This document shows positions 1 to 64,000 of a stretch of 64,000 bases of DNA, one piece after another. Source of the DNA: Stereum hirsutum FP-91666 SS1 (taxonomy: Eukaryota; Basidiomycota; Agaricomycetes; Russulales; Stereaceae); NCBI RefSeq assembly GCF_000264905.1, contig NW_006763135.1:2145428-2209427 (forward strand), written 5' to 3'. A program made the position numbers and the translations under genes. The first letter of the stretch is position 1; each line of letters begins with the position of its first letter. The notes below the pieces were generated by a model. That model ran no database searches. It was not told the DNA's origin and saw only the letters and a program-made list of their open reading frames with translations.

Positions 1-1638
1 GAATGAGAAACCCGGGCAAGATCGCGACTATGCCGGCGGAGGCGATCGCATCGTAGCAGAATATGTCCGATCGAATGCTGCTCAATCCGCGAGCAACGAA
101 CGAGATCAGAATAGTCATCGTGATCCTGCATAGCCGAATCAGCATTAAACGACGAGGCTAACACCGCTATAGACACTCACTCAAACACGTTCGCGTACAC
201 TTGGCTCTTCTGCACTACGGTCAATTGCAGTGCGCAAAGGATGAGTGACCCAACGCCAGCAATCCACATGTCGATGAATGATCCACCGAATGCGAGTGGG
301 CAGATCAAGGCAGAAAGCCAAAATGCGAAGAAACATCGAGCCCATTTCTTGTATGCTGGTTTCCCGTCCATCAGCTCGTCAAGACGCCTGATTCCTTCTC
401 GGGCCCCTATCTCGTCATGTAGGACCTTACGATAGATTTGATGGACTTCGTGCAGGTTCCCGAGGGCGAGTGAGGTTGGCTGCGTGATGTGAGATGATAA
501 GGTTAAATATGATCACCGGGAAAGCTAGAATATATTTCTTACCTGGCGCATCAAAAATGTTTCCGTCGTCTTGGACTGTTCGTCTGTGAATGACATGAGG
601 AAAACGGCAGGTAGATGTATACATTCTACGTTCAGTTCGAGTGTGCGAGACATCTCCCGTAGCTGGTTCTCGATGCGATGTGATGGCGCTCCAAACATCA
701 TGAGTGACTTCGCGAGTTTGATGAGGAATCTCTGTCGGGAGTGGACAGCTGTCGAGTTACACTTTAGATCTTGAAAGAGTTGAACCATCTTTGAGAAATG
801 ACGTACTGGTAACGTGGATATGGATAGTGCGATGTTCATCGAGGGCTTTATTCTGAGCCCCCACGGATAGGTCGTAAACGTCGACGTTTCCTCTCTCCTG
901 TTTTCTCCTCTCGCGCCTCTTCTTCCTCGCCAATGCTCTTGGATCTTCCATCGGTGCTGAAACCGCATTACCGTCCACCGGTCCCCACCAAGATCCTTCC
1001 CTCCTTTTCAGTATCTCACCCTCGCCATTGCCTATAACGACAGTCTCGCCGCTTCCCCTTCGACCAGACTCAAGGTCCTCCAAGGTAGATGGGCGAGAAT
1101 CCTGCAAGAAGCCGAACCAACCAAGATTCGGCCGTTCTGCCTTCAAGTCGTGCACGTCGACTTCCATCTCCTCGCTCCCTCTCCGAATATCATCATCCTG
1201 CACACCGGAAAATCCAAGACCAAGACCCGGACCCCTGACAGATCTCTCCGCATCCTCATCTCGACCTGCACGAGACTTCCGTTTGCGTATCTCCAATGCC
1301 ATCGGATATCTGGCCGTCTGCACGTTTGGTATCGCCATAGGTTGCATAAGTAGCGGAGATTGGTACTGAGCATCGGTACCAGTGTGGTCGTAGTATTGTT
1401 CATTTTGGTTTCGGATGGGGGTTTGCCCATGTGAGGATCGAACGTGTGGGCTTGCGACGGGTGGAGGGGTGGCGAGCTCGGAAAATTGAGTTGGAAGGTT
1501 GGGAGGTTGTGGCGAGCTAAAGCTGAAGGCGGGGTTCCATTCTATTTGGTTCGAAGTGTCGTTCGTAGTGGGTGGTATGCGAGTGCTTGCCGATGAAGTG
1601 GCCGAGTGATGGTGACCCGCTGTGGCGCGGAATGACAT
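1..1638 (-). CDS. ThrE-like (DUF1212) amino-acid exporter family membrane protein, partial
   Basis: Probable membrane transporter of the threonine/serine exporter (ThrE, DUF1212) family, which in fungi includes the pheromone-regulated membrane protein Prm10. Only the first ~480 residues are present; the gene runs off the left edge. Exons read 1638..865, 788..543, 479..181 and 125..<1. The N-terminal ~258 residues are polar, low-complexity and basic (KKRRERRKQERG near the end of exon 1), probably cytosolic. The conserved domain then begins: a basic helix with LIKLAKSLMMFGAPSHR, a block ending HLPAVFLMSF, and after a polar link hydrophobic segments (FFAFWLSALICPLAFGG, AGVGSLILCALQLTVV, then SAGIVAILPGFLI) typical of the ThrE membrane half. 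Start chosen at the MSFRAT codon because the sequence upstream in frame has no sensible ATG. The exon 1/2 junction is the least certain. Transported substrate cannot be told from sequence. Confidence 0.85.
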
Positions 1639-1921
1639 GATGAATACAACGGCCTTGACGAGACGGTATGGACTGGGTCGAGCAGGCCTGCTCAACGGAG
1701 CCCTGTATGGGCTGAGGCCGGTCCTGAAGCAAAAAAAGAGTGAGAGGAAAAAATGTCTATAGAAGACATCAATGCGTCGTTCAGATATCCATGGGGTGAG
1801 ACCACATCGGGAGGCGAAACTGACGGTCTGAAACCTTGTTCGATCCAAGTTTCACCCCGAGTGCGGTGACTGTCTGAGACCGAGTAGCACATGAATTGAC
1901 ACAAAAGTAGTAAAACGTAGA

Positions 1922-2999
1922 TCACAGCTTAGCTAGAGTCCTAGGGCTCGAAGCTATGTCCACCGCTTCCTCCCACAAGTCCTCGACGGCTTCCCAATAA
2001 CGTTCGGGGTCTGTTCTAGCATGAGCGACATGCCCACTCTCCTCGAACTGGATCATATGCACTCTGATCCCTTCCGCTCGGGCTCCCTCAGCATGCGCAT
2101 CGATACAGGCCGCACTAGAGATCTTGTCATTGGTAGAGTACACGTACAACCGTGGGGTTGTCGTCGACGTCCACGGAAGGAAGTCGGGTGTGTTTAGTGT
2201 AGCGAGAGCTGATGACCATGGATCCGGCTCGCGGGCGATCATCCTGGATCCGACTGCGTAGAGATACAAGGATGAGATGAAGAGCATAGCCATCGACCTC
2301 TGTAACGAGTTCTGTATGGGCGAGGCATAGCCGCCATTGGCAGAGGCGAGAGTGATATCACCTGGCGAAGAGTCAAAGACGATTGCGGAAGGCGCGGGGT
2401 AGGAGCGCGGCATACGCGTCAGTGACATGGAGACTTCAGCCAGTGTCCATGCCCCACCTGCAGACAAGTAAGATAGGTTATGTGTCATTGTACAATACAC
2501 GGGCTGTCCGGACGTACCAATAGAAAAGACATGCACGAGAACTCGGGGAGGGGATTGATCGCTGCGCGCCAAAGCATCGCGGATACGTTGTGCCGGAAGG
2601 CGTGCAGAATCTTGCTGATGGGCTCCAATGAGTTGAATGGCATGATGCGTCATGTCAAGGTGTGCACGTACCCTTGCCTGGGCCGTCTTCGTGTACCACA
2701 TCGGGTCGATGGAAATAACGAGTTGGGCACTGCCTGGAAAGATACGCTGGTAGGCCTCTGTATAATACTTTACGTGCCTTTCCACAGCGCCAACTGCGTG
2801 TCAGATTCAAGGCATAGGTCGAGTCGGCACAGTGTGTTCACGTCGAAGTTAGACAAGAGTATAAACCCCATGAACAGATGATAATCAGGCTACAGACGTG
2901 GCAAAAACGTGATTCAGATGTCGATAATATGGTGCAAAAAATCAGCCAAGCTTACGATGGATTTGACGGATCGTCCGCCTGTCTTTGCTTGGGAGACAT
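1922..2999 (-). CDS. TMEM53/DUF829 family alpha/beta-hydrolase-like protein
   Basis: About 292 residues from exons 2999..2956, 2889..2867 (23 bases), 2793..2518 and 2457..1922. The reading frame holds across all three short introns. The protein shows the DUF829/TMEM53 pattern: an N-terminal beta strand LIIICSWVGA followed by a basic helix ERHVKYYTEAY, the strand VLVHVFSIGGAW (rebuilt across the third intron), the motif FDSSPGD in the expected nucleophile-elbow region, a late strand LYVYSTNDKISS with an Asp, and SGHVAH near the C-terminus as the likely His. This layout suggests an alpha/beta hydrolase fold, but no substrate is established for fungal members. Human TMEM53 sits at the nuclear envelope; whether that holds here is unknown. 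The start codon at 2999 is a choice: a further short upstream exon is possible, since many relatives carry a longer N-terminus. Confidence 0.8.
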
Positions 3000-3544
3000 G
3001 ATGGAAGTCGTGAGTGCGACCGAGAGTCAAGAGTGGAGATGTCCCGAGACCACAGTCTAGCAGAAGTCGAAGAGCATTTAAATATGCCTGATAGCCCTAT
3101 GGCTGTCATGTCAGAAGTCTGTTCCTGGATGCTATGGATGTGTATCTCAACGTGCGGCAAGATGGAGGAGGCATTTGGAGGCGTCAATCTCGTAATCTAG
3201 GACGAGGGTCAACCACAATAAGGATTAATATCGTCTGACAACGAGCATAGATGACAGCCCGTCAACTACACAAATTCACAACCTGGCCAGATTTGTCCAA
3301 GTCAACTGAGAGTAGAGCATTGTGCTTCAATATGTCCTCGTCGAGCATCATGAAAGGCAGAAACAGGATGTGGGGAAGACCCAACACATTGCCACTGTGG
3401 CCCAATGAGCGTAGCGCGGAACGTGGCGTCGTGACGTTGTGGGCGCCAACTTTGTTGCTAGACTCTGTTCCGGCCACCTTCACTCTCCAGCTGCCCACTT
3501 CATCTAAACACCCTTCTCCATCTGCTGCATGCATTTCGAACGGA
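3000..3544. other. Divergent intergenic region, TMEM53-like / lipase
   Basis: Holds the 5' sides of two divergent genes. Open frames exist on both strands, including an upstream in-frame ATG for the lipase at 3332, but none looks like a conserved protein. No clear TATA box, repeat or RNA gene was seen. Confidence 0.4.
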
Positions 3545-6500
3545 ATGCCACCACCACAAACACCCAAACCGGGTCTATCTGACCGCTACTTTGAGGAAGA
3601 ACTCTCTATAGATTATGTGAATCATGCGTATGTGCTCTATAGCATCTCTAAGAATTTACCCCGCATTTATCATTTCATCACACTCCTGTTTTGCTATGCA
3701 GTCATATGAAAGCTTTCTCGGAGGCTCTACAAGCCGACGATAACTCCCTGGTACCAGACCCCATCCCTTCACCGACACACAGCTCTCGTCCAAGCACACC
3801 GGCTCTCTCTTCTCACCATCACCATCCTGCTCGAATCCGGAAGGTTTCTGCGCTTTCAGACTTTGCTCCTGTGAATGTGAAGGTCAAGAAGTGAGGATTC
3901 CTATCATTCAAACGTCACGTTTACTGTCTAACGTTTTCAATTCAGGCGAAGACGAGGTGCTGACCGGGGAGTAGAGAGGAAACAGGAATGGTTGTATCTG
4001 CTCGTTCGTTGGCCCTTGCTGGTACGTACTCACCCATAATACGCTGTGTTTACTTCTCATTGGTGATGGTTCCGATAGTTCTTCATATTTCTTTTCATTG
4101 CATGCGAGTTCGGCTTCTACGTCATCATCCGTCAAATGGTCAATGCCAAAGAATGGCTCTCTGCCTGTATGCCTCATTATATCTTCTTCTCTTACCCAAC
4201 ACTCATGATGATTCTGAAGGGCGAGGGCGCAAGGGACTTCTGAGAGCACGTCTAAGGGCTGCCAAGTCTTATGAGGTGAGGTTCGAAGCGTAACGGTGCA
4301 TGTTTGGCTCTGACAGTGTTAGGCTCTAGGAATGGAAGGACTCTGCTGCTGTCTTGGACGACTACTTGAAGTTCAATGAATGGAAACGCATCGACGAAGA
4401 TGTCTATTATGACTGGAGACTTGTTCGGAAGGTAAGCCAACGTTTCCATGACGAAACGAAGTATCTTCTGGCTCACTCTATCTTATAGGTTAAACGTTCC
4501 TTGAAAACACTGCGTGAGAAGGGCGATGCTAGAGGTGTGCTTGGTGTCCTCGAGACGTGTATGAGGACAAATTTTGCAGGAGTAGAGTCCGCCAGGTATG
4601 TCCATATTGACTTCACCGAGATCATATATATACGTGCTCACTGTAGTACAGATTGTACAGCGAAGTATGTGTTCATATATTGCCTCCCTTTCTTTGGCTC
4701 AACGTTATGCGTAGACTTACTACGGGACCAAAGATCTCATCGAATGTTCGCAAGCCTTTTACTCACGAAATAGATATCTTACTGACACGCTTACTTGTCC
4801 TATCCATAGCTTATTTCTCGGAGCAAGAGCTTTCACTCGAGTTCATTCGTAAGAGCTCTGTACTATCCATCGAAGAGAAGAAGAGGTTCTGGAAGAGCGT
4901 AAATACTAATCTCGGGTAAGTTGAGGCCTCACTCGTCCAAGCGAACTCGAAACTCATCTGGCCTCCAGCTTAACTGCATTGTGTCTATCGGGGGGTGCAT
5001 CCTTTGGCTACTGTGAGCGTCTATGATCCACTCACCTCCCATACTCGAATCGAACCGTCCTTATCCCCTGTCAGATCACTTCGGCGTCGTCAAGGCGTTC
5101 CTCGACGCAGGCCTTCTTCCCCGTGTCATCACTGGCACTTCGGCTGGCGGTCTGGTCGCCGCTTTGGTCTGCACTCGCACCGACGAAGAACTCAAACTTC
5201 TCCTTCGGCCAGAACTCGCCCACAAGATCTCAGCATGCTCGGAGCCCTTCAAAGTCTGGTTCAACAGGTTTTTGAAGACTGGCGCAAGGTTTGATAGCGT
5301 GCAATGGGCTAGCAAGGTTCGACTTTCCGATCTTCCTACTCCGAATCATACTCATTAAATAGCCCTTGGCGTGGACAGGCTTGTTTCTTCACTCGAGGCT
5401 CGATGACTTTCCGCGAAGCGTACATCAGGACTGGCCGTGTACTTAATGTCTCTGTCATCCCTGCTGATAGACACTCGTGAGTCTGGCTAGTTCACTTTTC
5501 ACAATGTCATCCATTTACGCCGATGAACGTAGTCCAACAAAGTTATTGAACTATATTACGGCTCCGGACACTATAATATGGACGGCTCTTCTAGCTTCGG
5601 CGGCCGTACCTGGCATTCTTAATCCTGGTATGCAGACACATATCAGCTTGACCAAGCATTGAACTGATTTCGTCCGTAGTCGTATTAATGCAGAAGCTCA
5701 AGGACGGCCGAGTCGTTCCTTGGAGTTGGGGCAGCAAGTTCAAAGACGGTTCGCTGAGGTACGTGAGTATCACGAGGTTTATCGTTAGCAGATCTGACAC
5801 TGCGCGGACAGAGTTGATATCCCTGTCCAAGCGTTGAATCTGTACTTCAACGGTAAGACTATCTGTTCACCTGACGCTTGCGTGTGTTGCTTACTTGTAT
5901 TGTCCTCAGTTACACATCCGGTTGTCTCGCAAGTAAATCCTCATGTCCACCTCTTCTTCTTTGCCCCCCGTGGATCCGCCGGGAAGCCTGTGGCACATCG
6001 GAAAGGCAAAGGTACGCTCCACATACTTTTTGGGCCCCGATATTTGCTTGACATACCCGTCGATAGGCTGGAGAGGGAACTTCTTGCTTTCTGCGGCAGA
6101 ACAGTGGCTCAAATTGGAGCTCACGAAGAACTTCAAGGTATGCTTATCCAACATTTTCCGGACTATTTTGCTGGTTACTGATTATCATGATCCTTCCTAG
6201 CTTATTCGCGACCTCGAGTTATTACCGCAATTACTGGGTCAAGATTGGTCAAGTGTTTTCCTCCAAAAGTTCGAAGGAGCAGTCACGTTAGTATTTTCAT
6301 CCTTGTAGCCGGGAGATGTACTGACAGAATATCCAGTATTTGGCCCAGGACTCGCATCATGGACTGGTTCAGGATCCTGAGCGACCCGGATCCACCAGAA
6401 TTGGCACGTATGTTGCAAGTAGGGCAGGTTGTGACCTGGCCCAAGGTGATCATCCCTATACACCGCATGAACTACAGTTTCTCATCCTGATCATTTTCTT

Positions 6501-7322
6501 TACTACCAGCTCCACATGATCGAGAACCGTCTACGCCTCGAAAGACAAATATATCTTGGCCGCCAAGAGGTCCGTCGAGCTCAGCAGGGCCGCATCAAGA
6601 ATCCAACACCTCTACCACCTCTTACGAACGGCCAAAGTCGACATAATCCTATCGATGTGGAGTCTGCTGTTCCCACTCCGACCAACCCAGAAATGCCTCT
6701 ATCCCTCGACACGGACGCCGAGTCGGCATTCGCTAACGGGACTCATTGGTTCTACAAACGAGGACATGCTCCATCTCCTGGCACTTCAGGAACGTCGACC
6801 GCGAAGGAAGATACGGCTCAATCTCGGAACCAGAGCCCTAACTCTCGTAGAGATCCTCTGCGCTCTCCCGTAACCAGACGGAAGTGGGCAGCCGAGGTCG
6901 TCCATACGGAATCTGGAGATGCAGATGGCTATGAGGATGAAGATAGCGGGAATGGTGCAACGGACGATGTATCGACTTCACCGCCGAAGGCTGGGTCATC
7001 ACATGCAAGAGCGCGAACAGAGCCTGGAGGTTCCTTCTTCCACCGTTTGAGGACACAATCGATAACTAGCCTTACCGTGCCTTCTCCGTTCGCTAGTCTG
7101 CGTAGGAAGAGCGGATCAGTCCACACAGTTACGCCAACTGCAGAACAGACTTTCGCTTTTAATGCAGACCCTTCATGGAGTACTGACAGCTCGTCTGGAG
7201 ATGATCTATCGTTAGAGGAGCAGAGACATATTCACCATCCGTCTGCGGTGTATCCGCCAAATGATTGGCCGAGTGTTGGGGGCCAAGATGGGGAGTCGCC
7301 AGGGGACGACGACGCGTTTTAG
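3545..7322 (+). CDS. Patatin-like triacylglycerol lipase / phospholipase (TGL3/4/5 type)
   Basis: Lipid-droplet-type patatin lipase, about 876 residues in 21 exons: 3545..3627, 3702..3890, 3946..4021, 4079..4166, 4220..4275, 4330..4431, 4489..4595, 4652..4664, 4715..4745, 4810..4915, 4969..5012, 5075..5316, 5379..5476, 5533..5627, 5680..5758, 5812..5852, 5910..6011, 6067..6137, 6201..6286, 6337..6445, 6510..7322. All phases agree. An N-terminal DUF3336-like region (EWKDSAAVLDDYLKFNEW) precedes the patatin core with oxyanion loop SGGASFGYYHFG (exons 11-12), nucleophile elbow GTSAGG (Ser ~321) and the partner Asp in DGS (~466), so the Ser-Asp dyad is intact. A conserved block WPRTRIMDWFRILSDPD follows, then a ~270-residue Ser/Pro-rich tail likely to be regulatory. 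Yeast Tgl3/4/5 hydrolyse stored triacylglycerol. Start at 3545 is preferred over an in-frame ATG at 3332 because conservation seems to begin there. One exon is only 13 bases. Confidence 0.9.
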
Positions 7323-7472
7323 CTAATCAAGCTATCGTAGTTTGCTCTTTGTATAATCCAGCATAATGCACATATGTATTCCTAGTTGTTAATCGTTTAT
7401 AGCTGTGTTTATCGGACTGCTATGTTTAGTTCCCTCATTTGTGTGGCGAGGCGTGTATTTCGTGTGGCGCAG

Positions 7473-7554
7473 ACGCGTCCTCACGTGCTCGTGACACGCT
7501 AATTTGCGTGGGGAAACACGCGTACGGTCCCGCGAGAGTCAGGAATCTATATAG
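7473..7554 (+). promoter_or_regulatory. Promoter motifs upstream of the PUB gene
   Basis: Within 140 bases of the start at 7612 there are two ACGCGT boxes (7473-7478, 7518-7523), one E-box CACGTG (7482-7487) and a TATA-like TATATAG (7548-7554). ACGCGT is the MluI cell-cycle box bound by MBF-type factors in yeasts; CACGTG is bound by bHLH factors. Motif presence is seen directly; function is inference. Confidence 0.45.
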
Positions 7555-7611
7555 TTGCTCTCCACCACAATCAACTGTAGGCCCCAAGGATAGCTTCTCA
7601 CAATCACAATC

Positions 7612-8747
7612 ATGTCTGGTGGAAATCGCCTTCAAGTCACTGCAGATGATATGCCCGGTACGCTTGACACTCCTCGAAGCCCCTCAAGGAACGCAAGCAA
7701 TGATCGTGAAGCTCGTCTCGCTGCTCTCGAGCGTAGGCTGCATACTCTGCCAACAGTCACATCAACTTCACCGGCGTCCACTGGAACTGGAGGTGCAGCA
7801 GCAGCTGCTGCAGAGTCAGCTCCCATCCCACTTCCTACCTTTGTGCCATTCGATGCGGACCATGAGAAACGACAGGAGTTCAGGAGGCTTGTCGATCCTG
7901 GGATAATGAGACCCAACTCGAAGGAGGTGGCGATTGCCTCATTGCGTGTAATACTCCATTTCTTTTGACCTGTTTAGACCTTACATTCATTGAATGACTC
8001 ATATCCCACGTTGCACGTTACAGACGCTGACAACTATGGTGAGACACGGGCGTTAGTTTTCGGGTGGCGAGCATAGGCATCCTAACATTGCACGTCACAT
8101 TTCTAGGCAGAAAACATCCTCAAAAACCCAACGAACCCAAAATTCAAACAGTTTAAGCCCACGAATACCATGATTCAGAGAACATTGATCACGCCGAAAG
8201 GCGCATTGGAATACGCTATCGCTGTCAGTGCCACCCTCCAGCTTTCCACTCCTGCGTTTCCTCACTTTTCCGTTTAGCTTCTCTAACCAGAGTCAGGCTC
8301 GGAGATGCTAATCACACTATATTTATTACTACTTTCAGCTCGGATTCCGCCCAGAGGTTGAGAACTTCCAACCCTACTACCGCTTCCACGACAGGTTCCT
8401 GAACGATCTACGCATTGGTGCTGCTATCATCAAAGAGATGATGCAAGCAGAGGTCGAGAAGCAAGAGCGCGAAGAGCACAAAAGAGATGTGCTGAAAGCG
8501 GAGGAGGCAGCTCGAGTTGCGAATGTATGTCTTTCACTCCTTCAGCTTGCTATCTGGCCATTGTTGGCGGTGCTGATTTGATCATTACTCGTTGTCCATC
8601 GTTCAGACAAAGAAAGCAATCTTAGATGATCGCAAATCCCAGATATTACGTGCCCAACGAGAGAGCGAAAGACTGAGGCGGCAGCAAGAGCGAAGACCGC
8701 CTCAACCTGCTTCCCCTCGAATTGAACAAGACTCTGAAGATGAGTAG
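7612..8747 (+). CDS. PUB-domain protein (p97/Cdc48 adaptor-like)
   Basis: About 264 residues from exons 7612..7947, 8024..8038 (15 bases), 8107..8223, 8339..8524 and 8607..8747. The N-terminal ~90 residues are low-complexity with a poly-Ala run. Exons 3-4 encode a PUB (PUG) fold: ILKNPTNPKFKQFKPTN, then a helix around ALEYAIALGFRPEV and FQPYYRFHD. PUB domains in peptide:N-glycanase and UBXN6-type proteins bind the C-terminal tail of the AAA ATPase p97/Cdc48, linking cargo to ubiquitin-dependent degradation. The C-terminus is a charged, Arg/Glu-rich helix that could be a coiled coil, ending in an acidic DSEDE. No UBX or transglutaminase core is visible, so this is a PUB-only protein; its exact partner is inferred. 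Confidence 0.82.
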
Positions 8748-9116
8748 AGCATGCAACGCAGTCGCTAAACCACGGACTTCCCAATCATCTCATGAATCTG
8801 TATGCTGTACTATCTCATTCCACTCATGCTATATCCTTTTGTCATCCTCTTGTCATTCTCAATCAATACATTGTGGACTCTAAATTCCAGCTCAATATTC
8901 TGTAAACGTATGGTCTTGTCATGATACAATCATTGCACAACCGCGACAAGCCAACAAAGCATTCAATATCAACAAATAAGATAGAAGCACAAGCACTGTA
9001 GTACTCTAGAACCGTGGTCCAAATCCGTAAGCAAACAAAATGTACAGAGAAAGCAACGAAGAAAGCAAAACATTCCGGACTCCCTGCCCACGCACTCGAA
9101 TAATAATCATCAACTA
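8748..9116. other. Convergent 3' intergenic region
   Basis: Lies between the stop codons of the PUB gene and the YP-repeat gene; presumably two overlapping or abutting 3' UTRs. AT-rich. No gene or repeat recognised. Confidence 0.4.
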
Positions 9117-12100
9117 TCACTGGAAAGAAAACCTCGTACGATCTAACTTCCCTACAGGTCGACCCGGCGCACCACTATTCGAAGTTGTCGAAGGCGGCAA
9201 CGGGAATTCGGATAAGGCGCTCATTGACAGTCGCGAAACAGGCTCGTTAGCTGGCGTCGAACCTAAACACGAAAGATCAGAAACATTGCTTTGCATTACA
9301 GCGTTGAAGAAGACAGAACTAACCAGACGGAAGGTCAAACATCCTCGCTTTCTCCAACACAAGACTCTCCCTCCTCCGTGGCGCCAATCTCGGCGATTCC
9401 ACGCCCGACTCAGACAGGTCCGATCCAGTTCTTTGACCATGCGATCTCGAGCGATGCAGAACAGGAGGATCCTCATTCACCGGCGAGAGTAGCGAGTTCT
9501 GAGCCACGGAGGGTGGCTGCCGTGCAGACGACACCCTGCGTAGCGAGCTCGTCGTCTGTACTCGAATATCGCTCATCCGTCGCGTGGGCTGGACCATCTC
9601 CCAAGCCGGCTCAGCAGGAGGGCCACTGGCTTGAGATACTGGCCTACGAGAGGGTGAAGCGGGTGAAGCTATTCGGGATGGAAGTGGAGGAAGAGCGAAT
9701 TGGGGTGGAGGTCCTGATGAAGGTGGGAGGGGAGGAAGTCCTGCGGAGACGAACGCGGGCATAGGAGGAACAGGTGGGAGGCCAGCTGGTCGCTTCATGG
9801 CAGCACGGAGTGGCTCTGCCGATGTCTTGGGATATGTCCTTGAACCTGTTGGAGAATTCCTTTTCGATCCTTCGGGTGAACTAGGCCCAACGTCCACGAA
9901 AGAAACCGAACGAAGGCTCGGGGTCCTGAACGCTTCGTTGTGAAGTTGCCGGTGGGTCTTCTTAGCGTACACGGGCATCGTCAAGAACAAATGACCAGTC
10001 TTGGCGATTTCATTGTGCAGCTGCCGATGGGTCTTTCTTGACGGAGCATGATGTTCTTTGAGACCGTTGGAGCCAGATACCTCCACACGCGGGACTGTGT
10101 GGGCTTTCTGGGCTGGTGTACGTGGGACAGTGAGTGGAGCCTGAGTGTCATGAACGCCGACCGAAGGCCAAAGCTCGAAGTGAGGGTAGACGGGAGGATC
10201 TGTAGGTCGACGATTAGTATTTAGAGCTCCTATGAGTCTGATGATTACGGACATAGTTGAATAGCAGGATACCGCGCAGGAAGCTGAACAGAGAGCAAAA
10301 GTGGTGTCTCCGACTTCGGAGTCGACCCTGAGCGATAAATGTCAAAGTGTGGATAGACGGCGGGATCTGGAAAAATAGTGGGCATTGGATACGTCGAACG
10401 AAAGCCACTTCGAAGACGAGGAAACGTACAGATATCGAAGTGAGGATAGCAAACTCGCAGCGTGCTCTGAACCACACGCCACGAGCCAGATATCGAACCG
10501 TCGCAGACTTCACCAGCGTAGATCTCGAAATGAGGATACGCAGCGGGGTCTACGTCAAGATAGAAGTTAGGAATGCTCAATGAAATGCTGATCAGGAGAA
10601 CGCACAGATCGCAAAGCGGGGGTACATCGCGGGAAGCGTGACACGACCGTTGTCCTGACGGGACAGACTGCCATCGCATACTTCACCAGCATAGATCTCG
10701 AAGTATGGATACACAGCAGGGTCTGGGACACAATAAAGATGAGCACACCTCGCAAATCAATGCATATGAAGGATGGACTCACAGAGAGCAAAGCGGGGAT
10801 ACGTCGCGGGAAGAGTGGTGACATTGTGATCAAGCTCAGACAAACGACCATCACAGCATTCGCCAGCATAAATTTCGAAGTAGGGATAGACCGCGGGATC
10901 TACCACCAAAACGCTCAATATATGCTCGAGGATCATCAATGAAGGAGGACGTACAGATGTTGAAGTGAGGATATGTCGAAGGAAGCACGCTACGACCAAG
11001 GTTCACAGCCCGAAGGCTGGATTGTGGTACAGGGTGCGTTCCACCAGGGATGGGAGCGTAGAGCGTAATCGCAGGGTACACCGAAGGGTCTAAAGATGCA
11101 TTGTGAGCATGTAAGTTCAGCGGTACGTAAGATCCATAAATGATGGACGCACAGAGGTCAAAGCAGGGGTATGCGGGGCGCACACGCACGCTGCGTTGAG
11201 GGTAGTACTCGGCATCATCGAACCGGCGTCCAGGCGGGTCTAACAGTACTAATGTCAGTCGAGGAAACCTGTTCGGCGAGACAAAGCGATTGCGTACATA
11301 TCTCAAGCTGGGGAGTCGTCGTTCGGCTAGGGGAAGACTTCTTCATGCCGCTGCGAGCCACAGTAGGATACGGTGTAACATAAGGATAGGCGGCAGGATC
11401 TGAAACCTCCAGTCAGCAACCGGTCTTGAGCGTAAATTATAGTAGAGGGCACATACAGATTTCCATCATCGGGTACTGCGCCGGAAGCTTCACGTTCACT
11501 GGGGAGGTGACATCGAGGCCCATGCGTGGATAGATGTTGTACACGTTCTCGGGATATCCAGCAGGGTCTGCGATTGGTATGTGAGTAAGAGGAATCGTTT
11601 TGGAATGAAAAGTTTGACCAACGTACAAATGTCGAAGTGAGGGTAAGCAGACCGGAGCTGCGTCGAAACAGATACTTTCGACTGCGGCGCCGACGAGGTA
11701 GATGGAGGTCTTACACCAACCGCGGGGTAGATCACAATGTCCGGGTACGCAAATGAAGGCATATTGAACTCGAAGACGTCTCCCACAGAGACGGATGGAT
11801 AGATGACGAGGTGAGGATAGACGCCTGGATCTATAACAAAGAAAAGAGTCAGTAATTGCGCATGAGCATTTTCAGATGTGAGTAATACGAACAGATATTG
11901 AACGCGGGATATCTGGGACGAAGTTGTATTGAGACCGGTTCGAGAGGGTACTGCGCTAGGATGAGATGACCAGGATAGATCTCGAAGTTCGGGTAGACCG
12001 TCGGATCTGTGTTACAAGGTATATAAGAAAGGACTGAAAAGATGAAGCAGATATGGTACATACAGATGTCGAGAGAAGGATACTGTCTCGGTAGCGTGAT

Positions 12101-14821
12101 AGACATCGACGAGTGGTGACTGTCATCGAACGTCGTGACATGTCCTGGATATATCTCAAAGTTCGGGTACGCGGTGCGATCTAGAGATACAATAATTCAG
12201 GGATTGTCGTCACAGATAACGACGAGGAACTCACAGATCGCGAAGTTCGGGTATTCAACACTCAAGATGACAGACTGAAGGTCGTGCAAGGAATACTCAT
12301 TCGGCGAAACCTCGACGCTCATATCCATATGAGAGGCAGCCGTAGCTAAACAACATTATATGAGAAATGTTGTTCATAGGGTTATGAAGAGAAGGGTATA
12401 GCTCACAAGGTGCAGATGTGGAAGGTGTTTCTGCATCAGCTTTGGGTGCCCTCGCAGGAGAGCGGAGGTTGAAAAAGGGGTGACTATCATTACCTTAGAG
12501 AAACGAGCGTCAGTGACGCTATCGACGAACACACCGAAACGAGAGTACTTACCAGATTTTAAAGATCTACCGGCGGAAGGACTCTTCGGACGCGAAGAGA
12601 AACTCTTCATGCTCATCACTTTAGGTACGGCCAATAAAGACACTGCTGCAGCTGACGCAACATCATTATTGACAGCAACGGTCTGTCCCTCGTAATGAGG
12701 GGCACCGAGCTGCCAGGCAGCGGTCTGGACTTGTGGCTCTTCGACCACACGTTCGATCTCAAGCGAGCGTGTCGGGGGCGGCGTGGCGCGTCTTCGCGTC
12801 GACTCTTCCCCGCTCGTCCCGGAGGATGTAGATATCCTAACGACGGGAGGCGGTGGTTGAGGACGTTCCAACGGCCATACATGCGGCCAGGCGACTTCTG
12901 CGCTCGGTCTGAAGTACGGGGAGACAATTCCGGAGGGTCCTAAAGGAGGCATATTCGCGTCAAACGCACGGTGACCGGCATCAGGGGTCGGGATGTGTTC
13001 TGGCATGAAAGGCGACGGCGGGTAGGACGACGGAGCGCCCCAAGAGGTCGCCGTCGAGGGTGTCACCGGCCGACTCCATCCACCACGCTCGCCCAGATCG
13101 GGAGAGAGTTGAGCGTGGTGATTGGCGTTTACATTCAGATGCGCAGGCGACGGTGGGTAGGATGGTGGTCCCCACGACGTCGCAGTCGACGGAGTAACGG
13201 GTCGACTCCAGTCGGCGCGCTCGCCAAGATCGAGAGAGGGAGCGCGATGATCTGGGTGAGAATACGCAGGAGATGCGGGCCAAGACGACGGACCCCAAGA
13301 AGTGGCCGTCGACGGAGTGGCGGGTCGACTCGACATGGCCCTGTATGCAATATCGACCGACGGAGGTCGGGATATGCTCAAGGGCGACGGAGGGTAATCC
13401 AGCGGCGGACCCCAACTAGTTGCGGTAGAAGGGGTGGGCGGAACGTCCTCTAACATCCGCAAAGCGATGTCGGGCGACGGGAGGCGAGAGACAAATGAGT
13501 ACAGGGACTCATAGTCGTCATCGGGGCCGAATGAGGTGGCGTAGGAGGGGCTCAGGAGAACCGAGCCCTCCATGCGCCGATCGAGGTGCACAGACGGTAC
13601 GCGCGACCAAGAAACGGGTGAATCGAGGTCATCGTGGTCGGGAGGTCCCAGGGACGAGACCGACCAGGCATAGTCATCGAGGTTGAGAGGGCGCTCACCA
13701 TCACCTTCGACAGTAGAAACAGAAGGTGTATCGACTAACACTACGGCATTGGGCATGTGGACTGGGTCGAGGCTGATTTGGCCATTGGCAGCCAAAGGTG
13801 TGGGCGCAACGGAAGAGCTTGCACGCCAGGACTTGACACGGGATCGCAAAGGAGTGGTTGGAGGCTCCTCTTCTTGCACGATGGGTGGAAGAGCATTTTC
13901 AGAAGGCGGAACTGTAGCTGAAATAGCTGAGGCAGACTCCAAGCGGTCCAACAGTGACAACTTCCTAGGGACATGGCGCTGAATGGCTGTTCGCGTCTGC
14001 TGCGGCACATACGCCGACTCTTCATCCCCGAGAAGGTCATCGGGGTGCGTGGTTTTGCTTTCGTCGCGCCAGTGGGAGAGCGAAGGCGCAATAGAAGCCG
14101 TGACGTCATGGCTTGTTCTACGAGAGGATGCCAGCCACGCGTCATACCAGCGCGCTTTGTCGAGGTCAATGTCAAACTCAATCCGACCGCAGACGGGCAA
14201 CTGCTGAATCTGGAGCACAGGCGAGCGAGCCTCGAAGAGGTGATTCCACAGAATGGGCCAAGTCTCATCAGAGATGCGTGGGATCATGGAGAGGTTATTC
14301 TCAGGCATTCCAAGATAAAGGCAAAGTCCCGTTGTGCTCGGGAAATTGAACTCGCGAGCGATGACGGTCAATTGAGCGTACATCTGGAAGTCAATTAGAA
14401 AAGTAATGAGAGACTACTGGGATGAACTTACTGTCGGAAACAACGGCAACAAAACACCTTGGGAGAGTCGACCCGGGGGTCCGGAAGACAAGGTATGCCC
14501 GAGCTGACCGTGCTCTCTGGCTATCGAGGCTGGTGGAGTGACGATCACCAACCATTTCGACTGTGGACGTGGCCCAGCGCGCTCGCGAGACTCGCGAAGA
14601 CCTGTGTTGTGGTACGAGAGAGTAGAAACGCGGCGAGGAAGTGGAGGCTGAGACGGAGGGGTATCGTAGTCTGCGGGAGGGGCATGGGATGCAGGATATT
14701 GAGCTGTCGACGCTGACTCAAAGAAGTTGAGGTCGGTATCTGGAGGCGTCGGGATCTGAGCGCTGCGGGGGAGATCGTACGGGGAAGGTTTGTGAAAGAG
14801 GGAGGTAGTGAGGTGGGACAT
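9117..14821 (-). CDS. Large protein with N-terminal fungal domain and symmetric exons encoding tandem YP-x-F-x-I-Y repeats
   Basis: About 1592 residues, 17 exons: 14821..14432, 14383..12553, 12493..12407, 12345..12235, 12180..12064, 12006..11893, 11830..11627, 11567..11457, 11399..11298, 11239..11153, 11089..10955, 10899..10783, 10722..10606, 10549..10430, 10366..10253, 10199..9324, 9262..9117. Every junction keeps frame. Residues ~105-200 form a compact domain split by the first intron (PPGRLSQGVLLPLFPT; ARWYDAWL) that I recognise only as conserved in fungi. Next is a disordered stretch with four copies of TPSTATSWG. Residues ~800-1265 contain about 22 copies of a motif like YPHFDIYP, laid out so that each intron falls after the first base of the same Tyr codon. 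The C-terminus is Pro-rich and basic, with THRQLHNE twice. No signal peptide, membrane span or catalytic motif was seen. Function unknown. Confidence 0.85.
10253..12180 (-). repeat. Eleven tandem symmetric (phase 1-1) repeat exons
   Basis: Eleven internal exons of the YP-repeat gene, each a multiple of three bases long (87, 102, 111, 114, 114, 117, 117, 117, 120, 135, 204) and bounded by phase-1 introns of 53-63 bases. Most begin with a YP-x-x-YP unit and end with a second YP unit; the 204-base exon has three. Exons at 10783-10899, 10606-10722 and 10430-10549 are the most alike, sharing FEIYAGE and CDG, and look like the newest duplicates. Confidence 0.85.
13010..13450 (-). repeat. Coding tandem repeat around TPSTATSWG
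   Basis: Inside exon 2 of the YP-repeat gene, four imperfect units share RP-x-TPSTATSWGP followed by a Pro/Ser-rich spacer and, in three of them, a D-x-x-x-R element. The DNA copies are similar but not identical, so the repeat is protein-level and moderately old. Confidence 0.75.
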
Positions 14822-15366
14822 CCTTAGCGTAGGTTCTAACGACTGTAGTATGGGGCTTTGAAGGAGTGGAAGACGTAGGAGCTGACTAGCAGCTGTGAAT
14901 GGCGGTGGGGAGGAAAGAAGGGGACCCGAGAGCACACTAAGCGGATGGCTGGGTATTTTGAGGATGAGAGCGCTGCGTGAGCGAATGATGATCAGGCAGG
15001 AAAATCAAAGGACTCACAGTGGTCTATCTCCAGGGAAACCGCAGAACGAAATGCTGACGAAGAGAAAGGCCTGCCTTCTTGAGCAACTCCCAATAAAATA
15101 CCTCAGCGAACGATGAAAGACGAAAGGCAGACGCTGCGGGAAGCCTCTCACCACAGCTCGACTGCAGGAAAGAGGTTAGAGCTCCACAGGGGACCGCGCA
15201 TTGATATCTCCATGCACCGGTCCCTCGGCGCGCTCCCACGTGGACAGCGTTGCCTTGCCAGTTCGCCGCTTCGAGTCTTGGCTTCTTGGCTTCTTGGCTT
15301 CGTTCACCGATCGTGAATGTGCCTTTGAATCCCTCCTGCACCGTAGACAAAGAGGATGCACGGAAT
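14822..15366. other. Intergenic region, YP-repeat gene 5' side / FunK1 3' side
   Basis: Carries the promoter of the YP-repeat gene and the FunK1 terminator region. A perfect triple 8-mer (CTTGGCTT, 15277-15300) is the only distinct structure. No gene seen. Confidence 0.4.
15277..15300. repeat. Short tandem repeat, 3 x CTTGGCTT
   Basis: Three exact, contiguous copies of an 8-base unit in an intergenic stretch. A simple microsatellite-like tract with no assigned role. Confidence 0.85.
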
Positions 15367-17659
15367 TTACAGCTGTTTTGAAATAATATACGACTGAGCA
15401 CTCCTCGTCTCAGCCTCTATCTTCGCAATCGCTACATCAAACAGAACCAGTACATCATCGTACGTCATCTTCACCGAAAGTCGAATATTCTGATGCTCGA
15501 CCAAATCAACAAACCCCACCAAAAGCTCACGCATCGTCCCCGACACGTATTTCCGTACAACCTCTTCCACCGGGGAAATAATCGCAAAATCCATATCGAA
15601 AAACATGAACGGGGCCATCGCAGTCCGGGAATTATGCACACTTCTGAGCGTCGAGTGGCCAAATGCGTCCTGGATGATCTCGAGCCAGTCTTGCTGGTCA
15701 TCCAGGGACAAGTCCTGATCTCGCAGGACCAATGGGTGGATGTGCTTCATGATGGCGTAAGCAGTGACCCATATGATGGACTCAAGGTCATGGTGAATGC
15801 CGTGCGGTGGAATCTTGACCTTGGTCTTTCCTTGTCGCATCGACCAGGCCAGGAGCTCGATTGCCATAAACTGAGTTGTTCCCTATATTGACGAGTACGG
15901 AGCGAGTGAGCGTAGAGTCACTAGGAATGACGAGGCCGGACGTGATAGCGCACACTCACGGCTATGGTGGTTGCGTGATGAACTGTGCTAGGCTTTGTCG
16001 GTGATGCAAGTTCAGTATTGCACTCCACGGTAGACGTATTATCCAAACGAGCAAGTTCCAAGTCGCAAAGAAAACCTTCCCCGTCAGGCGGTGGAGAAGT
16101 AGACTTGTTGAGAAGGATCTAATACAACGCAGTCAATAAACCTGTAGAGGGGTAACTATACCCACATGACAAGCAATGCCAGCGCACATTACCGGCAGAA
16201 ATATCGCAGTGCAAAATTCCCTGTTTCGTCAAAAACTGATGAGCTAGAAGTTAGCCAGGTCGAAGTAAGTAGTAGTTGATAGGTAGAGAGAATGATATCC
16301 TGCGTACCGAGGGTGGCAGCCCGCAAGGCTTTGAGAAGCTGCAGCTCGGACTCGTAGTCCCATAGTGGTTGGCCGACTGATTCCAAGAGAAGCCGATGCA
16401 GATAGTGTTCGACACCGCGTTCATCGGGCTCGTATCCTCGAAGATTGTACACCGTGATGGGTTTGTCGTCGTTAGAAACCGGAAAGAGAACGTCTCTCCC
16501 ATCGAAAAACTTCGCAAGGCCTGGATGATCTCCTTTCACCGATCTGTATATATATGACTCCGGTGTCCTTCGCTGAGTATGCCACGCATTCTTTAGGATG
16601 AAGATATCGCCAGAAGGTTGTCCGCTCTTCGAGTCGACCTGTTGAACGGCCCATACGCTAGTCCGTCGGCCGGTATAAGGGACAGAAGCCCAATACGGTG
16701 CGCCGACGGTCTGCCAGAGACGAGTGTCATTGCCACCGAGGGAGAGTCGATAGACGGGAACCTTGCTTTCGGAATCGTCGATAACCTGCACAGTTGGATC
16801 ATGTCCTATGCCTTCCTCCGATAGGACGCAAGTCACACTTCGGATGACTTTGATAAACGTGCGCATGCCGTTGTTGTCGACCTTCCAGCTGTCCGTGTCC
16901 CACAGGTATGTCTCTGGAGAGAGGGAGACGCCGTCGCAATCGAAGATGCCAGCATGGAATACGTTTCCAGAAATCATCAGACCGATGGAGAAGAGGTTGA
17001 ATGGACGTGCGGCCATATGGATGCGAGCGTAGTTGACCGACTGGTAGAGAATCTTCGAGATGCTATCGTCGTGGGTACCTGTAGTATCTTCCTCGTAGTT
17101 GGTGTCTAAGTGGCCAAATACGTCGCTCAAGGAGGCTAGGCAATCAGGACGATTGAGGCCAGAGAGTGTTGCTCTCGGTGAAATAATCGAGAAGTCGGGT
17201 ATCAGTGTAGGGTAATCGAAGTCAAACACAGTCTTATTGCCGGCCAACTGTCTCTCGTCAAGGATCTGGCGAGGGAGAGGAAGATTGGGAATGGGCGGTA
17301 CACTAGATAGATCCTGGAAGTCGCGTATGTAGTTCATGATGTGACGCTACAGGGACAATCGTATAGTTCGTAAGCATAAGTGCAGAATTCAGGAGACAGT
17401 ATTTTCGGCTCACCCAAGGCTCGTACATCTCGCTTTTGCATCGTATGCCGTTTCGAATGGAGTCATTCCCGATCTTCATAAGTGTTCGGATGTGCTCTTC
17501 GTTGTCTCGCTCGAAGTTCTCCATGCACGCATCGACGAAGGAGTCTGCTACGTCCTGGATGCGGAGACGCTCGAGGACTCTGCGGTCATTATACCAGACT
17601 TTGTCGACGAGGTTGCGTTTCACCGCCTTTTCGCTAGTATTGGTTGCGCGTTCGTCCAT
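15367..17659 (-). CDS. FunK1 fungal-type protein kinase
   Basis: About 671 residues from exons 17659..17414, 17346..16308, 16243..16188, 16118..15960 and 15882..15367. FunK1 kinases are a divergent eukaryotic-kinase family greatly expanded in Agaricomycetes, with substrates unknown. Visible signatures are the catalytic loop LHCDISAGN (His ~440, Asp ~442, Asn ~447), split from the rest by introns, the metal-binding DLELA (~466) replacing DFG, and GTTQFMAIELLAW (~501), the usual FunK1 activation/P+1 block. The more common form of the catalytic loop is HRDIS; here Cys replaces Arg, which removes the classic RD arginine but not the catalytic Asp. The fourth donor is placed after Asn-447 because only this gives the continuous AGNILLNK. 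It is divergently paired with CSN4. The gene looks intact. Confidence 0.9.
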
Positions 17660-17993
17660 GTTTGTATTCTTCGAGAGAGAGCTACGGCCTGACTCCTCCT
17701 AGAAAAAGTCTGTCCCTGCGCCTTGCGAGTCCGAGTCAGATCTAATGTTGAGAGAAAGAGCTTGATGGTATGCTGGAGCGATAAGAGTCGGACATGACGA
17801 AGGCAAAGAGCAAACCGCTTCGCAGGCAGATGAAAAGTTGACCGTTGGAACCAACGTTCGAATGCCGCCACGAACCGAAGCGCCGGCGCACAGATATGAT
17901 GCCAGGGGGCGCGTGTGGCGTTGACGCGTACCGCGACTTACTCTGCGCGTCCAACACCGAAATTCTTTGTACCATCATCTTCAAGCCAGACCA
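17660..17993. promoter_or_regulatory. Divergent promoter FunK1 / CSN4 with ACGCGT box
   Basis: 334 bases between two divergent start codons. The half next to CSN4 is GC-rich and contains one ACGCGT (17924-17929), the core bound by MBF-type factors in yeasts. No TATA box is apparent. Regulation by this motif is inference. Confidence 0.4.
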
Positions 17994-19603
17994 ATGGATC
18001 AGAAACTCTCTCAGTTCAACGCTCTTAGTCAGAAAGACAAAGGCCCAGCATACCTCTCTCTCCTTTCCGATATCTACGCCAACCCATCCTCTTCCGACAT
18101 CGCAAGCAACATCCATACATTCGTTGACTATGTCCTGAACCACGAGACCGCAGGTGTCATCGTCGGTCGACAAGTCTTCTCCGAGCTCGTCAAGAATCTT
18201 GGCGAGGGGGCTATCCCAGACACCGAGCTTCGAAAGCGAGTCGTAGAGGACGTCTTGGCCACACTCCAGCCACGCATTGCTAGCTATGAAGAACAGGTGG
18301 GTGGCGCTGGTCATCACTAGCAGCAGCAGGTCGAGGATTGCGGCTCAATCGATCTTACAGGTCAACAGCCTGAAGTTCCAGCTGGCCGATCTACTTGAGG
18401 CTGAAGAGGAATGGAATGAAGCCGCTCGTGTACTCATGGGAATATCACTCGAAGGCCAACGGTACGATTGTGGCCCATCATCTGCGTCGCAGCCCTGACA
18501 TATCTTGACTCCACACACTTGCACGGAAACAGGACACCAGACGAGGACAAACTTCGTGTCTACATCCGTATTGTGCGTCTCCTACTAGAAGAAGAAGAAT
18601 CTGTTACCGCCGAGAGCTACTACAACCGCGCCGCATCCCTCATCCACTCCACCAGCGATAGAGAAACACTCCTCGCATATAAGCTCTGTCAGGCCAGGAT
18701 CGGTGACTACAGCCGTAAATTCATTGAAGCCGCCACTCGATATCATGAACTCAGCTTCGTTGGTGAGATCGACGAAGATGAGCGGAGACACATGCTGTAC
18801 GCTCCTTCTTCTTGACCCTTTGTTCCTGACTTCACCCAAGCTCACTGCTTATACGTTCCCCCATAGCTCAGCAGCGGTAACTTGTTCCGTCCTAGGACCC
18901 GCAGGTCCCCAGCGCTCCCGTATCCTCGCCTCCCTCTATCGTGACGAACGAACATCCGACCTCCCAACCTACAACATCCTCTCCAAAATGTTCCTCGACC
19001 ATATCCTACGCCCCTCTGAAGTCAAAGAATTCGAGAAAACACTCAAACCACATCAACTCGCCAAAATCTCACTCTCCACGAACGACAGACTAGCATCTGC
19101 TATCCAAGGTGACGACGAACTTTCGGGCGACAATGTCAGCACCCGGACGGGACCATCTACTGTTCTCGATCGTGCTGTGATGGAACATAATGTCCTCGCG
19201 AGCTCAAAGATCTATAATAATATCACATTCAGAGGGCTCGGAGCGCTGCTGGACTTGACACCGGGGGCTGCAGAGACTATGGCGCGAAAGATGATCGAGC
19301 AAGGACGACTGAAGGGCCACATCGATCAGGTGGACAAGTTGATTTGGTTCGAGGCGGGCAAGGAAGAGGACGATGCGCAGGGCAAAGCCGGTGGACTGGG
19401 TGACGTTGAACAAGTTACGGAAGACACTGGTGCACCGTTCACGAAACGTTGGGATCTGCAAATTCGTACGACAGCCGCCAGCGTAAGTCCAAATGCACCG
19501 GACCGAAAGTTCGTCCCTCGTGGCTCACGATATTTTCCTACAGGTTGAGACGATGGTACAGCACCTGGTGGAGAAAGGACTCGTGGTGACAGCAAAAGCG
19601 TGA
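17994..19603 (+). CDS. CSN4: COP9 signalosome subunit 4
   Basis: About 447 residues from exons 17994..18296, 18361..18461, 18533..18796, 18867..19482 and 19544..19603. CSN4 is a scaffold PCI subunit of the COP9 signalosome, which removes Nedd8 from cullin-RING ligases. The protein has the expected helical-repeat N-terminal half (LADLLEAEEEWNEAARVLMG, a TPR-like pair), then a helical middle (YNRAASLIHS, YKLCQARIGDYSRKF) and a PCI module with winged helix: LDRAVMEHNVLASSKIYNNI, FRGLGALLDLTPGAAETMA, then MIEQGRLKGHIDQVDKLIWF. The final 20-residue exon gives the C-terminal helix. Length fits the family (~400-450). A DCAF-type substrate receptor lies 5 kb away, but the two are not obviously co-regulated. 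Confidence 0.93.
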
Positions 19604-19772
19604 GATGAATGATGCATATACATATAATTTGTAGTTCGAAATGCAGTACGACGAGGGCAACGACTATGAAGCCGGATAAATCAGTACATAGCAAGATCAG
19701 AGGGACCACCGTACGATGTGTGCAAAGTACAAATTGCAAGATGATAAGAACGAACAAGTCCTGGGTAAAACA

Positions 19773-22700
19773 TCACTGAGGCGCGATACTGTCCGTCTTT
19801 CGACGCTTCTTAGCCCGCTCGCGCTTGGTCTCGAGCTCGTGCCACTCTCCTTCGAGATCGGCAAGCCTACCAAGTGAAAGATTAGTAAAGGTCATAGTAT
19901 ACGAAGATGAATCATGGAGAGCCTACCCGACTGGAATAGCTTCTCGTGGCTCCTCGTCCTTGAAGTATGGTGATTCGAGAGCCTGTGCGGCCGTAATACG
20001 TCTTCCAGGATCATAATCCAAAAGCTTTTCTGCAAGGAAGATAGCCTCCGGTGATAACCATCTATGTTCAACTGATTAGTCATTATGATTAGTCCTTGGT
20101 GTATAAGACGCCCACCTGCGAAACATATCTCGAAAGTGGTTCTCAATAATCTCCTTCGGCTTGACGAGCTCGTACCACGGCATATCCACGAGTCCATGCC
20201 ATCGTTGAACTGTCGGGGTACCAAAGATTCTGAAGATGACCTCCAGCTGATGAATTTCATGTTCGCCTTGAAACACGGGCTTCTTCGTGAACAGTTCTAA
20301 CATGATGCATCTACTCCATCATCAGCAACTGCCACCCTCACGAAGAATAGCTTGACGTACCCGGCACTCCACATATCTACCTCAGGCCCATAAACGGTCG
20401 TGCCCAAGAGCAGTTCAGGCGGACGATACCAAAGGGTGATGACACGGTTCGTATAATCCATCTGGCGCCGCTTCTGGTAAAACCTAGCAAGTCCAAAATC
20501 GCCCAACTTGAGCTCTCCGCGACTGTTGACGAGTATATTCGAGCCCTTGATATCGCGATGGATGACACCCTTGTGATGCAGATATGCGAGCCCGGCGAGC
20601 ATCTGACGACAGAGCGACTTGAGATGAGCGTCGGTGAAGAAAAATTGGGTCTGTGACAGGATGCCAGTCAAGTCATGGTCCATGTACTCGAACACCATGT
20701 ATACAGAGCCTACGGAAGAATGATGTACTGTTAGTCGACTACAAAACCATTGAAGACACCGAGACGAATGGATCGTACCGTTTGACACCATCATCTCGTG
20801 AAGTTGGACTACATTGTCGTGACGCAGGGACTGAAGGAGTTTGATCTCGCGCATGGCAGTAACAGGAAAACCGTCCTTTTCGGTCTCCATGCGTATTCGC
20901 TTCAAGGCGACATGGAAGCCATTCAGGGCGTTACGAGCTTTGTACACCTTGCCAAACGTCCCCTCACCAACCTGGCTAACGATACTGTACAATTCCTCTT
21001 GTGATTCCTTCGGAGACGTAGCCGCACTTGTCCGGTCCACCTTCGATACGCGAGACTGTGCCTCTTGGGGTGTCTTTGCTGGAGCTTTCGTTTTCGTGAC
21101 CACCGAATGAGGTTGCTCTGTCTGGGGCGTCGGCAAAGATGGCGGAGGACCGGATGCTGGTGATGGCACGCTCGTTTGTTCTTGCGAAGGACGAGCCATT
21201 TCGGGAGTGACCAGAGGGCTGGTCGAAGTGACAAGCGGCGAAGGGGGTAACGGGAGAGGCTCGCGTCGTAGCGACTTGCTTGCACGAGCTGCTGGCAGAG
21301 GTTCGCGAGGCGTTGGCAGACCTTGTGGGGGAACGAAAACGGGGTCACGAGAAGGCAGACTCGGGCTCACTGTCGTCGAGGAGGATGCGGGGAGGAATAT
21401 AGGTGGAAGAGGGAGGGCTGGAGGAGCTGGTGGTCGATATGTCTGAGGGCGTGGTGGGAGCTCATAAGTGTGCTGAGTCGTGGGGGCTACTTGTGGTGAG
21501 GGAGAGGGATGTTCGAAAGACCCTGCAGGAGGAAGGTAGTGGGGTGGTGGGCGAGCAGCAGGAACAGGTGCTGGAGGAGGGCTCTTCTTGACATCTGGCT
21601 CGTCATCGTCTCCTGGAAAGAATCGCTTTACCGCAGAGCTCGCTTGCCCGATAGGTCTGAAACCTGCCAGTTTTATTGCAGCAGCTGAGGGAATGGTTGG
21701 TCGAGTCGTCTCAGGTACAACTGTAGATTGCGATGTTTTGGAAGAGGAAGGTGGTTGTGAGGCAGGGGGTGGTATCGCGGCGGGAGGCGGCTTAGGTGCA
21801 GAAACCTACATAATACGAGACAACGTTGACTAAATGAAAAACACGAATCAGTGAAGGGGCACGAACCTCGACGGGACGGCCATTTATTTGTGCAGTCTTC
21901 CCATTCTGCTTGCGAGGCAACGCATCACTGGCAGGAGCGCTCTTCGCTTCGACGGAAGGCTCGACTGAAGCTGGTGTCGATGCCTCCGGGACAGGCACGG
22001 GCCCTGTTAGTCGATGCACAGGTTTTGAAGACGACTCTACAGGGCTCATACTCATGCTTCGCGTGCGACTTCTGCTCCTAGTTGAGGTAGACATCGATGA
22101 TAGACTACGGTCTCGACGTCGTCCTCGACTGGCACGACTTCGGTGTGATGACGCGGGAGAGCGCGAGCGCCTATCGTGGCGATCATGATTCCTATAGGAC
22201 GAAGGACGGTCACCAGCAGCAGTAGAATCTCGCCGTCGTCGTTTGGGAGATCTCGAGCGTGAGCGGGATGGCGGACGAGATGAATGCCGTGAGCGAAAAG
22301 TCTCTGCCGGTGACCGTGACCGAGATGGAGAGCGAGCGGGTTGATTGACGGTTGGATCTGTCGGCTCCCCGTCACGACGCTGCCAACTGGGTAAAGCAGA
22401 CAGCGAAAGCAACGTCAACGACAATGAAGAATCGAAGAAACAGAAGACAGACACACTTATTCAAACCATCTGGATCGCCCCGTGGCCAATCGTCCCGCTG
22501 CCAGCCATCGTCCTGCTTCCAATCTCTCGTCTGTTGCTGATTATAATTTTTCTGCTGATTATTATTATTATTATTTCGATTTTTCTTCCCTTTATTCCGA
22601 TGCTGCTGTTGCTGCTGGTTTCGACGTTGGCCCTGATTGCGTGGGTTCTGGTTATTGGTGCGAGAGCTAGATTGCCAGGATTCGGACGGCTGCCATTGAC

Positions 22701-23322
22701 GATCGTCTTGCCAGTCGTTCCTACGTCTTCCGTCGTTCGGATATCTGTCGCCCTGCCGCGAATGCTCCCAATAGTCGCCGCCCCTCGAGCTTTGACCGTT
22801 ATTACCGTTCCTCTGCCATCCTCGACTTGGGCGTCGGTCGTCGCGATAGCCTTCTCCTTTGTCCTGCCAATGTCGTTGTTCGGGCACCCAATTGTTGGGG
22901 TCGACGTAGGTTGGCGATGGGCCATAGGAGGCAGGTTCTGACCACTCTCTCCCGCCGGAGGCGTAACGGACCTCGTTATGACCACCGTTTGACCATCCGC
23001 CATTTCTTCGTGGTGGAGGGTTGTCGAATTCTGGTGGGTACATGTTGTCGGGGTGGCCGTCATACGAATCGTGGTGAGGGAGCATGGGGCCTTGTGAGGG
23101 CCAGTCATCATTCTCCGCGCGATCCCAACTTGAAGAGCTCTCAAGCCTCATGTCATACGGTGGTGGTGCCCTCGTCGACGTGCTGTATGTTGAAGGGTGA
23201 TAAGAAAAGTGGTGAGATGGGCTGAACGTATGCGGGGGAGCATCCACTCGTGAGACTAACAGCAGCGCCTCATCTTCACCCCCGCTCATTCGCTGACCCC
23301 GAGGCCGGTGGTAAGGATGCAT
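19773..23322 (-). CDS. CTK1: CTD kinase catalytic subunit, CTK1/CDK12-type, with RS-rich N-terminus
   Basis: About 1061 residues, exons 23322..22457, 22386..21867, 21805..20779, 20709..20361, 20310..20116, 20061..19927, 19866..19773. The kinase domain (~735-1025) is complete: GEGTFG glycine loop, VALK lysine, cyclin-binding helix PVTAMREIK (PITAIRE-like), HRDIKGSN catalytic loop, DFGLARFY, and TNRVITLWYRPPELLLG with the T-loop Thr. Together with the C-terminal match this places it in the Ctk1/Lsk1/CDK12 group, which phosphorylates Ser2 of the RNA polymerase II tail. The long N-terminus has three parts: a Gly/Asn/Gln/Trp-rich segment, an Arg-Ser domain (RSRSRSPKRRRR), and a Pro-rich linker. 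The RS region resembles metazoan CDK12 more than yeast Ctk1 and suggests a link to splicing. Start at 23322 or 23289 cannot be distinguished. The gene tail abuts CSN4 convergently. Confidence 0.9.
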
Positions 23323-24159
23323 GCGGACGAAACAATGCCACAGAAGAGCGACGAAGGAGATTGAACAAGAGAGACGTGACGCCTGCCGCGAGATGGTGGT
23401 TGTGGGAGGAGTTGACGGAGAGTGTCCAAGAAGCGCTGTGGCCTGGCGCGCTCTTCACTTGAGGCTTGTATTAGACGGACACGGCACCGTCTTGCTCGCT
23501 CTGCTCACTCGACCCGAAACACAATCAACAAAACAAAGATCCAGTTGACAACGTTGAGCAAGGCAAAGATAGCAAAAAAAAGTTATAATGGTGACTGTGA
23601 GCATGACATGTACGACCACGACAAAAAATGATGGAAAAGAATATACTTACATAACCACTGGCCAAAAGGCGCGCTAGACAGCAATCGTCGAAAGAATGCT
23701 CAATATCAGCTCCTCTGGTCGTCGCTGACCGCAACAGCATTCGCAGTAGAGGAGAGTAGTGAAGCGATGTCCGGTATGGGGTCGAAGAAGGGTCAAGAGT
23801 TGGCGAAGAACGGCCGACGCGTCCTCGTAGGGTGCCACACACGACTATCCCTGTCAGGGGCCCAGTTATCCTCCATTATCCCTACACTCCTCCTCTAAGC
23901 CATGTACAGAACAATGTGACGTGCCAACTTGGAACTATGAGATGACGAGTTGGAGACGGAACTCGAAGGAAACCCTTGCAAGTGTCGCGAATACCCTTGC
24001 CTTAGTCATTTCCAAATTAGTACTCGCCACACATTGGTCGCTGAGTTCTCGCAGCGAACAGCGCGAATACATGGAAGGCAATTCCTATCGTACACATCGC
24101 TACAAAATACAGGCCAGAGAAGTACAAGAAATGCAATTATAACAATGACGAGAAACTGA
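23323..24159. other. Intergenic region, CTK1 5' side / DCAF8-like 3' side
   Basis: 837 bases with no convincing gene. A 105-codon open frame on the minus strand (23842-23525) has no recognisable features and poor composition. Contains the CTK1 promoter; no clear motif was picked out. Confidence 0.4.
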
Positions 24160-26396
24160 TTATTGGTAGCGACAACCTTCCTCATCCTCATCTTCTGAAT
24201 CCCTTGTCGTGTCTCTCAAAGCCAAACTGTAGTGAAGAAACAGACTTCCCAGGTCCATTGATCTTGATGATGATTCTTGATTCCGCTTCAAGATAGCCTC
24301 CGCATCTTTCGTCCTGGAGAATACACTATTCCTTTGAACAGGAGAGAACAACTACAAGAGGAAGATGTGAGCGGACTGCTTGAACGGCGCCACAACAGAG
24401 AGATGTACACCCACCTTCACAGTCGTATCTATCCCACTCACAGCCACTACCGGCAGATGAGGGTGGCCTTCGATGACGTTCACAACATGCTGATCTCCTT
24501 CGTATATCCCATGAAGAGCTCCAGTCGCCTTCCGCCACACGAAGAAGTTTCCGTCGTCCGACCCAGAGACGACGTAAGAGTCATCGGGACCAAGGAAGTT
24601 CACTAAAAGTCGAATACCGATCAGTTGGATTTAGAGAATCAGAAGTGAAATCCATGAGCGTACCATCCTTGACGGTTTCCTCGTTGCATGCTCCGGCGAA
24701 TCGGCGGCGAGGGTAGATGATAGGAACGTTGTCATACCCAGCTCCCATACCCCTCAAGAGACCCCATTTCTCCATATCTTCTACCTCCTCAGTGAACTCA
24801 TCGTCGTCTGAATGATCTCCAGACTCGTCGGAATCCTCGGCAGCATCGTCAACAAACGATGCATCGTCGTCCTCTTCCTGATCGACGTCATGCATATCGG
24901 TGTCTTCGAGAAGATCCCCGTCCGCATCCAGATCAGCAAGTTCTGCGAGTAGCTCTACCTTTCGTCGTTTCGCGTTCGGAGGGACGATACTACCATTAGG
25001 TGAATGGACGGCTGATTCCCGGGGTTCTTCTTCGGCATCGTCTTGCGTGGAATATAGATAGACCGCATCGGAGTTATACGCTGCACAATGATTAGTTGCT
25101 GTGACCTCAATGATAAACAGAGCCTCTAGACTCACAAAGAAGGACCTGCTATACAGTCAGCAACAGTGATTTGGGACAAGAGTGAGAGTGAACTGAACCT
25201 CATGGCTATTGGTAGATGTCATGCGAGCGCCAGTGATGTGCTCGCGGCCTTTCTGCTCTCCGCTACCTCTCGAGCGACGCCCAAATCTCCGCACGCAAGT
25301 CGTGACATCCTCCTTGTTGGGGGGTATGCCCCACTCCTCTCTAAGAAACCGTCCAGAATGTCGCCTGTCGAATAAATACCCCTGGAGAGGCGTCAGTCTC
25401 TCTAAAAGTAGAGGAGAAGGTGAACCACGAACATATGGCGATTCTCCGGCCACAACGATCTGGTATGGTCGCAACGGAGATAGAGCAAGAGTGGACATCT
25501 CTCGATGTAATTTCACGAGGGGCGGAGGGCATCCAGAAGAACATCGATGAGGGACACGCAAGTCGTGTTGTCGAACGGTACCGTCCTGACCGATTACCAT
25601 GAGTCAAGCAGGAATGAATAGCGGGACAAGAACAGTGAACACATACCTCGCCGACTGTCATGAACAGATCAGAACTTTCTTCTGTCACTACGCGTTTCGT
25701 CCGGCCTTTGTGACATCGAAAGACGCGAAGGCAACAGTCGTGATAATGTGTCTCTGAACTGCCCATGGGATCTGCTTGGCTAACAGCGCCCGCTGTGTCG
25801 AAGACCCGCACTTGGCGATCTCCTGCTACGGTTACACTGTGTCGAGCAACTCGCCTTAATTCCTGACATCAAGGAGACGAACGGTGACGTATATCACGCA
25901 CATTCGAGTAGATCCAGGCAGCATTTGGGCGTTGAAGATGTTAGCTGTATGTCCAGTGTTGATCACGCTTTGACAGACATATGGGTATGCAGTGGTAGTA
26001 TTACTCTCGTCCAGCCTCCATAAACGAACACTGGGGACAAACCAGTCAACGTGCTGTAGATAAAGCCATAATAGCAGAGCATACGTGGTATCGTCGCCTC
26101 CTGAAAGGAGTAACTTTCCATCTTCAGCCCAAGAGAGCGCGTTAACACATCTGTCGTAGATGGTGAATAAACCAGCGCCGTACAGACAATGCATTTGAGG
26201 CTGACCCTGTATGACCCTTGAGTACATTCACCCTATCAAGCGGAGATTCATAAGTGCTGGAAAGTAGTTCTCTTCTCCAGCGCTGTGAGAGAGCAACGGT
26301 CGGAGGAAGAGATGACAAGGTCCTGGTCGACTTGTAGCGACGACGTTCCGAGAAGAGGGGGGTTTCACCCTCGTGAGTATCACCCAAGTCTACCAT
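24160..26396 (-). CDS. WD40 protein similar to DDB1-CUL4 associated factor 8 (DCAF8)
   Basis: About 572 residues in ten exons: 26396..26206, 26150..26085, 26030..25902, 25836..25647, 25585..25433, 25381..25199, 25145..25136 (10 bases), 25080..24664, 24602..24415, 24351..24160. WD40 blades are visible: VLKGHTGCVNALSW ... VRLWRLDE; NIFNAQMLP ... VRVFD; the DGTVRQHDLR blade, YLFDRRH, and at the C-terminal side SGSDDGNFFVWRK. HDLR and FDRR are the D-x-R (DWD-box) type motifs used by DCAFs to dock on DDB1. A long acidic, Asp/Glu-rich insertion precedes the last blades, as in DCAF8/WDR42A relatives. The predicted role is a substrate receptor for a CUL4-DDB1 ubiquitin ligase; substrates are unknown. 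The start MVDLGD is chosen on conservation; an open frame continues upstream to 26534. The fourth exon's acceptor was picked to give STRIVTVAGD. Confidence 0.87.
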
Positions 26397-26888
26397 ACTA
26401 GAATCATGTGTCTCTGTGGTATATCGGATGACAGCTGTATCAAGGACAGACAACAGTGATACCGAGTAGAATGATGTTTTTGCACGTTTTGAGGAGCAGG
26501 ACAAGGATTGCAGATTGGTGTTCAGTTGTCTCACGGCACTTCCATACGAGCAACTTCAAATTACGTCACGAGTAACCGGAGCCTATGCGAACATTCATCC
26601 GAATTCTACGCATTTCGGAGGCTTGTTCGCTCTTCGCAATTGCTCATGGTCTGTATGTATGCTGCAATTTTATTCGGGATTATCTACTTTCTTTCTCGAG
26701 TGTAATTTCAAAGAAGCCAGGCTAAGGCTATCGAATATTATAAAGTCATGAACTCCTATCGTACATAAACATCATCAATCCAGTCCATCGGAACACATGA
26801 GCAAGCCGAATCCCAACAATGTCGCAGGCAGCAGGGAGGGCGAGGTGGAAGTGCAGATACGGGGGCCGAGAGGGTGTTATTGGCCAAT
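26397..26888. other. Intergenic region, DCAF8-like 5' side / PEP4 3' side
   Basis: 492 bases with the DCAF8-like promoter and PEP4 3' UTR. No gene, repeat or strong motif seen. Confidence 0.4.
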
Positions 26889-28422
<1,534 letters not shown>

Positions 28423-28605
28423 GATGGGAAGACGGACGAAGACCGAGCTGGGCAACAGCAACGAGTCCCGCAACCGTTGACGTACTTATCCTCCTGCGGG
28501 GTCGGCCGGATTCCGGAGCCGAAAGCGGCAATAACCTTCTCTCACGGCCCGAACTGGTTCGACCACTCAGGCGCGTCTGTGGCGTGCAAGCGGCGTGTCT
28601 CCATC

Positions 28606-30974
28606 ATGTCAAGAACAACAACGCGGTCAACACATAGTGAGCTATCCGTCGACGACGAGCTCGATAGCCTCGAGAAATTGCTCGTTGCACAGACTGTATA
28701 CGAGTTTGGTCGCGGTGCATGGCCAACTATTGCTCAGCTTCTTACTGAACACCCCAGCCTCGTTCGACCCAAGGGATCGTTTACTCCTCGCGTCAGCCTC
28801 TTTGTATCCTTCTTATCGTCTGTGCCCAAATATGCTTATCTCTGGGCTCCTCTAGTCATGCCAGGCAATCCATTCTCGTCTTATGGAGGAAGCTGGCCTC
28901 GAATGGTGAGCTTGCGCCACTCTCCCGAAGTGTCTGCCTCTGCTCAAGTAGGTTCTTCACAGCTCCGAGGCAGATAATATTGCGCGTCGTGGTCAGACTA
29001 CTTCTCGTAGTATCTTGAGAGGAAATGGTAGTCATTTTTTTCCCACAGGACCGTCGAATTTGAAACTTGCACAGCGTCTCTACGCAGTGCGCTTACGAGA
29101 GCTCAAAGACAGGATCGCCGCAGAAGAGGCAAAATTTCGGTCAGTGCGCTTTGCTCACCGTTGAGATTCATGGCGAACTCATTTTCCTCTGATTTCACAG
29201 AAACGTCGAAGCGGAAATTTTGGCTATTAGGTCCGGTGCATGGGACGACAAGATCAAGGCTAAACTTGGTCTCGTTACAGAGTCTCCTGCCGCAGAGGCA
29301 GCGCCGGCTGAGCCCGAGCCAGTGTGTTCAGAGTTCTTCGAACAATACTATGCCTCGTGCTGACTCTTTTTCTATAGGCGAAGGAAGACGTCATTGATCT
29401 TGTACAACCATCTGAGTCTCACGAGGAAGATATTCGAGAGCTAAGCGTCGAAGAGCTCCCACCACCATCAAGGTCCCCAGTTCCGCAGGTGAGAACTATC
29501 ACGGCCCTCCTATATTCATCTTTCTTCGTAGACTTCAAATCTCTTACATCTGTCTTTACAGAACGAAGATGAGGAGCGTGCAGAGCATGTTCAACCTGTC
29601 GTTGAGAGCGAAAAGTCCATCGAGCAGGACACGCATATTTCAGAAGCTCCCTCCCCCGAAGACGATGCAGCAGTCGAATCCGTAATTGACGCACCTCATT
29701 ACTCTCCGAGTCCACCTCCACAAACACCTGCTCCGACGTCGCCAAGTCCTGACGTCGAGCCACAAAAGGCAGAGACGCCAGCCGTCACTGCCCTCGAAGG
29801 CGAAGACGAAGATGAAGACATGCAAATCGCCAGCGATGAGGAGAAGGATGATGAAGGAGCCCAACCTGGTCAGTTTTTTTCTTCATGTGGACTCACCCGA
29901 GCATCACTAAGAAGCTTCATAGAAACGATGGTCCATGAGGCATCTCGTGAGGACGTTTCAATGGATGACGAGGTGCAAGAGGTGCATTCCCCTGAATCTC
30001 CTAAGGAGGCCAGTGAAAGAGCCTCGCCCATACCATCACCAGAGGACGAGGCAGCATCTCCAGAGGCTGAGACTCCCCGAGCAGAACAGGTAGCGTCGCC
30101 TGACAAAACGCTGTCGCAAACACCCACACCACGAAACACCGCCCCCTCTCCGGACGCTGAAGAGAAGGTCATGACGCCAGCCGCGGAAACCGATGAGGCT
30201 GAGTCGCCACGCAAAAGCCCCAGTCCTGTTGTGGAGACAGCACAGCCATCCAACGAGCCCTCTGTCGAACCTGAAGAGTCTCGCTCGAACGGTGGGTATC
30301 ACTAATTATGTACAACTTTCTCCTGGATTCTCATGCTTTATCGCAGCCAAACGCAAGGCATCAGAAGTTGAAGTTGCGCCATCCGAGTCTGCCCGGGACA
30401 AGAAACGAGCTCGTGACGGATCTCAGCCAGACGGGGAAGAGGAAGCAGGTGATACATACCTCCTTTGCTCTCTACACAACTTTTCTGATCGTCATTCAGG
30501 TCCAAGCACAAGTCCATCCAAGCGACGCCCACAGCGCCTTGGGACCGAAGCCACACAGTCTTCAAAAAGGTTCCAAAGTGTCATCGGAATGATTCATTCG
30601 CAGATATCGCAACATCGCAATGGCAACATCTTCCACAACCCTATCAAGCCTTCTGAGGCACCTGATTACCAGGACATCGTACTTCGTCCTATGGATTTGA
30701 AGACAATTAAGACAAGGATCAAGGAAGGCGCGATTACGAACTCGCTAGAGTTTCAACGCGATGTCTACCTTATGTTTGCCAACTCGATGATGTATAACCG
30801 TCCTGATTCGGACATCTACACGATGGCGGAAGAGGTATGTCTTGTTCTTGTTTTCTCAGATGCAACGGACAACTGAGAGTCCGGACTGGATAGATGATGC
30901 TGGAGAGCGAAATTCAGATCAATGAGTTCAGACAGACGGAAGGGATAATCAGAAGCGGGCACCACCGACTGTAA
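28606..30974 (+). CDS. Bromodomain protein similar to BRD8 / Bdc1 (NuA4 subunit)
   Basis: About 598 residues in 11 exons: 28606..28791, 28856..28905, 28963..29006, 29049..29139, 29201..29321, 29378..29488, 29562..29868, 29923..30291, 30347..30448, 30500..30834, 30894..30974. The N-terminus has a SANT-like helical block (LEKLLVAQTVYEFGRGAW, then CQAIHSRLMEEAG) and a basic coiled-coil (LAQRLYAVRLRELKDRIAA) as in human BRD8. A long acidic Pro/Ser/Glu-rich linker follows. The C-terminal bromodomain (~480-595) includes NPIKPSEAPDYQDIVLRPMD and FANSMMYNRPDSD, so the acetyl-lysine-binding Asn-equivalent and the BC/ZA-loop prolines are present. BRD8-type proteins belong to the NuA4/TIP60 histone acetyltransferase complex. 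Membership here is inferred from architecture. The linker's repeated SP and TP dipeptides are potential phosphosites. Confidence 0.85.
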
Positions 30975-31745
30975 TCGACGCCGAAGAAAGACATGCGCCG
31001 CTCCGGTGAGCTAGGTGTGGCGTTCATGCTTTGTATGCCTATTCCTACTTGAGCTCTTGACTATATATGCGACTATGCCGTATTTCATTGTGCGTTAGCG
31101 GAAGCCGACCAGTTGCGACGCGCCGGACGTAACGCGAGAATGAACGCCTTAGCTGATAGCTATAGTAAGCAGGCCTCAGGTCTGTATTAGTGTGGTGAGG
31201 TACAGTCACGACGAGGCACACAGAGCTGAGCGGTCTACATACGTCCGCGAGAGAACGCCACTTGCTCTCACCATTGCAGACAACAAGGAACAACCACAGG
31301 ATGAGGCGGCCGCTTCTTTCATTGACAACACTTGCGACCATCAAAGTGAGGTCCCCCCTAACTCTGCTCGGCATCATGCGTCTCACGAGCTCACGCCAGC
31401 CGGACTAACGTGTTTGATGTGATGATGCATCAAACACACCGCCGTACTGAGCTGTACTCCTTGCTGCTCGCTGACACGCCGACTCGAGTTTGGGATTTAG
31501 ACGATCGGTGAGCATGGAGAAACAGCTCTTGATGCCCTAATACCCGTTCGTTAGGCTACCATCCCGCCGCCTAATGATTCGATAGCGACGCCCTCTCTTT
31601 CCAGTCTCCCTCTCTCCATATCCTCCTCCCCCTTTCCTTCCCGGATCAACGAGCTGGCTTCGTGCTGGGTTTCCGTGTACCATTATCTCTTTTACTAGAG
31701 GCTAGCCCTCGTCACAGCACAGGCTGTCCGTTTTTACTTCATTGC
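30975..31745. other. Intergenic region with CT-rich promoter tract
   Basis: 771 bases between the BRD8-like gene and the membrane-protein gene. The main feature is a pyrimidine-rich run near 31590-31646, about 100 bases before the next start codon. Basidiomycete promoters often have CT tracts close to the transcription start. No gene seen. Confidence 0.45.
31590..31646 (+). promoter_or_regulatory. CT-rich promoter tract
   Basis: Almost pure C and T on the plus strand, just upstream of the multi-pass membrane protein gene. It fits the pyrimidine tracts seen in fungal core promoters. No TATA box accompanies it. Confidence 0.4.
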
Positions 31746-34184
31746 ATGGCTATTTCCAGAGCTCAGAGCGTGGATCCTCCAGTCGTCATCGAGTTTCTTG
31801 ATCATCCTAACTTGTGAGTTCCTTTCCTCTCGTCAGGCTCGGACTATGTCATTCTGATGTATCTATCCCTCCAGTCGACAAATCTCTATATTCTTTCTGG
31901 GCTGGGTTTTCTGGAGCAGCATGCACCACGTCCTACATTCGCAGTTGCTGCACAGCTTTCTGAAAGGAGCCGTGACGCTGTTTCGCCCCAAACAGCCCGT
32001 CACTGATAGACGAAGTACATCAGCAGACGCTGGACACTCCTTTACCCGATATGGAGAGAAAGACGATGGTGTTTTGACGCTCAGGAAACAAGAACATGAA
32101 GGACTCAAGTTCCTGTTGTCTTTCTGTTTCACCGTTTCTTGTCTCTCGCAGTTCTTCTCTTTACTTTCTCAAGATGAGGACCAAAGCACATGCGGTACGA
32201 ATGGCGTTTCAATTCCAGTGTATTTTAGCCCTGTTTTGATGATTGCTTTCTAGCTCTTGTGGTTGCGTTTGGCGATATTTTTTCCGAGGGTGGACGTGTC
32301 GTGGGCCTCCTGGTTCTCAACCTAGAATTGAGACGGAAGGTTGACAGGCAATGGGAGTCCTATGCATTCTGGACGGGGTTATTTGTTGCTTCAGGTCAGT
32401 GTTTGTTCTTAACCGACCAAATTCACAGTCTGGCCTTGAAAATATCATTAATATACGTATCTTTGCAGTCTTGACTCTGGCGAACGTTTTGACCAGCACA
32501 GGTGTTACGAGGTGAGCATCATGGTCTACACACCGCAAGGGAAGGAATCACTAATCGAGCATCGATGATAGTGGAGTCTCCCAGTTTGGTATATTCTTGT
32601 GTACTACGAGACAGTGAGTCTTAGTCCATACAGCTTTACAGGAGTGCCGTTTCTCATGGTAGTGCAGCACCTTGGCCACGTCGATTCTCACGACTCTCGT
32701 TGACGTTGCCCTCGAACTTTACGCTTCGATACGAATATTCGCTTTGCTCAAGCCCCCTAGATTTCGTTGGAAGACCGCATCTGACGTATGGATACTGAGG
32801 GCCCTCAGTCTTCTATCTCTTGATTTATTGGTCGTGGTCCCGAACGCTGTGGCGACGAACGTTCTCGCAGCATTCGTTCCATTTAGTCTTGGTTCATTAT
32901 GTGTTCTTGGTTCGTGACCTTCTTTCATAGACAGCCAGTCACTGGTACTTACATCCGTGTTGTCCGTTTTCAGCCGCTTTCAACCAGCCAGAAATGTCAC
33001 CTCTCTCCGCAAGCCGACCCTCCCTTTCCTTCCGGCCTGTCATACCTCCCGGACGGCCTTCTCCCGCACCTTCCGTCCGTTCATTGAACGCTTTCGCTCC
33101 AGTCCTCAATATCGGCCCGCCTCCAATCAGTGGCTCTCGCATCAACGCTCCTCTTCCTAGCCTTCCCGTCTCTCGAGGACCTTCCCGGCGTCATCGATAT
33201 CGCGACAGCCAACAATCCCCCGCACCGAACAGTGTCAGCGAGGCTCGCATCGAGTCTGTCGTTCGCCAAGACGTGTCCCGTTCCGCCGTCGCCGTTCCAG
33301 TCCAATTCCCATCCAGGAGCAGTAGTAACAGCACCACCCGCAGCATCGTCAACCTCAACTTCGATCGTGGTCCATCCGAACCACAGGCCCGGCCCATGCC
33401 AGGGAAACATCAAGTCTCCAAGAAGATCCTACCCACCCAAGCTCAAGTTGGGAACGCAATCGAACGACTCCCGACGCACCCTATGGGTCCAAGAGCATTG
33501 ACGGCCCGTCCCCGTCCCAAGATCACCGTCCATATCGCAACACCTCTGCCGTCACCGTATTCGCCTCCTGAACTAGAAGAAACGTCACGTTCGAGTATGT
33601 ATCCTCGTTCAAGCTCGGGCAGGAGTCCTGGATCCATTCAGACCATATTCGGGTCCGATATCATTCGTGCGTCATTACAAGGTCCCGGGAGGAGGGACCG
33701 TGACCGGTATCACCATGGACAAGGGGGCGGAGGAGGCGGAGGAAGAGACGATGGATCAAGCCCACCAAAGTCTTCCTCTACCACCACTGTCACGCACGCA
33801 CATCATTTACATAGCGGAAGACCGCCATCAAGCGGACAATCTACTCGGACGTCGTTCGCTTCGCCACGTCGCTCGACGAGACGTTATTCGTGGGCGACAA
33901 TGGGCAGGCGAGAGAGCTTGAATATGCCAAGTGTAGCCTTGCCCCCGGTCCCCGGTATGCCGATTGTTTTGGAAGGGGAAGGCGCGACGGTGCAGAATCC
34001 TGCGGTCGTGACGCCCACGTTTGGACAGTTTTTCGCTCAGGTTCGAAGGCCGGAGGATGTGGGTGTAGATGACGGGAAGGTCACCGGTAGAGAGTCAATG
34101 AGGAGCCGATCGAATACTGAGCCATCTGTTTATTCGGCTTCGCCGAGTAAGGCACCGTCATATCTCGAATCGTCACGTCCATAA
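31746..34184 (+). CDS. Unrecognised multi-pass membrane protein with long Ser/Pro-rich tail
   Basis: About 688 residues from exons 31746..31813, 31875..32194, 32254..32394, 32469..32511, 32572..32613, 32668..32909, 32974..34184, all in phase. The first ~290 residues hold about six or seven hydrophobic segments, including ISIFFLGWVFWSS, FLLSFCFTVSCLSQFF, YAFWTGLFVASVLTLANVL, VSQFGIFLCTT, TSILTTLVDVALELYASI, and a long final pair around LSLLSLDLLVVVPNAV and AAFVPFSLGSLCVLAAF. The remaining ~395 residues are polar, rich in Ser, Pro and Arg, with a poly-Gly run (six or more Gly); probably cytosolic. The layout recalls a seven-helix receptor with a regulatory tail, but no GPCR class motif (DRY, NPxxY, pheromone receptor) can be seen. 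I do not recognise the family. Confidence 0.72.
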
Positions 34185-34765
34185 TGATCGCCATTGTTTA
34201 TTTATCCCATCGCTCGCCGTCTGTAGTATTTATTCATCGTAGTGTATCGCTCGCTAGTCGACCAATAATCTTGATCTGTGAGGTTGTGTGGTTGTGTTTG
34301 CTCATGGATCATCCAAAGCTTCTGCAATCAACGTCTTTGCGATTTCCACGTTTACTTGTAAGGAGCATCCCATATGAATGCAATAACACATCAGAGAAAC
34401 CTTGTATATTGCCACTCGACCTGCTACATAGCTCGCCGACCGGTATATAAAACCCCTGAACCACAAAGAACCACGGAAGGAACGACCTACATAATACAAT
34501 ACGTATTACAATGAACCACACTTCACCCCTTTGGCGCTATCGATACGTGTAAGATCGGACCAACTCCAGCTCAGCAGAAACAAAACAACATAAAAAGAGA
34601 CCCGCAAACACCACAGGGATGAAAACAGTGACAAAAGATAAGTAAAACTCGAAAAAACCAAACCACGATAAAGGATAAAGAACAGAGAAAGACAGGTGGA
34701 GATCAAAACGGTGTGGACCGAAAGAATTCGTTGAAAATAGGCAAGAGTCGTGAGCGAAGACAGGC
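34185..34765. other. Convergent 3' intergenic region
   Basis: 581 AT-rich bases between two converging stop codons (membrane protein and VID27). Probably both 3' UTRs. No gene or repeat recognised. Confidence 0.4.
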
Positions 34766-37700
34766 CTAATACGGCGAATTGACGATGCCCGAACGACTCC
34801 CGTGGATGGCTGGAGCAAGCGAAGTACGGGTAGGTTTCTTGAGTGCCTTCTTGTTGACCGAGAGGACGTCGTTCTGCAGCGCGACGATCTATAAAGAAAA
34901 TTAGATGTCAATCAAGGTTGTGGAAGAGCAGAAGGAGACGTACGATCTCCTTGTCGTCGCCGAAGCGGAAGTTGTCCTGGACTACGAGGTCTTCGTACCT
35001 GTCAACGAAGGTGAGCGTCAGAATAGTCATTGTAGAAACGGAGGTGGAAGAGAGCTTAAAAGAGGACTGACTTCTTGATCTCGTATTTGTCCATCTGGCC
35101 CTTCTTGACCTTCGCAAAGTCCCAAGCAATAATATACTGTCCCGTCGACGTCACAATCGCGTTCTCTTCTGCGTTCTCTCCAATATTGAACCTAGCACAT
35201 AGGAAGAAGAAAACAAGTCAGCGGTCAACATTACATCGTCCACCAAGGAGCAATAGTGAAACAACCACATACCTCGCAGGCGTCAACGAAATGGTATGAT
35301 TCATATACGCAACATGCTCCGACCTCAACTGCAACCTCCTCGGCTGCGGCTTCGCATCCGCCGGGAAACTCCTATCGAAGCCCAAACTGCCCTCATACCT
35401 CCCGCTCCCAATCAACGTATCAATCAACAACAAATACGTCCTCGTCGTCGCCACGATCCACCTCCCGTCCCTCGTCACATCGATCCCGACGATCGGATCG
35501 CCCAGCGGCGGCAGCGCCGTCTTCGCATTCTTCCCAATCGCGTCGAACAGCCGGATATCGCCCTTCTCGCTCGCGACGGCGAGCTTGCCCGAGCCCGTCG
35601 TCGTCACGCCGGAGAACTTGTTCTTCGAGACGTATTGCTTGAACTGGCTCTGCACGAGTTTGTTCCCCGAGACGCGGGGGTCGATCCGGAAGAGGGAGTT
35701 GTGCGAGGTTCCGACGAGGGTGTGTTCGGCCGTCGTTTGTGCGAGTTTGTTGTCTGGCGCGATCGCGTTCACGGAGAGGTTCTCGTCTACTTTCCATTGT
35801 TCGACGATCTTGCCGCGTTCGAGGTCGAGGGAGTAGAGCGAGTTGGGGTCGTTAGGGTTCATGACTACCATCTTGCTGTCTTGCTCGTGCAGCATGATCT
35901 GTCGAATGAACAAGAACAATGAGTATTTATGTGACATGCTTTGTGAGAGGAAAGAGGAGAGGACGTACATGTGAAGGATTGAACGACTTGCCCTTCGTAT
36001 CAGTGATACTGCTAATGGTACCATAATAGCCGACGGTATGGTCGTTCTTGCGATTGAACACGCCTATAGAGTTGCCTCGAAGAACATAGGACCTGTCTCC
36101 CCTGTACCCAACCGTCAGTTGGGAGTTACGACCTGGTGCCATCCTCGGCGCATCACTATCTTCTGGCCCCTCTTGGTCTTCATCCTCCTCTTCTTCTTTT
36201 GGGCGTGTAAGTCCCTCTGTATAAGATGCGAACAATACGGAGTGAACGCGTACCTTCAAGTTCCCCAGCGACTGCGTCCTCGTCCTCTTCTTCGTCCTCG
36301 TCCTCCACATCCTTCATCTCCACATCCTCAACAATCGACTCCTGGAAATATATCTGCTCGTCCGGCTATAAACACAACCACAATCGGAATTTAGCCACCT
36401 CCTCATAACGTCTCCATACAGGTAGAAAACACGGTAAACCCTCACCTTCGCCTTCTCCCAAGGCGTCTGATGCATCGTCTCCCACATCCTTACCACAAAC
36501 TGCGCCCTAAACGACTGATACGCCTCCTCCGACAAAAACCTAAAACACCAACACGTCATCCTCCCCTGCCCCTGCCCCTCTCCCTCCCCCTCCCCCTCTC
36601 CCTGCCCCTCCACGACACTCATATTACTCCACGTCAACGCCGTGATCTGATTCGCCCACCGCACCATCATATCCTCCGTCATCTTATGCCCAAGAATCTG
36701 ATTCCCCTCCTCGTCCGTCGCGCAGAGATAATACTCCAACACGCCACCTCCACCCGTACCCCGCGGCTGGACGATCTTCGCGGACACTTCGGCCGCATGG
36801 AGCACGAATTCGCCGTTTGTGACGTCCCAGAACCAGAGCGAGGCGGCTTCGTCGGCGAGTTCGGCGCCGTCGAGGGTGGGTTCAGAGGGGGGTTGGGATT
36901 GGGATTGAGGCTGGGATGGGGATTGAGAGGCGGTGGGGGAGGCGGGAGGAGGTGAGGATGGTGAGGGGGGTGAGGGGTCGGGGTCGGGTTTGACGGTCAG
37001 GTTTTCCATGGCGCCTGTGAGGGAGTCTTCGTCCTTTGAGGTTGTTTTCTTCCTTGAAGTTCCCTTGGCCTTCGCCTTTGTCTTTCCCTTAGCTTTCGGT
37101 GACTCGGGACTACATTATCGCCATAATTTAAACATTAGAATCATTCTCACCCTAGAGCAGGAAGAAGGATAAAAAAGGAACGCACCTCCAAATAAACTCC
37201 GCCAAATCGGCATCACTCGTCCCCTCCGCGCTCTTCTTATACTTCCTCTCATACATCGCGCGATACATGCACGTCTCGAACAACGCCCGCGTCGGCTCGT
37301 TCGTCCCCGTCGCATCGAACTCGTACAGCTCGTCGTCACCGCCTTGCATGTCGCGCCAGATGAAGGTCGGTTCGCCGTCGTTTTCGGATGTGCGGAATTG
37401 GAGCTCGTGGCTGATTAGGAAGGAACGTTCTTCGTCGGCTGGAGGAGGGATGTGGGGATAGAGTATGGAAAATGGAGCATAGATCATGGAGAGTAGAAGG
37501 ATGTGTGTAGTGAGGAATCAGTAAGTCGTGAGTGAGATGTAAAGAGGAATAGGCGTACTTTCTTCCTCGCCTTCAAAGAGCTCTTCGTCGCCTTCTTCGT
37601 ATACTCTCGTAATAACAAGCTGAAAATGATGTTCGACAGAAGGTACCCGTCGAACCGTCGCCATTGCATCATTATATCTGCAATAGCAAAACAATAGATC

Positions 37701-38042
37701 GTCCAGTCAGTTCTTGAGCAGATCTATCCATGGAAGAATGCAGTGCAAGGAATGTAATGGCAGCGTACATGCACTCTCGGTCGGAACGTATCGTCCCAGC
37801 ACGAATGAGGTAGAGTTGTCCACTAGATATCTTCACGACTTCTGAGGCCTCGGTGTCCTCTGAGCAAATAACACGATCGCGGGGGCAAGAGTTAGCATGG
37901 ATTAAATGACCGAAAGAAGAGATGTCAATATGACGATACTTACGCCACACCTTGCCTATCACTGATTTTCGAGTCTCGGTCAGCCTGTGGACAGTAGCTC
38001 TCTTAGCACTAAGTTTGACTCACAGTTCCTGAAGATGTTCAT
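34766..38042 (-). CDS. VID27: Vacuolar import and degradation protein 27
   Basis: About 808 residues in 12 exons: 38042..38024 (19 bases), 37961..37944 (18 bases), 37859..37769, 37677..37559, 37438..37186, 37109..36446, 36365..36254, 36195..35969, 35898..35273, 35191..35072, 34998..34944, 34888..34766. Vid27 is a conserved fungal cytoplasmic protein linked in yeast to the vacuolar import and degradation route for gluconeogenic enzymes; its molecular job is unclear. The N-terminal PH-like block has GQLYLIRAGTI and FQLVITRVYEEGDEEL; the middle has charged, acidic and Gly/Glu/Gln repeats; the C-terminal beta-propeller shows LTVGYRGDRSYVLRGNSIGV, HEQDSKMVVMNPND and GVTTTGSGKLAVASEKG. The two micro-exons are needed to join the initiator MNIFRN to the conserved start of the domain. 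Shares a promoter with the small gene at 38.3 kb. Confidence 0.92.
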
Positions 38043-38149
38043 CGTGCAGTTTGGTAGTAGGAAGGATAAGAGGTGAAGAGAAAGAAAGAAAGCGGTGAAT
38101 GGACAAAAAGGGGAAAGCAGTGGCGAAAGGGTCATGTGACACCTGTAAA

Positions 38150-38162
38150 ACGCGTGACGTCA
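38150..38162. promoter_or_regulatory. Overlapping ACGCGT and TGACGTCA sites
   Basis: ACGCGT (38150-38155) overlaps a perfect palindromic CRE, TGACGTCA (38155-38162), between VID27 and the small plus-strand gene. The CRE is bound by ATF/CREB-type bZIP factors, which in fungi control stress responses. The site is seen directly; activity is inference. Confidence 0.55.
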
Positions 38163-38254
38163 CACCCCAAGGAACAGCAAGGAACACGTCCATTTGTTTG
38201 AGTCCGTTCCTGTTCTACTTTCTTGTTGTTCCTGCTCCTTCTCGTCCACACATC

Positions 38255-38901
38255 ATGACACCACCCGGAGCGTTCACTGCTTCCACATCGAGTGGTAGGC
38301 CTTTGACTTTTATCATACGCTCTACTATGGATTAATCTAGGGAAACGAACGGCACAGATAGTGGACGATCGACTGCCACGCTCGGTTCAAGCCAGAACTC
38401 GCCACAAATGCGAAACCGTTCCCTGAGTCCTTTGGCTTCGCAGAGAGGAGCGGAGGTATGTATATATTTTTCATTGGACACCCCAATCTGTACAGTTGAA
38501 CTAATGGCCAAACCAGCCTTTCAACAACCCCTCTGCTAGTAACTCCACTGGGATGTTCTCCCAGGCAGCCCACCGCAGCCTCGTACCCTTCCAGCCCAAC
38601 ACACCCGCCTCTGCCACATTTAGCGCCTGCAATTGGCCCAAATGGAAAGAGGTGGTGAGGGGTCGCCGCACGAGGGAACCTGTTGGCCTGTGGTGTGATG
38701 TATTTGGGTGTGTATTACCTTGCTTACAAGGTCCTTCGCACCGCCGTAATTATGACGTCGGGCTCCCGTTTCAACAAGTACAAACAGCTTACGTACATCT
38801 TTTGTCTCGTGCCCCTGTCCGTTTGGCCTCTCCTTGCTCAGAAACTAACCATCGAACGCGTGTTTTTCTTCTGTCCGACTCTCTTTAAACACCTTTCCTG
38901 A
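38255..38901 (+). CDS. Small uncertain gene, ~147 residues
   Basis: Best model: exons 38255..38294, 38358..38455, 38517..38651, 38731..38901. The first three exons join cleanly and give a Ser/Thr/Pro/Asn-rich stretch (GSSQNSPQMRNRSLSPLASQ) ending with FSACNWPKWKE. After this the model is unsure. With the chosen splice the protein ends in a basic then hydrophobic tail (SGSRFNKYKQL, then IFCLVPLSVWPLLA). Another frame through 38660-38800 would encode a membrane-like helix (LLACGVMYLGVYYLAY), so a different exon 3/4 boundary could make a single-span membrane protein. I do not recognise the family. The divergent promoter it shares with VID27 and the tidy first introns are the main support for a real gene. 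Confidence 0.45.
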
Positions 38902-39392
38902 TGGTCAGCATACGACACTGTTGCTGGTTGATCTACCTCGTGCTGCTCTTGACGCCGCTATGTTCACTTTGCGTTTTGCAGGGCACCAAATACTTCACTC
39001 GTACCACATCATCGCTCGCACTCCCTTGCCTCACGTCGCGGCCACAACACTGGTCATCACATTGCCCACCACTGCTTTCTGTTCCTGTCCAATTTTTGCA
39101 ACCGATCATCTTTGTCTAGAACTGGTGCTGCGTGTGCTTGCAGAAATAGGTCGTCGTCGAAGTCTCTCAGAAAACGAACTGTGGCCCTTCCTGTGCTCCT
39201 CGATAGTGCGAGTCGGAGCGACATAGAGATTGAACAACGATAGCCCGCATCTCGGAGGAGTTCAGATGTCCACTGTGACATAGAGAATGGTTTGCCTCTG
39301 TGCTCAGTGGTCTGTGAAGGTACTGTACTTTTTCGCGCACATGTTCACGCCACCGCCCCTCGGCCGTTGCCGAGATGACATAATCCGTTCGC

Positions 39393-39418
39393 GTCCCGGT
39401 TCGCAAGCAGACCGGGAC
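39393..39418. repeat. Inverted repeat GTCCCGGT / ACCGGGAC
   Basis: Perfect 8-base arms (39393-39400 and 39411-39418) around a 10-base loop, in the gene-poor stretch. Confidence 0.85.
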
Positions 39419-39662
39419 AAGGGACAATGTTCGTGAACATCGACGCTTTTTCAGGAATACGACCTTTCATAACTGCTCAACAGCCATTCATCCTCTGCAT
39501 TTGGGTGGAAGAGCTCACCCAGTAGTAAAATCTAGCCCAAAGTGTGCCGTGGGGGCCTTCCTGAGGTCAATTTAGGAGCCTAAGAATATATTCGCATTTT
39601 CGTTAAATTTTCGTCAAATTTTGGTTTGTCCCATTTACAAGTTCAGTGCACGTCAATGGGGT

Positions 39663-39725
39663 GGGACTGTCCCGCGGCACAAGTTCGTTCGCGGCTCCCA
39701 TGGGACACGGGACACGAACTTGTGC
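39663..39725. repeat. Nested inverted repeats
   Basis: Arms GCACAAGTTCG (39677-39687) and CGAACTTGTGC (39715-39725) are a perfect 11-base inverted pair with a 27-base spacer. Just before them is the near-perfect palindrome GGGACTGTCCC (39663-39673). The spacer again carries GGGACA twice. Confidence 0.85.
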
Positions 39726-41242
39726 GCGAAAAACTACAGTATACACAGCGGTCATCGGAAACTGTCGCCGCACCACCCTCCTCATGCGCCGCCCTCCTCG
39801 TCTGTATCTTACGATTGACCCGTGTACGTATCTCGAACGTTCGTGACAGAGGCTCGATCGGCAGCATGTGCCGTTCTTGGTATGTACCGCTCGTGGTCTT
39901 CTTCATACCGCCATGACATTGATACTGGACATATAAAAGGAGTCTGTTTGTACGGGAAGGTAGGGATGATGGGTGTTCTCGTCTCTCCCGCTCCTGGAGT
40001 CGCCGAGGAAGAGGCTCCTGAGGAAAGACAACGATCCATTCCCTCCTCTCAAGGCCGCACACGTAGCTTAGGTCGGTTTGGGATGTGCGTCGATGAGTTG
40101 TTTTTGGTTGTTACTCAGGATATGGTTTGCCTCCGTTCGATGTCAATCAGACCGGTTGTTCTTTATCAGGAATTTCGAGTTGTCCAGCCGCGGAGAGTTT
40201 TCATGGATCCTTCTATTAATGCTGTGTATATGTATTGTATTATGACGGTCTGCATGTTCTTTTCCTGGTGTGTTTCTGGCATTTGAGGAGATGGAACACA
40301 TTCGTTTGCTTGGGCCCCTTCATAAAACAAGACAGCGCGTTACCACACATGCACCAAGAGGCCCGAGCGCCGCTCAACCGAAACTTGTATTGTGAACTGC
40401 CTGGTAAAAAAAATAGAAATCGTGCCACCCTCCCCTCCAAGCGAGGTTGCTGCAGACGAAGTCTGCGCTCCCCCAGTAAGTATCATGACTTGGGCGCCCA
40501 CAAATCGTACAGCTCCTTATCCGCAGGGTCAAAGCACGTCACCAGCGTAGGATCTCCTCGGATTGTAATTTTATATACCCAACTACAGCAGCCGTGTCAG
40601 TCAATGTGCGCACGCACCGAGTGACAAAGGGGGATGACGAAGTGTGTATCTATTCTGGCTGTTTTGATCTTATTCTTGTAGTTCACGCTGCAGGAGATCA
40701 TAATGGACCAATGGGTCAGGATGCACACGCTACCGTAAAAGAGGCAGAATTCTCTCGCTCCTCGGTGATTTGTGAATGGTCCGACACTTGCGCCACTTCG
40801 TGTTTGCTCTTTGCCTCTAGTGAGTTCCCATCGGCGGCGAACCGGTCTGCTGTAAGCTTGGGCTTTAGAAGCCTTGCAGCGAGGAAGATGAAGAGGACGA
40901 TGTTCTTGCCAACTTGTTGTACTGTGCTCAGACTGAGCCAGCACTGCTGTTTCGCTTTGCATCCGAGAAGAGGATGTGGCCGAATTCCGCAAGAGTTTCC
41001 CCACTGATCGACGCGGGTTAGTGCCGGCGGATAAGATGCTCCCACGGCCATCTCGGAGGGGTTCAATGTGAGACGCGCGCAAGGCACGCCGATTGCCCAG
41101 TTTATTGCTGCCAACCTCGATGAGCGCCATAACATCCCATCGCACGATGCAGCCCGTCGTGCTCTCCTCATCTTACTATAGTACCCCCATCTACTCTACC
41201 TCCATCCCATTTCTCCTACTCCCGTAGGTCTCCGTCACCGCC

Positions 41243-42651
41243 ATGGTCCTGTCCGCGCTACCATGCGCAACTAGTAGCACTCACAGGCTCCTCACCCTGG
41301 CCTCCGTGCTTGCTTTCCTGGCTGCTGTTGCCCCCACCGTATCGGCAGCAAGCCACGGCGACATCCCATGTCCCGCTGACCCATTCGCGGATCCTAGAAA
41401 TGACCCTTGTAATGGCTTGCGCTATATCGCCTCGAACGCACTTACCGCCGTTGCTTTCAGTGAGTATCTCCTCGTGCCTCGACGAAATGTGCGCTGACGG
41501 TGTTTTCCATCTTTTCAGCTTTGATCGTCCTCTCAGGTCTCATACAAGTGTACAGCATGTTCAGATGGGGCGCAAAATGGATGCTGTGCATGGTCATCGG
41601 CGAATTCGGTGCGCACACCCTTCTCGTTCTCCGTGATGCGCCTTACTGAATATTCGGGATGGTGCTTGTACTTCTGCAGCATTTGCTCTTGGTATCGGTT
41701 GTCGATTCGGTCTCACGCTCCAACCCGACTCGAAAGCAATATATATCGTCGAATATCTCTTTGTCGTCCTCTCGGTAAGCGCCCACCCTTCATCATTCCT
41801 CCCTTCCGCCACCATCCCTCCCTTTCTCCGCCTCCTTTGAATCCCTCAATCTCTCCCCGCCGCGGCAACTCCTTTTGTATCATGAATACCCACATCCGTA
41901 CTGACATCCATTCCTCCCGCCCCGCCCATCTCATCTCATCTCGTCGACGCCACAGCCCTGCGCCTTCATCGCAGCAGACTACATCCTCCTCGGCCGTCTA
42001 GCCCGCCACCTCCACTGCGAACACCACCTCTTCGTCCCCGCCAACCGCGTCATGGCCATCTTCCTCACCTCCGACGTAATAACCTTCCTCATCCAAGCCG
42101 CGGGAGGCGGCATCTCCATCGGCGCCAACGACACGAAAGGCGCAAAACTAGGCTCGAACGTCTTTCTCGCAGGACTCGCGATCCAGCTCCTTTCGTTCTT
42201 ACTGTTCACGTGCCTCTTTATCGTTTTTGTGTGGAGGGTGAGGAAATACGAGAGGGAGGTGTGGGGGATGGATGGGGGGAGGAAGTGGTGGAGGGATTGG
42301 AGGGCGCTGGCTGTGGCTGTTGCGTTTAGTTGTGTCGGGATCCTCATCCGTTCAGTTTACCGTACAGTCGAACTCTCCCAAGGTTTCGAAGGCGCGATCG
42401 CCACCAATGAAGGTTTCTTCTACGGACTCGATACCCTCCCGCTCTGGATCGCAGTCGTCGTATATTGTCCGTTCTGGCCGGGGAGGTTCATCCCCACGTT
42501 CTCGTCCGTGTCCGTGTCCGCGCCTGCGCCTATGCTGGTGAACGACGAGGAACGCGAGGGGAGGGAGAGTAGTGGGACTGTACGGGTTGAGAACGAGAAT
42601 GAGGAGAAGGGGAAGGGAGAGGAGGGGTCGAGAGAAGGCGGGGTGGTTTGA
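41243..42651 (+). CDS. RTA1 family (lipid-translocating exporter-like) membrane protein
   Basis: About 365 residues from exons 41243..41459, 41519..41608, 41680..41774 and 41956..42651. RTA1-like proteins are fungal seven-helix membrane proteins linked to resistance to membrane-active compounds and to lipid-asymmetry signalling (Rta1, Rsb1, Pug1 in yeast). The N-terminus has a hydrophobic leader (LASVLAFLAAVAPTVSA) and a short luminal part with Cys pairs. Helices follow around VLSGLIQVYSMF, YIVEYLFVVLSPCAFIAADYILLGRL, VITFLIQAAGGGI, LAIQLLSFLLFTCLFIVFVW and AVAVAFSCVGILIRSVYRTVE, then WIAVVVYCPFWPG. FIAADYILLGRL, FLIQAAGGG and IRSVYRTVE are family signatures. The tail is short, charged and Glu-rich. 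Which yeast member it matches functionally cannot be said. Confidence 0.92.
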
Positions 42652-43412
42652 TTTTGATTTTGATGTCTGAGCGTGAGTTTTGGGGGGTTCGTGTGCTCGT
42701 GTGCTCGTGAATTACAGTATTCGGGCTGGGTAACGGTTGTCTAGATGGTTTTGCGTGATACTTTACGAATTGCATGGATATTTGGGATATACTTATACGA
42801 CTATCTTTTTGACTCTGCCCTCACTGTCGCATATGACATGCTTTGTTGTAGGACCTAGCCTCTGTCATTACCACGCATTACATGGCATTTCTTGGCACAT
42901 TACCTCCAGTCCTTATCCGGTCAACTGCAAAGAAGAGTCGCTACAGTCCGTTGTCCACGGTGGTGATTCGACGTCATATAGCTACAAGGATATAAAATCT
43001 CTCGGACCAACAAACCAAACCGATCCAAAGAGACTAAGAACGCGAGCAGGGGCGATAACTTATAATTAACAGAGGCGATATCATGATGGTGATATGGATG
43101 TGGAAAAGAGGGTTTAGAGGTATAGATACATAAGGGAGGATGATAATTATACAAGAGTGTGTCAGTGTGCGATCAAAACCAGTTGCGGCGGATGCGTTCT
43201 ATATAGACAATTACGATGGAGGACATGACGGGTGTAAGAGAGAGATGTTATGAACAAATAGAGAGACAAAAAAGGTATTGATCATGAGGTGAGTGGTGGA
43301 CATGACAAACAAACCGAACAAACAAAGAAAAGTGAAAATCGTAACCCGAAACCGAAACCGAAACCAAGAACGAACTCAATGCTCATACCCGGGTCCTCGA
43401 CCGCAACAGAAA
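42652..43412. other. Convergent 3' intergenic region
   Basis: 761 bases between the RTA1 and BTB stop codons, likely 3' UTRs. No gene, repeat or RNA recognised. Confidence 0.4.
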
Positions 43413-45559
43413 TCACAACCGATTCCCAATCCCAGGCCGTCCCCGAATCGTCGCCCCAGCAGACCCGCCGCTGACACTCTGCCCCTGCCCTTGCCCCTGT
43501 CCATGTCCTTGCGCATTTCCTTGACCATGCCCCTGTCCCTGTGCCCTCTCCCTCTCCCTCGACGCCAACCTCTTCTGCAAATCGCTCCGACTAGGATTCG
43601 GAGCCACAGACCCCGACCCCGTCGAATCCCTTACACCACCCTGCGTCTGAGTTCTCGTCTCGTTTATGATCGACCCTGAACCCGATCCCGAACCCGTCGA
43701 GCTCATCGAATCCACAACCGCAATCGCCACCACCGACGCACCCTCCAAACTCGTCGCGCTACCCCGTCCAGGTCCAAGTCCAAGTCCAAGTCCGTGTCCA
43801 AGTGCAGGCGATGCAGCCCTCCCCGCACTCGTATTCGTATGCCCGCTCCTGACCGACCCAGACGCCGAGCTCGCGCTCAGACCCCTCCCATGCCCATGTC
43901 CCTGTGATATCGGAGGCAACCTCGTCCTCAATTCATCGACGCACAGTTTATGCAGCTCGTCCAGCCCAAGATATCGCGCTTCGTCCCGGAGAGCGACGAG
44001 GAGTTCGAGACGGGCGGTGGTGTATGTATTGAGTTGGACGGCGTGTGGGAGGGCTGGAGTCGTTAGCTGGGGTTGATGGTCTGTGCCGGATGATGTGGAG
44101 GGGAGGGGAGGGGTGCGGAGGTAGGTGAGGATGTGATCGTACCTAGAAGAAAGGAAAGACGAAGGTATGGTTAGAACAGTGTGTGGAAGAGGTGAATGGG
44201 ATAGAGAAAATGGCGAGATTAAACTCACGTCGCGCTGGGCCGATCGAGGAATATATGGATGTTGTATGAAGTCTGGGGGAGCAGACCCGAGGCGGTGAGG
44301 TGATTCTGGAACAAGGAGTTGAAGGCCGTATCCCCGTCTTCTTCTTCCAGATCCGCATCACTGGCCAGTTCCGTCGCGTCATCTGCACCATGCCCATGTC
44401 CATTTCCATTTCCATTTCCATCCACACTGGTGTGCGTACTATACTGCGACTCACTTCTCACCGACCTCCCAGTCGACTCCCTCACCATCTGGAACCGCGA
44501 AGGCGAGCGGAAGAGCGAGGAGAGATAGGTAGAGAGATGGGAAGGACGGGAGAGGAGCGTCGTGAGCGTCGTTCGGTGTGTGGCCGTGCATGTCTCGAGC
44601 GTGACGATCACTTTGGACTTGTCGATCGCGTGGGAGGGTACGGTGGAGAGGAGGATGGCGTTGAATGGGGGTGCGGGATGGGTCATGGCGAGATGAGCTG
44701 GGAGGGGAGGGACGGGCGGGAAGGAGGAGAGGATCGGAGAGGTGGCTGAGTGTTTCATAGCCGGGCGCGAAGGAGGATGTTGTGCTTGTACTTGAGCTCT
44801 TGACGGTGCTGAGGATGCTGAAGCAGCTGCAGTCGGAGCAAGTGCAGGTGGTGGAGGTGGAGGTCGACTAGGCGGCGAAGTTCTAGTTCGCGGGGGCAGA
44901 TCCTTAATCGAACCCAGAGCAGACGTGCTCTTCGAGAGCGGAAGCGGTGGTAATGGAGGACTCTCAGGCTGAGAACTACTGCTATTACGACGCCTTGTAG
45001 CAACTCGAATACTACTACCGTTCACTTCACTCTGAGACTGAGACTGCGAATGGTGGTCACTTTGAGAATGGTGAACGTGGATCTCTTCCGACTCGCTTTC
45101 CTCCTCCTCGATGAGGTCTTCTTCAGGACCAGACTCGTAATCGGGTGTCACCCCAGAACCGGCTAGAGCCTCTTGAGGGGTTCTCACAACCAATGCGCCA
45201 GTGCCCAGTGCCCCACTCCTGGAATAGTTCCCCAGCAGGCCGAGGTCATGGGCGAGTTTGGGTTCAGAGATGCGGACGGGCTTGCTGGCGGCATAGGGGC
45301 CAACATGGGATCCATTGGAGGATGTACGGGAGAGCCAGCTGGACAGAGAGGGACGTCTACCGTGGCCGTGGCCATGTCCATGCGCATGGGCTGAGGTCTT
45401 GAGTGGGGGAGTAGGAGACATGGGTGGAGAACGAGAAGGGACGTAGTAACTCTGGGCAGGCGGTGAGAGGGAGCGGGGGAGGGAGTAGGAGACTGGAGGG
45501 GGAGATTTCGGCGGAAGAGAGTTGGCGGTAGATAACTTTGTGCGGTGCGTGGGCTGCAT
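43413..45559 (-). CDS. BTB/POZ (T1-like) domain protein with long disordered arms
   Basis: About 686 residues from two exons, 45559..44229 and 44142..43413. The core (~312-510) looks like a KCTD/T1-type BTB fold: KVIVTLETCTATHRTTLTTLL at the start, NIHIFLDRPSATYDHILTYLRTP around the splice junction (equivalent of the LDRDP...ILNYLRTG stretch) and LLVALRDEARYLGLDELHKL (YLGL signature). A ~60-residue acidic insertion with Gly-Asn and Gly-His dipeptides interrupts the core. The N-terminal 310 residues are Pro/Ser-rich with polyproline and poly-His-Gly runs; the C-terminus is low-complexity Gly-Gln/Gly-His. BTB domains of this kind often serve as oligomerisation modules or cullin-3 adaptors; no further domain reveals the target here. 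The start is the first ATG in frame after the promoter. Confidence 0.8.
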
Positions 45560-45896
45560 GCTGCAAGCGCGTGCGGGAGGGCGTACAACTGTGATCAGCG
45601 CACTGTGCGCGGCGGTGCTGGAGATCGTGGTGGTGGTAAAGCAGAGAAGAGCAGAGAGAAGGCAAAGGCGGCTGGGCGGGCTGTCCACTTATTATAATAA
45701 AGGCGGCCATTGCGCGAAAGACACGAAAAGTGTATTGTCGCCAGACACGGAAGGTCGAAACAAACGCTTTTTGTCTTGCGTCCTTTGCCTGCCTTACCCG
45801 GCCTTCCCACGAGTCAATCCTTGTTGTTCTGCGCCGGAGAGCCGGGCCTCGTGTTTTGGCCGTGCTGCCGTTTGAATAATATATCGAGGTACAGGT
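45560..45896. other. Divergent promoter BTB / Rpr2-like
   Basis: 337 bases between two divergent start codons. Open frames in it are continuations of neighbouring frames. No strong motif picked out. Confidence 0.35.
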
Positions 45897-46664
45897 ATGG
45901 AGGAGACCACGACGGCGAAGTACGTGCACTCGCTCGCGTTTGCTCTACACCCGATATCGCCAGCTCTCGCGGCATGCCACGCATCCAGAGCACGCCTCCT
46001 ACGTCCCCCGACCCTTCACTCAGACTCAGCACGCCGTTCCTACCCACCCTCGTCATGTCCCCGCTGTGGCATCTTTCTCCTTGACGGAACAGGCCAAGTA
46101 CGATCGGTACATTCATCCACGAGTACAAGGAAGAGGAAGAGGAATGGAAAGGGATCTAGTTCGTCTTCTGCTGGGCGGTTCAGCGAAATTACCTGCTCCT
46201 CGTGCGGTCATGTCGAACGAACGCCTCGGCCTGTGGGCAATGCAGCGCTCTTCCCTAAAGTGAGACGGAGAGCACCGTCTGCTGCTAGTGGATTTGATTC
46301 TGCCCGTACAATCGCACCGATACCGCAATCATCACGACCGACTGCAGCGGCGATCGCAGTATCAAACCCTCCTCTCATGCATACCTCTTCTCCCTCTCCC
46401 TCTACCCCTTCCCACCAACAACCACCTCCATCAATCCCACCACCACCACCACCATCAACAACACATACCCGCCCCCAGAGCTCAACGCCACAACCACCTC
46501 AACCACCACCACCACCGCCACCAACAACAACAACAAAGAAAGCCCGAGCGAAGAAGAGATCCGGTCTTCAGGAATTATTGGCCCGGAACAAAGAGAAGCA
46601 GACAGGAAACAAGGAGGGTGATGGACCAGGATCTGGGCTGGCTTCGTTCTTGAGTAGTCTCTGA
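45897..46664 (+). CDS. Rpr2/Rpp21/Snm1-like zinc-ribbon protein (RNase P/MRP family)
   Basis: Single exon, 255 residues. The N-terminal helix KYVHSLAFALHPISPALAAC resembles the start of Rpr2/Rpp21/Snm1 subunits of RNase P and RNase MRP. The zinc ribbon is two C-x2-C knuckles: CPRCGIFLLDG and, after a basic Ser-rich insert of ~45 residues, CSSCGH. These would bind one zinc. The second half is disordered, with long Pro and Thr runs and SHQQPPPSIPPPPP-type tracts, then a basic Lys/Arg C-terminus (KKARAKKRSGLQELLARN). In yeast Snm1 is specific to RNase MRP and Rpr2 to RNase P; which applies here cannot be decided. The length is greater than typical Rpr2 because of the Pro-rich tail. The lack of introns is unusual for this window. 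Confidence 0.68.
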   Translation: MEETTTAKYVHSLAFALHPISPALAACHASRARLLRPPTLHSDSARRSYPPSSCPRCGIFLLDGTGQVRSVHSSTSTRKRKRNGKGSSSSSAGRFSEITCSSCGHVERTPRPVGNAALFPKVRRRAPSAASGFDSARTIAPIPQSSRPTAAAIAVSNPPLMHTSSPSPSTPSHQQPPPSIPPPPPPSTTHTRPQSSTPQPPQPPPPPPPTTTTKKARAKKRSGLQELLARNKEKQTGNKEGDGPGSGLASFLSSL

Positions 46665-47509
46665 GTAGCTGGGATCCTATGTCTATGTATAACCATTTAT
46701 TTTGGAACGGCATACAAAATGTACTGGAATCGTGGGATGAAGGTTATGGATCATTGTAAGTTTAACCTCCCTTCATCGACTTGTTCACCCTGGACACAAC
46801 AACGAGCACCACAACACACGCAAGATCGAAAAGTAAAAGACAAGCGCAAAAGTTGTCATTTCGAACTAAGTTACTACTACTGCTGCAACTCATGTGCAAG
46901 GGGACGTTGACAGCCTTATAGCTAACTACATGTTGTTGTTGTTGTACAAAGTAAGTAACCAAACGACCGACGACCGAACGCAACCCTCCACCAGTCTATG
47001 AGTCGGTGAGAGAGCGAGGAGGTAGAGAGGTGGTCGGTGAGGCAGAAAGCGACGACGAGGAACGGATGGTGAAAACGCATCGACAAAGAACTCGGGCAGG
47101 ACAGGGCAGGGAAATGTTCCAACGCAGCGGTGATTGAGTCACGGACAAGGACATTTGAGGGAGTAAAAAGAGAAGGAGAAAAAGAAGATTCCGGTACAGC
47201 GCATACGTATCCATCCGATGAGACTTGGGAAGAGAAGCGGGGCATGTATCGAAAGGGGAGGGCATATAAAGAACAAGAAAAATGACGGGGGCGTGATAGA
47301 ACGGTGTGAATGCGCGAGTTATATCGCGCTTGGAGGGAAGGAGATCAGTCTGGAGAGGAGCGAGAAAGGGTCGATATGCATAGGCGAAAGAGAAAGGTTA
47401 ATAGTACAAAGGGGAAACAGCGCGAGCCAGGGTCTTTGGGACAAAAATAGAAAACAGGAGGACAGAGACATCAAGAGGCAGGGAGCACGTCAAATGACAG
47501 CGAGGTAGA
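46665..47509. other. Convergent 3' intergenic region
   Basis: 845 bases between the Rpr2-like and SSD1 stops. Includes a short TTG microsatellite near 46932. No gene recognised. Confidence 0.4.
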
Positions 47510-50500
47510 TCACTGCTTCCTGATCTTCTCCTCAGAGTACGGGTTGACGCTGTATACCTTGATGACGGGTGGGCTCTTGGTCAGATCAGCAGTGACGATA
47601 ACCTGGAGAGACAAGTTATATGAGCAAACACATAGAGGATGGATATCGAATATATAAGGACGTACCGGAACTGTCATCAACTCATTGATCTCCTGAATCT
47701 TGTGTCCAGCCGCGGAAGTCTTCAATCCCTCAAACTCAGGCATCACCTTCGCCTTGCTTAACATCCTCTGCTTCGACTCCTCCTCCGACTCGAGCGTCTC
47801 CTTATTGTCCCTACCCAACACGATCTCATCATCACCATCGTCCTCGTCGAACAGCGCCTGCTCGTCATGGACACCGCGAGAAGCGACCTCCATCTTCAAA
47901 GCATGCTGCTCCGCAGTCTGCTTGACCTTCTTCAGATGCTCGTCGTCGCTGTTCTCCGCAAGCCAGCTGATGACATCGCGATCGGACCAGTAGATCTGGA
48001 GGGCGTGCGAGTGCTCATCATAGACGTGGTTGTCGATCGGCATCTGGTCCACGTGCACACGCTTCTCGATACCGAACTCGGGAATGAGAACATCGAACGC
48101 GGCATCGAGCACGCCGACAACCTTGGCTTGACGAACGACGGGTCCGTAACGAGTTGTAAGATCCGAGATCAAGACGCAGAGGTACAAGTGGGCGGACTGC
48201 TCCTGAGCGAGCTTCGCCGAGTCCCTCTTGATGTTGCACTGCTGGGTGACCTTCGCCACCGCGTCGCGGTCCATGGTGAACTTAGTGTCGGCTCCAGCAC
48301 CCTGCAGAACGGCCTCCAACTGGCGGTGGACCAACACATCGGCGTAGCGACGAATGGGAGAAGTGAAATGGGTGTAGAGCGGAACGTTGAGTGCATAATG
48401 ATGGTATTTCGCGATGTCGAGCATGCCGGCACAGAAGTACTTGGCGGTATGGGTGGCCTTGTACGAGAGGAGCTGGAGGAGACGGCGAGCCGTGGGGTCT
48501 TCGATGGAGTTGAAAGAGCGCATGATAGCACCCGAAGAAGAGACGTCCATCGTGTAGCCGAGGCGAGCGGCACGTTCAGCGAGCATGTTCTAGTATAATG
48601 GCCCAATTAGCAAGATGTATAAAGTTGGATTGAATGTGTTCACGAACGAGTCTACGCTCCATGGGAATGTCATGACGCCTGAGAAGGGCCTGCTCGGGAA
48701 GGTTAACAGCAATTTGTTGAGCAACAGTGCAGTTGGTCAACAGCATGAACTGTGAGAATCAACCAGCTAGTCAGAAAAGAGCAGTTGAAAGAAATGTGAA
48801 TAGACAAACCTCCTCCACAAGCTCATGAGCGTCGAAACGAGCATACTGCGAGCAGTCGATAGGGAGACCATCTGCCCCGAGCTTGAAGGTAAGGCGAGGC
48901 GACTCAAGAGCAAGAGCGCCGTTTTCGAAACGACGAGTGCGCAGCTCTTTGGCGAGATCGTTCAAAGCCTTGATATCGTGCTCGATGGCCGAAGCGTCGT
49001 GCTCAGGAATAACGACGACATCACCCAAAGGCTTGCCCTCAATCACGTCCTGAGCATTGTTGTACGTGAGCTTGGCGGCGGACCTATAGCACATTCAAAT
49101 CAGCGCATGTAGTGAAGAGGAACGAGGACAAACGTACTTGATAATGGTCTTGCCGAACCACTTCTTGGTGACCCGCGCGTCCTTAGTCATGGTCAGGACA
49201 ACGGAGAACGCCAGGCGATCGACTCCGGGGACAAGACTGCATAACTCTTCGCTCAACGCAGGCGGAAGCATAGAGACAGCGCGTTGAACGAGGTAAACAC
49301 TGGTGGCACGCTTACGAGCATCGCGGTCGAGAGCGGTGTTGGGCTTGACAAAGTGAGTGACATCGGCGATGTGGATACCGACGTCGTATGTGCCATCCTC
49401 GTTGAGAGAGACAGACAAAGCGTCATCGAGATCCTTGGCAGTGTCGGGGTCGATGGTAAAAATGCGCTCCTTACGGAGGTCCTTGCGAACCTCGACTTCC
49501 CTTTCGGGAATGCTAATACCACGTTCATTAGCATGGTACGCAAAGAAGACAGACCATGACTGACCTCCAGGGCATTGGCGGCAGGCACTTCATGACGCTC
49601 TCGGAGAAGTCCTCGTTGGGGAAGTTGCAGTCCTTGAGCAGAGCGCTGGTCTCGACCTCAATGTCACCGATAGGACCGAGTTCCTCGACCAACGTTCCGA
49701 AAGGATGCAGAGAACTGATGGGCTATTGGACAACATATGAGACGTGTGTGACTGGGGAGGCATATTGAAAACGTACGTGGCGCTTGATGCAAGCAACAAA
49801 CAGCTTGTTGACGTAGGCATCGGAGTTCTGAACGAAGTCGGGAGGTGCTTGCTCGGTAGGGATAGCGATCAGCGGTACACGCTTGTCCGTAGGCTTGAAC
49901 CAGACAATCTTGGGGCGTTCAATAGCCCTGCGGGGTTCATCGCCCTTGTCACCTTCCCTCTCGCGACGCTCCGCCTCCTGCTTCTCCTTCGTAGCAGCAG
50001 AAGAGGGGCGCAAGAGACCCAGAGTACCCGAGAACAATTGGCCGGGCATACGCTCTACGACCGCTACGACGTGGCCAGCGAACTGGGGCTTGACTTCGTC
50101 CGTCACTCTGGATAAAAGGTGTGTCAGAACTGGGACCATGACGAGTGTGGTGAAGACTTACTCTTCGTCTTCGAACAGCGTCAGGGCCTGACCCTCAACC
50201 TCGACATCGTCCTTCTTCTTGTCGTTCTTCCTGTTTGCGGCCGTCTTCGTCTCATACGCGGCATTCTCTTCCTTTTTCCTCTTCTTCTCCTCCTTCTCCT
50301 TCTTCGTCCCCCAGACCTCATCGACGTCGAGCAACTCTACGGCGACGATATCACCCTCAAGGGCACGGTTACGATCCTTAGATCCGCAAATATAAATGTC
50401 GGCATCCAAAACCTCTGTCGAGACATACGCGTCGGACCGGTTACGCTTGTTGACGCGCAAGATACCAACGACGAGCTTGCCCGTCGCGAGGAGCGGGGGC

Positions 50501-52484
50501 AGAGATGCCTGAGGAAGATAGGGAGCAAAAAGCGACTTGCGCTGAGGTTGGTTAGATTGCTGCTGGAGTTGGGACTGGAATTGTTGCTGTTGCTGCTGAA
50601 GAATGTTAATGCCGCCGAGACCGAGACCCATCATGTTGGCCGCCATCATGTTGGGCAGCATGTTAGGGAAGCTGAACGAGGGCATCTTCTGGTGGTGGCC
50701 GCCCGCAGCAGCGCGGAACTGCTGAAGACTCTGCAACTGCGCCTGAGCTTGTGCGAGATCGGCGGTGAACGCGTTACCCTGTTGAATGCCACCAACGCCG
50801 CCGTCTGGAGGGATAAGAGGGTAACTTCAGTGTGTGCCTGGCGAAAAGTGAAGTGAATAGAACACGTACTAAGCCTCCAACTGGAGTCAGCCCTAGAAGC
50901 CTGGCGGGAGTGGCCACCAAACCCGGGGGGAGGCGCGAACCCGTCTTCGAAGCCATCAGGCAAACCGTTGAAGCTGATGGAGCCCATACCAGGCTGTCCG
51001 CCGCTCTTGTTGACAACATTGACGCTGTGCCTCCTGCCGTGTCCGCGAGGAAGGCCTTGGGGCTGGCCGTCGAGCCCAAGGTTGACGTTGCCCAAGCCAA
51101 GTTGGCCCATGAGACCCTGCTGGCTGCCAATGCTCCCCATGGCACCGGTGTTCATGCCCATGGGGACGGTGCTGTGAACGCGACGATGAGCGGCCGCGCG
51201 GTTGGGAACAAGTCCGGGCGTCTGGAAGGACATGACTTGGTTCGAGGCGAGCTGCTGCTGGTAAAGAGCCTGTTGCTGGCGCTGAAGATTCTCGATCTCG
51301 TTCTGGATGGCGATCTGAAAGGACATTGTTAAGCGCATATCTTTACGGAAGAAATCCGAATGGTACGCAACCTGTTCCGCCATGATACCTCTAATTTCAC
51401 CGCCGCTCTCGGTGCGCCTATGGCCCTGTTCCTGCTCGCCGAAGTTTTGGAAATTCGGCTGCTGTTGCTGCTGTTGCTGCTGAGGGAACTGGAAGTTCGC
51501 GTCCTCCTCGCTGATAGCAGGGCCCATAGGAGAGTTCGAGCTTGTGCGACGGCGAGCACCGAACATGAAGTTCGGCGCGAGCTGGGGACGGCCAGAGGGA
51601 CCCAAGATATCACTCTGCTGCTGTTGATGCTGTTGCTCCTGTTGCTGAGCAGCCAAAGCGGCGAAACGCGGAGCGGTGAAGTTCTGGGACTGCGAGCGAG
51701 GATGATGGCCTTGGGTGCTATAAACATTCTCAGCGATCTCACCCTCCTCATACCCTCCGTTGTGCTCTTCGACGTCTTCCATCATGGACCCGAGGTGAGG
51801 GGCGAAGTTGTTGAAGCTGCTCGAGAGACCAGCTGTGCCGAGCGAAGCGGCCTTGCGGTGACGGGGTGGAGGCTCTTGAGCACTCTGGGCAGGAAACATG
51901 GCGGCTCCAGGTTGGAAAACAGGGGCGTTGACCGGGAGGGAAGAACCGGACGAGCTAGTAGAGATGGAGTTGTTGCTCGGCATGCTGCCGGACAGGCCGA
52001 AGGACTGGGTAGGAGGTGACGTGGAGGTCTTCAAGTCGGCTATGACGCGCTGAAGAGAGGACAGCGCGTCGCTCGATTCTGCGGAGGGGAGACCTGAGGT
52101 AGGGGACTGCGAGGCGGAGCCGTTCCCGCCCTGGCGGTTACCTTGCGCGGAGGACGTAGACTTGCGGTGAACGTTACGGTTTGCACCACCACCGCCACCA
52201 CCTGGAGGCTTACCGCGCTGCTGCTGCTGCTGGTCGTTCCTCTTGTTGTCCTTCTTGCCGGAGGACTCGTTTCCGGAATCGGCAGCGCCGCTCTGGGGTT
52301 TTCTGTTGGAGGACTGGGAGTTGGGTCTGTTAGGGGTTCCTTGGGAGGCCGGACCGCCAGTGGGAGGTTTGGAGACGGATGGGTTTCGACGAGGAGCATT
52401 ACGGTTGTTTGCCGAGCCGTTGGAGGCGGGGCGTTTGTCGTCCTTCTTGGGCGCGTTTTGTCGTTGGGATGTGTCGTCGGTCAT
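47510..52484 (-). CDS. SSD1: SSD1-type RNB-domain RNA-binding protein
   Basis: About 1485 residues in ten exons: 52484..51372, 51314..50870, 50804..50162, 50107..49777, 49722..49565, 49512..49138, 49083..48810, 48749..48648, 48589..47666, 47602..47510. Ssd1 binds mRNAs for cell-wall and septum proteins and represses their translation, under Ndr/LATS kinase (Cbk1/Orb6) control. The first ~620 residues are disordered, with poly-Gln and Gly runs. Sites such as HRKAAS, HRRTES and HRRVHS fit the Ndr-kinase H-x-R/K-x-x-S/T pattern, while FAPHLG and FNNF stretches are possible docking motifs. Cold-shock-like strands follow (LFAPYLPQASLPPLLATGKL; AGHVVAVVER), then the RNB domain from ~897, containing TIDPDTAKDLDDAL and THFTSPIRRYADVLVHRQL, and a C-terminal S1-like part. 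The four RNB acidic positions (Asp ~918, 924, 926, 927) are present. Confidence 0.93.
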
Positions 52485-53041
52485 TTCGTTCGTAAGACAG
52501 CGATTGTGCAAAGAGTGGGTTTGGGTGTGTTTTTCGACTGTTTTTCGGCTTTATTTGTTTCTTGAGAGACTGTTAAAAACGATGGAAGACTGGGACGAGA
52601 CACGAGGCGTGATTAGTAGGTTGCACAGGAGGGGCTGCGCGCGGCCGGTTAGGAACGGAGGCTACCTGAGAGTTGGAAGGGTGGCTGGCGTTGTGGATGT
52701 GGACGGCTTTGCCCTGTAGGGCCTGTGGGGGGTGTACGGAGTGGTTGCCTGGGGTAGGCGTGGAAGGATAACTTTGCTTATCGTCGTCAAGAGCGAAGAG
52801 GCGAAGCAAGCCGCCGTCCGTCTCCACCGTCAATCATTTTGTCGCGTTCCGCCGTTCTCACGCCCCTCGCCTACCCCTTACAGTAACACGACCTTTTGTC
52901 CTGCTCACACTAGTGTTTTTACATACATGGGTATTGCTCAGGCACTCGCTAGCTCTCTATGTACGTAGCGTAAAAAGCCGTCCATTTTTGAGCGTAAAGT
53001 AGAATGTATCTAGCCCACTCGCAGACCCGCCCTCCTCGCAA
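52485..53041. other. Intergenic region, SSD1 5' side / IDH 3' side
   Basis: 557 bases with the SSD1 promoter and long 5' leader. Open frames spanning it on the plus strand are antisense to the SSD1 start and lack features of real proteins. Confidence 0.4.
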
Positions 53042-54913
<1,872 letters not shown>

Positions 54914-55301
54914 AGCGAGGAGAGTACGTAGGGACGGCGAAGGGATGCTGCAAAGCTGAAGGAGAAAAGTGAGGTTGACCGGAAGCTTGCCGGAGACTGA
55001 CGGATCGTTCAACCGGGACCATCCTTCGCCGTCGCCGGGTCCAACTTATGCCCTCGCCACACTACTTTTGCAATCCGTCTATGTATGTCCAGAGAACGTA
55101 GCAAACCGTGTCCGAGTAGAAGAACCAAAGCGCGGGGAAATTACAGGTAGTGTACAAGATATCGGAATCCTTGACTGTTTAAGTATGTCACAAAAATCAT
55201 CGAACATCATCAATCTGGCCGAGCCTGGCCCCTCCAACCCTCCAGAGCCCTGCTGAGATCTGAGAGTTGTTGTGGCCCCATGGGGCATAGCAGCGTACTT
55301 A
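54914..55301. other. Intergenic region, IDH 5' side / VPS24 3' side
   Basis: 388 bases. Contains the IDH promoter. No motif or gene recognised. Confidence 0.35.
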
Positions 55302-56222
55302 TCATCCGCTGAGCAGACCATTCAGCTGCTCCCGGTACTTCTCCATCTCTCTCTCGGCCGCCTCCTCGTCCAATGCGTCTTGTGTTGACTGCGCGCCACA
55401 CCTACATCAGCATGCAACCCTCTAACCTCGAAGGAAAGGATACTCACAGGAAGCTCGGTCTGCACGCTGCCTGCCTGGCCTAACTTGCCGTCGGTGAGAT
55501 CGAAGAGAACCTTATCGACTTCCGCGTCCGCTTCCTCTTCAAGCTCTTCGTCGTCATCCATCTCGAGAACATCCTCCAACATATCATCCATGATCCCGGC
55601 CTAAGACGTCCCATGAGCATTGTAACGAACGCCAGCAGTAGTAGTAGACAACAGCGCACCTTGGTCATCTCCATGCTCATCTCCCGCATGGTCTGGCTGA
55701 TTTGAGGAAGCTTGATCAAGCTATTCGACAACTTCATGATCTCCGTAGACTTCTGCAACGAGCCCGTAACCTTCGACATAGCTATCCACGACACCTCGGC
55801 GTAAGAAACCCAGTCCAGAGTAATAAGTCACTGAAGACGCACCCAATTGTTGCTGCAACTGCGTGCCTATCGAGTTCAACCTCGCCTTGCTCACCGACAT
55901 CCTATCCTTCTGCTTATTGCTCCGCACCACCTCCCTCGCCAATATCCTCGCAGACTTCGTGTCCCCCTTCTTCGCGAGCTGTTTCAGCGTGTTTCGCGCC
56001 TTGTTCGTCTCCACGTCAAGCTTCAGGATCACAGCACGCAATGAGAAACACGAACATAAGGACGAGTTAGATATTTAGTGACAAACGGGGCATCAGGGGG
56101 TAGAGCCCAACCTGCCTCATTTCTCGATCGAGTATTCGGCTTTCATGTCGTAGTTTCGTCTGCCATGCTCGCACTTTCTCTTCTGCAGTTGGACCGTACA
56201 GAAATCGGTTGATTGATTGCAT
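55302..56222 (-). CDS. VPS24: ESCRT-III subunit VPS24 (CHMP3)
   Basis: About 216 residues from exons 56222..56112, 56020..55843, 55781..55660, 55600..55448 and 55388..55302. Vps24 caps and remodels Snf7 filaments during multivesicular-body formation at endosomes. The signature N-terminus INRFLYGPTAEEKVRAWQTK, a basic coiled-coil region (TLKQLAKKGDTKSARILAR), VTGSLQKSTEIMKLSNSLIK and an acidic C-terminal half (DDMLEDVLEMDDDEELEEE) match the family. The last exon (ALDEEAAEREMEKYREQL ...) gives the C-terminal MIM-like helix that binds Vps4. The acceptors of exons 3 and 5 were chosen over nearer AGs because only they keep this conserved frame. The first two residues before INRF (MQS) differ slightly from most relatives, which start at that Ile or one residue before it. 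Confidence 0.92.
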
Positions 56223-56721
56223 GTAGAGGGGATCTGGGATAAGGTGGTAGAGGTACAAATGTGAATACGATTGAGTCCGCGCCGTGGACCCCTGGACTTG
56301 GCGTTGTGGCACGGTAACCGTTTGCGGACCCGACTTGCGGTGCCACAGACTCGGAGCCCGTTACTCAAAAGCTGTTACTGTAAGTTCTCCCTTACTCTTT
56401 CTCGAATTTGAGGGTGTTGCGCATCGAATGCCAGAGCAAAAAGATGGTCTACGTGGACTTATGCCTGATTTTTTTTTCTGAGTGTTGCGGTTCAGGTGCG
56501 CTGACTGGCAGAGAACAGAAATAAACATAACAAAAAGGACGAGGTCAACCAACGAGAACGGCGAAGACATGAAAAGGCATTATAGAAAGACATAAACCGA
56601 CCACCATCGTACATCACAAAACACACTCAAAAACACCAATCTAGTATGGGTACACACAAAGAACATCACAAAACGGTCGTCGACTTGATATACAGAAAAT
56701 AAGACAAGGCTCTGCCACCAT
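56223..56721. other. Intergenic region, VPS24 5' side / regulator 3' side
   Basis: 499 bases with the VPS24 promoter and the 3' UTR of the Zn2Cys6 gene, which has a T run at 56468-56476. No gene seen. Confidence 0.35.
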
Positions 56722-59700
56722 CTACGGAGGAGGCCCACCACGAATCTCGTTCACCAAATTCTCCCAATAATTCCAGTCTGACCCGTCCAACATCGGCATC
56801 GCCGTGGGGTCGACACCAGGAGCTGTAGCGGTAGGGCCAAACCACCCGGTAAGATCACTATTCCCGAATCCTTGTCCACCCCACGGCAAACCCACCAATC
56901 CCGTCACACCGTCCACGCCCGAACCTCCAACACCAGGACCCCCGCTCACCGCACCGCTGCTGACAGAGTTATACCACGCATCCAACAAATTCTGTGCCGC
57001 TCCTGACTCGTCGTCCATCGATGGACTACCTGACTTCGACGTCTCATGTCCTTCGCTCGGCGCAGATTGTTGTTGAATGCGCTGAATAGCAGGCTGCTGC
57101 TGGTAGAAAGTGGCAGCCTTGGGCGATGTCACGTCCGCGGCCATGCGGGGAGATACCGTGGAAGTGTTGACATGGAGTGATGGGTACGACGGGGAGCCTA
57201 TGGAGAAACCGAGAGGGCCCTTGGATCCTGACGGTGTTTGCATGTTCAGCAGAAGGTGGGCATCGCCCACAGGGCCTGGTGGGTGTGAAATACCGTTCTC
57301 GTGTGGAATACCATTAGTCCCCGCTTCCTCCTCTGCTTGTGAAGCTTTCATCTTCAGAAACTCGATGATTTTCAGCTCTCTCCGCGTAGTCTCGTCCATC
57401 TCCCGCAGTCCTTCGTGTTCCTTCAGGAAGAAGTCCAGTATCGCGTGCATGGTTTCCGCCTGTCGGCCTCGGGGTTCGAGGACGAGGTAGATGCCGCTGA
57501 TCATGGCGCCCTGGAACTCCCTATACGCACTGTGCAACGAATCCGCGAGGTCGTTCGAAACCGTCTTCCTGAACGCTTGCCGAATCTCGAAATCTTTCTG
57601 CGCAGATTCGAAACATGCCTTGCGCGAGCGAAGGTAACGATCGGACGTGAGGCGTCGGAGGAGGTACGGCCGATGAAGACTAATGCGGACGAAGAGGACT
57701 TCGGTGATGAGGAGGAAACGATGAGATGGGATACAAGGAATAGTTTCGTCCATAGAGGTATCGGGTTGTAGAGAGAAATGTGGAGGAAGGGCATGTACGA
57801 ATTTGATGAGCTCATCGTCGAGCGCTAGAACTTCCGAATAGTGACTGTGTTGTCGGACCTGCTGGAAATGGTGTACTATACGCCCAATGATCTCTGCAAG
57901 CGTATGCCGGAGGATGACGAAAGACATGCGTGTAGGTGTTGTGAGCGGCGGAGGGTTACGAATGTCAGAAAGGGAAATCTCGTCTTCGACGTTGGATGGT
58001 GGCTTGGTTGATGTGTATGCATCCTGAATAGCATTCGGCCGTCCCAGGACGAGAGCATAAGAGCGGTCTGCATGATATAGGTATGCCCTGTGAGCGAGAT
58101 CATCAGTACGAAGCTGGAGGTAAGCTCTTTATTATCCCTACCATATCCGTCGTCGGTATTCGACTTGTGCAGGCTCCATACCCTGAAACCGGGATCAGCC
58201 CACAATGCAATAATTATGGAGATATTTTCTGCGCACCATGTCTGCTCCGTCTCTGTGTAGACCAAGGGCTTGTGCGGTCCGCACAGCTGCACCCAATTGA
58301 CTCCAGACTTCAGTGATACGACGATCGAACGTCAGGAATCGAGCACTCTATCCTAGAGTTAGACATTTGCGAGCGATGCGTGCAAAGCCTACTGACCAAA
58401 AGCCGTGTGAGGACCATGTCCAGAGAATCTGGCTGTATGGCAGCTGCTATCAAGACGGACCGGCGGGCTGCGAAGAGTGTCAGCGATGGAGACGGCCCAA
58501 TGTCACTGTCCACTGACATGCCCAATAGTATCGGAGAGAGGTGAGCCGTCGACTTCTAGCATCTCCAGCTATGTTCTCGGGTGCTAACCGCACAGCAATG
58601 GCGAGGACAACGAAAAGGAGGGGAAGGAAGCGAACGTCGTTCGGATGCGCAGCTACACCATTTTCTACCAGCGAAGCATACGACTGTCGGAAGTCTCGTT
58701 CTGATATGGGATATCGTGTCCAATTTCTGCGTGAATGAACCAGCGCAGGGTCAGTAATTACCACTTGCGACGAAAGGAGATGACGTACACTGTGTCGAAG
58801 TAGTAGTCCACAAGCACACCCATAAACCGCTGTGGAGGGAGCTCCTGGACGAGCTCTGTAATTTTATGTGGGGAGACCCCACAGTCTTGTATCAAGGTCT
58901 TCAGATTATCTGCAGCTGTTGGTTCCGAGTCCTGGCGAACCGAGTCGATGATAGAGTTGGCTGCGACGATCGCCTTTCCGTCAAGAGTGTCGGGATACAG
59001 GAGATTTCCGTTCGCATTGCTCATACTTCGACCTCGACCTCCAGCATCGGGCGTAGACACTACTTGTTGCAGCTGTGCAGATATCAGTTGAACAGAGTTT
59101 GAGAGAAGACAAAGAAATGCATTCACTTGTTCCAATACCGAAGCTGGTGCAACACTGCCCGACGCGCTGTTCCCATACCATCTTCCGCTCTGGAACGAAC
59201 CGCCGTGTGGATCTTGTTCTGGAGAGTTTGAATGACCATCGTCGGCCTGGCTTGGGGACCTCGAGCGTTGGTGGTCACGAATGCTGCTCAGGGGCGAAAG
59301 TCCATTGAGAGTCGAAGCATACTGAGGGAGCGCAGTCTCGATGATGTGCTCGAGCCTTGCCAGACGAAGGTGTATATCCTGGTCCGGCTTTCCTGGGGTA
59401 TAGGCCTTGCACAGTTCGGGAACCTTACGGGCGACGCACTATGGAGGTATTCGGGTCAGGAAACGTTCGGACGAGGCACGGAGAAAAATGACATACATGG
59501 GAGCATGGTATCTGGCGATCACACTGCAAGATGAACGGGAAAGATTAGATTTCGTCGGCCAAAGGAGAGAGATAAACTCGGCGCTTGCCTTTTGCTTGCG
59601 TCGATGACACTCCCCACAGGAATAGCTGTGAAAGTGCTCAGCCAAATACAAATGGTACAGTATTCCTGGCCAGACTCACCTCACTCTTGTCCTCGATTTC

Positions 59701-59786
59701 TTGTTGGCGCCGCTCGAGTCGTCGTCATCTTCTGTTTTCTTTCGTTTCATCGAGCCCTCTGGCGAGGGGGCGGCCGCGGGCTTCAT
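56722..59786 (-). CDS. Zn2Cys6 transcription factor with fungal-specific TF domain
   Basis: About 854 residues, ten exons: 59786..59680, 59625..59589, 59523..59497, 59438..59127, 59072..58789, 58726..58518, 58467..58397, 58347..58237, 58182..58142, 58087..56722. The DNA-binding cluster spans exons 2-4 with Cys ~39, 42, 49, 55, 58 and 67 (C-x2-C-x6-C-x5-C-x2-C-x8-C). It is followed by a leucine-rich coiled coil (LRLARLEHIIETAL), likely for dimerisation. The middle is the Fungal_trans domain: NWTRYPISERDF, AAVRTAQALGLHRDG and RRRIWAYLYHADRSYAL. The C-terminal ~250 residues are Gly/Pro/Ser-rich and may activate transcription. The donor after exon 2 appears to be GC rather than GT, since no GT donor keeps the cluster intact. 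Target genes are unknown. It shares a 152-base divergent promoter with MED17. Confidence 0.9.
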
Positions 59787-59872
59787 GACTCGAGTGAGGC
59801 AAGAAATATGAGACAAAGAACGCGAATTGCAAAGTGTTATATCTGGTCAGGCCAGGGCCGATTACTGTGCAT

Positions 59873-59884
59873 GGCGCGCCAAAA
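59873..59884. promoter_or_regulatory. E2F/MBF-like site in the TF/MED17 promoter
   Basis: GGCGCGCCAAAA reads on the minus strand as TTTTGGCGCGCC, which fits the E2F-type core TTTSGCGC. It lies between the divergent starts of the Zn2Cys6 gene and MED17. Presence is direct; use is inference. Confidence 0.4.
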
Positions 59885-59938
59885 TAGTTGCGGCGCGTGA
59901 CTCCCGTGTCGTTTCATAACTCTCTCCTTCTCCTCGTC

Positions 59939-62279
59939 ATGCCGCACGACGCCATGGGCTCATCATGGCAGAACCTCAAACTCTCTATCGAAAGGCCATA
60001 CAAAGACGATCAGGGCAATCCTCTCGCTGTCGTCCAAGACATCCTCCCGACCGGAGAATACATATACGAACCGTGCGTGTCCCGCGTTCTTGCCCCTGTT
60101 CGCCACATCTCACATATGCATCAGTCAAGAGAGTCCTGGCGCGAAGCTGGGCGACAATCTCAAGCGTATTTTTCTCGAAAGAGGGTATGACTTCTTCGAG
60201 CAGGACGATGAGGAGCGAATGGCCAACAAGGATGCGACGAAGGAGAAGGTGAAAGAGGTGAAGGACGCGATGAAGTCTGGCGAGGATACTCACGCCTCGG
60301 ACATAAAGCCGATGTCTCTCGAAGAACTGAACAACATGCGTATGGAATTACTCCCTCAGCTACAGTAAGTCCGATCCTCTGCGTTCCATCTTATCCCCTG
60401 AGAGAGCCTGAGTCTCGTTTAGGACCGCTGTTGGTGAGATAACTCAGGCTAGCGACGTTCTCTCTCTCCTACTCTCTTCATCCGGTACCACACGCGCGCC
60501 TAGCTTGGTATCCTCTGTCTTCAGTCAGCCTGAAGTCCCTGCTCCCTCTGCTACCTCTTCTTTGCCTCGTGGGGTTCTCAATGCAACGTCGGTGAATAAA
60601 CCGCCTCCCATCCCTTCTATCCAATCTTTCGATGCGCAATTGGTTCTCGGAGGTAAGGACGAAGCGCTCAGGAAGGCTTCTGACCTCTTCAAGTCCGCTG
60701 CCGACAGCGTTGAGAGAGGCAGGCAATTCAACGAACGCTACTGGATGGACGCCTTGAAAATCAGACGGAAGAACTGGTCTCTTGTGCCCGCTCCTCTGCC
60801 TTGGGACGGTGCGTCTATGAGGAGGAATTCGGACAAAACATCGAAGGATTTCTTGGTATCCTATGGACTCGAGACTTGTATGTATATTATTTACCTTTCT
60901 TGCAATTCAGACAAACCTGTTCATGCGCCCGACAGCATCATCCGTCTTTCGCCGTAGAGCCATCGCACAGATGGCATCTTATGACACTAGCCAAGGACCT
61001 ATTATCTTCCCTCATCGTCGAAAAGTGTGTCTACGGGTATCTCTAGCATCTCTGGGCATCACAGGAACCCGAACAGTATCACACAACTCCCTAAAAGCTG
61101 AAGATGAATCTTCTCTGGACGGGCTTCTGCGTAGTGCTCAACGCGAAGCCATCGAAGAAGAGATATTTGCTCTTCTCATAGAGGACTCAGGCAAGCTACC
61201 CACGACGTCGGTAAGAGTATCTGAGCGTTTGATCGTGGTGGAGGCCACAGATTTGTCAGAGCTGCAGTTTGAACTGGTTCGTTACGACTTTCCACTGTTA
61301 TATATCTCATCATTAATCTGAACATTCTTTCCAGGTGGACAAAGACGCACCCTCGCCTTCACAATCCACCTCAAATCCAGCAGCTGAAGCCCAATGTGAC
61401 CTCATATACTCCCTATTACACGCACTCCTGCTAGGCTTCCACTCATACCGAAAAAAGCGCTACCTCTCCGGCCTCTCCACCCGCCCCTCGGATATCGTGA
61501 ATTACCCACCACCACAGATGCTTCAACCCATCGTCGATCTCCTCCAATACCAACTCTTCTGCGAGCGCATCCACACCGAGATGAGTCATGTCGTGAACGG
61601 CCTACGAAAAGCTGGTATTACCACAAGCTTCCACTTCGACCCCGTAGGCGAGAACGGCGAAGATTTGGTACGGTCGTTGAGTGAACGAGGATCATGTCAG
61701 GTCGGAGGCCAGGCTCTCATTCGAATAGACAACAGGCAAGTTGTACTATATTAACCTCGATAAACCTTCTGCGCCCACGCTGACTTTCGTTTTCCTCCTA
61801 TAGACGAACGCTCCGTTTCACATTCCGCTCACCTTCGACCTTGACCGCACACCTAGCACAAGCCATCCTCACCATATCCGCCATTCCACATCTCATCCAG
61901 CTCCTTCGTGACGAGACCGAACAATGTCTCCTACAGCGAATATGCGATGTCGGTACGGGTCTGTCGGAACACAAGAACGGGACGTGGTTCGTTTCTTCGG
62001 ATGGTCCTGAGATGGGTCGTGCTGTGGGGAAGTGGGACGGCTGTGTATTGTCAGTCTACAGTAACCTGTCTCCATATTTTGTTGGAACTGACGAGGACGT
62101 GCTACAGAAACTTCACGACATCGTTCGGGGCGGAGTCTACCATTCTATGTTCCGTTTCTCGACTATATCGAATCAAGGGACAAGCAAAGGTGCATAGAGA
62201 AGAGTTTGATACGGCCGGGCCCACATCACTGTTTGCATGGGTTGACGATGTAATTCAGAAAGCTCTTACGGGCCGCTGA
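59939..62279 (+). CDS. MED17: Mediator complex subunit 17
   Basis: About 662 residues from exons 59939..60072, 60125..60364, 60423..60877, 60936..61276, 61335..61735, 61804..62049 and 62108..62279. Med17 (Srb4) is the scaffold of the Mediator head module and is essential for RNA polymerase II transcription. The protein starts with the family's SWQNLKLSIERPYKD, followed by KRIFLERGYDFFEQ, an acidic linker, and VGEITQASDVLSLLLSS. The core includes RQFNERYWMDALKIRRKNWSL and a C-terminal part with AQCDLIYSLLHALLLGFH and FTFRSPSTLTAHLAQAILTI. The fifth donor appears to be GC (after DNR), because only this restores the frame of the conserved RTLRFTFRSP. The last intron is chosen so the protein ends LFAWVDDVIQKALTG, as in relatives. 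Both ATGs at 59939 and 59954 are in frame; the first is used. Confidence 0.92.
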
Positions 62280-62491
62280 GAATATGACAGGCATCGTGTC
62301 GACGAGTGAAGCCTTGCGGTCACAGATCGTACGAAAGGATGTGGTGCATGAGGGCATGGTATGCACTAATCATAGTTTTGAGGACCATATATGCAAAGCA
62401 TGAAAAAGCGTAGGGGGCCGCGCAAAGCGGATGAAAGAGACAACGACAAACACCCGAGAATGGAACCGAGAGGATAACAGAAGCAGAACGT

Positions 62492-63626
62492 CTACTCCTC
62501 GTCCTCCTCGTCCTCCTCGATGGCCTCTCCACCAGCCTTGAAGGCCTCGATCTTCTTCTCGATGTTCTCCTTGCGCTGGGCGTAAGTAAGGCGGTGAGTC
62601 TTGAACTTCAAGCTCTCGGCCTTCCAGTCCTTCTCCTTCTCGGTGGGCTTGAACGCTGGGTCCTCACGGATGGCAGCGTAGGCATTCTGGAAGATCTCCT
62701 CGATGTCCTCAGAGCCGACACCATCAGCGAGGTAAGTAGAGAACTGCTTCTTGAAGCTAAAAGTAGGACATCAGATAGGCAAGAACCGAATGAGATATCC
62801 ACACCACGTACCGCTCGTCATCTTCCTCCTCCAGACTCTCCATGTACTCAGCGACGTGTCCACCGAAGATGTACTTCTTGAGGGTCTCAGCATCAAGCTC
62901 CTTGCTCTCTGGGTCGAAGCCGGGGAAACGCTTCTCGTTGTGGGGAATGAAGATACCGCCGTCGCTGGCACCCTTGAGGGCACCGAAGACACGCGAACCT
63001 GTCGATGTGCGCTTGAGACCGACATCGAGGTAGCACTTGAATGGCCGGGGAGCATCCTCGTCGTCCAAAGCCTCGATCAGGGAGATAGTGCCGTCTGGCT
63101 CAGCAACACCCTCGTACTTGTCAGCGAGACCGATTTGGTTCAAGGCGCGGCGAGCGACGAGGAGACCAGTTGCGTAGGCTGTGATAGATGTTAATGGGAG
63201 ATCTTCACTAGAGAGCGCTCCCTGACGCACCAGCAGTCCAGTTTGTCAAGCCGTGGTTGATCCCATAGCGGGGAAGTTCTTTTGAGCGCGCAGCGGCGAG
63301 AACGAAGTCACCCTGGAGGCGGGCGTAGACAATTTGGCAAATGACCTCCCTGTTCGTGAACCGGACGACGAGGCGGTACTTGGGGGCATTGCTGGATGAA
63401 ATTTAGGTCCCAGTACGAGTGCGAAGATGTGAGAGGTACTCACTACTTGTTCTTAGCTTGCGATACGAGACGCTTGCGGGCATAGTCTACAACGAGATGA
63501 GCCAAAGCAGAACCACTGGTGGTAGAATGAGCACGCACAATCGGTCTTTCCCTCTCTCCGGCGACGGTACTTGACCTGGTAACGGGAGAAGTAGGCGTCG
63601 GACTTGACCTTTTTGACGAACGGCAT
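62492..63626 (-). CDS. RPL5: 60S ribosomal protein L5 (uL18)
   Basis: About 307 residues from coding exons 63626..63539, 63486..63444, 63391..63231, 63178..62812 and 62756..62492. L5 binds 5S rRNA with L11 and Rpf2/Rrs1 and enters the large subunit as the 5S particle. The sequence is clearly L5: [20 protein letters not shown] at the N-terminus, [66 protein letters not shown] and an acidic C-terminus. The ATG sits directly after a splice acceptor (TAG), so at least one 5' exon lies upstream, at about 63782-63853. That exon and a preceding one are open and in frame with MPFVK, so an N-terminal extension is formally possible, but the conserved L5 start argues that they are leader. Confidence 0.95.
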
Positions 63627-63781
63627 CTAGGAGACGGGGAGGTACAAAGTTGGGTGAGCAGTCATCCGAAGTGGGTTCGGCCAATCCATTCGAAAATGGC
63701 CGTTTTCGCTGGTGAAAGCGCAGAGATACCGCATAGACGTCTCTGGCATCTCACCAGCATAGCGACATAGAATATACATAC

Positions 63782-63853
63782 CTTGAGGAGGGCGGAGAGG
63801 GGACTGGCTTGGGTACGTCGGGAGACGATGACCTCGAGAACTTGTCCGGCGCC
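63782..63853 (-). other. Probable 5' leader exon of RPL5
   Basis: A 72-base block between a TTTCAG-like acceptor side (CGAACAG) and a strong GTATGT donor, spliced to the coding exon at 63626 across a ~155-base intron. It has no ATG but is open in the L5 frame. Leader introns are common in ribosomal protein genes. Confidence 0.5.
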
Positions 63854-63862
63854 CTGTTCGTG

Positions 63863-63878
63863 TAGGGTTAGGGTTTAG
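63863..63878. promoter_or_regulatory. Telomere-like TTAGGG motif upstream of RPL5
   Basis: TAGGGTTAGGGTTTAG on the plus strand (CTAAACCCTAACCCTA on the coding strand) contains TTAGGG and the telo-box AAACCCTAA. Tbf1-type factors bind this motif at ribosomal-protein promoters in several fungi. Presence is direct; the regulator is inferred. Confidence 0.6.
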
Positions 63879-64000
63879 CGCGTGGGGTTTGGGTTACCGT
63901 AGCATTGCCACGCGTCCGAGTCTGAATCGCCCTTTGCCTCTGTACGGCTTGCTTCTTCCGCATTTCTCACTCTTGAGCGACTCATCATGGACCCATACTC

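Follow-up and report, generated by a model that had tools for sequence, protein, structure and literature searches.

Arrays of symmetric repeat exons are already known from animals, where short symmetric exons encode the repeats of extended proteins such as titin (PEVK/PPAK), elastin and collagen. They are also known from ciliates: leucine-rich-repeat (LRR) genes of Tetrahymena contain arrays of 90-bp exons, which are attributed to clonal exon expansion (PMC6564038). Here we describe a gene of the fungus Stereum hirsutum that combines this known gene organisation with an unnamed repeat. It lies in a 64-kb window, meaning the whole stretch of DNA that was analysed, and as predicted it is a clean and old fungal exon array built around a Tyr-Pro motif whose two halves meet at a splice junction. 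On balance, we lean towards a reading in which tandem exon duplication gave rise to a docking region, extended and multivalent, in an intracellular scaffold, with all exons normally included in the mRNA.

Gene model

The gene is located on the minus strand and consists of 16 or 17 exons connected by in-frame GT-AG joints, running from 14821 to either 9319 or 9117. The joints were picked by hand and the model is predicted from genomic sequence only. In its 16-exon form, the gene starts with an ATG at 14821, stops at 9319 and encodes a protein of 1545 aa. The 17-exon form contains an additional 61-nt phase-1 intron (9323-9263), stops at 9117 and encodes 1592 aa; this extra intron near the end of the gene is likely real.

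Exon 1 (14432..14821) carries the start codon. Exon 2 (12553..14383) possibly begins with a compact N-terminal part (MYAQLTVIAREFNFPS...) and is otherwise mostly a long Ser/Pro-rich stretch. A different, second repeat is located in this exon (~13040-13445, minus strand), where TPSTATSWG occurs four times, each copy being followed by Pro/Ser-rich sequence. Exon 3 (12407..12493) and exon 4 (12235..12345) then lead into the array, the 3' end of exon 4 encoding the first half-unit, YPNFAI|Y. On the far side of the array, exon 16 (9324..10199) encodes the last half-unit, YPPVYPHFELW, and the proline-rich tail of the protein. The nonapeptide KTHRQLHNE is found twice in this exon (~9934-9960 and 10009-10035, minus strand). 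Exon 16 continues to the stop at 9319 when intron 16 is left unspliced; a possible exon 17 (9117..9262) follows the 61-nt intron in the other form, the two ends being alternative models.

A chain of symmetric exons and a module built across their junctions

Exons 5-15 form the array proper (12180-10253, minus strand), the same interval that a preliminary description of this DNA had given. Specifically, they comprise exon 5 (12064..12180, 117 nt), exon 6 (11893..12006, 114 nt), exon 7 (11627..11830, 204 nt), exon 8 (11457..11567, 111 nt), exon 9 (11298..11399, 102 nt), exon 10 (11153..11239, 87 nt), exon 11 (10955..11089, 135 nt), exon 12 (10783..10899, 117 nt), exon 13 (10606..10722, 117 nt), exon 14 (10430..10549, 120 nt) and exon 15 (10253..10366, 114 nt). 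All 11 lengths are divisible by three, and six of the 11 exons are 38-40 codons long. The twelve introns that flank these exons, from intron 4 (12181..12234) to intron 15 (10200..10252), are GT-AG introns of 53-63 nt and are in phase 1 without exception, so that every array exon is in phase 1 at both ends. In all twelve cases, the intron cuts the Tyr codon that closes the first motif half as T|AY. Twelve introns share this position because the opening half-unit comes from exon 4 and the closing one from exon 16. Twelve phase-1 introns in a row would be expected by chance about twice in a million (random phases, one third each), a figure that leaves the shared position uncounted. The array is thus modular and symmetric, with phase-1 introns that all split the same codon, as the preliminary description had it.

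The junctions are, furthermore, distinctive at the level of DNA. A junction pattern ([AC]T[ACT]T|GTNNG[TC], then AG|A[CT] followed by CC or CG, with an intron of 49 to 69 nt), composed once the joints were already known, gives 13 matches on both strands of the window, 12 of which are introns 4-15; in the shuffled region it gives a mean of 0.012 and a maximum of 1 (500 mononucleotide shuffles). At the protein level, the strict motif YP-x-[FILVMY]-x-[ILV]-[YW] occurs 21 times in the 482-aa array, compared with a mean of 0.061 and a maximum of 1 in 2000 shuffles, and YP pairs number 42, compared with a shuffled mean of 7.6 and a maximum of 19. Of the array residues, 14% are Pro and 11% are Tyr. 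Exons 8, 9 and 10 contain four degenerate copies (YPENVYNIY, YPYVTPY, TPQLEIY and RFDDAEYY): the first motif is degenerate in exons 8 and 10 and both motifs in exon 9, where the intron position is nevertheless retained. The earlier estimate of about 22 motif copies compares with 21 strict copies plus four degenerate ones. The 21 strict copies and the alignments establish homology among the array exons, exons 9 and 10 being degenerate. Given this degeneracy and the variable linkers, the exons are not as freely interchangeable as had been proposed.

Exons and modules are offset from each other, conservation being highest around the intron. In each array exon, a variable linker separates the second half of a unit from the first half of the following one, and the module that is assembled across a junction reads approximately L-P-x-x-YP-x-F-x-I|Y-P-x-V-YP-x-F-x-I-Y. 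Twelve junctions carry it, three in a partly degenerate form, and its copies are linked by variable spacers. An alignment of 11 junction units has five invariant columns (Y, P, Y, Y, P); the internal exon-7 unit and the degenerate exon 9/exon 10 junction were set aside from it. Exon 7 contains three strict motif copies, one of them internal, and a partial module copy whose first half (YPDIVIYPAVGV) runs on uninterrupted; it possibly represents two exons that were fused through loss of an intron. Since the exons share one phase, have lengths divisible by three and each carry motif halves, motif number could change by gain or loss of whole exons.

An extended docking region or a closed fold

No 19-residue stretch of the protein exceeds a Kyte-Doolittle mean of 1.4, and given the lack of a strongly hydrophobic stretch the protein is probably intracellular. 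In the model that we favour, each module would serve as an extended docking site or Tyr/Pro 'sticker', and the repetition of such sites within an intracellular scaffold would act through avidity. Exon 7 was modelled with AlphaFold2 from an alignment to the ten other exons of the array (pLDDT 63, pTM 0.16). This alignment consists of exons of this gene alone, and the model, which neither shows nor excludes a fold, would at best agree with an extended region. The preliminary proposal of a binding or assembly repeat rather than a solenoid gains some weight from the variable spacing and from this low-confidence model, both of which favour it weakly.

Alternatively, the array might adopt a compact or closed, propeller-like repeat fold with ~40 residues per unit, in which the junctions supply paired strands. 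The six exons of 38-40 codons and the alternating hydrophobic residues that the alignments reveal in the core of the repeat would suit such an arrangement. However, unit length varies from 87 to 135 nt, with one unit of 204 nt, the sequences in the PDB give no match at E up to 10, and the low-confidence exon-7 model is weak evidence in the same direction, which together make a closed fold unlikely.

Outside the array, the start of exon 2 (14087-14383, minus strand, MYAQLTVIAREFNFPSTTGLCLYL...) may encode a compact domain for which Pfam has no name. A single-sequence model of this N-terminal part contains mixed strands and helices at low confidence (pLDDT 56), and its best hit in a fold search of the PDB (E 1.0, probability 0.08) was treated as meaningless.

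Exon symmetry and splicing

Removal of single exons in silico keeps the frame for all 11 array exons, in agreement with the earlier statement that any exon could be skipped without a frame break. Seven of these 11 removals bring two strict halves together in the rejoined unit, whereas a degenerate half is brought in when exon 7, 8, 9 or 10 is taken out. In addition, introns 5 (12063-12007), 10 (11152-11090) and 14 (10429-10367) have lengths divisible by three and contain no in-frame stop, so that their retention would add residues without truncation and leave the frame open. These properties would permit a mechanism in which regulated skipping yields proteins with differing numbers of double motifs. 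Frame neutrality is, however, no evidence of skipping, because it follows anyway when a phase-1 exon is duplicated in tandem, and duplication by itself predicts the symmetry. The array introns, moreover, fall with their 53-63 nt in a size range that is usually recognised across the intron. In Schizophyllum commune, a junction-based analysis counted 1,527 exon skipping events inside coding regions, whereas in the transcript-based analysis of the same report skipping makes up 1% of coding-region events and intron retention leads (PMC5034255). The earlier idea that alternative splicing might vary the repeat number is not supported, skipping being a minor class of coding-region events in that fungus, and we consider regulated skipping quite unlikely here. 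Under the favoured duplication model, the mRNA would normally include all array exons.

Relatives of the repeat and candidate ligands

Database searches agree with the previous remark that the repeat could not be matched to a named domain. Pfam gives no family for the 1545-aa protein at E up to 10 (filters remove most matches above 0.1), the prokaryote library NCBIfam gives no match for four pieces of the protein, and the sequences in the PDB yield none. Within its own 46-Mb genome, both the whole protein (E up to 0.001) and a 332-aa array piece (E up to 10) match this locus only, among the best candidates scored. A loose pattern search of the genome was uninformative, with 2834 and 2728 matches versus 2822 and 2730 in the reversed control, and a scan of the window with Rfam at gathering scores gave no match. 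Among the titles and abstract starts of open-licence papers, none was found on such a fungal repeat-exon gene, on the array peptides or on this repeat.

Two candidate identities were rejected. A Sin3-binding STB6-like protein, which we took to be a possible identity of the array protein, has no Pfam match to support it, and no open-licence paper was found in its favour. As for a viral relative, a query with the exon-2 frame, extended beyond the end of the exon, hit a single pattern, which stayed unconfirmed, in a collection that is not aimed at fungi.

As the searched libraries contain no named family for the repeat, it may be the mark of a scaffold protein not described before. A bolder extension, which we regard as fairly unlikely, would make the locus the representative of an undescribed fungal repeat family, with the module being made at the splice junction and the cell or the lineage setting valency via exon number.

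The surroundings are those of fungal DNA, as had been supposed. Eight of ten neighbouring gene pieces match domains (Pkinase_fungal, VID27, aspartyl protease, DIS3L2/RNB, DUF829, PCI and protein kinase) that agree with such an origin, Pkinase_fungal and VID27 in particular, and perhaps with a mushroom-forming fungus; Pkinase_fungal is expanded in mushroom-forming fungi. Two Pkinase_fungal pieces are located directly upstream of the gene (15367-15882 and 16189-17346, minus strand), the first of them barely over the cut-off.

The Tyr-Pro cores furthermore raise the question of whether YP-x-Phi words could be ligands of the V domains of the Bro1/ALIX family (PalA/Rim20-like), in which case the protein would be a platform for ESCRT or pH signalling. 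YPXL/I is reportedly a ligand of PalA and ALIX and is likewise a short Tyr-Pro-x-hydrophobic motif, and the same genome has four matches to ALIX_LYPXL_bnd, three of them over the cut-off, in two places (C2, C6). V-domain proteins are, however, expected in any fungus, and these matches consequently do not discriminate. The words themselves also tend to speak against this assignment: the fourth place is L or I in five of the 33 and something else in 28 (15 F, 11 V and 2 M), so that Phe or Val predominates (26/33), and the array consists of long, ordered double units, unlike the PalA/ALIX ligands. We hold the V-domain interpretation to be quite unlikely.

Origin and age of the array

The distribution of introns over the motif copies bears on how the array arose. 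When the 21 strict copies were sorted by hand according to their protein neighbours, with the introns already seen, an intron was present in 11 of 12 first halves versus none of nine second halves (Fisher p 3e-5, hand-computed). Eight of the nine intronless second halves likewise close with a Tyr codon in a similar context, and the intron is still present at the degenerate exon 9/exon 10 junction. The intron is thus tied to the unit and not to the local sequence, which favours duplication of an intron-bearing unit. The ATHT|AY or CTHT|AY context that the 11 strict intron sites have in common would suit a history in which introns were instead inserted one by one into pre-existing repeats at a common sequence. 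A like context is, however, found in second halves, and none of these contains an intron, so that such a history is very improbable. In the duplication model, an intron-bearing repeat unit would have been copied in tandem to give the chain of symmetric phase-1 exons, and the module number would evolve as whole exons undergo unequal crossing over.

Exons 12, 13 and 14 resemble each other most closely (identities 0.74, 0.67 and 0.56, the amino-acid identity of exons 12 and 13 being 0.74). Along the array as a whole, identity shows no clear fall with distance (Spearman -0.18, permutation p 0.11), and resemblance between introns is weak, with a best p of 0.014 among 66 pairs, uncorrected; an earlier, cruder test (60 shuffles) had four pairs above z 2.5, reaching at most 3.7. 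Given the lack of a clear distance trend and the weak intron resemblance, the trace of tandem duplication, neighbouring copies that are more alike, is seen for exons 12-14, and the duplication history can be followed no further than these.

Synonymous divergence bears on the age of the copies. All pairs of the 21 motifs have a mean pS of 0.86 and a mean pN of 0.22, the latter being depressed because the motifs were picked by their protein pattern. Exons 12 and 13 differ over their whole length at a pS of 0.68 and a pN of 0.18. In their first 14 codons the residues are identical (pN 0) while eight of nine synonymous sites have changed (pS 0.89), and in the linker pS is 0.75 and pN 0.39. Synonymous change is uneven and the numbers are small, the last nine codons having a pS of only 0.29 and a pN of 0.10. 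Even in the closest pair silent changes are numerous and the first motif is unchanged, so that the copies are not recent and the protein motif has been kept; these comparisons point to an array of old copies whose motif is under purifying selection. A recent tandem repeat of DNA was rejected on two grounds: none of nine Tandem Repeats Finder rows falls within 9117-14821, and the closest pair, exons 12 and 13, already differs at the overall synonymous level given above.

Comparison with known exon arrays

With the repeat exons of titin (PEVK/PPAK), elastin and collagen, the locus shares short symmetric exons that code for the repeats of a probably extended protein. Those proteins are, however, animal and extracellular or sarcomeric, whereas the repeat described here is fungal and based on Tyr-Pro. 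A fungal array with introns of 53-63 nt offers a tractable case in which exon symmetry that serves splicing might be told apart from symmetry that is a scar of duplication. The Tetrahymena LRR arrays resemble this locus in having tandem homologous exons of lengths divisible by three, a single intron phase and shared junction residues (PMC6564038). They differ in that their exons measure exactly 90 bp, are in phase 2 and encode LRRs, whereas the exons here measure 87-204 nt, are in phase 1 and have no Pfam match. Furthermore, the ciliate arrays amount to tens of thousands of exons in ten species and are partly recent, whereas the fungal array was found at one locus and its copies are old.
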